From: an uncultured Opitutia bacterium
GTDB lineage: Bacteria > Verrucomicrobiota > Verrucomicrobiia > Opitutales > Opitutaceae
Direction: 5' to 3'
Length of the DNA stretch: 64,000 bases
Assembly: GCA_903839035.1 (NCBI GenBank)
Contig: CAIMAQ010000125.1
Span: 2,501 to 66,500, forward strand
Shown: one piece after another, positions 1 to 64,000 of the stretch
How positions within the stretch are numbered: the first letter of the stretch is position 1
How the letters are laid out: every line of letters begins with the position of its first letter
Position numbers and translations under genes: made by a program
The notes under the pieces: generated by a model
What the model saw: only the letters and a program-made list of their open reading frames with translations
What the model was told of the DNA's origin: nothing
Databases searched by the model: none

Positions 1-1
1 G

Positions 2-469
2 ATCAAACAAATCATCGAACTCATGAAACGCTCCGAGTTGAGTGAGTTCGCGGTCGAAGAAGAAGGTTTTAAGCTCAAAATCCGGCGCGGCGGCAATGGC
101 GTGCCTCTGGTTTCCAACTCCCGGGGGTCTAACTCTCCTTTCCCGGTGAATGAGACCGTTCCGGCCACCCTGCCTGTAACCTCCAATGCTGCCCCCGCTC
201 CCGCGGGCCCGGCCAAGGAAGAAGAAGGCATTATCTACGTTAAGTCCCCGATGGTCGGTACTTTCTATCGCGCCGCGTCCCCGGAGAGTAAGGCGTTCGC
301 CGAGACTGGTACCAAGGTCACTGAGACAAGTGTGGTCTGTATCATCGAAGCGATGAAGATCATGAATGAAATCCAGGCCGAGATCAAAGGCACCGTCGTT
401 GAGGCCCTCGTCGAGAACGGCCAGCCTGTCGAGTACGGCCAGCGCCTCTTTAAGGTTAAACAGGGCTGA
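2..469 (+). CDS. accB: Biotin carboxyl carrier protein of acetyl-CoA carboxylase (5' partial)
   Basis: Carries CO2 on a covalently bound biotin between biotin carboxylase and the carboxyltransferase in the first step of fatty acid synthesis. The frame is open to the left edge: the codons before the ATG at 23 read [13 protein letters not shown], the usual N-terminal helix of AccB, so the true start lies outside the window and 23 is an internal Met. A Pro/Ala-rich linker (about residues 40-64 counted from 23) leads into the C-terminal biotinyl domain. The motif EAMKIM places the biotinylated lysine at about residue 112. accC follows 88 bp downstream on the same strand, the usual accBC pairing. 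Confidence 0.95.
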
Positions 470-557
470 TTTCGCCCAATTTCCCCTGACCGTCGCGGGT
501 AAGCCCGCACGATGCGCCCTGCGCATTGCGGTCCGGGGATAGACCCCTGCCTACCAC

Positions 558-1922
<1,365 letters not shown>

Positions 1923-1950
1923 ACGCCACCCGACCGCTTTGTCTTTCCCC

Positions 1951-1977
1951 GGGCCGGCCTCACCGCCGGCCCTTTTT
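1951..1977 (+). terminator. Intrinsic terminator after accBC
   Basis: Perfect 8-bp stem GGGCCGGC (1951-1958) / GCCGGCCC (1965-1972), a 6-nt loop, then TTTTT. It lies between accC and the convergent prmA gene and would stop the accBC transcript. Confidence 0.85.
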
Positions 1978-1986
1978 GCGTCCGGA

Positions 1987-2877
1987 TCAGTTCGGCCGGG
2001 TCAAAACCACATCGCTCCACTCGCCGAGGACGCGTGATTCGACCGTCCAACCCGGCGCCGCCGCCGCGAACACCGTCCTCACCTGCGCACTTTCCACCGC
2101 CAGGATTCCGCTCAACACCAGGGTCCCACCCGGCGCCACCGCGGCCACCAGCTGCGGGGAAAATTGTATGAGTATGTTGGCCAAGATGTTAGCCAGCAGG
2201 AGGTCAGCGCTCTTCCCAGCCAGCCCGCTGACCAGGTCGCCCACGTAAAACGGCACCTTGCCGGCCAGGCCGTTCAGCTCGGCATTCTCCTCACTCACTT
2301 TCACGGCCTCGGGGTCATTGTCGAAGCCCACGACTTCCTCAAACCCCAGTTTTGCAGCCGAAAGCGCCAGAATCCCGGATCCGCAGCCGGCATCAACCAC
2401 GCGCCGCCGACCCCTTGGGCCCCCCGCAGCCGCCTGCCTGGCCTCAAGTTCCGTCAAACGCTCCACGCACAACCGCGTTGTCTCGTGATTCCCCGTGCCA
2501 AAGGCCATGCCCGGGTCGAGCCACAGCACCTCGTCACCGGCCGGAAGCTGGAAACTCGCCCGCTCCCATACCGGCACCCAGTGCAGCCGGCCAAACCGCC
2601 AGGCCTTGAAATGCGCCTTGTAGCTGTCGCGCCAGTCGCCATCCGCGAGCATCCGCCGCACCGGCTCGCCCAGGGCGAGGCCGGTCAGCAGCCCGCTCAA
2701 CTCGCTCCAGCGGCTCTTCGCCTCGGTCTCGCCGGAAAAGATCCCAACCACCCAGGCTCGCTGGGCGATGGCATCCTCGAGGAGACTCCAGCCGTCGATT
2801 CCCAGTTCCAGCATCACATTGTCCGCCTCGTCCGCACGTCCGGCGGGAATTTCCACTTTGATTTCACACAGATCCAT
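1987..2877 (-). CDS. prmA: Ribosomal protein L11 methyltransferase (PrmA-like)
   Basis: SAM-dependent methyltransferase, expected to methylate ribosomal protein L11. 296 aa. The N-terminal third resembles the substrate-recognition domain of PrmA. The Rossmann domain shows motif I VVDAGCGSGILALSAAKLG (about 165-183), then the acidic FDNDPEAVKVSEENAELNG segment and the LLANILANILI motif (about 233-243) that is characteristic of PrmA among class I methyltransferases. ATG start at 2877. An AraC-type regulator gene lies 45 bp upstream on the same strand, with no evident functional link. Confidence 0.9.
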   Translation of the reverse strand: MDLCEIKVEIPAGRADEADNVMLELGIDGWSLLEDAIAQRAWVVGIFSGETEAKSRWSELSGLLTGLALGEPVRRMLADGDWRDSYKAHFKAWRFGRLHWVPVWERASFQLPAGDEVLWLDPGMAFGTGNHETTRLCVERLTELEARQAAAGGPRGRRRVVDAGCGSGILALSAAKLGFEEVVGFDNDPEAVKVSEENAELNGLAGKVPFYVGDLVSGLAGKSADLLLANILANILIQFSPQLVAAVAPGGTLVLSGILAVESAQVRTVFAAAAPGWTVESRVLGEWSDVVLTRPN

Positions 2878-2922
2878 CCCGGGAAAATCCCTGGCTCCGC
2901 CATCCGCAGCAACGCCAATCCC

Positions 2923-3711
2923 TTACGCCGAACCCCGGCGCCTGCGGTAGTCGCGTGGACTCAGCCCCACCGCCGCCCGGATGGTCTTGTTGAAAAAATG
3001 CAGGTCCGGCAGTCCCACCTCGCCCGCGATGGTCTTCACCGCGAGCGTCGTGTGCGCCAGCAGGTGCAACGCGTACTCAACCCGGCGCTGGCGGATGTAG
3101 CCCTCGATGGTCACGCCAAACTGGGAACGGAACAGCCGCGTGAGGTGATTGTGTGAAATGTCCGCCCGCCGGGCGATGGCCGGGATCGTCAGCGGCTGCG
3201 ACAGGTGCAGCTCGATCTCGCGCACCGCGCGGCTGAGGGCGGGGTGCTGGCGCTGGTGCGGCGCCCGCTCGGTCATGGGTTGGCTGGCGAGTTGCCACAA
3301 CACGTCCCACAGCCGCACCGACGCCCTCCGGGGCTGGGAGGGCAGCCAGCCGGCCGCTTCCTCCAGCGCCCGCGTGAGGGAATCAAACGCGTCACCCACG
3401 TCCTGCATCACGGGAATCGCTACCAGGTCGCCGCCCACCGGCAGCCGGAAATGCGCGAAGGTGTGCTGTGATTCGCCCCGAAACCGGTAGACGATGCGCC
3501 CGTTGGGCGGCGTGATTCCGGCCCAACCCGGAGCGATCGCAAACTCGCGGCCGTCAATGGTCACCTGGCCCTCGTACCGGTACAGATGCAGGCACCACAG
3601 CTCTGGCAACTGGTATTCCTCGACCGCCTGTTTGCGCCCGTGCACTGCCCGGCCCGCCTGCACGAGCTGCGGCGGATTCTTCAACGGCAGCTGCCAGATG
3701 GCGGTATCCAT
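2923..3711 (-). CDS. AraC family transcriptional regulator
   Basis: 262 aa. An N-terminal cupin-like sensing region (about 1-140) is followed by a C-terminal double helix-turn-helix: IPAIARRADISHNHLTRLFR (first HTH, about 184-203) and the family signature region around TIAGEVGLPDLHFFNKTIR with GLSPRDYRRRR near the C terminus. The ligand and targets are unknown. The gene starts 10 bp after the purN stop (3722) on the same strand, so it may be co-transcribed. Full-length for the family. Confidence 0.9.
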   Translation of the reverse strand: MDTAIWQLPLKNPPQLVQAGRAVHGRKQAVEEYQLPELWCLHLYRYEGQVTIDGREFAIAPGWAGITPPNGRIVYRFRGESQHTFAHFRLPVGGDLVAIPVMQDVGDAFDSLTRALEEAAGWLPSQPRRASVRLWDVLWQLASQPMTERAPHQRQHPALSRAVREIELHLSQPLTIPAIARRADISHNHLTRLFRSQFGVTIEGYIRQRRVEYALHLLAHTTLAVKTIAGEVGLPDLHFFNKTIRAAVGLSPRDYRRRRGSA

Positions 3712-3721
3712 GCCGCAAAAA

Positions 3722-4294
3722 TCAGCGCCCGCCCAACCGCGCGATCACCGCCGGCAGTAGCGCGTGCTCGGCCGCGTGAACCTTCGCCGTGAGCGATTCG
3801 AGCGTGTCGGCCGGATCCACGCGTACCTCCGCCTGGTCGATGATCGGGCCTCCATCCACGTCGAGCGTGACGGCGTGCACCGTGCAGCCGGTGACTTTCA
3901 CCCCCCGCCGAAACGCCTGTCCGATGCTGTCCAGACCCGGAAAGCTCGGCAGCAGGCTCGGGTGGAGATTGATGATCTTGCCGGCAAAGGCGCCCAGGAA
4001 TCCCGGCTTCAGCACGCGCATGAACCCCGCCAGCACCACCAGATCGGGCGCGCAGGCGTTGACCGCCGCGATAAACCGCGCTTCCCCCTCGCCCTCGAGC
4101 TTGGTCTTGAACGGCGCCGGATCCACAAACGCCGCGGTCACACCAAAGCGCGGTCCTAGGGCAAGAATGCCCGCCGCGGGCTGGTCGGAGATAATCTGGA
4201 CCACCCGGGCCCGGCCCAGCCGGCCGGCCTGTTGCGCCGCCAAGATCGCCTCGGCGTTGGAGCCGCGGCCGGAGCCAAGAATAACGACGCGCAT
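3722..4294 (-). CDS. purN: Phosphoribosylglycinamide formyltransferase
   Basis: Transfers a formyl group from 10-formyl-THF to GAR in de novo purine synthesis. 190 aa from the ATG at 4294; the frame stays open further upstream, but that extension is low-complexity and out of family. The N terminus MRVVILGSGRGSNAEAI fits the nucleotide-binding start. INLHPSLLPSF (about 107-117) holds the catalytic Asn and His, and TLDVDGGPIIDQ holds the catalytic Asp. Five bases separate it from the upstream rfaE2-like gene, so the two are probably in one transcript. Confidence 0.93.
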   Translation of the reverse strand: MRVVILGSGRGSNAEAILAAQQAGRLGRARVVQIISDQPAAGILALGPRFGVTAAFVDPAPFKTKLEGEGEARFIAAVNACAPDLVVLAGFMRVLKPGFLGAFAGKIINLHPSLLPSFPGLDSIGQAFRRGVKVTGCTVHAVTLDVDGGPIIDQAEVRVDPADTLESLTAKVHAAEHALLPAVIARLGGR

Positions 4295-4299
4295 GGGGG

Positions 4300-4827
4300 T
4301 CAAAGTTCTCCCGCCGCCTTCATCTGGGCGATGCGGGCCGTGGTGCTGTGGCCGGGCAGGAAGGGCACGAAGGAAATTTCGGCCCCGGCTTCGTCCAGGG
4401 CCTGGCGCTCCTCCGGATTGAGCTTGTCGGGCGTGTAGTCGCCCGACTTGCAGTAAATGTCCGGCCGCAACGCCCGGATCTCCGCGGTGAGGCGCGGGGT
4501 GCCAAAAATCACGACCTCGTCCACGCACGCGAGTTCACCGAGAGCCCGGGCCCGCTCGGTTTCACTTTGGATGGGCCGGGTGGGACCTTTGATGGCCTTG
4601 ACGCTCGCGTCGCTGTTGATGGCCACAAACAACGCGTCGCCCAGCGCCCGCGCCGCCTTCAGCGAATGGAGGTGGCCTTCATGCAACAGATCAAAAACCC
4701 CGTTGGTCAGCACCACCCGCTTCCCCGCCGCACGCAGGGCCTCCCGCGCGGCGATGGCGGCGGACAGGTTGAGCAGCTTGGGATTTTCCGTTTTCAAGCA
4801 AAACGCGACGCTCGCAGGGTGTTCCAC
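4300..4827 (-). CDS. rfaE2: RfaE2/HldE-C-like nucleotidyltransferase (ADP-heptose synthesis)
   Basis: Cytidylyltransferase-fold enzyme. By family it probably adenylylates D-glycero-beta-D-manno-heptose 1-phosphate for LPS core synthesis. 175 aa as drawn. TNGVFDLLHEGHLHSLKAA (about 41-59) contains the HxGH nucleotide-binding motif, NSDASVKAIKGPTRPI follows, and the C terminus has GHSTTARIAQM in the place of the family's SST motif. The start at 4827 is a GTG with AGGGAAAG about 13 nt upstream; a TTG at 4797 would give an N terminus closer to known homologues, so the start is uncertain. A related cytidylyltransferase role cannot be excluded. Confidence 0.85.
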   Translation of the reverse strand: MEHPASVAFCLKTENPKLLNLSAAIAAREALRAAGKRVVLTNGVFDLLHEGHLHSLKAARALGDALFVAINSDASVKAIKGPTRPIQSETERARALGELACVDEVVIFGTPRLTAEIRALRPDIYCKSGDYTPDKLNPEERQALDEAGAEISFVPFLPGHSTTARIAQMKAAGEL

Positions 4828-4877
4828 CGTTGTAAATTAACTTTCCCTACCTTTCACTCCCCCAAGTTCCCCACCCC

Positions 4878-5915
4878 ATGAAATACCGACTCGGCTTGGT
4901 CGTCTTCTCGCTCGTGCTTTCGCTGCTCATCGGCCTCACCCTGCGCCGTGGCGCAGGCGCCGCGGCCGCCGGCCCACACCGCCCGGTGATCGGTTTCTCG
5001 ATGGACACCCTCAAGGAGGAGCGCTGGCAGCGAGACAAGGAGCTGTTCACCGCCCGCGCCCGCGAACTCGGTGCCGACGTGCTCGTGCAATCCGCCAACA
5101 GCGACGATGTCCGTCAGCTCAAGGACGTGGAGGCCCTGATCAGCAACCGCGTCGACGCGCTCGTCATCATCCCCCACGACGGAGCCGCCATGGCCAAGGC
5201 CGTGCGCCTCGCGCACGAGGCTGGCATCCCCGTACTCTCCTACGACCGGCTCATCACCGGTTGCGACCTCGATCTCTACGTCGCCTTCGACAATCTTCGC
5301 GTCGGCGAACTGCAGGCCCAGTATCTCGTCGACACCTTTCGCGGCCGCCATTTCCGCCTCGTGCGCATCTACGGCGCGAAGACCGATCACAACGCCCTGA
5401 TGTTCAAGGAGGGCCAGGACAAGGTGCTCGCTCCGCTCATTGCCAACGGTTCGATCGAGGTCGTTCACGAGGACTGGGCCGACGACTGGCGGCCGGAGAA
5501 CGCCAAGAAGATCACCAACGCTGCGATCACCAAGGCCGGTCGGAATATTGATGCCGTGCTCGTGTCCAACGACGGCACTGCCGGCGGCTGCATCCAGGCC
5601 CTGCTTGAGGAGGGCCTCGCCGGCCAGGTCGTCGTGACTGGCCAGGACGCCGACCTCTCTGCCTGTCAGCGGATCGCCCGCGGGACGCAGGCCATGACCA
5701 TCTACAAGCCGCTGAAGAACCTGACCCGCACCGCGGCCGAGTTCGCGAACAAACTGGCCCGCCGGCAGGCCATCGTGACCCACGATGACATCGACAATGG
5801 CCAGGTGAAGGTCCCCGCCGTCCTGCTCACGGTTGTGACCGTCACCAAGGATAACCTCGAGGCCACCGTCGTTGCGGACGGGGTGCACGCTCACGACGCG
5901 GTGTTTCAAAGATAA
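4878..5915 (+). CDS. xylF: Xylose-type sugar ABC transporter, periplasmic binding protein
   Basis: 345 aa. A hydrophobic N terminus (about residues 4-22) serves as signal peptide or anchor, followed by a periplasmic-binding-protein type 1 (RbsB/XylF) fold. Typical segments are PVIGFSMDTLKEERWQRD, ALVIIPHDG, IPVLSYDRLI and VLVSNDGTAGG. The SYDRLI and VTGQDADLSACQRI segments are those of xylose-binding proteins rather than ribose or galactose ones. It is the first gene of a three-gene operon with the ATPase and permease (TAATG overlap with the next gene). The leader before the ATG is C/T-rich and lacks a Shine-Dalgarno sequence. Sugar specificity is inferred from similarity. Confidence 0.88.
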   Translation: MKYRLGLVVFSLVLSLLIGLTLRRGAGAAAAGPHRPVIGFSMDTLKEERWQRDKELFTARARELGADVLVQSANSDDVRQLKDVEALISNRVDALVIIPHDGAAMAKAVRLAHEAGIPVLSYDRLITGCDLDLYVAFDNLRVGELQAQYLVDTFRGRHFRLVRIYGAKTDHNALMFKEGQDKVLAPLIANGSIEVVHEDWADDWRPENAKKITNAAITKAGRNIDAVLVSNDGTAGGCIQALLEEGLAGQVVVTGQDADLSACQRIARGTQAMTIYKPLKNLTRTAAEFANKLARRQAIVTHDDIDNGQVKVPAVLLTVVTVTKDNLEATVVADGVHAHDAVFQR

Positions 5916-7438
5916 TGCCAGCCCTGCTCGAAGCCCGCTCCATCACGAAGCGCTTCCCCGGCGTCACCGCGCTGCGCGAAGTCAGCTTCGACTTGCGCCC
6001 GGGCGAGATCCACGCGCTGTGCGGCGAGAACGGCGCGGGCAAGTCCACCCTGATCAAGCTCCTCTCCGGCCTGCACTCGCATGGCAGTTACGAGGGGGAA
6101 CTCTTCTTCGACGGTGCCCCGGCGCAGTTCGCCTCCATCGCCGACGCGCAGCATACCGGCCTCGCGGTCATCTATCAGGAGCTCGCGCTGGTGGACGAGC
6201 TGACGGTCGCGGAGAACCTCTTTCTCGGCTGCGAACCCCGCCGCGGCGTGCTGATTGACTGGGACAGGATCTGGCGCGACGGCCGCGCCCTGCTCGCCCG
6301 GGTCGGGCTCGACCTCGCCCCCGATACCCTCGTCGGCGACCTCGGCGTCGGCAGCAAGCAGCTCGTCGAAATCGCCAAGGCCCTCAGCAAAAACGCCCGG
6401 ATCCTCATCCTCGACGAGCCCACGGCCGCCCTGGCCGAACGGGAGGTGGACACGCTGCTCGAACTGCTCCGCGACCTCCGCCGCCGCGGAATCGCGTGCA
6501 TCTACATTTCCCACAAACTCGATGAAGTCTTCGCCGTCGCCGACCGCATCACCGTGCTGCGCGACGGCGCGACCATCACCACGCTGCAATCCTCGGCCAC
6601 TAACAAAAACGAGGTCATTCGCGCGATGGTGGGCCGGGAAATCACCGAGCTTTTCCCTCGCCACACCTCGCATCCCGGCGAGGTCCTGCTCTCGGTCGAT
6701 GACCTCTGCGCCGCCGCGGTGAAGGGCGGGCCCGCCCGGCTGCATCACATTTCATTCGAGCTCCGCGCCGGGGAAGTCCTGGGCATCGGCGGCCTGATGG
6801 GCGCCGGCCGCACCGAGCTACTCATGCATCTCTTCGGCGCCTGGGGCGTCCGGCTCAACGGACACGTGCAGCTCGGCGGCCGGCCCTTCGAAGCCGCCTC
6901 GCCCGTCGCCGCGCTCGCCGCCGGCCTCGTGCTGGCGAGCGAGGACCGCAAGCGCTACGGTCTCATTCTCGCCGAGAGCATCGGGTTCAACCTCTCGCTC
7001 TCGTCCCTCACCCGTCTGCGCCGCGGGGCGCTGATCGACGAGGAACGCGAGGCCCACGCCAACCAGGGCCTCTTCTCTTCGCTGCAGGTGAAGGCCCCGT
7101 CGCTGGAAACCGCCGTCGGCACGCTTTCCGGCGGCAACCAGCAAAAGGTCGTGCTGGGCAAGGCGCTCATGACCGAGCCACGCGTCGTCTTTCTCGACGA
7201 GCCCACCCGCGGCATCGACGTTGGCGCCAAGCTCGAGGTCTACACCCTCGTCAACGAACTCACCGCGCAGGGGAAGGCGGTCGTGCTCGTCTCAAGCGAG
7301 CTGCCCGAACTGCTGGGCATGAGCGACCGCATCCTGATGTTGCACGACGGCCGCGTCGGCGGCGCCTTCACCAAGCCCGAGGCCACGCCCGAGCGCCTGC
7401 TCGCCGCCGCCATGGGCCGCACCCTCACCGCCGCCTGA
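5915..7438 (+). CDS. xylG: Xylose-type sugar ABC transporter, ATP-binding protein
   Basis: 507 aa with two tandem ABC domains, the monosaccharide importer (XylG/RbsA/MglA) architecture. Domain 1 has Walker A GENGAGKSTLIK (about 38-49) and Walker B ILILDEPTAAL; domain 2 has the family's degenerate Walker A region GGLMGAGRTELL, an intact LSGGNQQK signature and Walker B VVFLDEPTRGID. Its ATG overlaps the xylF stop by one base (TAATG) and the permease starts 2 bp after its stop, so translation is likely coupled. Confidence 0.93.
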   Translation: MPALLEARSITKRFPGVTALREVSFDLRPGEIHALCGENGAGKSTLIKLLSGLHSHGSYEGELFFDGAPAQFASIADAQHTGLAVIYQELALVDELTVAENLFLGCEPRRGVLIDWDRIWRDGRALLARVGLDLAPDTLVGDLGVGSKQLVEIAKALSKNARILILDEPTAALAEREVDTLLELLRDLRRRGIACIYISHKLDEVFAVADRITVLRDGATITTLQSSATNKNEVIRAMVGREITELFPRHTSHPGEVLLSVDDLCAAAVKGGPARLHHISFELRAGEVLGIGGLMGAGRTELLMHLFGAWGVRLNGHVQLGGRPFEAASPVAALAAGLVLASEDRKRYGLILAESIGFNLSLSSLTRLRRGALIDEEREAHANQGLFSSLQVKAPSLETAVGTLSGGNQQKVVLGKALMTEPRVVFLDEPTRGIDVGAKLEVYTLVNELTAQGKAVVLVSSELPELLGMSDRILMLHDGRVGGAFTKPEATPERLLAAAMGRTLTAA

Positions 7439-7440
7439 CG

Positions 7441-8568
7441 ATGAAAACAAAACTCACGCTCCGCGATTTCTCCCTGCTGTTCAGCCTGCTGGTGATCGGC
7501 ACGTTCTTCGCGCTCGCCGCCCCGCAATTCCTGTCCTCCCGCAACCTCTCCATGCTCGCGGTCGAGTTGGCGATCACCGCCACCCTCGCACTCGGGATGT
7601 TGCTGGTGATCCTGCCCGGGCACATCGACCTGTCCGTGGGCAGCGGGGTCGGGCTCATGGGCGGCATCGCGAGCGTCCTGATTTTCAACCACCACTGGCC
7701 CGCCGGCGCGGCGATTGCAGTCAGCGTGACCGTTGCCCTCCTGCTGTGGATGGCCATGGGCTCGCTGATCGTGCGCCAGCGCATCCCGGCGTTCATCATC
7801 ACGCTGGGCGGACTGCTGATCTTCAAGGGCGCGTTCTGGCTCGTGATCGGCAGCCGCACCATCCCGGTCGTCGCCGGGGGCCAGAGCAACCTGTACTCCC
7901 TGCTCACGACTTTCTACCTCCCGCCCGTCGCCAGCGGCGGGCTCGTGGCTCTCGTGTTCGCCGGGCTGGTGCTGCTCAACCTGCGCGCCCGCCGCCGGCG
8001 TTCGGCGCTGGGCTTTGCGGTGGATGACGCCGAGATCGCGTTCCTGAAACTCTTCCTCACCGCCCAGGGCCTGCTCTTGTTTGTCCTCACGGTGAACCAG
8101 TTTCGCGGCATCCCGCTGCCGGTCGTGATCCTCGGGTGCGTCGCCCTCGTCATCCAGGTCATCACGCGCCACACCCCCTTCGGCCGCCATCTCTACGCCA
8201 TCGGCGGCAACGAGGAGGCGGCGTTTGTCTCCGGCGTGCCGGTGCAGCGCACGGTGATCGGGGCGTTCACGCTGCTTGGCGGCATCGTTGCCGTGACGGG
8301 ACTCATGCAGACGGCCTACGCCGGCGCCTCGACCACGACCGTGGGCGACTCGATGGAACTCGACGCGATCGCGGCCTGCGTGATCGGCGGCACCAGCCTG
8401 CGCGGCGGACGCGGCAGCGTGCTCGGCGTGATCTTCGGCGCACTGATCATGGCCTGCCTGCTCAACGGCATGACCCTGCTCGCGGTCGCCCCCGAGATGA
8501 AATTCATCGTCCGCGGCGTGGTGCTCACGCTCGCGGTGTGGATGGACGTGAAGCTGGCGAAACGCTGA
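7441..8568 (+). CDS. xylH: Xylose-type sugar ABC transporter, permease
   Basis: 375 aa, inner-membrane channel subunit with about ten hydrophobic segments. [18 protein letters not shown] (about 58-75) is the conserved signature of the BPD_transp_2 (RbsC/XylH) family, and [16 protein letters not shown] (about 254-269) is the cytoplasmic loop that contacts the ATPase. The stretch [17 protein letters not shown] near the C terminus is also typical. It completes xylFGH; no xylose isomerase, kinase or regulator lies nearby. It ends 3 bp before the convergent dnaJ stop, leaving no room for a separate terminator. Confidence 0.92.
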
Positions 8569-8571
8569 GGC

Positions 8572-9729
8572 TCAGAAGAACTTCTTCGCCTTCTCGAAGA
8601 AGCTCTTCGACGTCGGCTCGCTGGCGTCGCCGCTGATGCGGGCGAACTCTTCGAGCAGTTTCTTCTGCTCCGCAGTCAGCGATTGCGGCACTTCGACCTG
8701 CACCCGCACGAGCTGGTCGCCCTGCCGGCCACCGCGCAGCGAGGGCATGCCCTTCTCGCGCAGGCGGAAGGTCGTGCCGCTCTGTGTGGCGTGGGGAATC
8801 TTGAGTGACGCCTTGCCGAACAGTGTGGGCACCTCAATCGTGCCGCCGAGGGTCGCGAGCGTGAACTTGATCGGGATCTCGCAGAAGAGGTTGTCGTCCT
8901 GCCGCTCGAACAGCTCGTGCTCCTTCACCGACAGCACGATGTAGAGGTCACCCGACTGGCCGCCAGCGAGACCGGCCTCGCCGTTGCCGGAGGAGCGCAG
9001 CCGGGAGCCGCTGTCCACCCCGGCGGGGATGCGGACGTTGAGCTTGGTGGTCTTGATCACGCGGCCCTCGCCGTGGCAGGCGGTGCAGGGTTTCTCGATC
9101 TTGGAGCCCGCGCCATTGCACGTCGGGCAGACCTGCGTGAAGGTGATGATGCCGCCCGAGCGGCGGACCTGGCCCGCGCCGCGGCAGGTTGGGCACGTGA
9201 TCTTCTTTGAACCGGGCTCCGCGCCCACGCCGTCGCAGCGCTCACAGGTGGCGTGTTTGCGGAAGGAGATTTCGCGCTCCGCGCCGCGCGCAGCTTCCTC
9301 GAGGGAGATTTCCAGGTCGTAGCGCAGGTCCGAGCCGTCGCGCCCGCCTCCCTGCCCGCCACCGCCGCCGAACATTTCGTCAAAAATGCCCCCACCGCCG
9401 CCGCCCTGTTGGCCGAACACCTCGCGGAAAATATCAAACGGATCGTGAAACCCGCCCCCGCCGGACATGCCGCCGCGCCCGCGGGCTGCGCCGGCGCCCG
9501 GGCCCTCGAATGCCGCGTGGCCATAACGATCGTAGGCGGCGCGCTTTTCCGGGTCCTTCAGGATCTCGTAGGCATGGGAGATCTTTTTGAACATCTCCTC
9601 GGCCTCCTTGTTGCCCGGGTTTTTGTCCGGGTGATACTGCACCGCCTTCTTGCGGTAGGCTTTCTTGAGTTCGTCTTCGCCGGCGGTCTTTTCCACGCCC
9701 AGCAGCTGGTAGTAGTCTTCCTTGGCCAT
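8572..9729 (-). CDS. dnaJ: Chaperone protein DnaJ
   Basis: 385 aa from the ATG at 9729 ([12 protein letters not shown]); an in-frame ATG nine codons upstream would overlap grpE and is less likely. The J domain contains the HPD tripeptide in [16 protein letters not shown], which stimulates DnaK. A Gly/Phe-rich region (about 75-130) precedes four zinc-binding CxxCxGxG-type repeats ([32 protein letters not shown]), then the C-terminal substrate-binding domains. Type I DnaJ, complete. Seven bases downstream of grpE, so co-transcribed; dnaK is not in the window. Confidence 0.97.
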
Positions 9730-9736
9730 GGGTGCG

Positions 9737-10282
9737 TCAGGCTTTGGCGCCGTCATTGTTCGCCGCTCCGCTCGAGACGATCACCGCGGCGGGGCGCAGC
9801 AGGCGGCCGTTGAGCGAATAACCCGTGCGCACCACGGTCACGACAGTGCCGTCCGGCACCGTCGGGCTCGGCTGGGCAGATAGAGCTTCGTGGAGATTGG
9901 CATCAAACGGCTGCCCCAGCGGGGAGATTTCCTTCAGGCCGTGACTGGCGAGGGCCGACTTCAGCTGGTTCAGCACCATTTCCACCCCACCCGACAGCGT
10001 CTTGAGATCGGCGCCCGGCTGCTTCGCCGCGGTCAGACCGAGGACCAGGTTGTCCATCACGGGCAGCAAATCCTCCAGCACGCGGGAGGTGGCAAACTGG
10101 CGCAGCTCGTCCTTCTCACGCACGGCCCGGCGGCGGAAATTCTCCAAGTCGGCCACGGCGCGCAGATAACGATCGTAGTTGGCGGCGGCCTCTTGCTTCG
10201 CATCGGGCGCGGGCGCGGCTTTCGCCGCGGACTCGGCGGGTGGGACAGGGTTGAGGGTGTCGGTCGGGTCGGAATCGGACAT
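9737..10282 (-). CDS. grpE: Nucleotide exchange factor GrpE
   Basis: Releases ADP from DnaK. 181 aa. An acidic, Ala/Pro-rich N terminus precedes a long helix containing [22 protein letters not shown] (a typical GrpE coiled-coil segment), [16 protein letters not shown], and the C-terminal beta domain [14 protein letters not shown] ending in [23 protein letters not shown] start at 10282. Forms a heat-shock operon with dnaJ downstream. Confidence 0.95.
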
Positions 10283-10299
10283 AAGAAAGGATGAGCTAA

Positions 10300-11097
10300 C
10301 TATGGTTTGCGGCTTTCTTCAAGCGCATCGAAGAAACCTTTCACCTTTTCCCCGGTTTTGCGGCCGAGATTCTTGAAAATCCCCGCTCCAGCCTTGGCGG
10401 CATCCTTGGTTGCATCCGAAATGGCTTCACCCAGCTCGCCGGGGACCAGGCCCTTGAGGGCGAGGCCGACAGGCGCCAGACTTTGCATGCCCAGCGGACT
10501 CAGCAACTGCTTCACGTTCGTTACATCCGTGTAGCTCTGGTTCAGGTGGAGGGGGTATTCGTGCGTCACCGGCAGCCGGCTGGAGTGGTCGACAATCACG
10601 AGCCGGTCCATGCGCAGGGTGAGATGGCGGACTAGGAAGGGGTGCGCCGGCGCCGCTGACTGGGGCAGGCCCTCCCCGGTGGCCGTGAGGTGGTGCTGGA
10701 AGGCCCCGGCGTTGGTCTGGCCGTCCGGGCGTATCACCAGCGTCACCCCGGCCACATCGAGCACGAGCGAATCGAAGACCGTCCGGCCCGTCAGCAGCGA
10801 GAACACCTGCAGGTCGCTCTGAAATTCCCGCACTTCCATGAACTCGGGCACGGGAAACGTGGGCGGGTTGGTCACCACCAAGCCGCGCAGGTGCACCCGG
10901 CCGGTGAAGGGATTGGCCGTGAGGCTCTGCACGGTCGCGTCGAAGCCCGTGCGCGACCGCAACTGCGACGTGAGCACGGCCGGCAAAAACAGCATCCAAG
11001 CCAGGGCCACCGCGGCCAACATCACCGTCAGGAAGACCAACAGTTTGAACAGCGCGCCCCCACGGGCATCGGCGGATGTGCAGCGCGTACGACCCAC
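10300..11097 (-). CDS. AsmA-like/DUF748-type membrane-anchored protein
   Basis: 265 aa with a GTG start at 11097, 5 bp after the manA stop. One N-terminal membrane segment (about 17-43) is followed by a periplasmic region with SRTGFDATVQSLTANPFTGRV and LRGLVVTNP, the pattern found at the N terminus of AsmA/DUF748-family envelope proteins; AsmA members help lipid or outer-membrane homeostasis. It is much shorter than full AsmA proteins, covering only the first beta-strand module. The C-terminal 50 residues are Lys/Ala-rich. Exact function unknown. Confidence 0.6.
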   Translation of the reverse strand: MGRTRCTSADARGGALFKLLVFLTVMLAAVALAWMLFLPAVLTSQLRSRTGFDATVQSLTANPFTGRVHLRGLVVTNPPTFPVPEFMEVREFQSDLQVFSLLTGRTVFDSLVLDVAGVTLVIRPDGQTNAGAFQHHLTATGEGLPQSAAPAHPFLVRHLTLRMDRLVIVDHSSRLPVTHEYPLHLNQSYTDVTNVKQLLSPLGMQSLAPVGLALKGLVPGELGEAISDATKDAAKAGAGIFKNLGRKTGEKVKGFFDALEESRKP

Positions 11098-11102
11098 GGT
11101 GA

Positions 11103-12080
11103 TCAGACGAATTTTTCCGTCACCAGCAGGATGGCCGTGGTCTCGGCGGAAAAGGTAAAGGCGCCAGCATAGGGCAGGAGGACGTTTTCGCCCCGTCCCA
11201 GCGCGTGGCCGAAGGGCGCGCGGGAGCCGGTGCTGCTGTCCGCATCACAGCGCACCGAGCCGCTCACCACGCTCAGCAGCCGCGGCTGCTCGTTGGCGTG
11301 GACGGAAAACCTCTCGCCGGCCCCGAGGACCACGCGGCGGATGCAAAATTCGGCGCAATTGGCGATCACGCCGGAGGTCGGGGCGGCCCGCACCGGCGCG
11401 GGCTCGAAGTCATCCCACTGGATGGAGCGGAGCGACTCCGCGATGTGCAGCTTGCGCGGCTGGCCGTCGAGGCCGACGCGTCCCCAGTCATAGACGCGGT
11501 AGGTCGTGTCGGAATTCTGCTGGATCTCGAGGATAAGGTTGCCCGCGTCGATGGCGTGGACCTGGCCGCTATGCACCAGGATGGAGTCGCCGGCGGCGAC
11601 GCGGAAGTGGTGGATGCACTGCTCCAGCGTGCCGTCCGTAATGGCCTTCTTGAACTGCTCTCGTGTCACGCCCCGGCGCAGGCCCACGAGCAGGTGCGCG
11701 TCGAGCGCGGTGTGGGCGATGTACCAGTTTTCGGTCTTGGGCTCGCCCTTGAGCTCGGCGGCGACGGCCGCCGGCGGATGCACCTGCAGGCTGAGCCGCT
11801 CCCGGCAATCGAGCCACTTCACCAGCAGCGGAAACGGGCGCGACGCGGGCCACTTCGGCCCCATCACGTCGGCGGCATGTTTCGCGAGCACGGCATGGAG
11901 CGTCTGGCCCTTGAGGTGCCCGGCCTGCACGACAGACTGCGCCTCCGGGCGGTCCACGATTTCCCAGCTCTCGCCGATCGGCGAGCTGGGCGGCAGGGTG
12001 CGGCCAAAGGCGGCCTCAAGGGCCCGGCCACCCCAGACGCGCTCCTGATACAGCGGCTCAAAACGCAGAAGGTCTCGCAT
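11103..12080 (-). CDS. manA: Mannose-6-phosphate isomerase, class I (short form)
   Basis: Interconverts fructose 6-phosphate and mannose 6-phosphate. 325 aa, the length of the short Bacillus-type ManA. Typical segments are LYQERVWGGRALEAAFG near the N terminus, IGESWEIVDRP, LSLQVHPPAAVAAEL (zinc-ligand region), KTENWYIAHT, and IQQNSDTTYRVYDWGRVG with the substrate-binding Arg. ATG at 12080; the gene is divergent from ftsK across 104 bp and leads a short minus-strand run with the AsmA-like gene. Confidence 0.9.
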   Translation of the reverse strand: MRDLLRFEPLYQERVWGGRALEAAFGRTLPPSSPIGESWEIVDRPEAQSVVQAGHLKGQTLHAVLAKHAADVMGPKWPASRPFPLLVKWLDCRERLSLQVHPPAAVAAELKGEPKTENWYIAHTALDAHLLVGLRRGVTREQFKKAITDGTLEQCIHHFRVAAGDSILVHSGQVHAIDAGNLILEIQQNSDTTYRVYDWGRVGLDGQPRKLHIAESLRSIQWDDFEPAPVRAAPTSGVIANCAEFCIRRVVLGAGERFSVHANEQPRLLSVVSGSVRCDADSSTGSRAPFGHALGRGENVLLPYAGAFTFSAETTAILLVTEKFV

Positions 12081-12184
12081 GGCGGGAGGAAAAATATTTG
12101 TGCGAAAAAACCACTGAGGGAGTTTACATTTGACGGTCTAGGCGGATAGCATGGAATCCGCGCTGTTTCGGTTGGTTTACACAA

Positions 12185-14680
12185 ATGCCCAAGTCGGAGA
12201 CTTCAAACTCAAACGATGGTCCGTCGTTTCAAGCCCCGCGTTATCGTACTAACTGGTTTGAGGCAGTCACCTGCTTCATTCTAGGCAGTTACCTCACCGT
12301 GGCCTTGGTGGCCTATGAACCGGCCCAGAGCACTTTCCGTTCGACCGGCCCGACCCTGAAAAATCCCGTCGGCTGGGTGGGAGCCGACGCCGTCTGGGTC
12401 CTCCTGTACGCCCTCGGCGCCAGCACCTGGCTGCTGCCGATCTTCCTGTTCTGGATGCTGTACGTGGCCATGACCAACACCCGGCACCTGATCGTGACCC
12501 GCATCATCGCCATGGTGGTGGCGGCCGTCGCCCTCGCCAGCATCGCCTCCATGTTCAAGGAGGCCCAGTGGGGCAGCGATTATTTCCCCAACGGCCCCGG
12601 CGGCATCGCCGGACTCACGCTATATCACCGGCTGCTCGCGGACGCCCTCGGGCCCTTCGGTTCCAGCCTCCTCCTCGGCACCGTGTATGTTTTCGCGCTG
12701 ATGTTTATCTTCACGAAGGACATCAGCCTCGAGCTCGAGCGCTACCTCGTGATGTTGCAGGCTTGGTTTGCCGCGCGGCGCAAGGACAAGACCATGCTCG
12801 CCGAGCAAAAGCGCAACCGGCGGGAGGAACCGACCATCGCCAAAAGCCCCGTCGCCGCCCCGCCCATCGGGCCCATCGGGAAAAAAATCTTTGTGCCGAA
12901 AGCCGAGGCCAAGCCGTTGACCGAGCCCGTGGCTGTTCCCGAACCCGTCAAACCCGTCGCCGTTCCCCCGGTGGCCAGGCTGGAGCGCCCGCCAGCCGCG
13001 GCCCGCCCCCTCTCCCCTTCCCTGCCGGTGGAACCGGTGGAGCCTGTGGCCGAACGCCGACCAGCGGCCGCCGCCGCGGGTGCCCCCCTCAAGAAACTCG
13101 AGCTCAACATCGTCAAGCCCGAGGAACCCAAGAAATCCAAGACCGCCGTCCTCCCGGCGCGCAACGATGACAAGGATTACGAGTTCCCCCCGCTCGCGCT
13201 CCTCAAGGAACAGGTCAAGCCCACGGCCGCCAATAGCGAGGAGGAGCACCGCCAGAATGCCGAGAATCTGCTCCGCATCCTGGGCGAGTTCGGCGTCGAG
13301 GTGACCCTCGGCGAAATCCACGTCGGCCCCGTCATCACCCGCTATGAGGTCGTGCCCGCCGCCGGCGTCCGCGTCGAGAAGATCGCCGGCCTCGACAAGA
13401 ACATCGCCCTCGGCATGCGCGCCCAGTCCGTCCGCATCCTCGCCCCCATCCCGGGCAAGGCCGCCGTCGGCGTCGAGGTCCCCAACCAGAACCCCACCCC
13501 CGTCGGCATGCGCGAGATTCTCGAGAGCGAGGACTGGAGCAGCGCCAAGGCCGAACTGCCGATCGCGCTGGGCAAGGACGTCTCCGGCAAGCCGCTGATC
13601 TCCGACCTCACCAAGATGCCTCACCTGCTCATCGCGGGTGCCACCGGCTCCGGCAAATCCGTCTGCATCAACTCCATCGTCTGCTCGATCCTCTACAGCG
13701 CGTCGCCGAAGAACGTGCGCATGATCATGGTGGACCCGAAGGTCGTGGAGCTGAAGATTTTCAACTCGCTGCCGCATATGCTGATTCCGGTCGTCACCGA
13801 GCCCAAGAAGGTGCCGGCCGCACTCAAGTGGCTGCTCGGCGAGATGGAGCAACGCTACCAGGTCTTCGCCAAGGTCAACGTCCGCAACATCGTCGGCTTC
13901 AACACGCGCAAGAAGACCTCCACCGAGACACTCCTCGCCTCCGACACCCAGAGCTCCCTCACCGGTGTCGATCCGCTCGCGGCGGAGGACATCGAGATTC
14001 CGGACCGGCTCCCCTACATCGTCGCCATCATCGACGAGCTCGCCGATCTCATGATGATCGCCCCCGCCGAGATCGAGACCAGCATCGCCCGCCTCGCCCA
14101 GCTCGCCCGCGCCGCCGGCATCCACCTCATCATCGCCACGCAGCGGCCGTCCGTGAACGTCATCACCGGCGTCATCAAGGCCAACCTTCCCTCCCGCATC
14201 GCGTTCCAGGTCGCCTCGCAGGTGGACTCCCGCACCATTCTCGACACCAAGGGTGCCGACACCCTCATCGGCCGCGGCGACATGCTCTTCTCCCCGCCCG
14301 GCACCTCGCGCCTGGTCCGGGCGCAGGGCGCCTTTGTCGCTGATGACGAGGTCGGCGCCATTGTCGAGTTCCTCAAGAAAAACGGCCCACCGCAGTACGC
14401 CGCGGCCGTCCAGCAGCAGATCGACCGCGCCGCCCGCGAGGAGGACGAGGAGGAGGCCGGCGAGGATGGCGACCTCGGGGATGACGAGGAATTGTACGCC
14501 CAGGCCCTCGACGTGCTGAAGTCGAGCAAGCGCGCCAGCACCTCGATGCTGCAACGCCGGCTGCGCATCGGTTACAACCGCGCCGCGCGGATCATGGAGC
14601 TCATGGAGGAAAAGGGCGTGGTCGGTCCGGAGAACGGTTCCAGCCCCCGCGAGATCCTCGTCGATCTCGACACACTCTGA
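12185..14680 (+). CDS. ftsK: DNA translocase FtsK/SpoIIIE
   Basis: Septum-located, ATP-driven DNA pump for chromosome segregation. 831 aa. The N-terminal membrane domain (about 20-185) has four hydrophobic segments, then a Pro/Ala/Val-rich linker (about 200-330). The motor domain has Walker A GATGSGKSVCINS (about 481-493) and Walker B YIVAIIDELADLMM (about 614-627). The C-terminal winged-helix gamma domain (LYAQALDVLKSSKRASTSML onward) is complete, so KOPS-type recognition is likely. The upstream 104 bp hold only a small palindrome (12142-12161). A RodZ-like gene follows 50 bp later. Confidence 0.96.
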   Translation: MPKSETSNSNDGPSFQAPRYRTNWFEAVTCFILGSYLTVALVAYEPAQSTFRSTGPTLKNPVGWVGADAVWVLLYALGASTWLLPIFLFWMLYVAMTNTRHLIVTRIIAMVVAAVALASIASMFKEAQWGSDYFPNGPGGIAGLTLYHRLLADALGPFGSSLLLGTVYVFALMFIFTKDISLELERYLVMLQAWFAARRKDKTMLAEQKRNRREEPTIAKSPVAAPPIGPIGKKIFVPKAEAKPLTEPVAVPEPVKPVAVPPVARLERPPAAARPLSPSLPVEPVEPVAERRPAAAAAGAPLKKLELNIVKPEEPKKSKTAVLPARNDDKDYEFPPLALLKEQVKPTAANSEEEHRQNAENLLRILGEFGVEVTLGEIHVGPVITRYEVVPAAGVRVEKIAGLDKNIALGMRAQSVRILAPIPGKAAVGVEVPNQNPTPVGMREILESEDWSSAKAELPIALGKDVSGKPLISDLTKMPHLLIAGATGSGKSVCINSIVCSILYSASPKNVRMIMVDPKVVELKIFNSLPHMLIPVVTEPKKVPAALKWLLGEMEQRYQVFAKVNVRNIVGFNTRKKTSTETLLASDTQSSLTGVDPLAAEDIEIPDRLPYIVAIIDELADLMMIAPAEIETSIARLAQLARAAGIHLIIATQRPSVNVITGVIKANLPSRIAFQVASQVDSRTILDTKGADTLIGRGDMLFSPPGTSRLVRAQGAFVADDEVGAIVEFLKKNGPPQYAAAVQQQIDRAAREEDEEEAGEDGDLGDDEELYAQALDVLKSSKRASTSMLQRRLRIGYNRAARIMELMEEKGVVGPENGSSPREILVDLDTL

Positions 14681-14730
14681 GCCGGAGAATCCACTTCCCC
14701 TTCACCCCCAACTCCCTTAGTCACACCCCC

Positions 14731-15549
14731 ATGCAATCCATCGGCGAGCGCCTCGAAGAGGCCCGGAAGAAGAAAGGCATCTCCCTTCGCGAGGCCGCGG
14801 AGGCCACCAAGATTCGCGGCGACTATCTTTCGCAATTCGAGAACAACCGGTTCGACATCAACCTGACCGAGATCTACGTCCGCGGCTTTCTCCGCAGCTA
14901 CGCCACCTACCTCAAGCTTTCCGGCGACAAGATCCTCAACGATTACGCCTCGCTCGGCCGCGGCGACGGCCGCCCGCGCCAGCCCAGCCGGGAGATTTAC
15001 GGCCGCATGGATGTCTCGATTGCGTCCGCGGATGACCGCGGCGATGCCGCCGCCACCGAGGAAGCCGCCGCGCCCCAGGTCGCCCAACGCCAGCCCGTCG
15101 TTTCCCGCGGCAGCAATGTGTCGGCCGGCCCCGCCATCGATCCCGCCCTGCTGTTCAAGTTCGGTAAGTGGATTGCCGGCGGCGTCATCTTTTTACTCCT
15201 GCTCTGGGCGGTCATGGCCATCATCAGCAGCACCAAGTCCGCCGGGGTGGTCCACACGCCGCCGGCCACCACCACCAAGCCCGCGGTCGTCGCCCCGGTT
15301 GTGGAAAAAACCATCACGCTCGTGGCCCTGGATGCCGTGCGTGTGACCGTCGTGGCCCGCAATGACGACGATTCCGAGGGCGCGGAAATCTTCCGCGGCA
15401 CCCTGGCGCGCGGCCAGACCCAAGAAATCCCCTGGCCCGGCCCCGGTTCACTCTACATCAAGGCCAATGCCGGCGAGAACCTGCAGATCGAGTACAAGGG
15501 CAAGCGCTACGGCTCGCAGTTCACCGGCAACAACCGCGCCAAGATGTAA
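14731..15549 (+). CDS. RodZ-like helix-turn-helix membrane protein
   Basis: 272 aa. An N-terminal HTH_25 domain (SIGERLEEARKKKGISLREA, about 3-22, running on to about residue 70) and a single membrane segment (WIAGGVIFLLLLWAVMAI, about 149-166) are followed by a periplasmic DUF4115-type domain ending in ANAGENLQIEYKGKRYG. This is the topology of RodZ, which links MreB to the cell-wall elongation machinery. It lies 50 bp after ftsK behind a C/T-rich leader with no Shine-Dalgarno. No mreB is present, so a shape role is inferred from architecture only. Confidence 0.8.
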   Translation: MQSIGERLEEARKKKGISLREAAEATKIRGDYLSQFENNRFDINLTEIYVRGFLRSYATYLKLSGDKILNDYASLGRGDGRPRQPSREIYGRMDVSIASADDRGDAAATEEAAAPQVAQRQPVVSRGSNVSAGPAIDPALLFKFGKWIAGGVIFLLLLWAVMAIISSTKSAGVVHTPPATTTKPAVVAPVVEKTITLVALDAVRVTVVARNDDDSEGAEIFRGTLARGQTQEIPWPGPGSLYIKANAGENLQIEYKGKRYGSQFTGNNRAKM

Positions 15550-15570
15550 GGTCAGACGCGCCGCCTGCGC

Positions 15571-16119
15571 CTAGCGCAGGCCCACCGGCGTGCCCAGCAC
15601 CTCGCGCAGCACAAAGGCGCGGCGCAGGCTCGCGGGATCCCGCAGGTCCGCCAGCAGATTGCTGCGCGATCCGGTGAGCAACCCGCGTTCGGATTCGGAC
15701 TCCGTCCGGATCGCCACGGTCACCTGCGCGGCGCGGCGCTGTTCCATCGCCCGGGCCTGCTCCAGGGCGCGCATCTGGTTGGCTAGCTGTTGCTGGCGCT
15801 CCAGCACGGCATTCGTTGCCGCCGTGACCGAAGGATCCTCCCGCTCCTCCGCGAAAATGACGGGGGGCTCCATCCTGGGACCCACCGGGGCGTCTGCCGG
15901 CGCCACGGTCAGGCCACGCCGCTCGGCGATCTTGCGGCGAATCTCCTCCTGGATCCGCCGGGTGCGCTCGGCCAACTCCGGATCGTAGTCCGCCGGGGTG
16001 CGCGGCGCCGACGCCTGCTGCGCGGCGACCTTCCGCACCACCTTCACGGCGTTCCGCACCATCGAGACGACCACGAGGATCACCACGAGCACCGGCAGGA
16101 ATTGCAGCAACTCGCGCAT
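15571..16119 (-). CDS. Hypothetical membrane-anchored coiled-coil protein downstream of floA
   Basis: 182 aa; family not recognised. The N terminus is a membrane segment (LLQFLPVLVVILVVVSMV, about 4-21) followed by basic residues, so the rest is probably cytoplasmic. The middle is rich in Glu, Arg and Gln (about 48-70 and 105-135) and is likely coiled coil. It starts 12 bp after the floA stop and is the third gene of an nfeD-floA transcript, which suggests a role in the same membrane assembly. Confidence 0.6.
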   Translation of the reverse strand: MRELLQFLPVLVVILVVVSMVRNAVKVVRKVAAQQASAPRTPADYDPELAERTRRIQEEIRRKIAERRGLTVAPADAPVGPRMEPPVIFAEEREDPSVTAATNAVLERQQQLANQMRALEQARAMEQRRAAQVTVAIRTESESERGLLTGSRSNLLADLRDPASLRRAFVLREVLGTPVGLR

Positions 16120-16131
16120 GGCCGGGCCCGG

Positions 16132-17136
16132 TTATTTCTTGCCCCCGTCGGGATGCGCGATGCTCGAGCGCATCGCGGTGTCGGCCTGCACGTTTTCCAT
16201 GCGGTAATAGTCCATCACGCCGAGCCGACCGGAGCGGAAAGCCTCGGCCATCGCGAGCGGCACCTGGGCCTGCGCCTCGACGACCTTCGCCTGCATCTCC
16301 TGCACGCGCGCCTTCATCTCCTGCTCGACGGCCACGGCCGCCGCGCGGCGGATTTCCGCCTGCGCCTGCGCAATGCTCTTGTTCGCCTCAGCTTGGGCTT
16401 CCTGCAGCTTGGCGCCGACATTCTCGCCGACGTCCACGTCGGCGATGTCAATCGAGAGGATTTCAAACGCCGAGCCCACGTCGAGGCCACGCGCCAGCAC
16501 CGTCTTGGAAATGCTGTCCGGCGACTCAAGCACGGCCTTGTAGCTTTCCGATGAGCCGATGGTGGAAACGATGCCCTCGCCCACGCGGGCAATGATGGTC
16601 TCCTCCTTGGCGCCGCCGACGAAGCGGTCGAGGTGGGTGCGCACGGTCACGCGCGCCTTCACCTTCACCTGGATGCCGTCCTTCGCCACGCCATCAATGG
16701 TGGTGCGGCCGCTGGCGGGATTCGGGCAGTCGATGACCTTGGGGTCGACCGAGGTGCGCACGGCTTCCTCGACGGACTTGCCGGAGCCCTTGGTCGCCAG
16801 GTCGATCGCGCAGGCGCGCTGCCAGTCGAGCGCGATGCCGGCCTTTTGCGCGGCGATAAGCGCGTGCACGCAGGCGATGACGTTGCCGCCGGCGAGGTAC
16901 TGCGCCTCGATTTCATCCATGGAAAGCTTGATGCCGGCCTTGGTGGCGCGGATGCGGGCATCCACCATTACGCTGTAGGGCACCTGCCGCAGCCGCATGG
17001 CCACCAGGTTGAGCATGCTGACCGGAGCCCCGGCCAGCATGGCGCGGAGCCAGACGCTGAAGAACGAGAAGATGATCGCGGCGAAAACGAGGACGAAGAC
17101 GCCGATGATGAGGAAGACGAGTTGACTGGGGTTCAT
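16132..17136 (-). CDS. floA: Flotillin-like protein FloA (UPF0365)
   Basis: 334 aa. An N-terminal membrane segment (about 6-32) is followed by an SPFH-like region and a long helical tail. Hallmarks of the FloA family are [40 protein letters not shown], and the Ala/Glu/Gln-rich coiled coil [20 protein letters not shown] (about 246-265). FloA scaffolds functional membrane microdomains in other bacteria. Its ATG overlaps the stop of the upstream nfeD gene, the conserved NfeD-FloA arrangement. Confidence 0.93.
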
Positions 17137-17603
17137 GGTAGTTTGGTGACAGTGAGGGAGAAATTCTGCTGGCCCGTGACCTTGAGCCGGGCCCCCATGG
17201 CCACGTGGCCGTCGAGCGAGAGCGCCTCGTAGCGCTGGCCGTCGATCTCAATCTGGCCGCTGGGCATGAGCGGAGTGAGCGCCATCGCCTCCCGGCCGCT
17301 CAGGGCCGAGCTCTGCGCCAGCGGCGCCTGGCTCGTGCCATCCACAGCGGCATGGAGGAAAAACTTTTTGCCGATGCGGGTCTTGGGCAGCACCCAATAC
17401 TCGATGTACAGCGCCACGGTCAGCAGCACCGCCCCGATGGCAAAGGCCAGCAACCCGCCGCCGATGCCATATTCCGTGAAGGCGCGCGCCGTGCCGGCCA
17501 GAAACGCCAGGGTGCCGGCAGTGCTGAGGATGATGCCCGGCACGAACAGGTCGAGGACCAGCAGCACGATGCCAAAGATGAAAAGCAGGAGGATCGTCGT
17601 CAT
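17133..17603 (-). CDS. NfeD-like membrane protein
   Basis: 156 aa from the ATG at 17603; the open frame continues upstream through sequence without coding character. N-terminal hydrophobic segments ([19 protein letters not shown], then about 20-45 and 52-75) are followed by a C-terminal OB-fold domain with the typical [20 protein letters not shown] and ARLKVTG motifs. NfeD proteins partner flotillins or stomatins. It overlaps floA by 4 bp, indicating translational coupling. Confidence 0.85.
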
Positions 17604-17751
17604 GGGTCGGGGGGTTCGCCGCCAAGTTCGCAGCTTCCCCCCGGCGCCACAAGCGCCAAGCCGGTGGAAACCCCTCCGGCGTTTCCACTCCGTCACTTAG
17701 GCACGGAGAAAAACTTTGCGCACCCCGCGCCCCCGCCCTTACTCGCCTGCC

Positions 17752-18675
17752 ATGGAAAAGATTTCCCATCTCGGGCAGACGCTGACGCGCTGGCGCGTGG
17801 GCCAGTCCACGTTCCTGGCCCTGCCGGAAATCGGCGCGCGGCTGATGAACTGGAGTGTCACGCTGGGGGACGGCTCGGTGCGCGATGTCATCTACTGGCC
17901 CGAGACCTACGAGCCCGCCGAATTCTATAAAATCCGCGGCGGCAACCCGATCCTGTTTCCCTTCAACGCCCGCTGCTACGACCGCGGCGACATCCATTTC
18001 TGGCGCGATGCCGCGGGCGTGCGACGGGTGATGCCGATGCACGGGCTGGCGCGCCAGGGTGAGTTCAAGCTCACGCGGCTCGACGCCGGTGGTTTCGCAG
18101 CGCGGTTCATTCCGGGTGCCGAAGCGAAGGCGTGCTATCCCTTCGATTACGAATTCACGGTCACCTACCGCTTCGAGTCGTTCGGGCTGACCTGCGAATT
18201 TGCCCTGCGCAACCTCGGTCCCGTGCCGCTGCCCTGGAGCGCGGGCCACCATTTTTATTTCACCGTGCCGTGGAGCGAGGATTCCACTCGCGGCGATTAT
18301 CTCCTGCGGCTGCCCGCGACAAAGCGCTTCAAGCAGGACTTCACCACCGGGAAACTCCTGCCGGGACCCGTCCTGCAGACCGACGAGATCCTCTCCAATC
18401 CCGCGCTCATTGACACCATCCACTCCGGCCTGCGCAGCAACGAGGTGGTGTTCGGCGAGCAGGGCCGGCCGGGCGATGTCGTCCTGCGGATCGGCACCAC
18501 CAAGGTGCCGCCGGCCGACGCCGCCATCGTCACCTGGAGCGGGGGCGAGGATGCACCGTTTTATTGCGTGGAGCCCTGGATGGGCCCGCCCAACGCCCCC
18601 GAGCACAAACTCGGCCTGCAGCTGGTCCCGCCAGGGGAAACCGCCACCTTTGCCGTCAGCCTCACCGTCAAATAA
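17752..18675 (+). CDS. Aldose 1-epimerase family protein
   Basis: 307 aa from the ATG at 17752. Galactose-mutarotase-like fold: GARLMNWSVTLGDG near the N terminus, GGNPILFPFNARC (about 64-76), MPMHGLARQGEF (about 94-105, with the substrate-binding His) and SAGHHFYFTVPW (about 163-174, second conserved His). YCVEPWMGPPNAP near the C terminus holds the conserved Glu. It probably interconverts sugar anomers or sugar phosphates; the substrate is unknown. A Rieske protein gene follows 19 bp later. Confidence 0.85.
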   Translation: MEKISHLGQTLTRWRVGQSTFLALPEIGARLMNWSVTLGDGSVRDVIYWPETYEPAEFYKIRGGNPILFPFNARCYDRGDIHFWRDAAGVRRVMPMHGLARQGEFKLTRLDAGGFAARFIPGAEAKACYPFDYEFTVTYRFESFGLTCEFALRNLGPVPLPWSAGHHFYFTVPWSEDSTRGDYLLRLPATKRFKQDFTTGKLLPGPVLQTDEILSNPALIDTIHSGLRSNEVVFGEQGRPGDVVLRIGTTKVPPADAAIVTWSGGEDAPFYCVEPWMGPPNAPEHKLGLQLVPPGETATFAVSLTVK

Positions 18676-18694
18676 CCCCCGCTCCCACCCCTCC

Positions 18695-19000
18695 ATGTCC
18701 CAACGCCATCCCGTCACCGCCCTCGCCTCCCTTCCCCCCGGCTCCGGCCGGGCGTTTACCGTCGCGGGCCAGCGCATCGCCTTCTTCAACGTCGCGGGCG
18801 CCGTCCATGCGACCGAGGACGCGTGCCCTCATTCCGGGGCGCCGCTGTCGGAGGGCCAGCTGAACGGCTGCGTCGTGACCTGCCCGTGGCACAACATCCG
18901 CTTCGACGTCACGTCAGGCCGCATGCCCGGTTCCAAGGAAAACTCCCTGGCCGTGTATCCCGTCTTCATCAACGGCGACCAGATCGAGGTCGAGGTCTGA
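18695..19000 (+). CDS. Rieske [2Fe-2S] ferredoxin-like protein
   Basis: 101 aa, a single Rieske domain. The cluster ligands are visible as CPHSGAPL (Cys-x-His, about residue 45) and CPWHNIRFD (Cys-x-x-His, about 63), with FDVTSGR after the second motif, as in NirD-type and ferredoxin-type Rieske proteins. It lacks a signal peptide, so it is cytoplasmic. It probably passes electrons to an oxygenase or reductase; the convergent PhyH dioxygenase is a neighbour but uses 2-oxoglutarate and would not need it. Confidence 0.88.
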   Translation: MSQRHPVTALASLPPGSGRAFTVAGQRIAFFNVAGAVHATEDACPHSGAPLSEGQLNGCVVTCPWHNIRFDVTSGRMPGSKENSLAVYPVFINGDQIEVEV

Positions 19001-19012
19001 ACCCGGTTAGAA

Positions 19013-19032
19013 CCGCGGCCCTTTCGCCGCGG
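19013..19032. terminator. Possible bidirectional hairpin between convergent genes
   Basis: CCGCGGC (19013-19019) / GCCGCGG (19026-19032) with a 6-nt loop lies in the 38-bp gap between the Rieske gene and the convergent PhyH gene. No T-run follows on either strand, so termination is uncertain. Confidence 0.35.
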
Positions 19033-19038
19033 CCCCGG

Positions 19039-19869
19039 TCAATGCAGCGAGCCCTTCCAGCCTTCGCCGCAAGGACCGCCGGATGACTGCGTCTCCACGT
19101 CGTAGGTGGTGCCGTCCATCCGCGTGAGCGGATGGTAGCTGCCCGAGATCTTGCGGACATTACCCGCGGCATAATGGCAGATGAACGACCGACGGAAACG
19201 CGTCGCCGAGCGGTTCGGGCCGGAACCGTGGATGAGGCTGCCGTTGAAGAACAGCGTGTCGCCGGCCTTCATCGGGACGAGTTGGGCCTTCAAGCCCTTC
19301 GGCACCGGCACAAAGTGGGAGGTGTAGCTCACGCGCGCATCGGCCACCGTGGGGCACACGACCTCCGCATTGTTGGTCTTGGGCACCACCATGAGCGCGC
19401 CATTTTCCGCGTCGCAGTCATCAATGGCGGTCCAGGCCGCGATGCACGAGCCCGGCTCCACCAGCAGGTAAAACTGGTCCTGGTGCAGGGCCTGGCCGCG
19501 GGCGCCGGGCGGCTTGAAATAAAACATGCTCTGCGTCGCGACCGGGTCCGCGCCGAAAAACGCCCGCAGCCGGTCCGCCACACGCGGCAGCAGCATGAAA
19601 TGTTTCGCCCGGTCATTAAACCGGTGCGGCATCATCACGCGCGGATACTGGTAGAGCGGGTCGTCGGGATTTTTCACGCCGTCGGCCTCCTTGCGCGGCT
19701 CGTAGAACCCGGGCACGCCGTCGGTGTGCATCCGGCCGAACAGCGCGCGGATTTCCTCGACCTCGGCGGGGGTGAACACGCCGCGGGCCAAGACATAGCC
19801 CTCACGGGCAAACAACTCGGCCTGCTGGGCAATTTCCTGATCCGGGGTGGAAGAAAGGTCGGCAACCAT
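19039..19869 (-). CDS. Phytanoyl-CoA dioxygenase (PhyH) family protein
   Basis: 276 aa Fe(II)/2-oxoglutarate dioxygenase fold. ALHQDQFYLLVEPG (about 126-139) carries the HxD iron ligands, MKAGDTLFFNGSLIHGSGPNRS (about 199-219) the distal His, and the following RRSFICHY segment supplies the Arg that would bind 2-oxoglutarate. The substrate is unknown; family members hydroxylate varied small molecules. It is divergent from an AraC regulator (79 bp apart), which suggests local control by that regulator. Confidence 0.85.
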   Translation of the reverse strand: MVADLSSTPDQEIAQQAELFAREGYVLARGVFTPAEVEEIRALFGRMHTDGVPGFYEPRKEADGVKNPDDPLYQYPRVMMPHRFNDRAKHFMLLPRVADRLRAFFGADPVATQSMFYFKPPGARGQALHQDQFYLLVEPGSCIAAWTAIDDCDAENGALMVVPKTNNAEVVCPTVADARVSYTSHFVPVPKGLKAQLVPMKAGDTLFFNGSLIHGSGPNRSATRFRRSFICHYAAGNVRKISGSYHPLTRMDGTTYDVETQSSGGPCGEGWKGSLH

Positions 19870-19948
19870 GGAAACAGCCTAGCATTAACCCGGGCTTTGG
19901 CCAATAAGCCGCCTCGTCAATTACCTATAATATCCTACTGTATCGTTC

Positions 19949-20782
19949 ATGCCCGCCCGCGCCAACGCCCCCGCCCCCCCACCAGGCATGCTCGTCACCG
20001 GCCATTTCCACAAGGGGCCGCGCTACCGGGCCATTCGCGAGCACGGCACCCGGGACTGGTTGCTTGTCTATACCGTCAGCGGCCATGGCCGCTTTGGGCA
20101 CGACCAGGGGGAGTTTGTCACCCAGCCCGGCGACCTCGTGCTGGTACGGCCGGGCGTGCGGCACGACTATGGGACGGCGCGCGGTGCGCGGCAGTGGGAA
20201 CCGCTCTGGGCGCACTTCATCCCGCGACCGGGCTGGCTGCCCTCGCTCGACTGGCCGGAGGTCGCGCCCGGCATCCTGCGCCTGCCGCTGCACGGCCATG
20301 AAGCCGCGCCCCGGATCGCCCAGCGCTTCCGGGACGTCGTCCGGCTTAACACCGTCTCCAGCCGGCAGCGCGAGGCGCTGGCGCTGAACGCACTCGAAGA
20401 GATCCTGCTATGGTGCGACCTCGCCAACCCGCGCCGGGAGACGGCCGGCCTCGACAGCCGGATCCGCCGCTCCCTGGATTTCATCTGCGAGCGTTTCGCC
20501 GAGCCGCTGAATGTCGCACGCATCGCCGCCCAGTGCGGGCTTTCGCCGTCGCGCTTCGCCCATCTCTTCCGCGCCCAGACCGGCGAAACCCCGCAGCGCT
20601 ACCTCGAGTTCCAGCGGCTGAACCGCGCGCGGCAGCTGCTCGAATTCACCCAGGAGCCGGTGGCGGTCATCGCCCGCAGCGTGGGCTTCGAGAACCCGTT
20701 CTACTTCACGCTGCGTTTCAAGCGCCACAGCGGCGCCAGCCCGCGGGCCTGGCGCCAGCGGCACCCGCCGGCGGGCCGGTGA
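19949..20782 (+). CDS. AraC family transcriptional regulator
   Basis: 277 aa. An N-terminal cupin domain (PGDLVLVRPGVRHDYGTARG, about 67-86) is followed by a C-terminal pair of HTH motifs: NVARIAAQCGLSPSRFAHLF and PVAVIARSVGFENPFYFTLR, ending in GASPRAWRQR. It belongs to the sugar-sensing AraC type. Divergent from the PhyH gene, which is its likeliest target. The shared 79-bp region is AT-rich (ATTACCTATAATATCCTACT) and contains TATAAT-like -10 sequences. Confidence 0.9.
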   Translation: MPARANAPAPPPGMLVTGHFHKGPRYRAIREHGTRDWLLVYTVSGHGRFGHDQGEFVTQPGDLVLVRPGVRHDYGTARGARQWEPLWAHFIPRPGWLPSLDWPEVAPGILRLPLHGHEAAPRIAQRFRDVVRLNTVSSRQREALALNALEEILLWCDLANPRRETAGLDSRIRRSLDFICERFAEPLNVARIAAQCGLSPSRFAHLFRAQTGETPQRYLEFQRLNRARQLLEFTQEPVAVIARSVGFENPFYFTLRFKRHSGASPRAWRQRHPPAGR

Positions 20783-20825
20783 TTTTTCCCGTTACATTTT
20801 TCCCATTCTCGCGTCACCTTTTGCC

Positions 20826-21152
20826 ATGCCCACCGTTCCCTCGCTGTTCGCCTTCCTCCCCGACATCGGCGGCGGGGAGATGGTGGTCGTGCTGCTCGCT
20901 GTGCTGATGCTGTTCGGCGGGGACAAGATGCCGCAGCTGGCCAAGGGCCTCGGCAAATCGATCCGCGAATTCAAGAAGGCCGCGAGCGGCGTGGAACAGG
21001 AATTCAAGAAGGCCCTCGACGAGGTACCCGACCCCGTCCCGCCGCCCAAGCCCTTCGCGCCTTACGTGGCGCCCACCCCGCCTGCCGCCACTCCGCCGCC
21101 GCCCGCGGCGCCGGTCAACCGCCTCGAGCCGCCGGCCGCCCCGCCCAGCTGA
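20826..21152 (+). CDS. tatA: Sec-independent translocase TatA/TatE-like protein
   Basis: 108 aa. An N-terminal membrane helix (GEMVVVLLAVLMLFGGDKMP, about 17-36) ends in an FG-x-x-K-x-P motif like that of TatA, followed by an amphipathic helix (LAKGLGKSIREFKKAASG) and a Pro/Ala-rich C-terminal tail. It forms the twin-arginine protein-conducting pore with TatC, which is not nearby. The stop overlaps the next start (TGATG). TatB is an alternative but less likely from its length. Confidence 0.85.
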   Translation: MPTVPSLFAFLPDIGGGEMVVVLLAVLMLFGGDKMPQLAKGLGKSIREFKKAASGVEQEFKKALDEVPDPVPPPKPFAPYVAPTPPAATPPPPAAPVNRLEPPAAPPS

Positions 21153-21439
21153 TGAGCCGCGTCCTCCAGCCGGATGTCCTGCCGGTGCCGTTCCCGATCG
21201 CGGGTGAGCTCGACCTGCACACCTTCCGGCCCGAGGACCTCGACGACCTGATCCCGGCCTATCTCGCGGAATGTGTCGCACGTCACCTGCGCGACGTCCG
21301 CATCATCCATGGTAAGGGCACCGGCCGGCTCCGTCTGCGCGTGCACGCCCTGCTGCGCTCCTCCCCTTTCGTGCGCACCTACCGGCTCGGCGACGCCCGC
21401 TCCGGCTCGTGGGGCGCCACCGTTGCCACCCTTCGCTGA
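21152..21439 (+). CDS. Stand-alone Smr domain protein
   Basis: 95 aa covering one small MutS-related domain: GELDLHTFRPEDL (about 18-30, the LDLH motif), VRIIHGKGTGRLR (about 49-61, the HGKGTG motif) and a C-terminal GSWGATVATLR strand. Smr domains can nick DNA or cleave RNA; no MutS2 core is attached. The gene overlaps tatA upstream (TGATG) and the phosphodiesterase gene downstream (TGATG), so all three are translationally coupled. Confidence 0.88.
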   Translation: MSRVLQPDVLPVPFPIAGELDLHTFRPEDLDDLIPAYLAECVARHLRDVRIIHGKGTGRLRLRVHALLRSSPFVRTYRLGDARSGSWGATVATLR

Positions 21440-22671
21440 TGAAAACCAAATTCCCCTTCTTCGCCCTTCTGGGCGCCCTCGCGCTGCTCACCGGCTGCAC
21501 GAGTGAACCGAGGGCGAAGGCCCCGCCGCCGCCCCTGATCCTCATCTCAATGGATGGCTTCCGCTGGGATTATGTCGCGCTGCACCCCGCCGAGACCCCG
21601 CACCTCCAGCAGCTCATCCGCGAGGGCTCCTCCACCCGCGGGCTCATCCCGGTCTATCCCACCAACACGTTTCCGAACCACTACTCGATCGTGACCGGCC
21701 TGTATCCGTCGCACCACGGCATCATCAACAACGAGATGTTCGACCCCGCGCTGCAGACCTTTTTCCACTACAACCGGCCGGTCTCGGCGCACGACGGCCG
21801 CTGGTGGGGTGGCGAGCCGATCTGGGTCACCGCCGTGAAGCAGGGCCATCCCAGCGCCAGCTCCTTCTGGGTCGGTTCCGAGGCTGAGATCGAAGGTGTG
21901 CGGCCGACGTACTGGAAGAACTACGACTACAAGATCCCCTTTCAAACCCGCCTCGACGAGCTCATCGGCTGGCTGAACCTGCCCGCGGCGCAGCGCCCGG
22001 CCGTCATCACGTTTTATTTTGAGGAAACCAACTCCGCCGGCCACAAGTTCGGCCCTGATTCGCCGGAGCTCGCCGCCGCGGTCAAGCTCCTCGACCGCCG
22101 CCTCGGCGAAATGCAGGAACGCCTGAAATTCGAGGGCCAGGCCGTGAACCTGGTCGTCGTCTCCGACCATGGCATGGCCAACATCAGTCTCGACCGCGTG
22201 ATCGTGCTCGACGACTACCTCGATCCCGCCTTCGTGCAGGTGGACTTTTTCGGCTCCGCCGCCGGCCTGCGCCCGCTGGATGGCAACGCGCCGTCCGTCG
22301 TTCGCGCGCTCTCCGCCCTGCCGCATGCCAAGGCTTATCTCACGGCGGACCTGCCGGCGCACTTCCATGTCACCGCCAATCCCCGCAACCCGCCCGTCTG
22401 GATCGTGCCGGAGGAGGGCTGGGAAATCGAACTGCGGAACCACTTCAAGGCCGTGCGCTCGAGGTACCTGAAGGGTGACCACGGCTACGACCCGTCGCTG
22501 ATGGACATGCACGGCATCCTGATCGCCAGCGGTCCGTCGTTTAAACGCGGCGTGGTGATCGATCCGGTGGAGAACATCCACATCTACAATCTCCTCTGCG
22601 CAGCGCTGCAGCTCACCCCGGCGCCCAATGACGGCGACGACCGGCTGGTCCGGACCTTCCTGCAGCCGTAA
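21439..22671 (+). CDS. Nucleotide pyrophosphatase/phosphodiesterase-type lipoprotein
   Basis: 410 aa from the ATG at 21439. The N terminus has a lipoprotein signal (FFALLGALALLTGC, lipobox LTGC near residue 20). The alkaline-phosphatase superfamily fold shows LISMDGFRWDY (first metal Asp, about 36), PTNTFPNHYSIVTGLYPS with the Thr nucleophile, VVVSDHGM (metal Asp and His) and GDHGYDPSLMDMHGI (metal His). The pattern matches NPP/ENPP enzymes that hydrolyse phosphodiester or pyrophosphate bonds outside the cytoplasm. Substrate unknown. Confidence 0.9.
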   Translation: MKTKFPFFALLGALALLTGCTSEPRAKAPPPPLILISMDGFRWDYVALHPAETPHLQQLIREGSSTRGLIPVYPTNTFPNHYSIVTGLYPSHHGIINNEMFDPALQTFFHYNRPVSAHDGRWWGGEPIWVTAVKQGHPSASSFWVGSEAEIEGVRPTYWKNYDYKIPFQTRLDELIGWLNLPAAQRPAVITFYFEETNSAGHKFGPDSPELAAAVKLLDRRLGEMQERLKFEGQAVNLVVVSDHGMANISLDRVIVLDDYLDPAFVQVDFFGSAAGLRPLDGNAPSVVRALSALPHAKAYLTADLPAHFHVTANPRNPPVWIVPEEGWEIELRNHFKAVRSRYLKGDHGYDPSLMDMHGILIASGPSFKRGVVIDPVENIHIYNLLCAALQLTPAPNDGDDRLVRTFLQP

Positions 22672-22778
22672 AGCCGTCCATCCGGCCGGATCGCCGTTCC
22701 TCCTTTGGGGGCGGAATTGCTGAAACTTTTGAGGCGGAGCCGCGTTCTAGTGGCATCAACCTCAACGCCTCTTCCGCC

Positions 22779-23015
22779 ATGAAACTCATCTCCTTCCTAT
22801 CCGCCGCCGCCCTGCTGGGGCTCGGTGTTTTCGCCCTCGAGCTTTCCTTCAGTGCCCACGTCCTGGGCAGCTACGCCGCCGCGGCCTCGATCCTCGTGGT
22901 GCTCGGTGCCGTGCGGGACTACACGCCCCGCCGCGCCTACTGGGAGCCGGTCCCGGCCGGCGTCACCCGCTTCCCGTCCGCCCCCGTGGCCCAGCCCGCG
23001 CGGCTGGCCGCCTGA
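22779..23015 (+). CDS. Small hypothetical membrane protein
   Basis: 78 aa, not recognised. Two predicted membrane segments (about 4-24 and 28-46) and a short basic and Pro-rich tail (RRAYWEPVPAG). ATG preceded by a C/T-rich leader. It resembles small Verrucomicrobial membrane proteins in composition only; no function can be given. Confidence 0.55.
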   Translation: MKLISFLSAAALLGLGVFALELSFSAHVLGSYAAAASILVVLGAVRDYTPRRAYWEPVPAGVTRFPSAPVAQPARLAA

Positions 23016-23106
23016 GGCTGTCCCCGGTGGGCCGCTCATCCCGCACCTGCGCCGCCGGTCATTGCGGGATTGTTTTCGTCGCGGGAGCGCCCAAACTGGC
23101 CGCGAA

Positions 23107-23649
23107 ATGAAAACATCCCTGATCTACGGACTCTACATGGCACTGGCCGGGCTGCTCCTCAACCTCGGCCTGTATTTTTCCGGCTTTCACTCCGAAGTGG
23201 AGAAGCTGGGCACCGCCCAGATGATCAGCACGATCGGCGGCATTGTCTTTGGCGTCACGCTGCTCGTGCTCGGCGTTAAGGCCCGCCGCGCCGAAATCCC
23301 CGCCACCGAGTACTTCGGCTATGGCCGCGCCCTATGGGCCGGGGTGCAAATCGGCATTTTCGCCAGCATCTTCGGCGTCATCACCAACTTTCTGTACATG
23401 GGTGTCATCAACCGCGGGCTCAAGGAGCTCATGGTTCAGGCCCAGATCGCCAAATGGGAAGCCCTGGGGATGAGTAGTGACCGGATGGAGCAGGCGGAAA
23501 AGATGATGCGCACGATGATGAATCCCGCGCTGCAGGCCGTGTTTGGCCTCATCTTCGGCATCGTCACCTGCTCGATCATTGCCCTGATCGTCGCGGCCTT
23601 CCTGAAGCGCCCCGCGTCGGACAGCCTGACGCCCCCGGGCGCCGCCTGA
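23107..23649 (+). CDS. DUF4199-type four-helix membrane protein
   Basis: 180 aa from the ATG at 23107. Four hydrophobic segments (about 7-24, 39-57, 75-99, 145-168), with an amphipathic stretch rich in Met and Gln (about 110-140) between the third and fourth. The layout matches DUF4199 proteins common in Bacteroidetes and Verrucomicrobia, whose function is unknown. An intrinsic terminator follows 22 bp after the stop. Confidence 0.7.
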   Translation: MKTSLIYGLYMALAGLLLNLGLYFSGFHSEVEKLGTAQMISTIGGIVFGVTLLVLGVKARRAEIPATEYFGYGRALWAGVQIGIFASIFGVITNFLYMGVINRGLKELMVQAQIAKWEALGMSSDRMEQAEKMMRTMMNPALQAVFGLIFGIVTCSIIALIVAAFLKRPASDSLTPPGAA

Positions 23650-23671
23650 TCTCACGTCAATTTCCCGCATT

Positions 23672-23704
23672 AAAAAGCCGGGCCCTCACGGGTCCGGCTT
23701 TTTT
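23672..23704 (+). terminator. Intrinsic terminator after DUF4199 gene
   Basis: AAAAAGCCGGGCCC / GGGTCCGGCTTTTT hairpin with a TCAC loop; one G-T wobble in the stem. The A-tract and T-tract make it usable on both strands, serving the convergent PDZ gene as well. Confidence 0.88.
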
Positions 23705-23724
23705 GTGTCAACGCCAAGCTGGGC

Positions 23725-24753
23725 TTAGAACACCGGGGTCGGCCGGCCCGCCGGCGGCGGGGGCGGCAGCGGCAGCGCGATGCCTTGGTGGTGCGGGCGG
23801 ACGTCCTTCGCATCGCCGGGCTTGAAGTCGTCATCCGTTTTGAAGCTGAAGTCCTGCATGGCCTCGAGCTTGTCGAGGCGGGTCCGCACGTCGGCGGGCA
23901 TCGCCTTGCGCTCCTCGGGCGTGTTGACCGGGCCGGAGAAGAGCGGCTCACCCTTGGCGTTCTTCGCAATCAGGGTTTTCTTGCCGTCCTTGATGGTGAG
24001 ATCGAGCGAACCGTCGTTGTCGCTGAACACCATGTTGCTGTTGCTGGTGCTGACCGAGATGTTGCGCATGCCGGGGCCGTGCTCCACCTGCAGGTTGAGC
24101 TCCGGCTCATCGGGACCCTCCGGCCCGCCGCGGTTGATGAGGGACAGGACGCGGTCCGCATCCTCGCGGCCCATGCCGGGTAGCGACTCCGCGTCGGCGC
24201 CGCCAAAAGCGAACGCCATGTTCCCGCCGTGCATACCCGGACCCATCTGGGCCATCTTGGGCACGTCGTGCTTGGCGAGCTTCACCTTGGCGGTGTCCTG
24301 CTTGCCCCCGCGGATATAGGTCAGCGTGACTTCGTCGCCTTCCTTGTGGTTGCGAATGAGCACCGAGAGCTGGCGCTGCTCGATCAGCAGCTGGTCGTCG
24401 AGTTTAACGAGTACGTCGTGCCGCTTGAGCACGGCCGCCGCGGGGCTGTCAGGCGAGACCACGGTCACGACGAGGCCCGCGTCCTTGGGCAGGTCGAGCT
24501 GGTTGGCCAGCGTGTCCCCGGCCGGGCTGGTCGCGACGCCGAGGAAGGTGACGCTCTCCATCTCGTGCGGTCCGCCGATGATGATGCGGTGCTCGCGGTG
24601 ATGGGGCGGCGGGCCTTTGCCGTCCAGGCCGCCGGGGCCGACGATGACGCGCATTTCCTTTTTCTCCTGCGGCGCAGCATCCTGGGCCAGTACGGCCGGC
24701 AGGAACGCGGCGAGGCCGGCCATGGGAATGAGATAACGGGTGATGGATTTCAT
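23725..24753 (-). CDS. Secreted PDZ domain protein
   Basis: 342 aa. A signal peptide (about 1-23, ending AVLAQ) is followed by a PDZ domain (about 68-150): TFLGVATSPAGDTLANQL, then VVTVVSPDSPAAAVLKRHDVL. The remainder is charged with no protease motif. It is the third gene of an ECF sigma factor / membrane protein / PDZ operon, so it may act in envelope stress sensing or be a target of the sigma factor. The region just before its ATG is a five-copy heptamer array (24761-24795). Confidence 0.78.
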   Translation of the reverse strand: MKSITRYLIPMAGLAAFLPAVLAQDAAPQEKKEMRVIVGPGGLDGKGPPPHHREHRIIIGGPHEMESVTFLGVATSPAGDTLANQLDLPKDAGLVVTVVSPDSPAAAVLKRHDVLVKLDDQLLIEQRQLSVLIRNHKEGDEVTLTYIRGGKQDTAKVKLAKHDVPKMAQMGPGMHGGNMAFAFGGADAESLPGMGREDADRVLSLINRGGPEGPDEPELNLQVEHGPGMRNISVSTSNSNMVFSDNDGSLDLTIKDGKKTLIAKNAKGEPLFSGPVNTPEERKAMPADVRTRLDKLEAMQDFSFKTDDDFKPGDAKDVRPHHQGIALPLPPPPPAGRPTPVF

Positions 24754-24760
24754 AGGAATC

Positions 24761-24795
24761 GGGTTATGGGTTATGGGTTATGGGTTATGGGTTTT
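24761..24795. repeat. Heptamer array (GGGTTAT)x5, last copy imperfect
   Basis: Four exact GGGTTAT copies and a fifth GGGTTTT, 7 bp before the PDZ gene's ATG and touching the stop codon of the upstream gene. Copy-number change would alter spacing in this operon. One of several period-7 arrays in the window. Confidence 0.95.
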
Positions 24796-25264
24796 ATTGG
24801 AAACTGACCGGGACGACCCGCTCCTCGGTGCGGGGCACGCTCCACTTCAGGGAGGCCTGCGTGCGGGGATTCCGCCACGTGATGGTGTCCACGTAGGAAC
24901 TGCGGGTGCGGCGCGCCTGGGTGCCGTCGGAGAGGGTTACGAGGCCCTCGTCACTCTGGGCATAAAGCAGGTTTTCCGCGGACACCGGCTTGTACCTGGC
25001 AGCCGCAACCACGGGCGCGGTGGTGGCCGGAACAGGGGCAAGGGTCAGGGCGGGAGCCGGCGCGGGCGCGACGGTTTGCTCCCGCAGCAGGACCAATCCC
25101 GCCACCATCGCTGCGAGCGGCAGCGCCGTCCACGCCCAGAAATTGCGGTGGTGCCGGGGCGCGGCCGCAAGTTGGCGGGCGATGGCATCCGTCACCGCGC
25201 GCGATGGCGCGAGCGGACGCAGGCGTTGCAATTCGGCTTCGAGTTCCTGGAGGTCGTTATCCAT
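24794..25264 (-). CDS. Putative anti-sigma or partner membrane protein of the ECF operon
   Basis: 156 aa. The N terminus (MDNDLQELEAELQRLRPLAP, then SRAVTDAIARQLA) is cytoplasmic and helical, followed by one membrane segment (FWAWTALPLAAMVAGLVLL, about 41-59) and a periplasmic Pro/Ala-rich part. It overlaps the end of the sigma factor gene by 8 bp, the classic position of an anti-sigma factor, but no zinc-finger (HxxxCxxC) motif is present. Function inferred from position. Confidence 0.6.
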   Translation of the reverse strand: MDNDLQELEAELQRLRPLAPSRAVTDAIARQLAAAPRHHRNFWAWTALPLAAMVAGLVLLREQTVAPAPAPALTLAPVPATTAPVVAAARYKPVSAENLLYAQSDEGLVTLSDGTQARRTRSSYVDTITWRNPRTQASLKWSVPRTEERVVPVSFQ

Positions 25265-25772
25265 GGCAGTCGGCCGCGGTCAGGGCGTCGCGCAACGCCG
25301 CCAGCGCGTAGCGGTAACGCGAGGCGGCGGTGTTGGGCGGGAGGCCGAGTTGCGCGGCGATTTGTTCAAAAGTGAGTTCGCCCCAGATCTTGAGCACAAG
25401 CACCTCGCGCTGCTCCTCCGGGAGGCCGCGGAGCGCCGTCTCGATGTCGGCACGGCGGTCATCGCCCTCGAGCGGGATGTGGAAAATGGGCTCGATGCTC
25501 CCCAGACCGCCGTCGGCGCGGACTTCGCGGGCGGTGCGGCGGGCGTTGCGGCGGGCGAGATCGGTGGCGGCACGGCGCACGGACGTGTACAAAAGTGCCT
25601 GGGGCTCCCCGCCCAGCTGGCGCTGATTCCGCCAGAACCGGACGAAGGCTTCCTGCACCACGTCCTCGGCATCCGCGAGTGACCGCGTCCACTGCCGCGC
25701 GCAAAGCAGCAGTTTCGGGCCGTAGTGCTGAAACCAGTCTCGCCAGGATTCATCGTCAGGAATGTCCGCCAT
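25257..25772 (-). CDS. ECF-type RNA polymerase sigma factor
   Basis: 171 aa from the ATG at 25772; an upstream in-frame ATG at 25808 is possible. Region 2 is seen as LADAEDVVQEAFVRFWRNQ (about 40-58) and region 4 as LRGLPEEQREVLVLKIWGEL, followed by FEQIAAQLGLPPNTAASRYR (helix-turn-helix). It heads an operon with a membrane protein and a PDZ protein, suggesting an extracytoplasmic stress regulon. The region upstream holds palindromes (25871-25932). Confidence 0.9.
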   Translation of the reverse strand: MADIPDDESWRDWFQHYGPKLLLCARQWTRSLADAEDVVQEAFVRFWRNQRQLGGEPQALLYTSVRRAATDLARRNARRTAREVRADGGLGSIEPIFHIPLEGDDRRADIETALRGLPEEQREVLVLKIWGELTFEQIAAQLGLPPNTAASRYRYALAALRDALTAADCHG

Positions 25773-25870
25773 GCTTTCGTTTGAGGGGGCTTTCCTGAAA
25801 AGCGTCATCGGGGCAGGGGTTTGTCTAATTTCGGCCCGAAATGTTTCATTCGCCAACGGAATCCACCGTC

Positions 25871-25932
25871 GTCCCGCCAGGGCGGGACTATGGCGAGATG
25901 TGTCCGCCACCGACGTTCGTCGGTGCCAGACA
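25871..25932. repeat. REP-like palindromic element
   Basis: Two adjacent inverted repeats: GTCCCGCC AG GGCGGGAC (25871-25888) and a longer imperfect one, TGTCCGCCACCGACG / CGTCGGTGCCAGACA (25901-25932, 13 of 15 positions paired). They lie upstream of the sigma gene and behind the small membrane protein gene. The form resembles repetitive extragenic palindromes; only one copy is in the window. Confidence 0.6.
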
Positions 25933-25960
25933 CAAAAAGACCCGGATTACTCCGGGTCTT
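25933..25960 (-). terminator. Intrinsic terminator after the small membrane protein gene
   Basis: Read on the minus strand: AAGACCCGGA (loop GTAA) TCCGGGTCTT followed by TTTGTG. Perfect 10-bp stem, 23 bp after the stop of the 61-aa gene. Confidence 0.88.
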
Positions 25961-25982
25961 GCACAACTGAACTTGGCCGGGC

Positions 25983-26168
25983 TTACCGCCCAATCAGCTT
26001 CTTCCAAGTGATGCGGTATTCAGCCGCAGCCATGGCGAGCAGCATCAGCACGACGCCAAAGCCGACCAGGGAGTCCGCGTTGATCGCGGGGTGAGCACGG
26101 GAAAGCAGATAAACAGCGGCGCCAGTGAGGCTTAGGGTGACCGCCAAGGTGGTGTATTCGTTCTTCAT
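25983..26168 (-). CDS. Small hypothetical membrane protein
   Basis: 61 aa, not recognised. Two hydrophobic stretches (about 6-24 and 33-50) and a basic C terminus (YRITWKKLIGR). Divergent from the OxyR-like regulator across 114 bp and followed by a strong terminator, so it is a monocistronic unit that may be controlled by that regulator. Confidence 0.6.
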   Translation of the reverse strand: MKNEYTTLAVTLSLTGAAVYLLSRAHPAINADSLVGFGVVLMLLAMAAAEYRITWKKLIGR

Positions 26169-26238
26169 GGTAATGATTCTTTCTTAGGTTACCGACCCAG
26201 CTTGGATCGATGAGCCCCATTATACGTCACCTTCTTCA

Positions 26239-26273
26239 ATAGTTGAAATAATCGCTAACTATCGTACCTATAG
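26239..26273. promoter_or_regulatory. Putative LysR/OxyR-type operator
   Basis: ATAGTT (26239-26244), 12 nt, AACTAT (26257-26262) is a perfect inverted repeat, followed by CTATAG (26268-26273). Spaced ATAG/CTAT elements are the hallmark of OxyR sites. It lies 10 bp upstream of the LysR-family start and within the divergent promoter shared with the 61-aa gene, so autoregulation is likely (inference). Confidence 0.55.
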
Positions 26274-26282
26274 ATTTAGGCT

Positions 26283-27185
26283 ATGGAACTACACCAATTG
26301 CGTTACATGGTAGCGGTGGCGGAGACGGGTAACTTCACCCGGGCTTCCGAACGTTCCCATATAACGCAACCCTCTCTCAGCCAGCAGATTTTGAATCTTG
26401 AGAAAGAGGTCGGCCACAAGCTCTTCCACCGCTTGGGACGAAAGGCGGTCCTCACCGAGGCTGGCGCGACGTTTCTCGAACGCGCCCGGCGGATTCTATT
26501 TGAGGTCGAAAACGCCGCCAAGGAGTTGAAGGACAGCCCATCGCTCGACCGGGTGATCACCGTCGGCGCCGTGCCCACGGTGGCCCCTTATCTCTTGGCT
26601 CCGTTGATCGAGCGCTGCCGGGTGACGCATCCCAATCTCACGGTGCACATGCGCGAGGATTTCCGCAACGACCTCACCCGCGCCGTCTTGGAAGGCGATC
26701 TCGACCTCGCCGTCGTCACCCTGCCCGTCAAGGACCACCGCCTGTCCATCGAGCCTCTGCTCACCGAGCCGCTGCTGCTGGTCGTCAGCCGCAGCCATCC
26801 GCTCGCCGGCCGGTCTCAGGTCACCGCCAACGACCTGGCGGAGGAGACCTTTGTGACCATGGGTGACTCCAGCACGCTGGCCGCCCAGATCCGGAGCTTC
26901 TGCGGCGACCATAATTTTGTCCCCAAGATCGGCTACCGCTGCGCCCAGGTGGCGACGCTCAAGCTGTTCGTCGCCATGGGGGCGGGCATTTCCATCCTGC
27001 CCCAGGTGGCGCAACTGCCCGAAGACCGGGGCACCCTTACCTATCTCCGCCTCACGGGCAGCGCGCCCACCCGTGAAATCGCCGTCATCCGCCACCTCCA
27101 ACGCTACCAGAGCCGGGGTGCCGAGCAGTTCCTCGCCCTGCTCCGCGAGCAGGCCCGCGTGAGCGCCAGTCCCTTCGCACCCTGA
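26283..27185 (+). CDS. LysR family regulator, OxyR-like
   Basis: 300 aa. The winged HTH (ELHQLRYMVAVAETGNFTRA, about 2-21, continuing through ITQPSLSQQI) is closest to OxyR, as is the C-terminal FVAMGAGISILPQ segment (about 229-241). OxyR senses peroxide through two cysteines nine residues apart. By eye, Cys207 aligns with the resolving Cys of E. coli OxyR, but the peroxidatic position is Thr198; Cys220 is additional. So it may not sense peroxide in the usual way. The MFS exporter gene follows 41 bp downstream. Confidence 0.85.
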   Translation: MELHQLRYMVAVAETGNFTRASERSHITQPSLSQQILNLEKEVGHKLFHRLGRKAVLTEAGATFLERARRILFEVENAAKELKDSPSLDRVITVGAVPTVAPYLLAPLIERCRVTHPNLTVHMREDFRNDLTRAVLEGDLDLAVVTLPVKDHRLSIEPLLTEPLLLVVSRSHPLAGRSQVTANDLAEETFVTMGDSSTLAAQIRSFCGDHNFVPKIGYRCAQVATLKLFVAMGAGISILPQVAQLPEDRGTLTYLRLTGSAPTREIAVIRHLQRYQSRGAEQFLALLREQARVSASPFAP

Positions 27186-27226
27186 CGGTTGCGCTCCCGC
27201 CAAAAAGACCGACGCTGTCCCCTTTC

Positions 27227-28507
27227 ATGCCGCCTTCCGGACATCACCATGCCCTTCCTCCCGGCACCGAGCGCGCCACGCTGCTCATGCTTGGGGCGGT
27301 GCAGTTCACGCACATCCTTGATTTCATGATCATGATGCCGCTGGGCGCGCAGTTGATGCGGGGGTTCAACATCACGCCGTCCCAGTTCACCCAGCTGGTC
27401 GCCTGCTATGGCTTGGCGGCGGCGGTAAGCGGGTTTGCGGGCGGGTTTTTCATGGACCGCTTTGACCGCAAGCGTGCACTGCTCGTGCTCTACGCGGGTT
27501 TCGGCATCTCCACCTTCGCCTGCGGACTCGCCCCCACCCACCACTGGCTGATAGTCGCGCGGCTGGCCGCGGGGGCGTTTGGCGGACTCGCCGGCTCCAT
27601 GGTCACGGCCATGATCGGCGACATTATTCCCCCGGAACGGCGCGGCCGGGCGATGGCTGTGGTCATGGGCGCATTTCCCGTGGCCTCCGTGCTCGGGGTG
27701 CCCGTCGGGCTGGTGCTCGCCGGCAAGTACGGCTGGCACGCCCCGTTCTTCATGCTCGGCGCCTGCGCGGGGGCTAATCTCCTGTTCGGCTCGCTCGTGC
27801 TCCCGCATCTCCGTACCGCCATCGCGGACCACAATCCCCGCCGCCAGATGCGCGAGATTCTTTCCCACCGGCTGCACCTGCGGGCGTTTGCACTCGGCGG
27901 CGTGCTGGTGATGGGCGGCGGCGTGCTCATCCCGTTCATCGCGCCATCCTTTGTCGCCAACGTCGGGCTCGATGAAAAAATTGAGCTCCCGCTGGTGTAT
28001 GTCGTTGGCGGCCTGGCCACGATGCTCAGCATGCCGCTGGTCGGCTGGCTGAGCGACCGCGTGGACCGGCTGTGGCTCTTCACCTGGCTGTCCGCCGCGG
28101 CCATCGTGGTGGCGCTCGTGATCGTGCGGCTCGGCCCCTCCTCCTTCGGCTTCGCCGCGCTGATGATGGCGCTGTTCATGATCCCGATGTCGGGCCGCTT
28201 CGCCCCCGCGATGACCATGGTCACCAACGCCGTGGAGTCCCGCTACCGGGGCGGCTTCATGAGTGTCAATTCCGCCCTGCAGCAGGCCACCAGCGGAATC
28301 GCCAACGTGCTGGCGGGGTTTTTTGTCACGCGCGATCCCACCGGCCACCTGCTCGGCTATCCCGTGCTCGGCTACGTATCCGTGGCGTTCTTCGTACTCG
28401 CCGTGATCTGCGCCATTGGCCTCCGCAACGCCGCGCCGCACGTCGCCACCCCGGCGAAAAAGGACGCACCCCCGCCGCCTCACGTCGAGGTCGAGGCCTT
28501 CACCTGA
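27227..28507 (+). CDS. MFS transporter
   Basis: 426 aa with about 12 hydrophobic segments. MFS signature GFFMDRFDRKRALLVLYAGF (about 66-85) between helices 2 and 3; ERRGRAMAVVMGAFPVASVLG in the motif C region (about 138-158) suggests a drug/H+ antiporter (DHA1) type. It starts 41 bp after the OxyR-like gene and is likely co-transcribed. Its stop is 1 bp before the U32 ATG. Substrate unknown. Confidence 0.88.
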   Translation: MPPSGHHHALPPGTERATLLMLGAVQFTHILDFMIMMPLGAQLMRGFNITPSQFTQLVACYGLAAAVSGFAGGFFMDRFDRKRALLVLYAGFGISTFACGLAPTHHWLIVARLAAGAFGGLAGSMVTAMIGDIIPPERRGRAMAVVMGAFPVASVLGVPVGLVLAGKYGWHAPFFMLGACAGANLLFGSLVLPHLRTAIADHNPRRQMREILSHRLHLRAFALGGVLVMGGGVLIPFIAPSFVANVGLDEKIELPLVYVVGGLATMLSMPLVGWLSDRVDRLWLFTWLSAAAIVVALVIVRLGPSSFGFAALMMALFMIPMSGRFAPAMTMVTNAVESRYRGGFMSVNSALQQATSGIANVLAGFFVTRDPTGHLLGYPVLGYVSVAFFVLAVICAIGLRNAAPHVATPAKKDAPPPPHVEVEAFT

Positions 28508-28508
28508 C

Positions 28509-31124
28509 ATGAACCCGCCCGCCGGAGACACACTCGCCGCCCCCGGCCCCGCGCCGGCGGCAGCCCGCGCCCGGCGGCCGGAGTTGCTCGCGCCCGCGGG
28601 CGACTGGGAATGCGCGCGGGCCGCCGTCGAGAACGGCGCCGATGCGATCTACTTCGGCCTCGAGCGCTTCAACGCCCGCATGCGCGCGAAAAACTTCACC
28701 ACCGCCGACCTGCCCGCGCTGATGGAATTCCTCCACCGCCGGGGCGTGCGGGGTTACGTGACGTTCAACACGCTCATCTTCCCCTCCGAGCTGGCCGACG
28801 CCGCGGACTGCCTGCGTGCGATCATCGCGTCCGGCGTGGACGCCGCGATCGTCCAGGATATCGGCATCTGCCGGCTCATCCGCTCGATCTCACCGGATTT
28901 TCCCATCCATTGCTCCACGCAGATGACCATCACGAGCGCCGCCGGCGTGGCGTTCGCCCGCGATCTCGGCGCCCAGCTCGTGGTGCTCGCCCGGGAAAAC
29001 TCCCTCGCGGATATTGCGAAGATCAACGTCGCGCAGGCCACCGCCGAGGTGCAGCTGCCGCTCGAGGTGTTCGTCCACGGGGCACTCTGCGTCGCCTATT
29101 CCGGCCAGTGCCTCACGAGCGAATCGCTCGGCGGCCGTTCCGCCAACCGCGGCGAGTGTGCCCAAGCCTGCCGGCTGCCCTACGATCTCATTTCCGACGG
29201 CAAGCAGGTCCCCCTCGGTGACCGGCGCTACCTGCTCAGCCCCCAGGATCTCTCGGGACTCGATGTGCTGCCCGACCTCGTGCGCGCCGGCGTCGCCTCC
29301 CTCAAGATCGAGGGCCGCCTGAAGTCGGCCGAATACGTCGCCAGCATCACGCGCGTCTACCGGTCGGCCCTCGACAAAGTGATGGCGGAGATGGCGGGCG
29401 CCGCATCCCTCCCCGCCTTTGATCCCAAGTCCGCCCGCTACGAGCTGGAGATGAGTTTCTCCCGCGGGCTCTACACCGGCTGGTTCCGCGGGAACAACAA
29501 CCAGGAACTCGCCCACGCCCGCTTCGGCACCAAGCGCGGGGTGTTCCTCGGCGAAGTGCTGCGCGTGGCCCACGAAAGCGTCACGCTGAAGCTCGCCGCG
29601 CCGCTCAAGCCGGGCGACGGCATCGTGTTCGACGCCGGCAAGCCCGCCGAGCGCGAGGAGGGCGGACGTGTTTACCAGGTGACGCCCGGGCGCGACTCCG
29701 AGGTGACGCTGCGTTTCGGGGACGGGGACATTGACTGGCGCCGCGTGGCGGCCGGGCAGCTCGTCTGGAAAACCAACGACCCCGCGCTGGACCGCGACGT
29801 GCGCACCTCGTTCGAGGGCGAACAGATTCATTTCGCCCGGCCGATCACCCTCGAGGTCCATGGCCGCGCCGGCACCCCGCTCACCCTCATCGCCAACGAC
29901 CACCGCGGGCACGTCGTGAAAACCGAGTCCTCGCTCCCGCTCGCCGCCGCCACCAAGCAGCCGCTCTCACCTGAGCGACTGCGCGAGCAGCTTGGCCGCC
30001 TCGGCGGCACGCCCTTCCAGCTCGGCGAGCTGCGCTCCTACCTTGAGGGCGACGTGATCCTGCCCGTGAGCGAACTCAACCGCCTCCGCCGCGAATCCGC
30101 CGCTGAGTTGGAAAAACTCCGCGCCCAGCCCCTGCGGTGGCAAATCGCGGAGCCCGCGCTTCCGGCCTTCGCCCCCACCGCCGCACCCGCCCGCACTCCG
30201 GAGCTGATCGCCGTGATCCGGCTCCTCCCGCAGCTCGACGCCGCCTGGGCCGCCGGCGCCCGCACGATCTACTGCGAGTTCGAGAACCCGAAGTTTTACC
30301 GCGACGCCGTCACCCGCTTCCGGGAGCTACAAGCCGCCGATGGTAGAGAAGCTTCTCCCCTGCTCCCTGCCCCAGGCTCCCTTTCCCCATCGACGACTCC
30401 GTCGTCGATCTGGGTCGCGGCACCAAGAGTCTTCAAGCCGGGCGAGGAGTGGATCCTGAAGCAGGTGCGCTCGTGCGACGCCGACGGTTATCTCGTCCGC
30501 AACTATGACCACCTCGCCTTCTTCGCCGGGGACCGGCGGCGCGGCGACTTTTCCCTCAACGTCGCCAATCCGCTGACGGCGGATTATTTCCTGCACCACC
30601 ATGGCCTGGAGCGCGTGACGGCGAGCTACGACCTGAACATCGCCCAGCTCGAGTCGCTCCTGCAGACGGCGCCGCCGGCATGGTTCGACCTCACCGTGCA
30701 CCAGCACATGCCGATGTTTCACATGGAGCACTGCGTCTTCTGCGCATTTCTCTCGACCGGCAAGGACTACCGCGATTGCGGCCGGCCGTGCGACAATCAT
30801 GTGGTCACCCTGCGCGACCGCGTCGGCGCCGAGCTGCCGCTCCGGGCCGACGCCGGCTGCCGCAACACCGTCTTCAACAACCGCGCCCAGACCGGCGCCG
30901 AGTATGTCGCCCGCCTGCTGGAGCTCGGCGCGCGCAGCTTCCGCGTGGAATTCGTCAACGAGGAGCCGGCGGAAGTCACCCGGACGCTCGAGAAATATCA
31001 GCAGCTCCTGCGCGGCGAAATCTCCGGCGCCGACCTCTGGCGCGAATTGAAACTGCTGCACCAGCTCGGCGTCACCCGCGGCCAGATGGAAACCGCCCCA
31101 CAGGTCATCCATCGGAAGCAGTAG
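28509..31124 (+). CDS. U32 family protein, RlhA-type (23S rRNA C2501 hydroxylase-like)
   Basis: 871 aa from the ATG at 28509. The N-terminal U32 domain shows PELLAPAGDWECARAAVENG and AIYFGLERFNAR, HCSTQMTITS, and the Cys-containing FVHGALCVAYSGQCLTSESL (about 190-209) with GECAQACRLPY. The DUF3656-like middle and a C-terminal part with Cys residues (HMEHCVFCAFLSTGKDYRDC, about 738-757) follow. RlhA hydroxylates C2501 of 23S rRNA; other U32 proteins are collagenase-like. A heptamer array with palindromes (30346-30409) is read in frame as a Pro/Ser-rich linker. Confidence 0.85.
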   Translation: MNPPAGDTLAAPGPAPAAARARRPELLAPAGDWECARAAVENGADAIYFGLERFNARMRAKNFTTADLPALMEFLHRRGVRGYVTFNTLIFPSELADAADCLRAIIASGVDAAIVQDIGICRLIRSISPDFPIHCSTQMTITSAAGVAFARDLGAQLVVLARENSLADIAKINVAQATAEVQLPLEVFVHGALCVAYSGQCLTSESLGGRSANRGECAQACRLPYDLISDGKQVPLGDRRYLLSPQDLSGLDVLPDLVRAGVASLKIEGRLKSAEYVASITRVYRSALDKVMAEMAGAASLPAFDPKSARYELEMSFSRGLYTGWFRGNNNQELAHARFGTKRGVFLGEVLRVAHESVTLKLAAPLKPGDGIVFDAGKPAEREEGGRVYQVTPGRDSEVTLRFGDGDIDWRRVAAGQLVWKTNDPALDRDVRTSFEGEQIHFARPITLEVHGRAGTPLTLIANDHRGHVVKTESSLPLAAATKQPLSPERLREQLGRLGGTPFQLGELRSYLEGDVILPVSELNRLRRESAAELEKLRAQPLRWQIAEPALPAFAPTAAPARTPELIAVIRLLPQLDAAWAAGARTIYCEFENPKFYRDAVTRFRELQAADGREASPLLPAPGSLSPSTTPSSIWVAAPRVFKPGEEWILKQVRSCDADGYLVRNYDHLAFFAGDRRRGDFSLNVANPLTADYFLHHHGLERVTASYDLNIAQLESLLQTAPPAWFDLTVHQHMPMFHMEHCVFCAFLSTGKDYRDCGRPCDNHVVTLRDRVGAELPLRADAGCRNTVFNNRAQTGAEYVARLLELGARSFRVEFVNEEPAEVTRTLEKYQQLLRGEISGADLWRELKLLHQLGVTRGQMETAPQVIHRKQ
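30346..30409. repeat. Intragenic heptamer array flanked by palindromes
   Basis: Order: palindrome GAGAAGCTTCTC (30346-30357), heptamers CTCCCCT GCTCCCT GCCCCAG GCTCCCT TTCCCCA (30355-30389), then hairpin ATCGACGAC TCC GTCGTCGAT (30389-30409). It encodes a low-complexity linker (SPLLPAPGSLSPSTTPSS) within the U32 protein. Confidence 0.8.
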
Positions 31125-31125
31125 G

Positions 31126-31347
31126 ACAGATGATAACCGCCGCTGGACGCTGGGTTACCATGTACTGGCTCCGACCACGGCCTTCAGTTTTAATATCCTG
31201 GCCAACCCCGCTGCCCAGCAGCGCATCGTGAGGGAGACGATCACCGGCACCCCGGCCGTGTCCACGGAATAGATCGCCACCACCATGGGTAACCGCGTGC
31301 TCCGCGCCGCGGTGACTCCGACGGCGCTGGGTGAAACCCTATGCCCG
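31126..31347 (+). pseudogene. Possible decayed coding remnant
   Basis: The 243-bp gap between the U32 gene and the convergent kinase has a frame that reads like protein (NRRWTLGYHVLAPTTAFSF, then NILANPAAQQRIVRETITG) up to a TAG at 31270, and continues in the same frame with IATTMGNRVLRAAVTPTALG. No start codon or recognisable family. It may be the tail of a lost gene split by a nonsense mutation, or chance. Confidence 0.25.
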
Positions 31348-31367
31348 GACTGGGCGCCGCCCGCCGG

Positions 31368-33161
31368 TCAGCGCGGCAGGAGAAAATAAAACACCGCCCC
31401 CTGCCCCGCTTCGCTCGTGCAGGCGATGCTGCCGCCATGCGCCACGACAATCTCGCGGGCTATCGCCAGCCCGAGCCCGGCGCCAGCCATCGTCTGGCCG
31501 GGCGCGCGAAAAAAACGCTCGAACACATGCGGCAGGATTTCCGCCGGAATACCCCGGCCCTGGTCACTTACGGCCAACCGGATGAAGCCGAGCGGAGCCA
31601 CCGCCGCGCTGAGGGTGATCACCCCCCCCGGCGGCGAGTATTTGGCGGCATTCGTCAGCAGGTTGATGAAGACATGCCGGATGCGGCTGCGGTCCACGCT
31701 GATCCCGGCGTCCGCGAGCGCCGGCTCGACGGTCACGACCAGCGTCAAGCCCGCGGGATCGATAAACCCGCGGGCCTCCGCGGCCATGTCCAGCAGCAGG
31801 GCGGCGATCGGCACGCGACTGCGGTCGAGGCTGGACGCGCCGCTTTCCAGGCGCGCGAGATCGAGGAGGTTGTCGAGGATACGCAGCAGCCGGTCGGCCT
31901 CGTCGCGCACCGTTTCCAACAGCTCATGCTGGGTGGGCGTGAGCCCGGCGATCTTCTGTTCGATCAGCAGGTAAACTGCCATCCGCAGGCTGGTCAGCGG
32001 GGACTTGAGCTCGTGACTGACCGTGCCGACGAGGTTCGTTTTCGCATCATCGAGCAGGCGGAATTTCGTGACGTCCTGGAGGATGACGGCAGCGCCCTTG
32101 AACTCGGTGAGCTTGTCGCCGATCGCGAGGATGCGCGGGAGATAATGGCGGTCCTCGCGGCCCACGCGGAGGGTGACCACCCTGGCATAGTCGGTCGGCA
32201 GGTAGTGTCCGCCCGTCCGCAGCACTTCCGCCAGCGGCTCGGCGAGCCCCGGCGGGAAGCCCGTCGCAAAGTCCGCCGACTTTACCAGCTCCTCGGCGGC
32301 CGGGTTGCGCACCTCCATGGTGCCGTCCCGCCCCACGACAAACACCGGCTCGGGCGTGGACGTGAGCGTGGCCTCCATCGTGCGCTGCGTGCGCAGCACC
32401 TTCGCGAGGGTCGCATCCCGGTAGGCCCGCAGGTGCACCGCCATGGTGTTGAAGGCCCGCGCGAGCTGGCCGATCTCGTCTGACGAAGTCACGGGCACCT
32501 CGCGCTCCAGGTCGCCGCCGCCCAGCGCCACGGCGGACGCGGTCAGGGCCTGGATGGGCTTGAGGAACGAATCCGCCATCCGCCACGCGAGGTAGAAAAA
32601 GAGTACGGCCACCACCACCATCGCGGCGATCAGCAGGTGCAGCGTGTCATCGATCCGGGTTTTCACCCGGTTCTCCGCCGCGACAATTTCCTGCTGGTCG
32701 CGCGCGAGGAGCGCATCAAGCGTGTGGCTGACGGCAAAGTACGCGGCCTCGTTCTGCTTGAGGAGCTCGAGCGGGTTGAACGATCCCATGCGCAGCGTTT
32801 CATTCCCCACCCGGGTGAAATCCCGGAACTGGGCGTCGAGCTGGTTGAGCAACTCGGCTTTCTCCCGTCCGGGCTGGGCCAGCAGCTCGTCGTTGAGCCC
32901 GCGATTGAAGCGGGCGCGGTGCTCGGTGAACCGCGGCAGCGCGCGGGCCGGATCGCCCTGGCGGGCGTCCCCGAGCGCGTTGTTCATCTGCGCCGCGGAC
33001 TCCCGGAGCTCCTGCCCCACGCGGATCGAGCGGAAATCGCGCGCAAGAATGTCCTCGATGGATCGGCCCAGCTCCTGGTTGGTGCGCACCGCATAGAGGC
33101 ACACCAGCAGGAAGAGCAGGAGAAGCGGCAGCAGGCCGAGGGTGAGGCGCGTGCGGAGCAT
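31368..33161 (-). CDS. Sensor histidine kinase
   Basis: 597 aa from the ATG at 33161. N-terminal membrane helix (LGLLPLLLLFLLVCLYAV, about 8-25), a helical periplasmic sensor (about 30-180), a second membrane segment (about 183-205), HAMP (about 206-260), a PAS-like domain (about 270-365), the phosphoacceptor motif SHELKSPLTSLRM with His near residue 382, and the ATPase domain (NLLTNAAKYSPPGGV, DQGRGIPAEILPHVFERFF, GLGLAIAREIVVAHGG). Signal unknown. The response regulator gene is 11 bp upstream, so the two form one two-component system. Confidence 0.93.
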   Translation of the reverse strand: MLRTRLTLGLLPLLLLFLLVCLYAVRTNQELGRSIEDILARDFRSIRVGQELRESAAQMNNALGDARQGDPARALPRFTEHRARFNRGLNDELLAQPGREKAELLNQLDAQFRDFTRVGNETLRMGSFNPLELLKQNEAAYFAVSHTLDALLARDQQEIVAAENRVKTRIDDTLHLLIAAMVVVAVLFFYLAWRMADSFLKPIQALTASAVALGGGDLEREVPVTSSDEIGQLARAFNTMAVHLRAYRDATLAKVLRTQRTMEATLTSTPEPVFVVGRDGTMEVRNPAAEELVKSADFATGFPPGLAEPLAEVLRTGGHYLPTDYARVVTLRVGREDRHYLPRILAIGDKLTEFKGAAVILQDVTKFRLLDDAKTNLVGTVSHELKSPLTSLRMAVYLLIEQKIAGLTPTQHELLETVRDEADRLLRILDNLLDLARLESGASSLDRSRVPIAALLLDMAAEARGFIDPAGLTLVVTVEPALADAGISVDRSRIRHVFINLLTNAAKYSPPGGVITLSAAVAPLGFIRLAVSDQGRGIPAEILPHVFERFFRAPGQTMAGAGLGLAIAREIVVAHGGSIACTSEAGQGAVFYFLLPR

Positions 33162-33172
33162 CGCGGGGGGTG

Positions 33173-34507
33173 CTAGAGCAGGCCCAGCTTCTGGCGCTTG
33201 CGGTAGAGCGTGGCGGGATCGATGCCGAGCGTGCGCGCGGCGTCGTCGAGATTGTGCGAGAGCGCCAGGATGCGGCGGAGATGCTCCGCCTCGAGCGCGT
33301 CCAGGGTCACGCGGGCACCCACCGCGATGGTCGGGTCGGCCGGGATACCGAACTCCTCGGGCAGGTCGCACAGCTCGATTGTCTCCCCGCTGGCGAGGAT
33401 GGTGGCGCGCTCGATCACGTTGCGCAGCTCGCGGAGGTTGCCCGGCCATTGGTAGCCGGCCAGCGCGGTGAGCGCGGCGGGCGAAAAGGCCGTGAGCTTC
33501 TTGCGCACGCTGGCGGCGAAGAATTTCCGGTAGTTCTCGGCGAAACGGGCGAGGTCGCCCGGCCGCCCGCGCAGGCCCGGCAGGACCACGGTGATGACGT
33601 TAAGGCGGTAAAACAGGTCCTCCCGGAAACGGCCGGCCTTCACCTCCTCGGCGAGGTGGCGGTTGGTGGCGGCAATGACGCGGACATTGGCGTGGCGCGG
33701 GCGGCTCTCGCCCACGCGCTCATACTCACGCTCCTGCAGGAGCCGGAGGAGCTTGGGCTGAATCTCCGGCGCCAGCTCGCCGATCTCGTCGAGGAAGAGC
33801 GTGCCGCCCTCGGCCGCGGCGACCTTGCCAAAGGAATCCGCGATCGCCCCGGTGAACGAGCCCTTCACGTGGCCGAAAAGCTCGGCCTCGAGGAGCTCGC
33901 GCGACAGGCTCGGGCAGCTGACGGTGACAAACGCGGCGTCGCGCCGGGCGCTGCGCTGGTGCAGTTCGCGGGCGAGGATGCTCTTGCCGGTGCCGCTGGG
34001 GCCGAGGATGAGGATGCTGGCCGGCGTGTCGGCGGCCTTGAACGCCACTTGCAAGGCGCGTTGGGTGGAGGGTTCGGTGGAATCCAGATCGATGGGCGGC
34101 GACTCGCGGGCGAGCTCGCTTTCCAGGGAGCGCACGCGCGTCTCGAGGGCCCGGGTTTTTTCAATCTTCGCCAGCACCGCGCGGATCTGGTCCGGTGTGA
34201 AGGGCTTGGGGATGAAATCGAACGCCCCGCGGCGCATCGCCTCAACCGCCGTGGCGATGTTGGCGTAGGCGGTGAACATCACGACGGCGAGCGTCGGCTG
34301 GGCCTTGAGCAGCTTGGCGAGCACCTCGAGCCCGTCGTCCGCGCCCAGTTTCAGGTCGAGGAACACCACGTCGAAATTCTCCTCATCGAGGGCCTTCAGC
34401 GCCCGCAGCCCGTTCGGGGCCTCGGCGGCGGCATGCCCGCCCGTCTCGATGGCAATGCGCGTGGTTTTTCGGATGCCGGGCTCGTCATCAACAATCAGGA
34501 CACGCAT
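33173..34507 (-). CDS. Sigma-54-dependent response regulator (NtrC family)
   Basis: 444 aa from the ATG at 34507. Receiver domain with DDEPG and phosphoacceptor Asp51 in [12 protein letters not shown]+ domain with Walker [16 protein letters not shown], the sigma-54 loop as [15 protein letters not shown] and Walker [13 protein letters not shown]; Fis-type HTH at the C terminus ([20 protein letters not shown]). The usual GAFTGA loop is GSFTGA here, a conservative variant. It activates sigma-54 promoters under control of the downstream histidine kinase; targets are unknown. Confidence 0.93.
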
Positions 34508-34599
34508 GGGCGGGAGTGTGTTTCGCGTGGGGTGCGGGCCAATCCTAAAAGCCAAGGCGGGGCCACCGCAAGGGCGACCCCGCCAGGTCCAGCTTCAAC

Positions 34600-34809
34600 T
34601 CACTGGCCCCGGGCAAAGCCCGCGGCAGTGTGACTGGACTCGACCTCGGCGTCCGGCGAGAGTTCCCCCTCGGCTGACAGCAGCCGGGAATTATCTCCCC
34701 GGTGGGGTCGATCGGGTTTGGGCGTGTCGGCCGGGTGGTGATGGTCGAGGCTGATCAAGGCGCACATCAGGGCACCAAGGGCGAAGAAGGCGAACAAGAG
34801 GGTCATCAT
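34600..34809 (-). CDS. Possible small membrane protein
   Basis: 69 aa; weak candidate. One N-terminal hydrophobic segment (LLFAFFALGALMCALISL) then His/Asp/Pro-rich sequence. It sits in the otherwise gene-less 34508-35057 stretch between the response regulator and the adenylate kinase-like gene. No family recognised. Apart from this candidate the stretch shows no repeats and no clear promoter elements. Confidence 0.35.
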   Translation of the reverse strand: MMTLLFAFFALGALMCALISLDHHHPADTPKPDRPHRGDNSRLLSAEGELSPDAEVESSHTAAGFARGQ

Positions 34810-35057
34810 GCCCGTAGCTTCGCTTTAACCATGCCAGCAGACCCGGGTCACGGCGGAGGTGTTGAGCCCCAGCGGTTTGCCCTGCACACGGGCGGCCGGG
34901 GCGCGGCGAAGGGCCCGCCGGTCGTGCAAAATCCCGGGAAATCCCCGGACAGTGGCTGCAAATTGCACGGCGCGGGGGGATATTTCCCCGCCGGCGATTT
35001 CTTTTGTCGAACCCGACCCCAAAACCCTCTTAGCCTCGCGATCGTTCCACCCCCCGC

Positions 35058-36290
35058 ATGTCCACTCCCACCGCCACTCCCCCCAAGGCCGCGGCTGCCG
35101 CGCCCACCCCGCCGGCGGTAAAACTGACCGACCTCGAAATCAAGGACGCCCAGCTGATCTTCGGCTCCGTCTGGTCGGACCTCGAGGCGGACTTCGGCCG
35201 GGAGAACCTCCGTTTCCCGAAGGAGATCATCCTCCTCGGCGGCGCCCCCGGCGCGGGCAAGGGCACCAACACGCAATTCATCACCAAGACCCGCGGACTG
35301 ACCTGCCCGCCGATCGTCATCAGCGCGCTGCTCGACTCCCCCGAGGCCAAACGGCTGAAGGACGCCGGCCACATGGTGGGCGACCGGGAGGCGGTCGGCC
35401 TGCTCTTCCGCGAGCTGATGAAGGAAGCCTACCGCGACGGCGTCATCCTCGACGGCTTTCCCCGCACCAGTGTACAGGTCGAGTGCCTGAAGCTCCTCGT
35501 CGACAAGATGCAGGCCCTGCGGCGCGAGTTCTTCACCACGCCGCTCGGCATCCATTTCCGCCAGCCGACCATCCACATCATGGTGCTGTTCGTGGACGAG
35601 AAGGAATCCATCGTCCGTCAGCTCAAGCGCGGCAAGGAGACGTTCGCGCATAACGAGGAAGTCACCCGCACCGGCGTCGGCCAGCTCTGGGAAGACCGGC
35701 CCACCGACCACGAGGAGAACCTCGCGCGCCGCCGCTACCGGGTGTTCAAAGAGCAGACCTGGGATGCGCTCCAGTCGCTCAAGGAGATTTTCCACTACCA
35801 CTTCATCAACGCCCAGGGACCGATCGAGGAGGTGGAGCAGAACATCCTCAAGGAGCTCGAGTACCAGAGCACGCTCGAGCTCGACCCGCGCACGGTGGAC
35901 CGGCTCCGCAACCTGCCGGTGGCCAGCGAGATCATCGTGCATGCGCGGCAGGAGCTGGTGAAGCGCCTCGACAGCCATGAGTTCGGTCAGCCCGAGCTGT
36001 TCGCCAAGGTCGTCGCCTTCATCGCCAAGAAGATCATGCCGATCGTGCAGCGGCATGCCATTTCCGGCTGCGCCCACATCAACACCGAGGACCCGATGCT
36101 CGACGACCCGACGGCGCTCGCGATGCTGATCGATGTGTTTTCGGAGCGCGGCTTCCACGCCATGGTGGACATCCACCGCATCGAGGTGCCGGAAAGCGTC
36201 GACCTCGCCACCGGCGCGATCAAGTGCCGCACGAAAAAGGTCTACCGCATCCAGATCCGTTTTCAGGGGTCCGAGATCCGCCGCGGGTAG
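35058..36290 (+). CDS. Adenylate kinase-like nucleoside monophosphate kinase with C-terminal extension
   Basis: 410 aa, about twice the size of adenylate kinase. A Pro/Ala-rich start (1-25) is followed by the kinase P-loop GGAPGAGKGTNTQF (61-74) and the NMP-binding region LDGFPRTSVQVE (131-142). The LID-type segment is reduced. The C-terminal part (about 230-410) contains NILKELEYQSTLELDPRTVD and DIHRIEVPESVDL and matches nothing I recognise. It probably phosphorylates nucleoside monophosphates, with the extension adding regulation or a second role. The four-helix-bundle gene overlaps its 3' end on the other strand. Confidence 0.75.
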   Translation: MSTPTATPPKAAAAAPTPPAVKLTDLEIKDAQLIFGSVWSDLEADFGRENLRFPKEIILLGGAPGAGKGTNTQFITKTRGLTCPPIVISALLDSPEAKRLKDAGHMVGDREAVGLLFRELMKEAYRDGVILDGFPRTSVQVECLKLLVDKMQALRREFFTTPLGIHFRQPTIHIMVLFVDEKESIVRQLKRGKETFAHNEEVTRTGVGQLWEDRPTDHEENLARRRYRVFKEQTWDALQSLKEIFHYHFINAQGPIEEVEQNILKELEYQSTLELDPRTVDRLRNLPVASEIIVHARQELVKRLDSHEFGQPELFAKVVAFIAKKIMPIVQRHAISGCAHINTEDPMLDDPTALAMLIDVFSERGFHAMVDIHRIEVPESVDLATGAIKCRTKKVYRIQIRFQGSEIRRG

Positions 36291-36666
36291 CGGCGGATCT
36301 TATTTTCGAATTTTGATTTTTGAACAGCAGGGTTCGGCGTGAGGCGACCATGATGGCGGTGAGCTCACTTGCCTCGCTGAGGAGTGCGGAAATCTTGGCG
36401 GCGGGCATCAATCCGATGTCGGACAGGAGCTCCAACCAGAACGAGCATTCATCTGCCCCCTCCTCGACGGTCGTGACCTTCGCCACCATGTCCGCCCGGG
36501 ATTTCGCCCGGCAAACGGCTCGGTAGTTGGCTGCCACCGACGTACCGGCGCAGGCCAGTTGGTTGGCGATGATTCGCACGGTCCGGGTCTCAGGCAGGTC
36601 GTCGACCAGTTGCAGCAGGCGAATGGAAAAATCCATCGTGCGCCTTTTCATTTCGCTTTCCGTCAT
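36220..36666 (-). CDS. Four-helix bundle protein (S23/IVP-like family)
   Basis: 148 aa from the ATG at 36666; a GTG at 36750 is possible. TMDFSIRLLQLVDDLPETRT, ANQLACAGTSVAANYRAVCR and the Glu/Trp-containing EEGADECSFWLELLSDIGLM are typical of the 23S rRNA-intervening-sequence (four-helix bundle) family, also related to Avd of diversity-generating retroelements. Its function is unknown. The end of the ORF runs through the left repeat arm (LLFKNQNSKIR) and 71 bp into the antisense of the kinase gene, so the true family C terminus lies near residue 122. Flanked by heptamer arms. Confidence 0.85.
   Translation of the reverse strand: MTESEMKRRTMDFSIRLLQLVDDLPETRTVRIIANQLACAGTSVAANYRAVCRAKSRADMVAKVTTVEEGADECSFWLELLSDIGLMPAAKISALLSEASELTAIMVASRRTLLFKNQNSKIRSAATRGGSRTPENGSGCGRPFSCGT
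36303..36323. repeat. Left heptamer arm of the four-helix-bundle unit
   Basis: TTTTCGA ATTTTGA TTTTTGA, three period-7 units, 12 bp after the kinase stop. Inversely complementary in pattern to the array at 36765-36788 on the far side of the gene. Confidence 0.8.
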
Positions 36667-36764
36667 GGCGCCAATCAATCCGCCTCTCATCGCCCCCGCC
36701 GAAACTCGATCGCAATTTTCCCGTACCCAACGCGTGATCCACCCCTTCACCCGCGGATCGGGCC

Positions 36765-36788
36765 AATCGAAAATGGAAAATCGAAAAT
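36765..36788. repeat. Right heptamer arm of the four-helix-bundle unit
   Basis: AATCGAA AATGGAA AATCGAA plus a partial copy. Its reverse complement (CATTTTCGATTTTCCATTTTCG) matches the left arm in unit and order. Together they enclose the four-helix-bundle gene. Confidence 0.8.
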
Positions 36789-36821
36789 GCGCTACGAGTG
36801 TGCGCCGCTTACTCGTAGCGC
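36789..36821 (-). terminator. Terminator overlapping the stop codon of the MacB-like permease
   Basis: Perfect 11-bp stem: GCGCTACGAGT (36811-36821 read on minus) and ACTCGTAGCGC (36789-36799), with the TAA stop falling at the stem-loop junction. On the minus strand it is followed by ATTTTCGATTTT, part of the heptamer arm, which provides the T-rich tail. The inverted copy repeats the gene's last codons (L-R-Y-E). Confidence 0.7.
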
Positions 36822-38059
36822 AGGGCTTCGATCGGGTCGAGGGAGGCGGCTTTCCAGGCGGGATAAAAGCCGAAGCCGACGCCGATGCCCGAGCAGACGA
36901 TCAGGCCGAGCGCGGCCCAGTCCCACGGGAACACCACCGACGCCTTGAGCATCAGGGCCAGCCCGTTGCCGCCGGCCACGCCGAGCAGGATGCCGAGCAC
37001 GCCGCCGGCCAGCGAGATCGCGACCGACTCGATGAGAAACTGGGTGAGGATGCTGGCCTTGCGCGCGCCGATGGACTTGCGGATGCCGATCTCCTTCGTC
37101 CGCTCCGTCACGCTGACGAGCATGATGTTCATGATGCCCACGCCCGCGGCGAGCAGCGCGATGCCGCTGATCACAAACGAGCCCGCCGCAATCACGTCCG
37201 CCACCTTGGCAAACGTCGCGATGAGGGAGTCGTTGGAATACAGCTCGAAGTCGTTCTCCTGCTCGGGGGTGAGGCCGCGCACGATACGCATCGCGGTGAT
37301 GCCCTTGTCGATGGTCTCGTTGTACAGGAGCTGGGACGGCGCCTGCGTCGCGATGTTGATCGTGTGGCGGGCGACGCCGAAGTCATTGAGGAACCGGGTC
37401 AGCGGGACCATGACGATCGCGTCCTGGTTCTGGCCGAAGGAGGAGCCCTTGTCCGCAAAGACGCCGATGACCGTGTAGGTGCGCTCGTTGACCTTGATCA
37501 TTTTCCCAAGCGGGGATTCCGAGGGAAAGAGCCGCTTCAGGATGGCCTGGCCAATCACGGCCACGGGCCGGGCGAATTCGACATCGTCCGCGCCCAGGTT
37601 GCGGCCGAGCTCAATCGTGTACTGGTTGGCCGTGATGAAATGCTCGTTGCTGCCGCAGAAGGTAATGCCGGGCGTGGTTTTCCGGTTCTGGTACCGGGCC
37701 TGCACGGTGATGTTGTTCTCGAAGCTCTTCACGCAAACGACGTCCGCGATTCCCTCCATCAGCCGCTGGTAGCGCAGGGCCTCCTCCAGCGTGATGTCGC
37801 GCCGCATCTCGTAGCGACGGCGGTTTGGCCCCTCCTCGTCGCCACCGCCACCGTTGACGGGGTATTTGGCGAACTGGAACATGTTGGAGCCGAGGAAACT
37901 CAGGCCGTTCTCGATGGAGCCGCGCAGCGCCGACACCGCGGTCATCACGCCGATGACCGAGAACACGCCGATGGTGATGCCCATCATGGTGAGTCCGGAG
38001 CGGAGCTTGTTCACGCCCAGCGAACCCAAGGCCATGCGGAGGATTTCGGAAAGGCCCAT
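36809..38059 (-). CDS. MacB-like ABC transporter permease (FtsX family), second copy
   Basis: 416 aa. N-terminal membrane segment (GLTMMGITIGVFSVIGVMTAV, about 20-40), a large periplasmic MacB_PCD domain (about 45-280), then three membrane helices with the FtsX-type segment VTERTKEIGIRKSIGARK (about 312-329) at the cytoplasmic face. The C terminus ASLDPIEALRYE is family-typical. Operon order on the minus strand is HlyD adaptor, ATPase, permease, permease; the ATP-binding domain is a separate protein, unlike E. coli MacB. Confidence 0.9.
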   Translation of the reverse strand: MGLSEILRMALGSLGVNKLRSGLTMMGITIGVFSVIGVMTAVSALRGSIENGLSFLGSNMFQFAKYPVNGGGGDEEGPNRRRYEMRRDITLEEALRYQRLMEGIADVVCVKSFENNITVQARYQNRKTTPGITFCGSNEHFITANQYTIELGRNLGADDVEFARPVAVIGQAILKRLFPSESPLGKMIKVNERTYTVIGVFADKGSSFGQNQDAIVMVPLTRFLNDFGVARHTINIATQAPSQLLYNETIDKGITAMRIVRGLTPEQENDFELYSNDSLIATFAKVADVIAAGSFVISGIALLAAGVGIMNIMLVSVTERTKEIGIRKSIGARKASILTQFLIESVAISLAGGVLGILLGVAGGNGLALMLKASVVFPWDWAALGLIVCSGIGVGFGFYPAWKAASLDPIEALRYE

Positions 38060-38064
38060 GGCGT

Positions 38065-39312
38065 TTATTCGTAACGGAGCGCGACGACCGGATCGAGGCG
38101 GGCGGCGCCCCAGGCCGGGGCAAAGCCCGAGAGGATGCCGGTCACGACGGAGACCAGCATGCTGATGAACACGAGGTTGATGGAAAAATCGATGGGGAAG
38201 GACGGCATGGCGGCCTGGAGGCCGAGACAGGCGCCGTAGGTCAGCAGCAGCCCGGCCACGCCACCGATCAGGCAGATGGAAACGGCCTCGATCAGGAACT
38301 GCAGGAGGATGGTGCGGCGACGGGCGCCGAGCGCCTTGCGAGTGCCGATCTCCTTCGTGCGTTCCTTCACACTGACAAAGGTGATGTTCATGATGCCGAT
38401 GGCGCCGACAAAGAGCGACAGGCCGGTGATGAACAGACCGGCGAGGGCGATGCCCTGCTTCACGGGATCGAGCACGGCCTTGAAGGCCTGCTGCTCGTTG
38501 ATCGAGAAATTGTCGCGTTCGCCGGGCAGCTGGCCGCGCACGCGGCGCGTCGCGCCCTCGAGCTCGTCGCGGGATTCCTCCAGCCGGTTCTTGTCTTTCA
38601 CCTTCACGCGGACGTCCACGCCACGCCGCAGGCCGAGGTATTTCTTGAAGGCTTCGAGCGGGATGAAGACCTGGTTGTCGAAGCTGAACAGGCCGAGGAA
38701 CGAGCCCTGCTTGGCGAGCACGCCGATCACCGTGACTGGGTGGCCGCTCACCTGCACGGACTGGTCGAGCGGCGAGCGGCCCTGGAACAGGGCTTCCGCC
38801 ACATCGGCGCCGAGGATGGCAACGGGCCGGCCGGAATTGGCCTCAGTTTCGTTGAAGAAGCGCCCCTCGGTCAGATCCACGCTGCTGATGCGCGAGTACT
38901 CGCCCGTGGTGCCGAGGATCACCGAGTTGACCTTGTATTCGCCGTTCTTGACCGGGCTGCCCCGCATGGCGACGGGCACCGCGATCTCGAGCGTGGAGTT
39001 GGGCGTGTTCTCAATGACCTGGTTCAATTTCTCCGCGATGTCGGCGGTGATGCGCGGGCGGTTCTGGTAATTCCACCAGTCCTCCACCCCGCCCCACGGC
39101 CATTTCTGCACGTAAAGGATGTCCTCCCCCAGCATCGCGAGGCTGTTCGAGAAACCTTTGTCGATGCCGCTGATCGCCGTGCCCATCAGCGTCACCGCGA
39201 CGATGCCGATGATGACGCCGAGCGCGGTGAGCACGGAACGCATCTTGTTCGCGCGGATCTGCGCGAAGGCGATGCGGAAGGACTCGGTAAACTCGTAGAT
39301 CAGGCGGCGCAT
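38065..39312 (-). CDS. MacB-like ABC transporter permease (FtsX family), first copy
   Basis: 415 aa with the same architecture as the neighbouring permease: membrane helix at about 21-41, periplasmic domain, then three C-terminal helices with VKERTKEIGTRKALGARRRT. The C terminus ARLDPVVALRYE mirrors that of the paralogue. Five bp separate the two genes. They probably form a heterodimer for export of a lipophilic molecule, peptide or antibiotic through an outer-membrane TolC partner not seen here. Confidence 0.9.
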   Translation of the reverse strand: MRRLIYEFTESFRIAFAQIRANKMRSVLTALGVIIGIVAVTLMGTAISGIDKGFSNSLAMLGEDILYVQKWPWGGVEDWWNYQNRPRITADIAEKLNQVIENTPNSTLEIAVPVAMRGSPVKNGEYKVNSVILGTTGEYSRISSVDLTEGRFFNETEANSGRPVAILGADVAEALFQGRSPLDQSVQVSGHPVTVIGVLAKQGSFLGLFSFDNQVFIPLEAFKKYLGLRRGVDVRVKVKDKNRLEESRDELEGATRRVRGQLPGERDNFSINEQQAFKAVLDPVKQGIALAGLFITGLSLFVGAIGIMNITFVSVKERTKEIGTRKALGARRRTILLQFLIEAVSICLIGGVAGLLLTYGACLGLQAAMPSFPIDFSINLVFISMLVSVVTGILSGFAPAWGAARLDPVVALRYE

Positions 39313-39313
39313 G

Positions 39314-39437
39314 GGAATTTTCGAATTCCGATTACGGACGATGCGAGTCTTCCGCGACGGGGACCGTCAGCGTGTGTTGGAACCGGGGGAAGATGCGCCA
39401 GAAAGGCATGGTGTCAGGGATTCGAAATTCGAAAATC
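39314..39437. repeat. Gene-less inverted heptamer pair
   Basis: Left arm GGAATTTTCGAATTCCGATTAC (from 39314) and right arm 39419-39437, whose reverse complement begins GGATTTTCGAATTTCGAATC. The arms enclose about 80 bp without coding content, between the permease and ATPase genes. Same repeat style as the arms around the four-helix-bundle gene. Confidence 0.7.
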
Positions 39438-39438
39438 C

Positions 39439-40176
39439 TCAGGTGGCCGGGCCGTCGCTCTCGATCAGGCCGTCGCGGAGGCGGACGATGCGGCGGGCGT
39501 GCCGGGCGATGTCCTCCTCGTGCGTGACCACGATGATGGTGTTGCCCTGCTCGTAGAGTGTCTCGAAGAGGGCCATGATTTCGACGCCGGTCTTGGAATC
39601 CAAGTTGCCGGTCGGCTCGTCGGCGAGGATGATGGAGGGGTTGTTGACGAGGGCGCGGGCGATGGCCACGCGCTGGCGCTGGCCGCCGGAGAGTTCGTTG
39701 GGCTTGTGGCTCATACGCTCGCCGAGGCCGACGTCTTGCAGAGTGCGGGTCGCGCGCTCGCGGCGGATGGACGGCGAGAGGCCGGCATAGATCAGCGGCA
39801 GCTCGACATTGGCCAGCGCCGTGGAGCGCGGCAGGAGGTTGAACGTCTGGAAGACGAAGCCGATCTCGCGATTGCGGATGTCGGCGAGCTCGTCGTCCTC
39901 CATCGAAGCCACGTTCTTGCCGTTGAACTCGTAGCGTCCCGCCGTCGGGGTATCGAGGCAGCCCAGCATGTTCATCAGCGTGGACTTGCCGGAACCGGAC
40001 GGGCCCATGATGGCGAGGTACTCGTTGCGGTGGATCTTCAGTGAGACGCCGCGGAGGGCATGGATGGTCTCCTCGCCCATCTGGTAGAGCTTGGTGACAT
40101 TCTCAATGTCGATCACGAGCGCGTCCGTGGGGCGCGTCACGCGGGTCGCGGAGGAAACGGCGGTGGGAGGCGTCAT
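39439..40176 (-). CDS. MacB-type ABC transporter ATP-binding protein
   Basis: 245 aa. Walker [17 protein letters not shown]-loop VFQTFNLLP, signature [15 protein letters not shown], Walker [18 protein letters not shown], and the H-loop in [14 protein letters not shown]. The LolD/MacB subfamily is indicated by the [10 protein letters not shown] sequence. It lies 10 bp after the HlyD adaptor gene and about 126 bp before the first permease, the gap being filled by the heptamer pair. Confidence 0.94.
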
Positions 40177-40186
40177 CGGTCGCGCC

Positions 40187-41563
40187 TTATTTCTTGTCGT
40201 CCTTCTTCGGCTTCTCGATCTGGACCAAGGCCCCGTCCTTCAGCTTGCGGCTGATGGCGGCGTAGCTGCCGGACACGACCTCGTCGCCGGCCTTCACGCC
40301 GCTCTTCACCTCGATGAGGGCGTTGTCGGCGATGCCGGTCTCCACCTTCTGGGCCTTCACCTTGTTGCCGTTGCGGATGAAGACGATGCGCTGGAGCTTG
40401 CCGGCGTCGCGCCGGGCCTGCTCACGCTCGGCGACGAGCTCAAGTTCGTTGCCGGACTTTTCCTGCGCGTCCTTGGCGTTCTTCTTCTGCAATTCCTCTG
40501 TGGTCAGCCCGCCCGCGGCGCGGACGGTGACGCTCTGGATTGGGATCGCGACGACGTTCTCAACGGTCTGGGTGGCGATGTCGGCGGTGGCGCTCATGCC
40601 GGGGCGCAGGTTGGCGTTGTGGTCGCTGATGCGGATCTTGACCTGGAAATTCGAGACTTCGTCGGCGTTGGTGACCTGGGTCGAGGCACCGGTCGCGGAG
40701 GAGTTCTGCGCGGAGCTGCTGATCTCGGTCACGACCCCCGAAAACGTGCGGCCGGGATAGGCGTCGATCGAGATGGTGGCGTGGTCACCGTTCTTCACGT
40801 TGACGATGTCGTTCTCATTCACCTTCACGCGCACCTCCATGCTGCCGAGGTCGGCGACGCGCATGATCTCGGTGCCGGCAAAGGAGCCGGTGCCGACCAC
40901 CCGCTCACCGACCTCGCTGCCGAGGGCGCTGATGGCGCCGTCCATCGGCGAATAGATGATGGTCTTGTTGAGCAGGTCGCGCGCCTGGGAGAGTGCGCCT
41001 TCGGTGCGGCGGATCTGCGCCAGGGCATTGTCCTGGTTGGCCTGGGCGACCTCGAGGTTGGTCTTGGCGGCCGAAAAATCGGAGTCGGACATCAGCTGCT
41101 TGCCGAACAGGTCGTTGGTGCGCTTGAAGTCATCCTGGGCCTTGCTGAGCTGGGACTTGGCCTGCACCGCGTTGGCCTTGGCCGCGACAAGGTTCGCCTC
41201 CTGCTGCTCGACCTGGGACTGGTAGGTGTCGGGCCGGATCTTCACGAGCAAGTCGCCCTTCTTCACCGTCGCGCCCTCCTTGAAGGGCAGCTCGATGATT
41301 TCACCCGGCGCCTCGGTGGAAATCTTCACCTCGACCTCCGGCTGGACCTTGCCGGTCGCCGTCACGAGCTGGGTGATCGTCTTGATGACGGCTTTCTCCG
41401 TCGTGACCATGGTGCCGGTCTCCTGATTCTGGCCCTTGAGATAGGCGCCGAGGCTGAGGAGGACGACCAGCGCGATGCTGCCGATGATGATCCACTTGGT
41501 CTTGGATTTCTTTTTCACGACCACCGGAGCGGTGGCGGGTTTGGAGGCGGGGGCCGGGTTCAT
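40187..41563 (-). CDS. MacA-like periplasmic adaptor (HlyD/RND MFP family)
   Basis: 458 aa from the ATG at 41563. N-terminal anchor helix ([19 protein letters not shown], about 25-43) is followed by the first beta and lipoyl strands ([20 protein letters not shown]), a long coiled-coil hairpin (about 115-200) and the second lipoyl half ([19 protein letters not shown]). The C terminus ends Lys/Asp-rich. It links the inner-membrane ABC complex to an outer-membrane channel. First gene of a four-gene operon (adaptor, ATPase, two permeases). Confidence 0.92.
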
Positions 41564-42168
41564 AGATGTCAAGGGGTGCAGTTAAAGGGGTGCGAAGGTC
41601 AGGAACTCACGCCGCCATGGCAAGCGGATGCGCCTCGTCCGGAAAATAAGCGTGGAGGGGCCCACAACGACCCCTCCACACAACACAACTGAGGACTACG
41701 AACGAGAGGGGGGAAACCGGGCCGGCCCGAAAAGAAAACGCGTTTGCGATGAAGCGCGGCCCCTTTGCGACCAAAGGGTGACGGGCAGCGTTCAAGGCGG
41801 TGGCGGGGCGGACAGGTACTGGCATGCCATGACAACACCGCGGGATGGGTCAAAGTTACACGATTTTTTGATGAGCGGGCGGACCGGGGGATGGACGGGA
41901 CGCCGGATGGCGAGCGGGCACGTCCCGTGCAGTATGGGAATGACTGGGGATGCCGCGCCTTCGCCGCGTTCTGGGCCTATTCGCGGCGGAGCGCCGCAGC
42001 TCCATCCCATGCCTGCGGGCACGGGGAAGCGCCGGATCGGGTTGTAGGTCGCGATGTCGGCGCCCGACAGGCTGTTGATGATTCCACGGCGACCAGGCCC
42101 GCGACGAATGACCGGCGCCGGCAGGTTTTATCCGCGCCGGAGCCCATCCCGGTGAAGACGCCAAAGCG
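41564..42168. other. 605-bp intergenic region without a convincing gene
   Basis: Between the HlyD operon start and the MetF-like gene's end. It holds a perfect 9-bp hairpin GTGGAGGGG / CCCCTCCAC (41652-41679), which on the minus strand is followed by GCTTATTTT and could be a weak terminator or leader hairpin; several short GC palindromes (for example around 41985-42000); and a minus-strand stretch at about 41990-42092 that reads like protein (SLSGADIATYNPIRRFPVPA) but lacks a start or family. Small open frames here have no coding character that I trust. Confidence 0.5.
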
Positions 42169-42975
42169 TCAACCGGTCCCGGCCGCCGCCTTTTGGTCCG
42201 CCAGCCACCGCGCGCATTTTTCCAGGCCGCCGAAGGGATAGAGATGGAAGCGCTGCGTCCCCTGCACGGCGGTGACAAACGCCTCGGGTTTGTTCGACAT
42301 CAACAGCCGCGCGAAGCTGAAACCTTGCTTCGCCAGCACGTCCGTCGCGGCGCTGACGCCGCAGATCTGGGCAAACTTCAGCAGGGTCTTCAGTGACGCT
42401 GGGCCCGCCACGCCGACTGCCACGTTCTCGGTGATACCGGCGGCGCGAAGGCTGGCGATGTAGTCGCTGACGTGCTCCGGCGAAAAACTCCACTGGGTCA
42501 CGATTTCCACGTTGAGCTTGGCGGCGTGCAGGAACTCCAGCTTTTGCTCCAGGCTCCGCCGCGAGTCCGGGTCGGACGGATTGCCCTCCGGGTGGCCCGC
42601 AACGGCGACTTCGGTCAGTCCCGCCTGCGCAAAGGCGTCCGTGCGAAGCACGTCCAGGGTCTGCGCAAACGGGCCGGCCGGCTGGCTCGTCCCGCCCGCC
42701 AGCAGCAGCGCCTTGCGGATACCGAAGCGACGCAGACCGCCGAGGAACTCGTCCAGCTGCGCCGCGCTCTTGAATTCGCGTGCGGCCAGGTGCGGCACCG
42801 GGGTGAAGCCCAGCACGGCGATGGTCTCGACCGCCGCGAGCACGGCCCTGGGCTCCGAGCCCGGGATCATGGTCACGAAGATCTCGTCCACCAGGCCGCG
42901 GAACACCGACACCTGGTCGGCATGCGCGGGAATCACCTCGAGGCTCCAGCGGTGCGGCAAGGGGGCCGTCATCAT
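42169..42975 (-). CDS. metF: Methylenetetrahydrofolate reductase-like protein
   Basis: 268 aa (ATG at 42975, or ATG at 42972). TIM-barrel MTHFR fold: VPHLAAREFKS (about 60-70), KALLLAGGTSQPAGPF (about 87-102), VAVAGHPEGNPSDPDSRR (about 122-139) and IVTQWSFSPEHVSDYI (about 158-173) are clear family segments. Its start overlaps the end of the LigM-like gene (ATGA type), so the two are translated together. In that context it is likely to reduce or oxidise the methyl-THF produced by demethylation rather than serve methionine synthesis alone. Confidence 0.82.
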   Translation of the reverse strand: MMTAPLPHRWSLEVIPAHADQVSVFRGLVDEIFVTMIPGSEPRAVLAAVETIAVLGFTPVPHLAAREFKSAAQLDEFLGGLRRFGIRKALLLAGGTSQPAGPFAQTLDVLRTDAFAQAGLTEVAVAGHPEGNPSDPDSRRSLEQKLEFLHAAKLNVEIVTQWSFSPEHVSDYIASLRAAGITENVAVGVAGPASLKTLLKFAQICGVSAATDVLAKQGFSFARLLMSNKPEAFVTAVQGTQRFHLYPFGGLEKCARWLADQKAAAGTG

Positions 42976-44312
42976 TTCACTTCCGGGCCGGGCCGCGAGA
43001 GATGAACCGTCGCGCGCACGTCGGTCTGGACGTGGCGTTCGACCGAGGGCTTGGCGGTGCCGCCGTTGGGTTCGCCCCAGACGACGCTGACCTCCGACCC
43101 TTCCACCGCCGCGTCGCGGTCGATCATCGCGAGGGAGAACCAGGCGCGGACGTTGGAGGTGTAGACGTTGTAGGTCGAGAGACCGACGAGCTTCCCGGCC
43201 TTCGTCACGCGGTCGAAGGGCAGCGTCGAATACATCGCGCCCGGCATCTCCAGGTGCTTGTAACGGTCGCCCGTCGAGAGCGCGCTGCCGTAAACCTTGA
43301 GGATGTCCTCCTTGTTCCACACCAGCCAGACCTTCTCACGGTGGGGCTTCGCGGCGATCGCCTCGAGCGCCGGGCGCCCGATGAAGGTGTGGTCAAACTT
43401 CACATGCTTCCCGTAGCCGAGATCCCACGGCGTCTGGTAATAATCCTCGATGCGGTCGGACACAAAACTGCCGCCGAGCGAGGCGTTGGCCTCAAAACCG
43501 TTCGCCGGGAGCCACTCGCGGTAAGCCTTCAGGGACGGACTAAAGATCGCCGGCATGGGCGAAGGGATCCATCCCGACTCGGGTGAAACCGTCGAATAGG
43601 CGCGTCCGCCCACCAGGCGGAGGCCGAGGTCCGCGCCGGCGGCGACGATGGCATTGCGGACGTCGTCGCCAAACTCGGACGGCCCAAAGAGCTCAAAGCC
43701 CTGCGTGCGGGCCATGCCATGGCCGAGGGCGTTGATCTTGTGCCCGGCGATCGTGAGGTCGGTGATATTGAAGAACTTCACTTCCGGCACGGGTCCGCCG
43801 ATGGCCTTCGCCATGATCGCCATGGCGTTCGGGCCCTGGATCTGGAAGCGGAAGGTCTTCCGCCGGCCCTGGTTCGCAACCGTGCGGTCGTCGCGGGTGA
43901 CGGTGACGTTGTATTTTCCCTTCTCTGCGTTGTAGGCGACCCAGTGTGGGACCGAGGGACGGCCGCTGATGTTCACCTTGTCCTTGGCCAGGCCGAAGAG
44001 GATCGCATCACCGATGACGTAGCCCTCGGGGTTGCAGCACACCATCTGCTTGGCCTTCCCCGGCCCAAAGCCGGCGAAGCTGTTGACCGCTAGGTCGGAG
44101 AGCAGGCGCATCAGGTCCGGCCCCTCGAAATAGATGTCCGTCATGTGGAGCGACAGGTCGAAGAGCGCGGCCGACTTCGACCAGGCCTCCTGTTCGTCCC
44201 GCCAGTTGGTGAATTCCGGCTGAATCGGAAACACATAGCCGCCGACCGGCGCGTTGCGGAGCATCTCGACCGGGTTCTTCCAGGCCTGCAGTTTTTGTTC
44301 GAGGGATTTCAT
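42972..44312 (-). CDS. LigM-like aminomethyltransferase-family O-demethylase
   Basis: 446 aa, GcvT fold. It resembles LigM, the tetrahydrofolate-dependent vanillate/3-O-methylgallate O-demethylase, strongly: SGWIPSPMPAIFSPSLKAYR and GGSFVSDRIEDYY match its middle, and KFDHTFIGRPALEAI its later part. Residues I recall as LigM active-site (His60, Arg122, Tyr247) align with His56, Arg118 and Tyr239 by eye. Expected reaction: methyl transfer from a methoxylated aromatic or similar ether to THF. A glycine-cleavage role is unlikely, since no gcvH or gcvP is near. Overlaps the MetF-like gene. Confidence 0.8.
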   Translation of the reverse strand: MKSLEQKLQAWKNPVEMLRNAPVGGYVFPIQPEFTNWRDEQEAWSKSAALFDLSLHMTDIYFEGPDLMRLLSDLAVNSFAGFGPGKAKQMVCCNPEGYVIGDAILFGLAKDKVNISGRPSVPHWVAYNAEKGKYNVTVTRDDRTVANQGRRKTFRFQIQGPNAMAIMAKAIGGPVPEVKFFNITDLTIAGHKINALGHGMARTQGFELFGPSEFGDDVRNAIVAAGADLGLRLVGGRAYSTVSPESGWIPSPMPAIFSPSLKAYREWLPANGFEANASLGGSFVSDRIEDYYQTPWDLGYGKHVKFDHTFIGRPALEAIAAKPHREKVWLVWNKEDILKVYGSALSTGDRYKHLEMPGAMYSTLPFDRVTKAGKLVGLSTYNVYTSNVRAWFSLAMIDRDAAVEGSEVSVVWGEPNGGTAKPSVERHVQTDVRATVHLSRPGPEVK

Positions 44313-44348
44313 TTTATGGGAAAAGGAGCGTTGGTTTGTGCTTGGGGA

Positions 44349-45083
44349 TTACCCGTGCCGGTTGAAAGACAACGCGGCGCCGACGATGCCGGCTTCGTTG
44401 AGGAATTTCGCAGGTACAACCCTCGCGCGGGTCTTGAGGTAGGGGAAAAACTTCCGGCTCTTGGCGCTCACGCCGCCGCCGATGATGATCAGCTCGGGCC
44501 AGAGGATCTGCTCCAGGCTGCGGATATACTCGCCGAGTTCCTTCCCCCACTTCGCCCATGACAGGTCGCGGCGCTTCCGCGCGGCGGCCGACACAAAGCG
44601 CTCCGCCGACTTCCCCTTGATCTGCAGGTGGCCGAATTCGCAGGGCACCACCAAGCCATGGTAGCAGAGCGAGGAGCCGATGCCGGTGCCGAGGGTGAGC
44701 AACAGTGTCTTGCCCTTGAAATTCCGGCCCGCGCCAAACCGCATCTCCGCCAGCGCCGCCGCGGCGGCGTCGTTGGTCAGCGTCACCGGGCACTTCGTCG
44801 CCTGCGCAAACAGCTTCCCGCCTTCGCAGCCGATGAACTTCCGGTGGAGATTCGCCGAGCTCAGGATGTGCGAGCCATGAATCACGCCGGGGAACCCGAC
44901 ACCGATGGGCCCGCGCCATTTGAAATGCTGCGCAATCTCCGCGGCATGCTTCGCCATCGCCGCGGGCGTGACCACTTTCGGGGTCTCGATCCGGCAGCGT
45001 TCCCCGAGCAGCCGGCCGGTGGCCAGGTCCACGGGTGCGCCTTTCAACGCGGATCCGCCAATGTCGATGCCGAGAATTTTCAT
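44349..45083 (-). CDS. ppgK: Polyphosphate glucokinase (ROK family)
   Basis: 244 aa from the ATG at 45083. Phosphate-binding [16 protein letters not shown] (about 4-19), [26 protein letters not shown] (catalytic Asp region) and [12 protein letters not shown] (about 129-140) are the PpgK pattern; the zinc-binding Cys cluster of most ROK repressors is absent. It phosphorylates glucose with polyphosphate or ATP. It lies 36 bp upstream of the LigM-like gene on the same strand, so it may start that transcript; the functional link is unclear. Confidence 0.85.
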
Positions 45084-45113
45084 GGAGGCCAAAACGCTAG
45101 GGGCGCCGATGCG

Positions 45114-45590
45114 CTACTGGCAATGCCCGGTTCCTTCCGGTCCGTGAGCGTGGCCGTGGCTGAGTTCCTCCGCGCTCGCCGGGCGCGCCGTGACGAGCTC
45201 GACTTCAAACGTCAGGTCCACGCCCGCCAGCGGGTGATTCGCATCGAGGGTCACCTCGTCGCCGTCGATCGCGACCACCGTGACCACCGGCGCGTACTGG
45301 TCCTCGCCGGCCTGAAACTGATCGCCCGCGCGCAGCTCGCCCGCCACCGGCAGCAGGGCGCGTTTTACCCGCTGGATCTGGGCCGGATCGGGCGCCCCGT
45401 ATGCCTCGGCCGCCGGCACCTGGACAGTGAGCTTCGCCCCGGCCTCCGCCGTGCGCAGCCGCTGGTCGAGTCCGTCAATGATCTGCCCCGCCCCCTCGAG
45501 ATAGGTGATGGGATCGCGCCCGGCGGATGCATCCACCACGCGACCCGCCGGGTCGCGCAGCGTGTAGTGGAAGGTGACGATCCGTCGCAT
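45114..45590 (-). CDS. SlyD-like FKBP-type peptidyl-prolyl isomerase
   Basis: 158 aa. FKBP segments: RRIVTFHYTLRDPAGRVVDA, PITYLEGAGQIIDGLDQRL, an inserted flap domain (about 73-115) and the returning strand DLTFEVELV. The C terminus HGHAHGPEGTGHCQ is His-rich and could bind nickel or zinc, like SlyD. Cytoplasmic. Its start is 10 bp from a heptamer array. It may be co-transcribed with the ppgK gene 31 bp downstream. Confidence 0.88.
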   Translation of the reverse strand: MRRIVTFHYTLRDPAGRVVDASAGRDPITYLEGAGQIIDGLDQRLRTAEAGAKLTVQVPAAEAYGAPDPAQIQRVKRALLPVAGELRAGDQFQAGEDQYAPVVTVVAIDGDEVTLDANHPLAGVDLTFEVELVTARPASAEELSHGHAHGPEGTGHCQ

Positions 45591-45599
45591 GGCGACGAA

Positions 45600-45627
45600 G
45601 TGACGAGTGACAAATGACGGGTGACAA
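45600..45627. repeat. Heptamer array upstream of slyD-like gene
   Basis: GTGACGA GTGACAA ATGACGG GTGACAA, four period-7 units beginning 10 bp upstream of the SlyD-like ATG. No inverted partner found nearby. Confidence 0.75.
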
Positions 45628-45644
45628 GGTTAAATCCAAGAAGA

Positions 45645-45739
45645 GGTCATGGGTCATGGGTTATCGGTGATGGGCAACCTGAGGAAGGCGCCGAGACCGA
45701 GGTTCAGTGCCCATGGCCCATCACCTATCACCCCTCACC
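45645..45739. repeat. Gene-less inverted heptamer pair
   Basis: Left arm GGTCATG GGTCATG GGTTATC GGTGATG (45645-45672); right arm 45712-45739, whose reverse complement reads GGTGAGG GGTGATA GGTGATG GGCCATG. Arms enclose 39 bp. Lies between the SlyD-like gene and ybbP-like gene. Confidence 0.8.
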
Positions 45740-45754
45740 CGCGTGCCGCGCGCC

Positions 45755-48361
45755 TTACGTTTCCTGCCGCAGGATCTCCAGCGGCGGATGGTCCACGATG
45801 CCGCGATTGGCCATCAGGCCGGTGAGGAGTGTGACCGCCACCGCCGCGGCCATCGAACCCAGCAGCGCCAGCACCGGCACCGACACGGCCGCCTTGAACA
45901 CAAATTTCGCGAGCAGGGCGTTGCCCAACACCGCGAGGCCGCCGCCGGTCAGGGCTGCGAGCACGCCGAGCACGGCGTATTCGACCAGCTGGATCGACCT
46001 GAGCTGGCGGCGCGTCGCTCCCAGCGTGCGCAGCAGTACCGTCTCGCGGATGCGCTGGAAGCGCCCGGACAGGATCGCCCCAGCCAGCACCACCACCCCG
46101 GTCACGACAGTGAAGCCCGCCATGAAGGTGATCACAAACGCCACCTTCGCGAAGATGCCGTCAAAGGTCTGCAGGATGAGCGCGAGATCGATCGCGGAGA
46201 TGCCCGGCAGCGCCTTGGCCACGGCTTGTTGCGCCCGCGCGGCGTCCGCGGGCGTGGCCGCGCGCACGGCGACCGCAAAGGTCTTCGGCGCCGGTTCCAG
46301 CACCCCCTCGGGAAACAGGATGAAGAAATTCGGCTGCATGCGCTGCCACTCGACCGTCCGCAGGCTCGCCACGTAGGTCTTCAGCGGCACGCCTTGCACA
46401 TCGAAGACCACCTCGTCCCCGACGGTAATCTGCAGGTCCTTCGCGAGGCCTTCCTCGACGGAAATCGGCACGCGCGTCGCCCCGGGCTTGACGCGACCGA
46501 TCCATTCCCCGGAGGAAATCTTCTCCGTGGCATCGGGCTGGCCGCGATAACTCGAGCGATACTCCCGCGTGAGCGTCCAGGCCGGGATCTTGCCGCTGTC
46601 CCGCGCCTGTTTCGTCGCGGCGCGGCTTCCGCCCGGCGGGCCTCTCGGCCCGTCCGCGGGACGCGCCATGACCTTCTCCTCGTCCTTCAACAGCTCCGTC
46701 ACCAGGCGGCCCTTGAGCGTCTCGATCTTCATCGTGACAATCGGCGCCGAGACGAGGACCGGGGTGCCGCTGTCGGCGAGGATCTTCTGGAGCTTCGGGA
46801 ACTGGTCGTCCTGCACGTCGAAAAACATCAGGTTGGGCCGCGCGCCGGCGCCCACGCCCATGATCTTGTCGAGCAGGGTCGCGCGCACGAGCACGAGGCT
46901 GAGCATGAGGAACGTCCCCAGCCCGAGCGACAGCAGCAGCAGCACCGTGCGGTTGTTGGGCCGGTGGAGGTTGGCGAGACCCTGACGCACGACATAGGTG
47001 AGCGGCTGGCTCGGCACAAACTTCTTGGCCGACCAGGCCACCAGCTTCGCCATGCCGCCGAGCAGCCCGAAGCCCAGCGCCATCATGAGCGTGAAGCCCA
47101 GCCCGGTCTGCCAGTGCCCCGTCTGCAGGATCGCGAAGCCCAGCACCGCCGCCGCGATCGCGACGTAGAGAATGGGCGTGAGCGGATCGAGACCGGGATT
47201 TTCGCCGAGCGCGGACCGCAGCGCCACCAGGGGCGACACGCGCCGCACGGCGAGCAGGGGCAGCAGGGTGAACAGCACGCAAATCACGAGCCCCGCCGCC
47301 GCGCCCTTCGCGAGCGAGGCCCACGAGATGAACAGCTGCACCTCAAACGGCAGGAAATCCTTCAGCACCACGGGGAGGATGAACTGCACCGCCACCCCCA
47401 GCGCCGCGCCCAGCACCGAGCCCAGCACCCCGAGCCCGACGCCCTGCACCAGGTAGATCGCAAAACCCGTCCGGCCGCTCGCGCCCAGGCAGCGCAGCAC
47501 TGCGACGGTCGTGATCTTTTGCTTGATGTAGACGTGGATCGCGCTCGCGACCCCCACCGCTCCGAGGAACAACGCAACAAAACCAACCAGGCTCAGGAAG
47601 GAATACACGTCCTTCAGCGTCGTCCCGAGCTGGCGCTTGCGCTCCTCCACCGTGTCAAACTGGTAGCGCGTGCCCTTGAATTTCTCCTTCATCGCCTTCA
47701 CCAGCGCATCCGCCTCGGTCGTCGCCGGCAGCCGGAAGTGCACGCGGTGACGCGCAAAGCCGTCCTTCTTCAGCAGCCCGGTGCCCGCCAGAGCCACGGG
47801 CGAGAGATACACCCGGGGCGAAAACAGCGCCACGATCGCCGCGTCACCCGGGATTTTTTTCAGCGCCCCCACGACCTTGAAGGTGCTCGGGCCCAGCTTC
47901 ACCTCGTCCCCCACCTCGACGCCATACTGCACCAGCAGGGTTTCCTCGAGCACGACGGACTGGTTGTCCGCCAGCCGTGCCAGGACGTCCGCCGGCGTGG
48001 TGACGGCGCTGCCGTAAAAGGGGAAATTACCCTCCATCGCGACCACCTGCACGAGCTTCCGCTCGCCGGGCCGCTTCACGAAATACAGCTGCGAGGTGAA
48101 CGCCACCTCGGTCGCCAACTCGCCCCCGAGGCCGCGAAAATAATTCAGGGTCGCCGCGTCGAACGGCTTGCGCGACGTGACGGCGAGATCGGAGCCGAGC
48201 AGGGTCTTGGTCTGCAGCTCGACCGTCCGGCGCAGATTGTCGCCGAGCGAGCCGATCCCGGTGAGCGCCGCGATCCCGAGGACAATGGACAGCGAAAACA
48301 GCGCCAGCCGCCGCCACGACGCCCGCGAATCCCGCCAGGCCATCTTCAGGATGAAATTCAT
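45755..48361 (-). CDS. ABC transporter permease, YbbP/FtsX family
   Basis: 868 aa from the ATG at 48361. Two FtsX-type membrane domains typical of YbbP: an N-terminal helix (LALFSLSIVLGIAALTGIG, about 18-36), a periplasmic domain, three helices (about 240-370), further central helices (about 385-500), a second periplasmic domain, and C-terminal helices with LRTLGATRRQLRSIQLVEY. The C terminus is VDHPPLEILRQET. Partner ATPase at 48827-49513 is separated by the GxxExxY gene and its repeat arms. In E. coli ybbA-ybbP is next to divergent tesA, as here. Confidence 0.88.
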   Translation of the reverse strand: MNFILKMAWRDSRASWRRLALFSLSIVLGIAALTGIGSLGDNLRRTVELQTKTLLGSDLAVTSRKPFDAATLNYFRGLGGELATEVAFTSQLYFVKRPGERKLVQVVAMEGNFPFYGSAVTTPADVLARLADNQSVVLEETLLVQYGVEVGDEVKLGPSTFKVVGALKKIPGDAAIVALFSPRVYLSPVALAGTGLLKKDGFARHRVHFRLPATTEADALVKAMKEKFKGTRYQFDTVEERKRQLGTTLKDVYSFLSLVGFVALFLGAVGVASAIHVYIKQKITTVAVLRCLGASGRTGFAIYLVQGVGLGVLGSVLGAALGVAVQFILPVVLKDFLPFEVQLFISWASLAKGAAAGLVICVLFTLLPLLAVRRVSPLVALRSALGENPGLDPLTPILYVAIAAAVLGFAILQTGHWQTGLGFTLMMALGFGLLGGMAKLVAWSAKKFVPSQPLTYVVRQGLANLHRPNNRTVLLLLSLGLGTFLMLSLVLVRATLLDKIMGVGAGARPNLMFFDVQDDQFPKLQKILADSGTPVLVSAPIVTMKIETLKGRLVTELLKDEEKVMARPADGPRGPPGGSRAATKQARDSGKIPAWTLTREYRSSYRGQPDATEKISSGEWIGRVKPGATRVPISVEEGLAKDLQITVGDEVVFDVQGVPLKTYVASLRTVEWQRMQPNFFILFPEGVLEPAPKTFAVAVRAATPADAARAQQAVAKALPGISAIDLALILQTFDGIFAKVAFVITFMAGFTVVTGVVVLAGAILSGRFQRIRETVLLRTLGATRRQLRSIQLVEYAVLGVLAALTGGGLAVLGNALLAKFVFKAAVSVPVLALLGSMAAAVAVTLLTGLMANRGIVDHPPLEILRQET

Positions 48362-48367
48362 GGGTTG

Positions 48368-48397
48368 CCCACGGAACACACGGAAAACACGGAAGGT
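48368..48397. repeat. Left nonamer arm of the GxxExxY unit
   Basis: CCC then ACGGAACAC ACGGAAAAC ACGGAAGGT, three period-9 units. Six bp from the ybbP-like start and touching the GxxExxY stop. Confidence 0.85.
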
Positions 48398-48775
48398 TCA
48401 GAGCCCAAACCGCTCATGCTCGAGCATGGGAAAGTGGCCAAAATTAACCAGCAGCCCCACCCGCAGCCCGGTTGCGTGCAGGTAGTTCTGAATTTGGGCG
48501 CGGTGCTCATCCGCCAACTTGGATACCGCCTTGAGCTCAACCAGGACCGCACCGAAACAGATGAAATCAGCCACATATTGTTTGGTGAGTTGCTTCCCCT
48601 TGTAGGAGAGAAATAAGGGCACCAACGGCTGGGCCGGCACTTTGCGCAGAACAAATTCGATGGAGAGGCATTCCTGATACACGACCTCTAAAAATCCACA
48701 GCCCTTCTCCCGGTAGACTTCGAAACACGCCCCCAGAATTTCGTAAGTTTCCTTCTCCTGGACTAGTTTGCCCAT
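48398..48775 (-). CDS. GxxExxY family protein
   Basis: 125 aa from the ATG at 48775. The defining motif is GFLEVVY (27-33), followed by YKGKQLTKQYVADFICFGAV (about 59-78) and VELKAVSKLADEHRAQIQNYL (core Glu-x-Lys of a PD-(D/E)xK-like nuclease fold). Function unknown; the family is known for occurring in many copies in repeat-rich genomes. Here it is bounded on both sides by inverted nonamer arms and sits between two genes that are otherwise adjacent partners (ybbA and ybbP). Confidence 0.92.
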   Translation of the reverse strand: MGKLVQEKETYEILGACFEVYREKGCGFLEVVYQECLSIEFVLRKVPAQPLVPLFLSYKGKQLTKQYVADFICFGAVLVELKAVSKLADEHRAQIQNYLHATGLRVGLLVNFGHFPMLEHERFGL

Positions 48776-48788
48776 AATGCATCGGGCC

Positions 48789-48818
48789 AACTTCCGTGTG
48801 TTCCGTGTATTCCGTGGG
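48789..48818. repeat. Right nonamer arm of the GxxExxY unit
   Basis: Reverse complement reads CCC ACGGAATAC ACGGAACAC ACGGAAGTT, almost identical to the left arm. Together they form near-perfect 30-bp inverted repeats around the GxxExxY gene. Confidence 0.85.
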
Positions 48819-48826
48819 CGACATAT

Positions 48827-49513
48827 TTACGTAAGCTCGTCGCTCAGCACGGCGCCGTTCTTGAGCCGGATGATGCGGGCGCACTTTTTTGCAAGTTCCA
48901 GGTCATGCGTGACCAGCACCAGCGTCGTCCCGCGCTCGCGGTTGAGGTTGAAGATGAGCTCCACCATCAGCGCCGCCGTGTCGCCGTCGAGGTTGCCGGT
49001 CGGCTCGTCGCAGAACAAAATTTTCGGCCGGTTCATGAACGCCCGCGCGAGCGCCACGCGCTGCTGCTCGCCGCCGGAGAGCTGCACCGGGTAGTGGTCG
49101 CAGCGCTCGCCCAGCCCCACCCGCACCAGCAGCGCGCGGGCCTCGGCCTCGCGGCTGGAATCGCCCGCCAGCTCGACCGGGACAAGCACGTTTTCGAGCG
49201 CGGTCAGGGTCGGAATGAGCTGGAAATTCTGGAACACGAAGCCGACATGCGCATTGCGCACCAGCGCCCGCGCATCCTCGTCCATTTCACCAATCGCCTC
49301 GCCCGCCACGCTCACCGTGCCGCTGGTCGGCCGGTCCAGCCCGGCACAGAGGCCGAGCAGGGTGGTTTTGCCGCTGCCGCTCGGCCCCACGATCGCCACG
49401 CTCGCGCCGGCCGCGAGTTCGAAGCTCACCTCGTGCAGCACCGTCAGCGATCCCCCGGCCGTGCGGTACGTCTTGGAGAGCCGCTCCACTTTCAGCATGG
49501 TTGGTCCGCGCAT
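48827..49513 (-). CDS. ABC transporter ATP-binding protein, YbbA-like
   Basis: 228 aa (ATG at 49513; an ATG at 49498 also fits). Walker A GPSGSGKTTLLGLC, Q-loop FVFQNFQLIP, signature LSGGEQQRVALARAF, Walker [18 protein letters not shown]-loop LVLVTHDLELAKK. LolD-type ATPase. Its permease is the YbbP-like gene, from which it is separated by a GxxExxY unit. Divergent from tesA by 65 bp, the same arrangement as in E. coli. Confidence 0.92.
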   Translation of the reverse strand: MRGPTMLKVERLSKTYRTAGGSLTVLHEVSFELAAGASVAIVGPSGSGKTTLLGLCAGLDRPTSGTVSVAGEAIGEMDEDARALVRNAHVGFVFQNFQLIPTLTALENVLVPVELAGDSSREAEARALLVRVGLGERCDHYPVQLSGGEQQRVALARAFMNRPKILFCDEPTGNLDGDTAALMVELIFNLNRERGTTLVLVTHDLELAKKCARIIRLKNGAVLSDELT

Positions 49514-49525
49514 AAAAGAATCTGG

Positions 49526-49552
49526 CCACGAAACACGCGAAACGGCACGAAA
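49526..49552. repeat. Nonamer array in the ybbA/tesA promoter region
   Basis: CCACGAAAC ACGCGAAAC GGCACGAAA, three period-9 units within the 65-bp divergent intergenic region. Similar in style to the ACGGAA arms at 48.4 and 48.8 kb but with a different unit. Confidence 0.65.
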
Positions 49553-49578
49553 GCTAGTTCAAGCGGTCGATTTACGAC

Positions 49579-50208
49579 ATGAGCACGCGTTTTGCCCTGA
49601 CGTCCCTTTGCTGCCTCGCCCTCGCGGCCGTTTCGCTCCGCGCGGCGGAGCCACGCACCGTGGTGTTTTTCGGCGACAGCCTGACGGCGGGCTACGGGCT
49701 CGATGATCCGGCCAGCGAGGCCTACCCCGCGCTGATCCAGGACAAGATCACCGCGGCGAAACTGCCGTGGCGCGTCGTCAACGCCGGCCTTAGTGGCGAG
49801 ACCACCGCCGGCGGACTCCACCGGGTGGATTGGATTTTGCGCCAGCCGCTGGAGGTGTTCGTGCTCGCGCTCGGCGCCAACGACGGCCTGCGCGGCATCG
49901 ACCCGGCCGTTTCTTCGTCTAACCTCCAGGGCATCATCGACCGGGTGCGGGCGAAATATCCCGCCGCAAAAATCGTGCTGGTCGGCATGCAGATGCCGCC
50001 GAACTACGGCGAGGAATACACCCGGGCCTTTGCCGCGATGTATCCGGTCCTCGCCGCCAAAGACCAGCTTACGCTTATTCCCTTCCTCCTCGAGGGCATC
50101 GGCGGCCGGTCCGAGCTTAACCAGCCCGACGGCATGCACCCCACCGCCCAAGGCCACACCATCGCGGCCGAAACGGTGTGGAAGGTACTCAAAACCCTCC
50201 TTGAGTAG
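49579..50208 (+). CDS. tesA: Arylesterase/lysophospholipase TesA-like (GDSL/SGNH family)
   Basis: 209 aa. Signal peptide (about 1-22, ending LRAAE). SGNH blocks: FFGDSLTAGYG (about 30-40, Ser nucleophile), block II Gly in NAGLSGETTAGG, block III LALGANDGLRG and block V DGMHPTAQGH (catalytic Asp and His). Periplasmic hydrolase of acyl esters or thioesters. Divergent from the ybbA-like gene, conserved synteny with gamma-proteobacteria. Confidence 0.88.
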   Translation: MSTRFALTSLCCLALAAVSLRAAEPRTVVFFGDSLTAGYGLDDPASEAYPALIQDKITAAKLPWRVVNAGLSGETTAGGLHRVDWILRQPLEVFVLALGANDGLRGIDPAVSSSNLQGIIDRVRAKYPAAKIVLVGMQMPPNYGEEYTRAFAAMYPVLAAKDQLTLIPFLLEGIGGRSELNQPDGMHPTAQGHTIAAETVWKVLKTLLE

Positions 50209-50280
50209 AAACACCTAGAAGAGCCAGCCGTTTGCCTTAATTGCCTTGAGCTGGCCGTCTCTGCAGCTAGGTAATAAGTT

Positions 50281-53200
50281 ATGAACCCGCGCAAGCGTGC
50301 CCCCGCGTTGCTCGCGGCCTTGCTGGTCTTGGGCTTCATCTCCCCGGCCGCCCAGGCGCAATTTGCGTGGACCAGCCTGACGTCCACCCAGGACGTCTTC
50401 AACGCCGGCAACTGGCAGGGCGGCGTCGCTCCCACTTTCAGCGGCTCCGAGGACCTGATCCTCGGCAAGGCCATCAATAACACTCTCTCCGTCACTGCTG
50501 ACATCAGCGTCAACTCCATCTCCCTGACCGCAAATGACGATTACCACTTCGTCAGCGGAGCGGCGCAGACCATCACGATCGGCAGCAGCCTCCATGGTTC
50601 GCTCAGTGGCACCAACAACCGGCTGATCTTCGACTCCAACATCGATTTCACCACCACCGTCCCGCTCACGATCGACGCCGGCAACAGCACGATTGCCATC
50701 GCGGGCAAGATCAACGGTTCAGCCGACGTTTATCTTTCCAACAGCCGCGGCGGCACTTCGGGATCCCTCATCTTCAACGGCACCAGCACTGGCAGCACCT
50801 ATACTGGCAACACCTACCTCACGGGCATTTCCGGTAACACCGTGGTGATCGCGTTTTGGAATGACCATCCATTCGGCGATGGCACCGGCACACTTAACAT
50901 CCAGAATAGCGCCCAGTTGATCGCGCATGGCAGCCGCACTGTCTTGAACCCCATGATTTTGAGCGCAACGGGCGCGACGGATCCGATCTTCTTCAAAAGC
51001 TGGGACGATACCCTCCACATGGCCGGCGACGTCACCCTGGCCAACAACACCAACTTGGTGGCGCAGCAGGCCCAGGCGGGAATCCCTTCCCCCGACAATA
51101 TGGGCGTTTACCCGATCCCGGGACCGCGGACCCGCCATGCCATCGAGTTTGCTGGCGCCTTCGGTGAAAGCGGCGGTTCGCGCACCCTGACCGTGAGTGG
51201 TCCCGGCGTGATGATTTTCGGCGGCAACAACACCTACACCGGCGGCACCACGGTCAACGGCGCCCTGGTCTTCGAAAGCACGATTTCCGCCCCGGGTGGA
51301 GCGAACAAGGTCAAGGTGAACGCCAACGGTTACGCCGGCTTCTCTGACTACTCGCCCACCAATTTCGCCACCTTCCTCAGCACGAAGATCGACCAGGTCA
51401 CTTCCACCGGTGCGGTCGGTGTGGATACCCTGCCGGGCTTTTCGACCTTTACGTTTGTCGACGCCATTGATCTGTCGGGCTTCACCGCCGCCAATATCCG
51501 CATCGGCTCCGCCACCAGTGCCATCCTCACGGGCCTGATCACCCCCCAGGGCACCAACTTCCAGTTCGGCAACGGCGGCGGCACTCTTTTTGTGCAGTCC
51601 AACCTGACGGGCGGCCGGGCCGTGGGGATGAACAACGCGAGTGCCGTGCCGCTGACGCTCTACCTCCAGGGCAACAATAACTACAACGCCGGCACCAATG
51701 TCGCGAACGGCTTCGTCATCTTCGACGGCCCTAACGCCCTGCCCGGCTCAGGAGCACTCACCGCCGCCGGGGTGGCCAACAGCTACATCGGCTACACGGA
51801 TGTCGCCGGCGTCTCCAACGTCGCCAACTTCCTGGCCAAGTTCAACACGGCCGGCACGTATGGCATCATCGGCTTCGACACCCACGCCGGCAATTCCACG
51901 GTCAACCTGAGCGACAGCATCAACCTGACCACGGCCGGCTTCAACAACGGCGTCTACCTTGGCACCGCCACCGGAGCGGTACTCTCGGGTACCCTGACGC
52001 CGACACTCGACGGCATCCTGCGGCTCACCGCCAGCCATGGCAGCACTCTCCAGGTGGACAACCTCTCCGGCTCGCTCGCGCTCTCGCTCGGCACCCCCGC
52101 CGGCACCGACTCCATCTACTCCGACGGCATCATCTACCTTCCCAATGCTAACACCTACACGGGCGGCACCACGGTCAACAGTACCCTCGGCGGGATTACG
52201 CTGCGGGTGGGCGCCAACGCCTCGCTCGGCATCGGCGCCCTCACCATTCCCCAGGGCGTGATCGCCGGACTGCAAGGCTCCGTCTACGGAGTCGCCCTCG
52301 CCAATCCCATTGTGTTTTCGGCCGGTGCGTCACCGGGCCAGCTTTTCATCACCGACTACCACGGGATCGAACTCGACGGCGACATCAGCGGTCCCGGTTC
52401 GATCAGCGCGATGGAGCCCTCTTATACCACCCTCACTCTCGCCGGAAACAACACCTTCACTGGTGATATCAACCTCTTCAAGACCACGCTGTACCTCAAC
52501 AGCGACAACGCCGCCGGCCTGGGCACGATCCATTTCATCAACAACTCGACGGTCAACTTCAACACGGTCAGCCCCGTCATCCATGGCCTTCAGGGCGCCG
52601 ACGGCACCATCAACATGAACGACGGTCTCGACTTGACCATCGACATGTCCAATCCGCTCAACAGCCACGATTTCGGCGGCTTCATCGGCAACGAAAGCCC
52701 GCCCAACGCCACCCTGACCGTGACCTCGTCGACCGGCGGTGACGCCCTCTATCTCTACGGAAACAGTAACTACGCCAGCGGCACCTTCATCACGAACAAG
52801 GGCGCGGTGGCCCTCGGGAATGACCACGCCCTCGGCGCCGGTCCCGTCACCCTGAATACCACCATGGCCGGCGGGCTCGCCCTCAATGCGGCCGTCACGT
52901 TCAGTAATGACCTGATTTACACCGGCGGCACACTGCAGGGTTTCGGCACCTTTGCCCCCGCCTCGGTCAATTCCGTGGCCGGCGGTCCCGTCATCTTCGA
53001 CAGCGGCAAGGGGATCGTCGCCGGCGTCTACGGCCTCGGCAGCAAGGGCACCAACGGCAAGCTGACCCTCGCCACTGGCGCTGACTTTGCCAGCGGGGGC
53101 GCCTATCTTTGGACCATCCAGGACGGCATCCGCTCGGATGGTTTTTCCACGCTCGTCGTGGATGGCACCAATAACCTCAATATCTCGGCCACCTCCGGCA

Positions 53201-53535
53201 GCACCTTCACCGTCTTCCTGGCGTCGTTGGACAGCCTGGGCGCGCCCGGGTTTGCGTCCAATCTCACGCTCGGCTCGAACAACATGTTCCTCATCGCGAC
53301 GACCACCGGCGGCGGCATGATTACCACGGGCGGCCTGCCTGGTTTTGACGCCACCGATTTCACCGTCGATACAAGCCTGTTCTCCAATCCCGTCACCAGC
53401 GTGTTCCTCACGGCGGATGCCAATAATCTCTGGATCAATTTCACCCCTGTCCCCGAACCGTCGACGTATGCGCTGCTCGGCCTGGGCCTCGGCGCCGTCC
53501 TCTTCCCCGCCATTCGACGCCGCAAGCGGGTTTGA
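50281..53535 (+). CDS. Autotransporter-associated beta-strand repeat protein with PEP-CTERM anchor
   Basis: 1084 aa. A signal peptide (about 1-27, AAQAQ) is followed by long Thr/Asn/Gly-rich beta-helical sequence. Passenger-repeat motifs NTYTGGTTVNG occur at about residues 318-328 and 625-634 (DNA 51232 and 52150), with related forms such as NTFTGD. The C terminus VPEPSTYALLGLGLGAVLF with a basic tail IRRRKR is a PEP-CTERM sorting signal, so an exosortase outside the window would anchor or release it. No beta-barrel domain is present. Likely a secreted surface or biofilm protein; typical of Opitutaceae. Confidence 0.9.
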   Translation: MNPRKRAPALLAALLVLGFISPAAQAQFAWTSLTSTQDVFNAGNWQGGVAPTFSGSEDLILGKAINNTLSVTADISVNSISLTANDDYHFVSGAAQTITIGSSLHGSLSGTNNRLIFDSNIDFTTTVPLTIDAGNSTIAIAGKINGSADVYLSNSRGGTSGSLIFNGTSTGSTYTGNTYLTGISGNTVVIAFWNDHPFGDGTGTLNIQNSAQLIAHGSRTVLNPMILSATGATDPIFFKSWDDTLHMAGDVTLANNTNLVAQQAQAGIPSPDNMGVYPIPGPRTRHAIEFAGAFGESGGSRTLTVSGPGVMIFGGNNTYTGGTTVNGALVFESTISAPGGANKVKVNANGYAGFSDYSPTNFATFLSTKIDQVTSTGAVGVDTLPGFSTFTFVDAIDLSGFTAANIRIGSATSAILTGLITPQGTNFQFGNGGGTLFVQSNLTGGRAVGMNNASAVPLTLYLQGNNNYNAGTNVANGFVIFDGPNALPGSGALTAAGVANSYIGYTDVAGVSNVANFLAKFNTAGTYGIIGFDTHAGNSTVNLSDSINLTTAGFNNGVYLGTATGAVLSGTLTPTLDGILRLTASHGSTLQVDNLSGSLALSLGTPAGTDSIYSDGIIYLPNANTYTGGTTVNSTLGGITLRVGANASLGIGALTIPQGVIAGLQGSVYGVALANPIVFSAGASPGQLFITDYHGIELDGDISGPGSISAMEPSYTTLTLAGNNTFTGDINLFKTTLYLNSDNAAGLGTIHFINNSTVNFNTVSPVIHGLQGADGTINMNDGLDLTIDMSNPLNSHDFGGFIGNESPPNATLTVTSSTGGDALYLYGNSNYASGTFITNKGAVALGNDHALGAGPVTLNTTMAGGLALNAAVTFSNDLIYTGGTLQGFGTFAPASVNSVAGGPVIFDSGKGIVAGVYGLGSKGTNGKLTLATGADFASGGAYLWTIQDGIRSDGFSTLVVDGTNNLNISATSGSTFTVFLASLDSLGAPGFASNLTLGSNNMFLIATTTGGGMITTGGLPGFDATDFTVDTSLFSNPVTSVFLTADANNLWINFTPVPEPSTYALLGLGLGAVLFPAIRRRKRV

Positions 53536-53571
53536 GGCGGAACGCGTTGGTTTGGATCCGCTCCCGTAGGG

Positions 53572-53614
53572 CGGGCTTCACGCCCGATACACAGGATATC
53601 GGGCGTGAAGCCCG
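53572..53614. terminator. Long palindrome (bidirectional terminator or REP-like element)
   Basis: Perfect 18-bp stem CGGGCTTCACGCCCGATA (53572-53589) / TATCGGGCGTGAAGCCCG (53597-53614), 7-nt loop CACAGGA. It lies between the PEP-CTERM gene and the convergent VWA gene. No T-run, so it may be a repetitive palindrome rather than a classic terminator. Confidence 0.7.
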
Positions 53615-53658
53615 ACCTCCGTTCTCTCCGTTTTCTCCCGTAAAACGATCGTACGCCC

Positions 53659-56067
53659 TCACCGCAGCAACGCCTCCGCCTGCCGCACCAGCAGGGCGAA
53701 CTCGCTGCGGTAGCCGCCGACGTCCCCGTCCGTGCCGGCCTCCGCCCACGTGCGCACGTCCGCCAGGGTGCCGCTGCCCTTGTGCGGCGAATCCCGCAGG
53801 ATCATCCCGAACTCCGCCACCGCCGCCGCGAACTTGAAGTCCGCACTCGCGGCCGCAAACCGCGCCCCGCCGTCCGTCAGCGGGAACTCCAGCTTCCGGC
53901 TGACTGCTCCCGCCGGCTCCTTGTAGCGCACCTTGAGGGTGAGCAGCTCACGCGAGTTTCGAGTTTCGAGTTTCGAGTTTCGATTCTCAGCGACCCGATC
54001 CTGGCCGGCACTGACGGCGGTATACTTCAGCGGATCCACCGCCGGCGCACCCATCACCCCTGACCCCTCGCCCATCGCCTGCGGCATCGCCGCCGGCACG
54101 ATCTCGTACAGCGCCGTCACCGTGTGTCCCGCGCCGATCTCGCCCGCGTCCACCGCGTCGTTGTTAAAATCCTCCTTCTTCAGCAGCCGGTCCTCGTAGC
54201 CGATCAGCCGGTAGCTCGCCACCTGCGCGGGATTGAACTCCACCTGCAGCTTCACGTCCTTCGCAATCGTCAGCAGCGTCCCGTTCACCTGCTCCACCAG
54301 CAGCTTTTCCGCCTCGCGGCGCGTGTCGATGTACCCGTAGTTGCCGTTCCCCTTGTCGGCCAGCTTCTCAAGCGTGGCGTCCTTGTAGTTGCCCATGCCG
54401 AAGCCGAGCACCGTCAGGAACACCCCGGACTTCGCCTTCTCCTCGATCAGGCGCGCCAGCTCGCCTTCGCTCGTCACGCCGACATTGAAATCCCCATCCG
54501 TGCACAAAATCACGCGGTTGAGTCCGCCCGTCACAAAGTTCGCCTTCGCGATGTCGTAGGCCAGCTGGATGCCCATCGCGCCATTGGTCGAGCCGCCCGG
54601 CGCCAGCGCGTCGAGCGCCTCCAGGATCTCGCGGGACTTCGCCACCGGCGTGGACGGCAGCGCCAGTCCGCTCGCCCCCGCATACACCACGATCGCCACG
54701 CGGTCGTCCGCGCGCAGCTTGCCGATCAGCAGGCGCATCGATTCCTTCACCAGCGGGAGCTTGTTGGCTTCGTCCATCGAGCCCGACACATCCAGCAGGA
54801 AGACCAGGTTCGCCGCGCCGCGCGCGGCCGTGGACACCTCGCGGCCCTTGAGCCCGATGCGCACCAACCGGTGCCCCGGCGCCCAGGGTGCGTCCGCGAC
54901 CTCCATCGAGGCGGCAAACGGCGCCCGCAGCGCGTCTTTGTTGTCGTCCGTCGTCCGTGGCGGGGCGTAGTGATACGGGAAATAATTCACGAGTTCCTCG
55001 ACGCGCACCGCATCCGGCGGCGGCAGGCGGCCCTCGGACAGGAACCGCCGCAGGTTGGCATAGCTGGCCGTGTCCACGTCGACGGAGAACGTCGACAGGG
55101 GGTTCTCCGCTGCGCCCTGGAAGTCGTTGTCGTGCTGATAGGCGTAGCTCTCGGTGTTGGACTCGAGTTTCCCCATGGCCCCAGCGGGAGGCGCGGGATT
55201 CTTGAGATAAGACCTATCGGCCACCCGGCCAACGCCTCCCGCGTAAAGCACAACCTCCGTCGGTCTTTGAACGTTCGTCTCGGCGAGGAACTCGGCTGAC
55301 TTCACTTCGCTCGTAAGCGGTGTGCGCTGCACCTGATTCAGATTGCCGCCGATCGCAGCCATGGACGTCGGGCTCGGGTCGGGCCGCGACCCCGTCTTCG
55401 CTTTTTGGGTCTCCTTGTCTTTCCCGGCCATGGCCAAGCGCAGTTGGTCCGACTGCGTCTGCCTTCTGGCATCCGAGTCCGTGCTATACCCAAAACGATC
55501 GGGTGCCGGCGAACGTGCCGCGGGCAGCGCCACGACGATCCCATTTTGGGGCGCAGCAACGGGCCGGAGTGCGGGGTCATCCTGCTTCTGGTCCGCCACC
55601 GCCTGGCCCGCCACCATCGCCATCGCGTCCACGCGGCCGCGGTCCGCCTCGTTTTTCGCCGCCGACTCAGCCGTGACGGTCGGCATATTCACCATCACGT
55701 AGCTTTTTTTCTCCGCAAACTTGACCAACGGCATCGCGGGCGGCTGCTCCCGGTAGGCGACGAGCACCGCAAAGGCCGCGGCCGCCAGTCCGCCCACGAC
55801 ATAATAGATCTGTGGGAAATTCAGCAGCTTCCCTTTCTTCACATAGGGATCGGGCTTCGCCACCGCCGCCGCCGGCACCATCGGCTCCGCGCCGAGCGCG
55901 TTCTCCAGCTGTGCGGCCGTGGCCTGGATCTCCGCCACGGCGGCACGCGCCGCGGGATCGTCCCGCAGCGCGGCCTCGACCGCGGCGAGATCCTCGCCCT
56001 CCAGCTCGCCGAGGGCAAAGGCAGTCAGGCGGGGATCATCCGGTGAAATCTTGGAAATGTCTTTCAT
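53659..56067 (-). CDS. YfbK-like von Willebrand factor type A protein with anti-sigma-like N terminus
   Basis: 802 aa from the ATG at 56067. N-terminal region DPRLTAFALGELEGEDLAAV (about 10-29) resembles an anti-sigma start, then one membrane helix (about 90-108). After a linker and a DUF3520-type region comes the VWA domain with MIDAS motif FLLDVSGSMDEANK (about 425-438) and the Asp in ILCTDGDFNVG. The C-terminal domain contains two in-frame heptamer arrays. The gene starts 4 bp after its sigma factor, so it probably acts as regulator or target of that factor. Compare YfbK of E. coli. Confidence 0.85.
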   Translation of the reverse strand: MKDISKISPDDPRLTAFALGELEGEDLAAVEAALRDDPAARAAVAEIQATAAQLENALGAEPMVPAAAVAKPDPYVKKGKLLNFPQIYYVVGGLAAAAFAVLVAYREQPPAMPLVKFAEKKSYVMVNMPTVTAESAAKNEADRGRVDAMAMVAGQAVADQKQDDPALRPVAAPQNGIVVALPAARSPAPDRFGYSTDSDARRQTQSDQLRLAMAGKDKETQKAKTGSRPDPSPTSMAAIGGNLNQVQRTPLTSEVKSAEFLAETNVQRPTEVVLYAGGVGRVADRSYLKNPAPPAGAMGKLESNTESYAYQHDNDFQGAAENPLSTFSVDVDTASYANLRRFLSEGRLPPPDAVRVEELVNYFPYHYAPPRTTDDNKDALRAPFAASMEVADAPWAPGHRLVRIGLKGREVSTAARGAANLVFLLDVSGSMDEANKLPLVKESMRLLIGKLRADDRVAIVVYAGASGLALPSTPVAKSREILEALDALAPGGSTNGAMGIQLAYDIAKANFVTGGLNRVILCTDGDFNVGVTSEGELARLIEEKAKSGVFLTVLGFGMGNYKDATLEKLADKGNGNYGYIDTRREAEKLLVEQVNGTLLTIAKDVKLQVEFNPAQVASYRLIGYEDRLLKKEDFNNDAVDAGEIGAGHTVTALYEIVPAAMPQAMGEGSGVMGAPAVDPLKYTAVSAGQDRVAENRNSKLETRNSRELLTLKVRYKEPAGAVSRKLEFPLTDGGARFAAASADFKFAAAVAEFGMILRDSPHKGSGTLADVRTWAEAGTDGDVGGYRSEFALLVRQAEALLR
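53953..53987. repeat. Intragenic heptamer array (CGAGTTT)x5, last copy imperfect
   Basis: Four exact CGAGTTT and one CGATTCT. Read in frame on the minus strand as ENRNSKLETRNSR within the VWA protein's C-terminal linker. Confidence 0.9.
54048..54075. repeat. Intragenic heptamer array
   Basis: CACCCAT CACCCCT GACCCCT CGCCCAT, four degenerate period-7 units, read on the minus strand as MGEGSGVMG in the VWA protein, 60 bp from the other array. Confidence 0.75.
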
Positions 56068-56071
56068 GGGT

Positions 56072-56611
56072 CTAGGGCCGCTCGGCGGCAAATTCGTGGC
56101 GCAAACGCGTCACCGCGGTGTGGATGAGAAAACCAACGTTGGTCACGGACAGCTCGGTGATCCGCGCGATTTGCTTGTAGCTGAAACCATTCTGGAACTT
56201 CAGGCGGACGACCTCCTGCTGGTTCGGCGGCAGCCGGTCGATGAACTGCAGGACCGAGGCCTGTGTCTCCGTCGCCTCGAGGGCGCGGCCGGGCCGCGGC
56301 TCCGTCGTGCTGGCCCGCTCCAGCTCGCCTTCCTCGAACCGTCTCATGCGATTCTCCTTTCGCAGGACGTCGAGCGCGCGGTTGCGGCAGACGGTGTAGA
56401 GCCATTCCACCTCGTGCCCGGCGACCTCGGACGCCGGTTGCGCCATGAACCGGACGAACGCATCCTGCACCACGTCGCGGGCGCGGTCGGGGTCGTGCAG
56501 CAGCCGGGCCGCGTAGCGGCTGAGCGGGGCGGAGTGCTCCGCAAAGATGCGTTCCAATGATCCGGTGGGGTCATGCGTCTGGGCCCGAGAGGTCGGGTGG
56601 TCGGTGGACAT
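56072..56611 (-). CDS. Sigma-70 family RNA polymerase sigma factor (ECF type)
   Basis: 179 aa from the ATG at 56611. Region 2 LHDPDRARDVVQDAFVRFMA (about 37-56) and region 4 RLPPNQQEVVRLKFQNGFSY with KQIARITELSVTNVGFLIH (helix-turn-helix). It heads an operon with the VWA protein, whose N terminus may act as its anti-sigma partner. Regulon unknown. Confidence 0.92.
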   Translation of the reverse strand: MSTDHPTSRAQTHDPTGSLERIFAEHSAPLSRYAARLLHDPDRARDVVQDAFVRFMAQPASEVAGHEVEWLYTVCRNRALDVLRKENRMRRFEEGELERASTTEPRPGRALEATETQASVLQFIDRLPPNQQEVVRLKFQNGFSYKQIARITELSVTNVGFLIHTAVTRLRHEFAAERP

Positions 56612-57000
56612 GAGGTTCTGCGGGTTAGACGGGCACCGGACAGGTTTCTTAGAAAAATAGTTCCCCTCCTGTCCGCCGGATGCAATGTCCGCCTCCGCCC
56701 CGCCGGCCAGCGCCGTGAATTCCCGGCTTGCCAGCCGCCATGCCCCGGCATTTTCTCCGGCCGTACCCCGCCCCGCCATGATGCCCCGCGACCATTATAT
56801 TTCTCCTCTCGTCGCGAACGCGGGCCCCTCGACCCTCTGAGTCGAGTTTTCGCCCGCCGCACTCCGAGCGGGCTCCCCGGAAATCCTGTTTCCGCCAGCC
56901 CGCTCCGACCCGAGCGGGTTTTTCTACGTCCTGATTTTCCTCCTTCCGCCTCCCCTTCTGGCCCGCACTACTCGCCCTTCGCCATTCGCCGGCTTACGCC
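56612..57000. other. 389-bp divergent intergenic region
   Basis: Between the sigma factor gene (minus) and the ABC exporter operon (plus). No gene is supported. It contains the structured leader at 56820-56923 described separately; the first 200 bp are unremarkable apart from an AT-rich patch near 56650 (TTTCTTAGAAAAATAG), possibly the sigma gene's promoter. Confidence 0.5.
56820..56923 (+). promoter_or_regulatory. Candidate transcription attenuator upstream of the ABC exporter operon
   Basis: Three hairpin systems in order. (1) CTCGAC (56828-56833) / GTCGAG (56841-56846) followed by TTTT, with outer GCGGGC / GCCCGC pairing. (2) GAGCGGGCT (56866-56874) / AGCCCGCTC (56897-56905), enclosing CGGAAA / TTTCCG, which would be an antiterminator. 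(3) CCCGCTC (56899-56905) / GAGCGGG (56912-56918) plus TTTTT, a terminator. Segments 2 and 3 share 56899-56905 and cannot form together. The exporter ATG is 78 bp downstream. Confidence 0.5.
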
Positions 57001-58887
57001 ATGTTTTCCCAACTCCAAGTCATCTGGTCGCTCATGCGCGGGTTCCGCCTGCGGTATGGCTGCGCGCTCGGCTGCCTGGTGTTTGTCACCGTCCTCAACT
57101 ACGGCGTGCCACTCGTCGGCAGCGCGGCGATTGACTATGCCGTGGCCCACAAGTCCCTCGACGCCACCACGCCCAGCCTCATCGCCGGGCTGCTGCGCCT
57201 CCTGGGTGGCGCGGATTTCCTCCGCACGCACCTCTGGCTCGCCCCGCTGGCGATGGTCCTCCTCGCCGCGGCCGCCGGGTTCTTCAGCTACCTCAAGGGC
57301 TGGCAGGCCTCGCTCGCCAGCGACGGCATCGCCCGCCGGCTCAAGGACGACCTCTACGACCACCTCAACCACCTCCCCGCCCGGTATCATGACAAGGCGG
57401 ACACCGGCGACCTCGTGCAGCGCTGCACCAGCGACGTCGAGACTGTCCGCCAGTTTCTCGCCGCCCAGGTGATGGAAATCGGCAACGCCCTCCTGCTCGC
57501 CGCCACCGCCCTGCCCCTGCTGCTCTCACTAAGCGTGCCGATGACCCTCGTGTCGTTTGCCCTCGTCGGCCCGCTCACGATCTACGCCTACATCTATTTC
57601 CGCCAGGTGCAGCACGTCTTCAAGGAGGTCGCCGAGGCTGAGGGCGCGCTCACCGCCGTCATCCAGGAAAACCTCACCGGCATCCGCGTGGTCCGCGCGT
57701 TCGCGCGGCAGGAGTTCGAGCGCGACAAGTTCGCCACGCCCAACGCCCGTTACCGCGACCGCAGCCTTCATCTCATGCGGCTCATGGCGTGGTATTGGTC
57801 CATCAGTGACGTCGTGGCCCTGGGCCAGCTCGGCATCACCCTGATCGTCGGCGCGCAGTGGATCACCGAGGGCAAGCTCACCGTGGGCATGCTCTTCGCC
57901 TTCCTCTCGTACCTCGGCATCATGCTCTGGCCGGTCCGCCAGATGGGCCGCATCCTCACCGATCTCGGCAAAACCTCCGTCGCCCTCACCCGCATCCGGG
58001 AAATCCTCTCCGTCGCCCGGGAATCGGTGGCCGCACCGATTCCCGCCGTGAGCAAGGCTGAAGGCCGCGCCGAACGGGCAGACCCAGCTCAACCTCTGCC
58101 GCCCCTCACCGGCCGCCTCGCCGTGCGCGACCTGCACTTTCACCACGCCGGGCCAGAATCGGCGGAGGCCAGCCGCGGCGCCCTCAACGGGCTCAGCTTC
58201 GACGTCCAGCCCGGCGAAACCCTCGCCATCCTCGGCCCCTCCGGCGCCGGCAAGAGCACCCTCATGCACCTGCTGCTGCGGCTCTACGATTACACGTCGG
58301 GCTCCATCCAGTTCGACGGCCGCGAACTCTCCTCGCTGCCGCGCGCGTGGGTGCGCGCGCAGATCGGCGTGGTCATGCAGGAACCGTTCCTTTTCTCCAA
58401 GACCCTCCGCGACAACCTCCGGCTCGGGCGCGGTGACGCCCCCGACCACGAGATCGAGGCCGCCGCGCGCGCCGCGGTGATCCATGACACCATCCTCGGT
58501 TTCGCCGAGGGCTACGCCACGCTCATCGGCGAGCGCGGCATCACCCTCTCCGGCGGGCAGCGCCAGCGCGTCGCCATCGCCCGCGCCGTTCTCAAGCGCC
58601 CTCCCCTCCTCATCCTCGACGACGCCATGAGCGCGATCGACGCCGAGACCGAGTCCGTGATCCTGCAGGCCCTGCGGGAGCGCCGCGGCCGCGCCACCAC
58701 GCTCGTCATCGCGCATCGCCTCTCGACCCTCGCCCACGCCGATCGCGTCATCGTGCTCGACCACGGCCGCATCATCCAGACCGGCACCCACGCCCAGCTG
58801 TCCTCGCAGGAAGGGCTCTACCGCCGGCTCTGGCAGATCCAGACCAGCGTGGAGTCGGACTTCAAAAACGAACTCAAACCCGCCTGA
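57001..58887 (+). CDS. Heterodimeric ABC exporter, subunit with degenerate ATP site
   Basis: 628 aa: six-helix transmembrane domain (about 15-310) and ATPase domain. Walker A GPSGAGKSTLMHLL (about 413), signature [15 protein letters not shown] (about 516) and Walker B LLILDDAMSAID, where the catalytic Glu is replaced by Asp. This matches the degenerate-site subunit of heterodimeric exporters such as TM287 or BmrC. The linker (about 340-370) is Ala/Pro-rich. The partner gene begins 2 bp after the stop. Exported substrate unknown: lipid, drug or peptide. Confidence 0.93.
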   Translation: MFSQLQVIWSLMRGFRLRYGCALGCLVFVTVLNYGVPLVGSAAIDYAVAHKSLDATTPSLIAGLLRLLGGADFLRTHLWLAPLAMVLLAAAAGFFSYLKGWQASLASDGIARRLKDDLYDHLNHLPARYHDKADTGDLVQRCTSDVETVRQFLAAQVMEIGNALLLAATALPLLLSLSVPMTLVSFALVGPLTIYAYIYFRQVQHVFKEVAEAEGALTAVIQENLTGIRVVRAFARQEFERDKFATPNARYRDRSLHLMRLMAWYWSISDVVALGQLGITLIVGAQWITEGKLTVGMLFAFLSYLGIMLWPVRQMGRILTDLGKTSVALTRIREILSVARESVAAPIPAVSKAEGRAERADPAQPLPPLTGRLAVRDLHFHHAGPESAEASRGALNGLSFDVQPGETLAILGPSGAGKSTLMHLLLRLYDYTSGSIQFDGRELSSLPRAWVRAQIGVVMQEPFLFSKTLRDNLRLGRGDAPDHEIEAAARAAVIHDTILGFAEGYATLIGERGITLSGGQRQRVAIARAVLKRPPLLILDDAMSAIDAETESVILQALRERRGRATTLVIAHRLSTLAHADRVIVLDHGRIIQTGTHAQLSSQEGLYRRLWQIQTSVESDFKNELKPA

Positions 58888-58889
58888 CC

Positions 58890-60791
58890 ATGTCCGCCCA
58901 ATTTCACCAGGAGGACGAATTCTCGGCCCGGCTCGACACCGGCCTGTGGTGGAAGATTTTCCGCCGCTCCCTCCGCTACAAGCGCCAGCTCTACCCGCTC
59001 TTCGCCTCCGCAGTCGTCCTCGCCGTCTGCGACGCCCTCTTTGTCCAGATCACGCGCTGGGTAATCGATGGGGTGGTCCGCGACGGCGCCGCCGCCCCGT
59101 TCGGCCGGTACGTGGCTGTCTACCTGGCCATCACCGTGGTCTTCAGCGGCTGCGTCTGGAGTTTCATCAACCTCGCCGGCAGCCTCTGCAACCACCTCGC
59201 CCACGACATCCGCACCGAGAGCTTCGACAAGCTGCAGGCGCTGGAATTCGCCTTCTTCGACACCCGCCCCGTCGGCTGGCTCATCTCGCGCCTCACCAGC
59301 GACTGCGACCGGCTCGCACGCGTCATCGGCTGGGGTCTCCTCGATATCACCTGGGGCATCACCTACGTGGTCATGATCGCGGCCAGTCTGCTCTACATGA
59401 ACTGGCGCCTCGGCCTCATCGTCATCGGCGTGGTCCCGCCGCTCGCCCTCATTTCGCGGATTTTCCAGAAAAAGATGCTCCTGAGTTCGCGGGAAATCCG
59501 GAAGTACAACTCCCAGATTACCGCCGGCTATAACGAGTCCATCCAGGGCGTCCGCACCACTAAGACCCTCGTGCGCGAGGCGGACAACCTGAAGGAGTTC
59601 CAGTCGCTCTCCGTGGCGATGTTCGACGCGTCCGTGCTCAACGCCCGGCAGACGTCCAGCTATTATCCCATTGTCACGACCCTCGGCAGCCTTGCCGCCG
59701 GCCTCGCCCTCTGGCGCGGAGGCTACCTCACGGCCGGTGGGGCCATGAGCCTCGGCACGCTCGTGGCCTTCGTGAATTTCGCCGGCCAGTTCTTCAACCC
59801 CATCAACCAGCTCGCCCAGCGCCTCACCGAAATGCAGGGCGCGCAGGCCGCGGGCGAACGGGTCCTGGGCCTGCTCGAGACCGTCCCCGCCATCAAGGAC
59901 TCGCCCGCCGTCACCGCGAAAATCGCCGCCCACGCCACCTCCGTCCCGTCCCCATCGCCAATCGCCCATCACCCATCGCCCGCGGCTCTCGCCGCCGACG
60001 GCGGCCCGGCGCGCATCGATTCCATCGAGTTCCGCAACGTGACCTTCCGTTACGAAAACGGCCCGGTCGTGCTGCATGACTTCAACCTCACCGTGCGCGC
60101 CGGCGAGACCATCGCCCTCGTCGGTCCGTCCGGCGGCGGCAAGAGCACCATCGTCTCGCTCGTCTGCCGGTTCTACGAGCCGGTTTCCGGCTCGATCCTC
60201 ATCAACGGCATCGACTACCGCGAGCGCTCGCTCGCCTGGCTGCAATCGCAGCTCGGCATCGTCCTGCAGACCCCGCACCTCTTCAAGGGCAACGTCCGCG
60301 AGAACATCCGCTACGGCCGGCTCACCGCCACCGACGCCGAGGTCGAGGCCGCCGCGAAGCTCGTCAACGCGCACGAGTTCATCACGCAAATGGAGAACGG
60401 CTACGACTCGTCCGTCGGCGAGGGCGGCAACCGCCTCTCCACCGGCCAGCGCCAGCTGCTGTCGTTCGCCCGCGCCCTGCTGGCCAACCCGCAGATCTTC
60501 GTCATGGACGAGGCCACGTCGTCCATCGACACCGAGACCGAGCAGCTCATCCAGCGCGGCCTCGAGACGATCTTCTCCGGCCGCATCAGCTTCGTCATCG
60601 CCCACCGGCTCAGCACCATCCGCCGCGCCGACCGCATCCTCGTGATCACCGGCGGCCGCATCGAGGAGTTCGGCACGCACGCCGAACTGCTCCGGCGCCG
60701 CGGGCACTACTACGAACTCTACACCAGCCAGTTCCGCCGCGAGCGCGAGGAAGCCGTGCTGGAGGGCTCGGGGGCGGATGGAAAGGCCTAG
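58890..60791 (+). CDS. Heterodimeric ABC exporter, catalytically competent subunit
   Basis: 633 aa with a six-helix membrane domain and an ATPase domain. Walker A GPSGGGKSTIVSLV (about 411), signature LSTGQRQLLSFARAL (about 515) and Walker B IFVMDEATSSIDTETE with the catalytic Glu. The signature is LSTGQ rather than LSGGQ, and in the heterodimer it would face the Asp-type site of the partner, so both changes fall in the same non-canonical site. A heptamer array encodes the linker between domains (about 352-366). Followed by OppA-like genes. Confidence 0.93.
   Translation: MSAQFHQEDEFSARLDTGLWWKIFRRSLRYKRQLYPLFASAVVLAVCDALFVQITRWVIDGVVRDGAAAPFGRYVAVYLAITVVFSGCVWSFINLAGSLCNHLAHDIRTESFDKLQALEFAFFDTRPVGWLISRLTSDCDRLARVIGWGLLDITWGITYVVMIAASLLYMNWRLGLIVIGVVPPLALISRIFQKKMLLSSREIRKYNSQITAGYNESIQGVRTTKTLVREADNLKEFQSLSVAMFDASVLNARQTSSYYPIVTTLGSLAAGLALWRGGYLTAGGAMSLGTLVAFVNFAGQFFNPINQLAQRLTEMQGAQAAGERVLGLLETVPAIKDSPAVTAKIAAHATSVPSPSPIAHHPSPAALAADGGPARIDSIEFRNVTFRYENGPVVLHDFNLTVRAGETIALVGPSGGGKSTIVSLVCRFYEPVSGSILINGIDYRERSLAWLQSQLGIVLQTPHLFKGNVRENIRYGRLTATDAEVEAAAKLVNAHEFITQMENGYDSSVGEGGNRLSTGQRQLLSFARALLANPQIFVMDEATSSIDTETEQLIQRGLETIFSGRISFVIAHRLSTIRRADRILVITGGRIEEFGTHAELLRRRGHYYELYTSQFRREREEAVLEGSGADGKA
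59950..59984. repeat. Intragenic heptamer array
   Basis: CCCCATC GCCAATC GCCCATC ACCCATC GCCCGCG, five period-7 units. Read in frame as PSPSPIAHHPSPA between the membrane and ATPase domains of the exporter. Confidence 0.8.
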
Positions 60792-60847
60792 TTAACCGCG
60801 CAGAGCCCGTCTTGGCACGGGGCATGATGCGTGCTTTCATCCCGCTG

Positions 60848-62458
60848 ATGCGTCGCCTGTCTTTTCTTGCCCTGCTCGCCACCGCCCTGTTTGCCACCGG
60901 CTGCGCCAAGCGCGAGACCCCGGCCGAGGAGGGCCTCCGCACCCACACGCTGCTCATCGGCAACCAGAACGAGCCCGGCACGCTCGACCCGCAGATCTAT
61001 GACGCCGCCACCGACTACAATGTCATCGGCGCGCTCTTCGAAGGCCTCACCAGCTACGATGAGAAAACCGCCACCGCTGTACCGGGCGTGGCGGAACGCT
61101 GGGAGATTTCCGCGGACGGTCTCGTCTACACCTTCCACCTACGCGCCAACGCCCGCTGGTCCAACGGCGACCGCGTGACCGCGCGCGACTTTGCCTGGTC
61201 CTTTCAGCGCTTCATCACTCCGGCCCTGGGCAACTCGTACGCCTACTATTTTTACCCGGTCCGGGGGGCGGAGGCGTTTGCGACCGGTAAGACCAAGGAT
61301 TTCTCCACGGTGGGCGTCGCGGTGATCGATGACCTCACTCTGCGCGTCACCCTGGATCGTCCCACCGCCTATTTCCTCGGCATCCTCGCCACGTCCGCCC
61401 TCCCCGTGCACCGCGCCTCGGTCGAGGCGGCCGGCCGCTTCGACGACCGCAACTCCCCGTGGGCCAAGCCGGGCAAGCTCATTGGCAACGGCGCCTTCAC
61501 CCTGGTCGAGTGGCAGCCGAGCGCCCGCATTGTCGTCACCAAAAATCCGTATTATTGGAACGCCGCGCAAAACCACCTCGAGCGGGTGATGTTCTATCCC
61601 ATCGAAAAGGCGGACGCCGAGGAACTGGCCTTCCGGGCCGGGCAGCTGCACGTCACGTACAGCGTGCCGCCGTCCAAGCTCGCCACCTACCGCTCCACCG
61701 CGCCGGAGAAGCTCCGCATCGACCCCCTGCTGCAGCTTTACTTCGTCAACTTCAACGCGACCAAGACCCCCCTCGACAATCCCAAGGTGCGCCGAGCTCT
61801 CACCCTCGCGCTCGACCGGGCGGCCATCTCGGCGAGCGTGTTCAACGGCGCCCGCCTGCCCGCCCATTCCCTCGTCCCGCCGAACTGCGGCGGCTACACC
61901 GGGCCCGCCGGCCAGACCGAGGACTATGCCGCCGCGCGCGCCCTCCTGGCCGAGGCGGGTTATCCGGGCGGACACGGCCTGCCGTCGCTGCCGATGCAGG
62001 TGCTGAACGACGACAAGGTGCCGCGGGTCGCCGAGGTGATTCAGGCGCTCTGGCGCCGCGAGCTCGGCGTGCAGATCACCCTCGAGCCCTACGACCAGAA
62101 AACGTGGATACAAAACCGGCAGAACCTGACCCATGTTCTCTCCGTGCAGGGCTGGACCGCCGATTTTCCTGACCCGATCGGCTTTCTCGACATGTTTCAC
62201 ACCGGGAACGGCAGCAATGTCTTCGGCTGGAGCAACCACGACTACGATGCCCTGCTCGATCAGGCGGCGAGAACCGCCGACCGCGGCGAACGTTTCGCCC
62301 TGTTGCGCAAGGCCGAGGCCCTGATGCTCGATGACGCCGCCGTTGCGCCCCTCGCCTTCGGCGCCCGCACCTACCTGATCCACCCCGCGGTGAAAAACTG
62401 GGAATCCGCCCCACTCGGCATCCACCGCTACCAGCTGATCGAGTTGAAGGCGCCGTAA
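60848..62458 (+). CDS. Oligopeptide-type ABC transporter substrate-binding lipoprotein (OppA-like)
   Basis: 536 aa from the ATG at 60848; ATGs at 60824 and 60827 are alternatives. Lipoprotein signal MRRLSFLALLATALFATGC with Cys near residue 19. SBP_bac_5 fold: HTLLIGNQNEPGTLDPQIYD, VAERWEISADGLVYTFHLR, VRRALTLALDRAAISASV (about 317-334) and WTADFPDPIGFLDMFHTG. Typical of OppA/MppA, binding peptides. The permease and ATPase genes of an Opp system are not seen in the window. A similar gene follows directly, so a duplication is likely. Confidence 0.9.
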   Translation: MRRLSFLALLATALFATGCAKRETPAEEGLRTHTLLIGNQNEPGTLDPQIYDAATDYNVIGALFEGLTSYDEKTATAVPGVAERWEISADGLVYTFHLRANARWSNGDRVTARDFAWSFQRFITPALGNSYAYYFYPVRGAEAFATGKTKDFSTVGVAVIDDLTLRVTLDRPTAYFLGILATSALPVHRASVEAAGRFDDRNSPWAKPGKLIGNGAFTLVEWQPSARIVVTKNPYYWNAAQNHLERVMFYPIEKADAEELAFRAGQLHVTYSVPPSKLATYRSTAPEKLRIDPLLQLYFVNFNATKTPLDNPKVRRALTLALDRAAISASVFNGARLPAHSLVPPNCGGYTGPAGQTEDYAAARALLAEAGYPGGHGLPSLPMQVLNDDKVPRVAEVIQALWRRELGVQITLEPYDQKTWIQNRQNLTHVLSVQGWTADFPDPIGFLDMFHTGNGSNVFGWSNHDYDALLDQAARTADRGERFALLRKAEALMLDDAAVAPLAFGARTYLIHPAVKNWESAPLGIHRYQLIELKAP

Positions 62459-62526
62459 GTCCGTTGTCGGGCGGAGTCGTCGAACCCCGCCTTGGCATGA
62501 GGCGCTCCGCCTGCTTTGGTCGGGCG

Positions 62527-64000
62527 ATGCGTCTCCGCCCGTTGTCCGCCCTGCTCGTCCTTTCCGCCCTGCTCACCGCCAGCTGCACCAAGCACGAGAC
62601 GCCCGTCGAGGAAGGTATCCGCACCCACACGCTCCTCATCGGCAACGCGAACGAGCCCGCCACGCTCGACCCCAGCCTGATCGATGCGTACACCGACATG
62701 AACGTCGCCGTCGCGCTGTTCGAGGGCCTCACCGTCCTGGATGAAAAAACCTCCGCGGCCCTGCCCGGCGTCGCCGAGCGCTGGGACCTCTCGCCCGACG
62801 GCTTGGTCTACACCTTTCACCTGCGCCCCACGGCGCAGTGGTCGAATGGCGACCCGGTCACCGCCGAGGATTTCGCCTACTCGTTCCGGCGCATCCTCAC
62901 CCCCGACTTCGCCTCGGTTTATTCGTACATGTTGTGGCCGATCCGGAACGCCGAGGCCTTCAACTCCGGAAAGCTGAAGGATTTCTCCTCGGTCGGCGTC
63001 ACCGTCCTCGACGCCCACACCCTGCGCATTACCCTCGTCCGGCCCACGCCTTACCTGCTCGCCCTCGCCGCGCACAACACCTGGATGCCCGTGCCCCGCG
63101 CCACCGTGGAGAAGTACGGCCGCATGACAGACCGCGCCACCGCCTGGACCCGCCCCGGCAACCTCGTGGGCAACGGGCCCTTCATCCTCACCGAGTGGCA
63201 ACCCAACTCCCGCATCGTCGTGACCAAGAACCCGCGGTACTGGGATGCCGCCCACAACCGCCTCGAGCGCGTCATTTTCTTCCCGACCGAGCAGTCCGAC
63301 ACCGAGGAGCGTAATTTTCGCGCGGGCCAGGTGCATCTCACCTACAGCGTGCCCTCGTCCAAAATCCCGGTCTACCAGCAGTCGTCGCCCGGTCAGCTGC
63401 GGCTCGATCCACTGCTCAGCCTGCTCTACGTCAATTTCAACTCCACCCGGCCGCCCCTGAACAACCCCAAGGTCCGCCGCGCCCTCGCGCAGGCCATCGA
63501 CCGTGCCGCCATCTGTCGGAGCATTTACAATGGCTCCCGTCTCCCGACCCAAACCCTGACCCCGCCTGGTTGCGGCGATTACACGCCGCCCGCGGGCATT
63601 CCCTTCGACTTTGCCGCGGCGCGCGCGCTGCTCGCCGAGGCGGGCTATCCCGGCGGCCGCGGCCTGCCCAGCCTGCCCTTCCAGGTGCTGAATGACGAAA
63701 AGACGCCCAAGGTCGCCGAAGCCTTGCAGGCCATGTGGCAAAAGGAGTTGGGCGTGCACATCACCATCGAGCCGTACGAGCAGAAGACCCAACTCCAGAA
63801 TCAACAGTCCCTCAACTTCACCCTCGGCATCCAGGGTTGGACCGCCGATATCCCCGACCCCATCACCTTCCTGGGCACCTTCACCACCGGCAATGGCAAC
63901 AACTGGACCGGCTGGGGCAGCAAGGACTACGACACCTTGATCGAGCAGGCCGGCCAGATCGCCGACCCGGCCGCCCGCCTCGCCCTGCTCAAGCGGGCCG
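62527..64000 (+). CDS. Second OppA-like substrate-binding lipoprotein (3' partial)
   Basis: At least 491 aa, open to the right edge. Lipoprotein signal (MRLRPLSALLVLSALLTASC, Cys20), then HTLLIGNANEPATLDP, GVAERWDLSPDGLVYTFHL and ALAQAIDRAAICRSIYNGSR. Strongly similar throughout to the preceding gene, including the GNGPFILTEWQPNSRIVVTK and AGYPGG(R/H)GLPSLP segments, so it is a tandem paralogue. Some 68 bp separate it from the first gene. Oligopeptide binding is likely, with divergence in specificity possible. Confidence 0.9.
   Translation, partial: MRLRPLSALLVLSALLTASCTKHETPVEEGIRTHTLLIGNANEPATLDPSLIDAYTDMNVAVALFEGLTVLDEKTSAALPGVAERWDLSPDGLVYTFHLRPTAQWSNGDPVTAEDFAYSFRRILTPDFASVYSYMLWPIRNAEAFNSGKLKDFSSVGVTVLDAHTLRITLVRPTPYLLALAAHNTWMPVPRATVEKYGRMTDRATAWTRPGNLVGNGPFILTEWQPNSRIVVTKNPRYWDAAHNRLERVIFFPTEQSDTEERNFRAGQVHLTYSVPSSKIPVYQQSSPGQLRLDPLLSLLYVNFNSTRPPLNNPKVRRALAQAIDRAAICRSIYNGSRLPTQTLTPPGCGDYTPPAGIPFDFAAARALLAEAGYPGGRGLPSLPFQVLNDEKTPKVAEALQAMWQKELGVHITIEPYEQKTQLQNQQSLNFTLGIQGWTADIPDPITFLGTFTTGNGNNWTGWGSKDYDTLIEQAGQIADPAARLALLKRA

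Follow-up and report, generated by a model that had tools for sequence, protein, structure and literature searches.

What is a small S23p gene doing between two inverted arrays of 7-nt repeats at the junction of two convergent genes, and do the arrays belong to the gene, to the site, or to a unit that comprises both? The gene lies in a 64,000-nt stretch of DNA from an uncultured Opitutia bacterium of the Opitutaceae, which was analysed as a whole and is referred to here as the window. We compared the gene and its arms with S23p genes of the same family of bacteria and of other phyla, with the corresponding junctions in relatives, and with a second small gene family, GxxExxY, that is also enclosed by inverted arms in the window. 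The features of the window that are needed for the argument are the following.

36301..36791, − strand: whole arm-ORF-arm unit of ~490 bp between convergent genes; relatives have bare junctions, and locus L166 has an orthologous unit
36767..36788, no strand: 5′ arm (gene-oriented), + strand letters TCGAAAATGGAAAATCGAAAAT, period 7
36302..36323, no strand: 3′ arm (gene-oriented), + strand letters ATTTTCGAATTTTGATTTTTGA, period 7, also coding for part of the S23p C terminus
36220..36750, − strand: S23p/four-helix-bundle ORF with profile and predicted-fold matches, probable start at 36666
35058..36290, + strand: adenylate-kinase-like neighbour, left boundary of the insertion site
36809..38059, − strand: MacB/FtsX permease neighbour, right boundary of the insertion site
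45651..45740, no strand: gene-less heptamer hairpin of GGTNATG type with a loop of 42 nt; its heptamer type is that of the S23p unit L001
48370..48816, − strand: GxxExxY unit with period-9 inverted arms (comparison case)

The ORF at 36220-36750 belongs to the S23p (23S_rRNA_IVP) family by profile cut-offs and by fold. It matches PF05635 (E 4.9e-11, 43.2 bits; curated cut-off 33.8) and TIGR02436 (E 2.2e-18, 66.4 bits; cut-off 24), and its predicted structure (mean pLDDT 84.7) resembles the S23p structures 2RLD and 2GSC in Foldseek and, more weakly, Avd (4DWL and 8UB7; probability 1.00, TM-score by target ~0.83, E ~0.02). The two arms are 22 nt each, inverted, 82% complementary and 443 nt apart, and Tandem Repeats Finder reports a period of 7 for 36302-36323 (score 30) and for 36765-36788 (score 41). 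A previous sequence-only reading had described inverted TTTTCGA-type heptamers around an S23-like gene whose C terminus is encoded by the left arm and which runs into the antisense of the kinase gene, and this description was borne out: the ORF crosses the 36302-36323 arm, which encodes residues ..LLFKNQNSKIRS.., and overlaps the kinase gene by 71 nt. At the other end, translation probably starts at the ATG 36664-36666, ~100 nt inward of the 5′ arm, because the Met at this position aligns with a Met of the L166 orthologue. Among the ORFs of at least 60 aa that overlap the unit, no transposase or nuclease family was recognised; the four others, all on the + strand, match no Pfam family, and the S23p ORF matches S23p only. 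The unit thus lacks the transposase of its own that defines an insertion sequence or DNA transposon. Beside it, at 36788-36822, an inverted copy of the MacB gene's last bases lies next to the end of that gene and forms a 17-nt terminator-like stem adjoining the unit. By itself, the window arm pair is a weak finding, as the arms are degenerate and their inverted score of 14 is equalled or beaten by 46 of 3000 random interval pairs from the window. What places these arms beyond chance is the orthologous unit of L166 and the arm pattern across the family.

The junction between the kinase and permease genes differs between relatives. Of 30 family loci with the kinase gene, 16 (including L158 and L166) were readable at this junction, and the other 14 did not resolve as such. 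L166, in a genome of another genus (G003), has an orthologous S23p unit, whose arms are strong and of the identical heptamer type (score 31); the two S23p proteins share 62% identity where they align (pS 0.73, pN 0.25), with a dN of 0.31 and a dS of 2.7, which is near saturation. At L170, L171, L173, L175, and L182, the junction is bare, and the permease gene ends 2-10 bases past the kinase stop codon. L169 and L174 have spacers of ~40 and ~20 bases, and the longer spacers of L168 and L176 contain no hairpin above shuffled controls, which here and below preserve base composition only. Other relatives have hairpins that lack the gene. L163 (genome G052) carries the heptamer of the window unit around a long, different loop without S23p (score 31), and L172 carries it more weakly around a short loop, also without S23p (score 12 vs. 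at most 8 in shuffles). In L159 and L162, which are of the same genus as the window, the gene-less hairpins have heptamers unlike that of the window unit (TGTTAGG and CAAGGAA types, respectively), and in L179 the hairpin is of the repeat type found around GxxExxY genes. After the kinase stop codon of L163, ATTTTCG arms enclose ~200 nt of other, partly inverted sequence, a possible exchange of cargo. No target-site duplication was noticed when filled and bare junctions were read by eye and non-systematically. Because the junctions of relatives are bare, or hold a gene-less hairpin or an S23p unit, the window unit is an insertion and its gene is not fixed at this site. The comparison of empty sites downstream of the kinase gene, which the sequence-only reading had proposed, thus yielded five bare junctions as well as gene-less hairpins within the genus, and not a gene held in fixed synteny.

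Are such arms a general property of S23p genes? TIGR02436 is present in 65 of 80 family genomes. The 200 bases to the left of the profile match were compared with the inverted 200 bases to its right at 92 family loci, which are the top of the E-value order and not a random sample (L013, which repeats L001, and L068 were left out; four rows at contig ends or in tandem were skipped in sampling, and some S23p matches with internal stops were retained in the arm counts). An inverted score of at least 14 was found at 84 of these 92 loci; among the controls, 19 of 277 small ORFs and 33 of 460 random intervals reached it. A period of 7 on both sides was present at 41 of 92 loci, in 2 of the 277 control ORFs, and in none of the 460 random intervals, and periods of 5, 6, 8, 9, 10, or 11 on both sides were present at none of the 92. 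The enrichment of inverted arms over control small genes on which the sequence-only reading had staked its proposal is therefore real in the family. In a second set, the best 80 of 578 confirmed S23p places in species genomes, found via one conserved S23p motif, the record titles point to many phyla, including Bacteroidetes, Acidobacteria, Nitrospirae, cyanobacteria, Planctomycetota, and candidate phyla. With the short-flank loci L198, L241, and L244 left out, inverted arms were present at 72 of 77 of these best-ranked loci; the corresponding frequencies were 3 of 73 for control ORFs and 19 of 385 for random intervals. Both flanks of these 77 loci (best of 578) had a period of 7 in 35 cases, of 8 in 11, and of 9 in 3, and none had a period of 5, 6, 10, 11, or 13 on both sides. 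Two S23p genes on cyanobacterial plasmids, from the two records examined among 23 plasmid records with an S23p match, also have such arms (scores 27 and 21).

The arms fit tightly around the gene and have a common polarity. At loci with an arm score of at least 16, the gap from the left arm to the nearest in-frame ATG has a median of 6 bases (67 loci; the choice of the nearest ATG favours small values), and the median distance from the S23p stop codon to the right arm is 2 bases; 26 of 74 stop codons fall within that arm or past its start. In the inward direction, G outnumbers C in the arms at 79 of 84 family loci and at 64 of 72 phyla loci (best of 578). The gene itself is under purifying selection, as the median omega is 0.24 across 60 same-site pairs (pS 0.05-0.65 only; S23p genes with internal stops excluded). 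Two further observations concern individual loci. In genome G027, which has 15 S23p matches, two S23p genes lie ~1.2 kb apart (G027:C122:12894-14727), and in L248, from a KSB1 genome, two Acido-Lenti-1 RNA matches (2474-2519 and 3047-3092) lie downstream of the S23p gene.

The two arms of a locus match each other, and the heptamer differs from locus to locus. Across the family, the median flank score is 20 for a locus' own arms in inverted orientation, vs. 10 in direct orientation and 10 between loci; the heptamers include GTAGCGA, GGAGTCA, GTTGAGA, TTAGGTT, AATTAAG, GAATCCA, and GGTNATG, as well as others. When the genes on both sides were used to assign loci to orthologous sites, own arms within a site scored a mean of 21.1 vs. 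16.9 for arms permuted between genomes, and 0 of 2000 permutations were as high (64 loci in 10 sites with at least three loci). The excess is absent at site S4 because one heptamer is common to all its loci. The S23p genes of S2 (11 loci) and S3 (8 loci) form single clades (support 94 and 95, respectively) that are common to nine and seven genera, and by eye their subclades carry different heptamers. Since each of these sites holds a single clade and the heptamers nevertheless differ between subclades, both arms of one old insertion have changed together. Other sites are not single clades: on the S23p tree, which is built from few columns, S1 (13 loci) requires five changes and S6 (5 loci) four. 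A gene-less hairpin is present in two versions in the window's assembly, one heptamer being missing from each arm; over a ~437-column overlap the versions also differ by four substitutions and one single-base gap, and an assembly artefact is possible. Mismatches between the arms, read on the sense strand, comprise 81 G-U and 173 A-C in the family (A-C prevails at 50 loci and G-U at 16) and 91 G-U and 103 A-C at the phyla loci (best of 578; A-C prevails at 30 loci and G-U at 23). The excess of A-C over G-U at the 84 family loci with a score of at least 14 has no simple explanation in G+C bias and is absent in the other phyla.

Gene and arms also go together between sites. One S23p clade with GTAGCGA arms occupies three unrelated sites, S4 between gyrB and gyrA, S6, and S11, with units of 428-439 bp from arm to arm that, by eye, each follow a stop codon and precede a start codon of the same orientation. 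The similarity between sites extends over 386-444 columns in four pairs. On the left, three pairs are similar from the outer arm end onwards and one pair from 17 bases into the arm; on the right, similarity continues 0, 3, and 11 bases past the outer arm end in three pairs and stops with the gene in one. Among different-site pairs with an S23p identity above 65%, arms match in 39 of 51, which are not independent pairs because those listed are mostly from the GTAGCGA clade; matches fall to 11 of 108 at 55-65% identity, 12 of 252 at 45-55%, and 67 of 1961 at 35-45%. The rank correlation between arm match and S23p identity is 0.18, a value reached in 0 of 500 permutations. Because close S23p relatives at three unrelated sites share both gene and arms, the S23p gene and its arms appear, from these alignments, to move as a unit. 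Among 80 within-genome pairs at different sites, the S23p identity does not exceed 69.6%, so that no recent jump is apparent.

Some heptamers are dispersed through a genome beyond the S23p unit. The pattern GGGTNATNGGTNATNGG has 34 hits in the window's genome and none in the reversed control. These hits make up 19 places, of which 18 were examined (a place on contig C126 with 4 hits was left out); 16 of the 18 have an inverted partner (score of at least 9), with the G-rich arm first in each. The 16 pairs include the S23p unit L001 and both versions of the one hairpin described above; the exceptions are L278, with a partner score of 8, and L292, a lone array. The loops of the gene-less hairpins look unrelated by eye. 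Across the family, the GGTNATG-type pattern occurs in 18 of 80 genomes and is frequent only in that of the window (G000; 34 hits) and in G054 (22 hits; next 6; reversed control at most 2), and each of the two has an S23p unit of this arm type (L001 and L021). Likewise, only G002 (17) and G051 (15) are rich in GGAGTCN arrays (others at most 2; control at most 3), and both have S23p units with a GGAGTCN arm (L028 and L030). In G027, which has the S23p unit L075 with GGAGTCA arms, the sole GGAGTCN hit is the unit's own arm. Dispersal of a unit's heptamer is not established as a rule across phyla: the heptamer had hits in five of five genomes preselected by arm type vs. 8 of 34 other genomes, but only three of the five had it dispersed beyond the unit's own arms. 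By position, some or all hits in G080, G081, and G083 appear to be the unit's own arms, the reversed control in G083 had 4 hits vs. 1, and L226 has the same arm type as the five preselected genomes yet lies outside that set. Several arrays were noted in addition. GGAGTCA arrays lie within ~8 kb around the S23p unit at G002:C1:23603-31695 and G051:C1:107487-114541, which looks like a local spread of arms. The window itself contains a lone GGGTTAT array of 4.7 perfect copies without an inverted partner (24761-24793), which makes it an exception among the GGTNATG loci of this genome, and, not far from each other, a CGAGTTT array (53953-53983; 4.4 copies) and a CCCATCA-like array (54048-54079), for which no inverted pair was reported.

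The GxxExxY genes provide a comparison. In the window, the GxxExxY gene at 48407-48751 on the − strand lies between period-9 arms at 48370-48394 and 48792-48816, and 31 of 32 GxxExxY loci have inverted arms (33 loci less L065, which is at a contig end). The arms have a period of 8-10 where one is visible and by eye contain a recurring CACRGAG-like motif; 31.6% of cross-locus arm comparisons match, whereas S23p arms vary freely. GxxExxY arms are therefore of another kind than S23p arms. The sequence-only reading had assigned both units the same architecture and suggested a general system. The GxxExxY gene with inverted arms is real, and a general system has strong support for S23p genes, with arms at 84 of 92 family loci and at 72 of 77 among the best of 578; GxxExxY genes have inverted arms as well, with a different period and a recurring motif. 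The two families meet between gyrB and gyrA, in different genera. At this junction, 30 loci comprise 6 S23p units, 7 gene-less hairpins, 2 GxxExxY units (L148 and L156, identified by position), 1 other ORF, and 14 with none of these. The hairpins, which score above shuffled controls (L157 was too short), have a period of 7 (L131, L137, L146, and L152), of 6 (L129 and L151), or no clear one (L134). By position, GxxExxY also lies just before gyrA in G007, G040, and G053, and in L156 the GxxExxY unit is by eye beside an apparent leftover arm of GTAGCGA type.

Three other explanations of the arms were weighed. If the arms were a property of the site, intergenic repeat hairpins would arise by slippage or template switching, or be kept as terminators, and small genes would enter their loops. 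Such a niche would account for the gene-less hairpins at gyrB-gyrA and at the kinase-MacB junction, for loops that by eye are unrelated, for the use of gyrB-gyrA by both S23p and GxxExxY genes, and for a window unit between convergent genes; that gene-less hairpins at one site differ between genera is likewise consistent with hairpins that are made locally. It does not account for S23p copies whose similarity at three unrelated sites extends into the arms, nor for arms that accompany close S23p relatives across sites. Because gene and arms go together between unrelated sites, the niche is the weaker reading for S23p, and we consider it unlikely; arms as a property of the site alone are opposed by the three-site comparison, though they are still a rival. 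For S23p, the apparent joint travel of gene and arms weakens the repeat-bounded niche that the sequence-only reading had put forward for both families.

Selection might also act on an RNA stem, the arms pairing in the transcript so that RNase III cuts the stem and the flanking transcript is undisturbed. Arms that covary and three-site units placed between an upstream stop and a downstream start in the same direction fit this explanation, as does the intervening sequence (IVS) in the 23S rRNA of Coxiella burnetii, which is described as being cut by RNase III in the stem, at the first heptamer (PMC4990558). An excess of G-U mismatches on the sense strand is, however, what it predicts, and the mismatch counts have the opposite bias in the family and no bias in the phyla set, so that selection on the sense RNA stem is not supported; a window unit between convergent genes also argues against it. 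We regard an RNA-level unit as improbable, and RNA processing of the arms may nevertheless be compatible with the mismatch counts. An ordinary small host gene, immobile and with terminator-like hairpins around it, would explain the purifying selection on S23p and the long persistence of S2 and S3 in nine and seven genera. We hold this to be very improbable, given that most control small ORFs are without such arms, that close S23p relatives occur with their arms at unrelated sites, and that the junctions of some relatives are bare.

Altogether, these findings support a model in which the window unit is probably one copy of a compact translocating unit that consists of a 7-mer array, an S23p ORF, and an inverted array. 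The best reading of its ends is that they are fixed in period and polarity and not in sequence. We suggest that the unit is an intergenic, widespread form of the element called an intervening sequence in a 23S rRNA helix. S23p would be an Avd-like protein without a recognised catalytic domain that recognises the arms or their hairpin and assists an activity of the host, or one acting in trans, in placing the unit at intergenic junctions. Slippage by 7 nt together with copying between the paired arms would keep the arms alike while they drift, and the gene-less hairpins would be miniature derivatives. More tentatively, these units could represent a class of bacterial mobile units in which period (7, sometimes 8), polarity, and the complementarity of the two arms define the ends, and sequence does not. 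In this class, an S23p oligomer would read the register or the hairpin, and the arms would be rewritten together such that each copy has a private, matched code; the rRNA IVS would be one landing site, and the heptamer hairpins dispersed in many bacterial genomes would be gene-less offspring. We consider this broader proposal possible rather than probable. The link between S23p and heptamers gives S23p a physical context, namely its arms, and the wider unit would include the rRNA intervening sequence as a special case. S23p units also provide a natural system for how two distant DNA arms remain matched amid sequence change.

How do these units relate to known systems? In diversity-generating retroelements, Avd acts with a reverse transcriptase and a template repeat. 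The window S23p protein has a similar fold to Avd, but the window's genome, which is 97% complete, has no match to RVT_1 (PF00078), the reverse transcriptase by which such a retroelement would be recognised, and this argues against a reverse transcriptase as the mover. REPINs with RAYT transposases and MITEs are short hairpins scattered between genes, with a related copy in the same genome that does carry a gene; S23p units differ from them in having no recognised transposase and no fixed end sequence. Y1_Tnp-type proteins act on hairpins, and two matches to Y1_Tnp (PF01797) are present in the window's genome (G000:C70:5990-6322 and G000:C57:25688-25909). As proteins of this kind act on hairpins, they are possible candidates for trans-acting partners of hairpin elements.

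Heptamer repeats are described as over-represented in bacterial genomes, with an unsettled explanation (PMC4679880, PMC4692102). The (GGGANTN)n heptamer arrays of Xanthomonas and Nostoc, with 70-75 inverted convergent pairs per Xanthomonas genome (PMC4692102), resemble the gene-less hairpins described here in their variable heptamer positions and inverted pairs. That work is a G-quadruplex study according to which heptamer repeats are generally not associated with mobile elements, and its main text does not contain the terms S23, 23S rRNA, or intervening (PMC4692102). The TAACTGA repeats of Beggiatoaceae, often just upstream of start codons, are likewise intergenic 7-nt tandem units; unlike S23p arms, they have one fixed heptamer and are direct repeats, with one inverted case, and the main text of that report lacks the term 'four helix' (PMC4679880). 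No published link between S23p genes outside rRNA and heptamer arms was found in a search mostly of literature other than subscription papers and preprints.

The closest known system is described for C. burnetii (PMC4990558). Its 23S rRNA IVS is 428-444 nt long, contains an S23p ORF, ends in a 28-bp terminal stem, and has tandem GACAGAT heptamers right before the ATG; S23p proteins are described there as widespread, with solved structures and no known function (PMC4990558). The present units share with this IVS the S23p ORF, the length (428-439 bp in the three-site clade), the complementary ends, and the heptamers, and the window unit likewise has complementary, stem-forming ends with heptamers around its ORF. 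It does not lie inside an rRNA gene, no Rfam match being present at 35000-38100 of the window. Among the 80 phyla loci (best of 578), none has an rRNA match; a location of S23p loci in rRNA or structured RNA was rejected on the same 80 loci, which gave one tRNA and two Acido-Lenti-1 matches. Unlike the Coxiella IVS as described in PMC4990558, the present units sit between protein genes, their heptamers vary freely while the arms co-evolve, some copies lack the gene, and the protein, instead of decaying, is conserved. Because the rRNA location that defines an IVS is absent, the present units are a variant of the IVS and not members of it.
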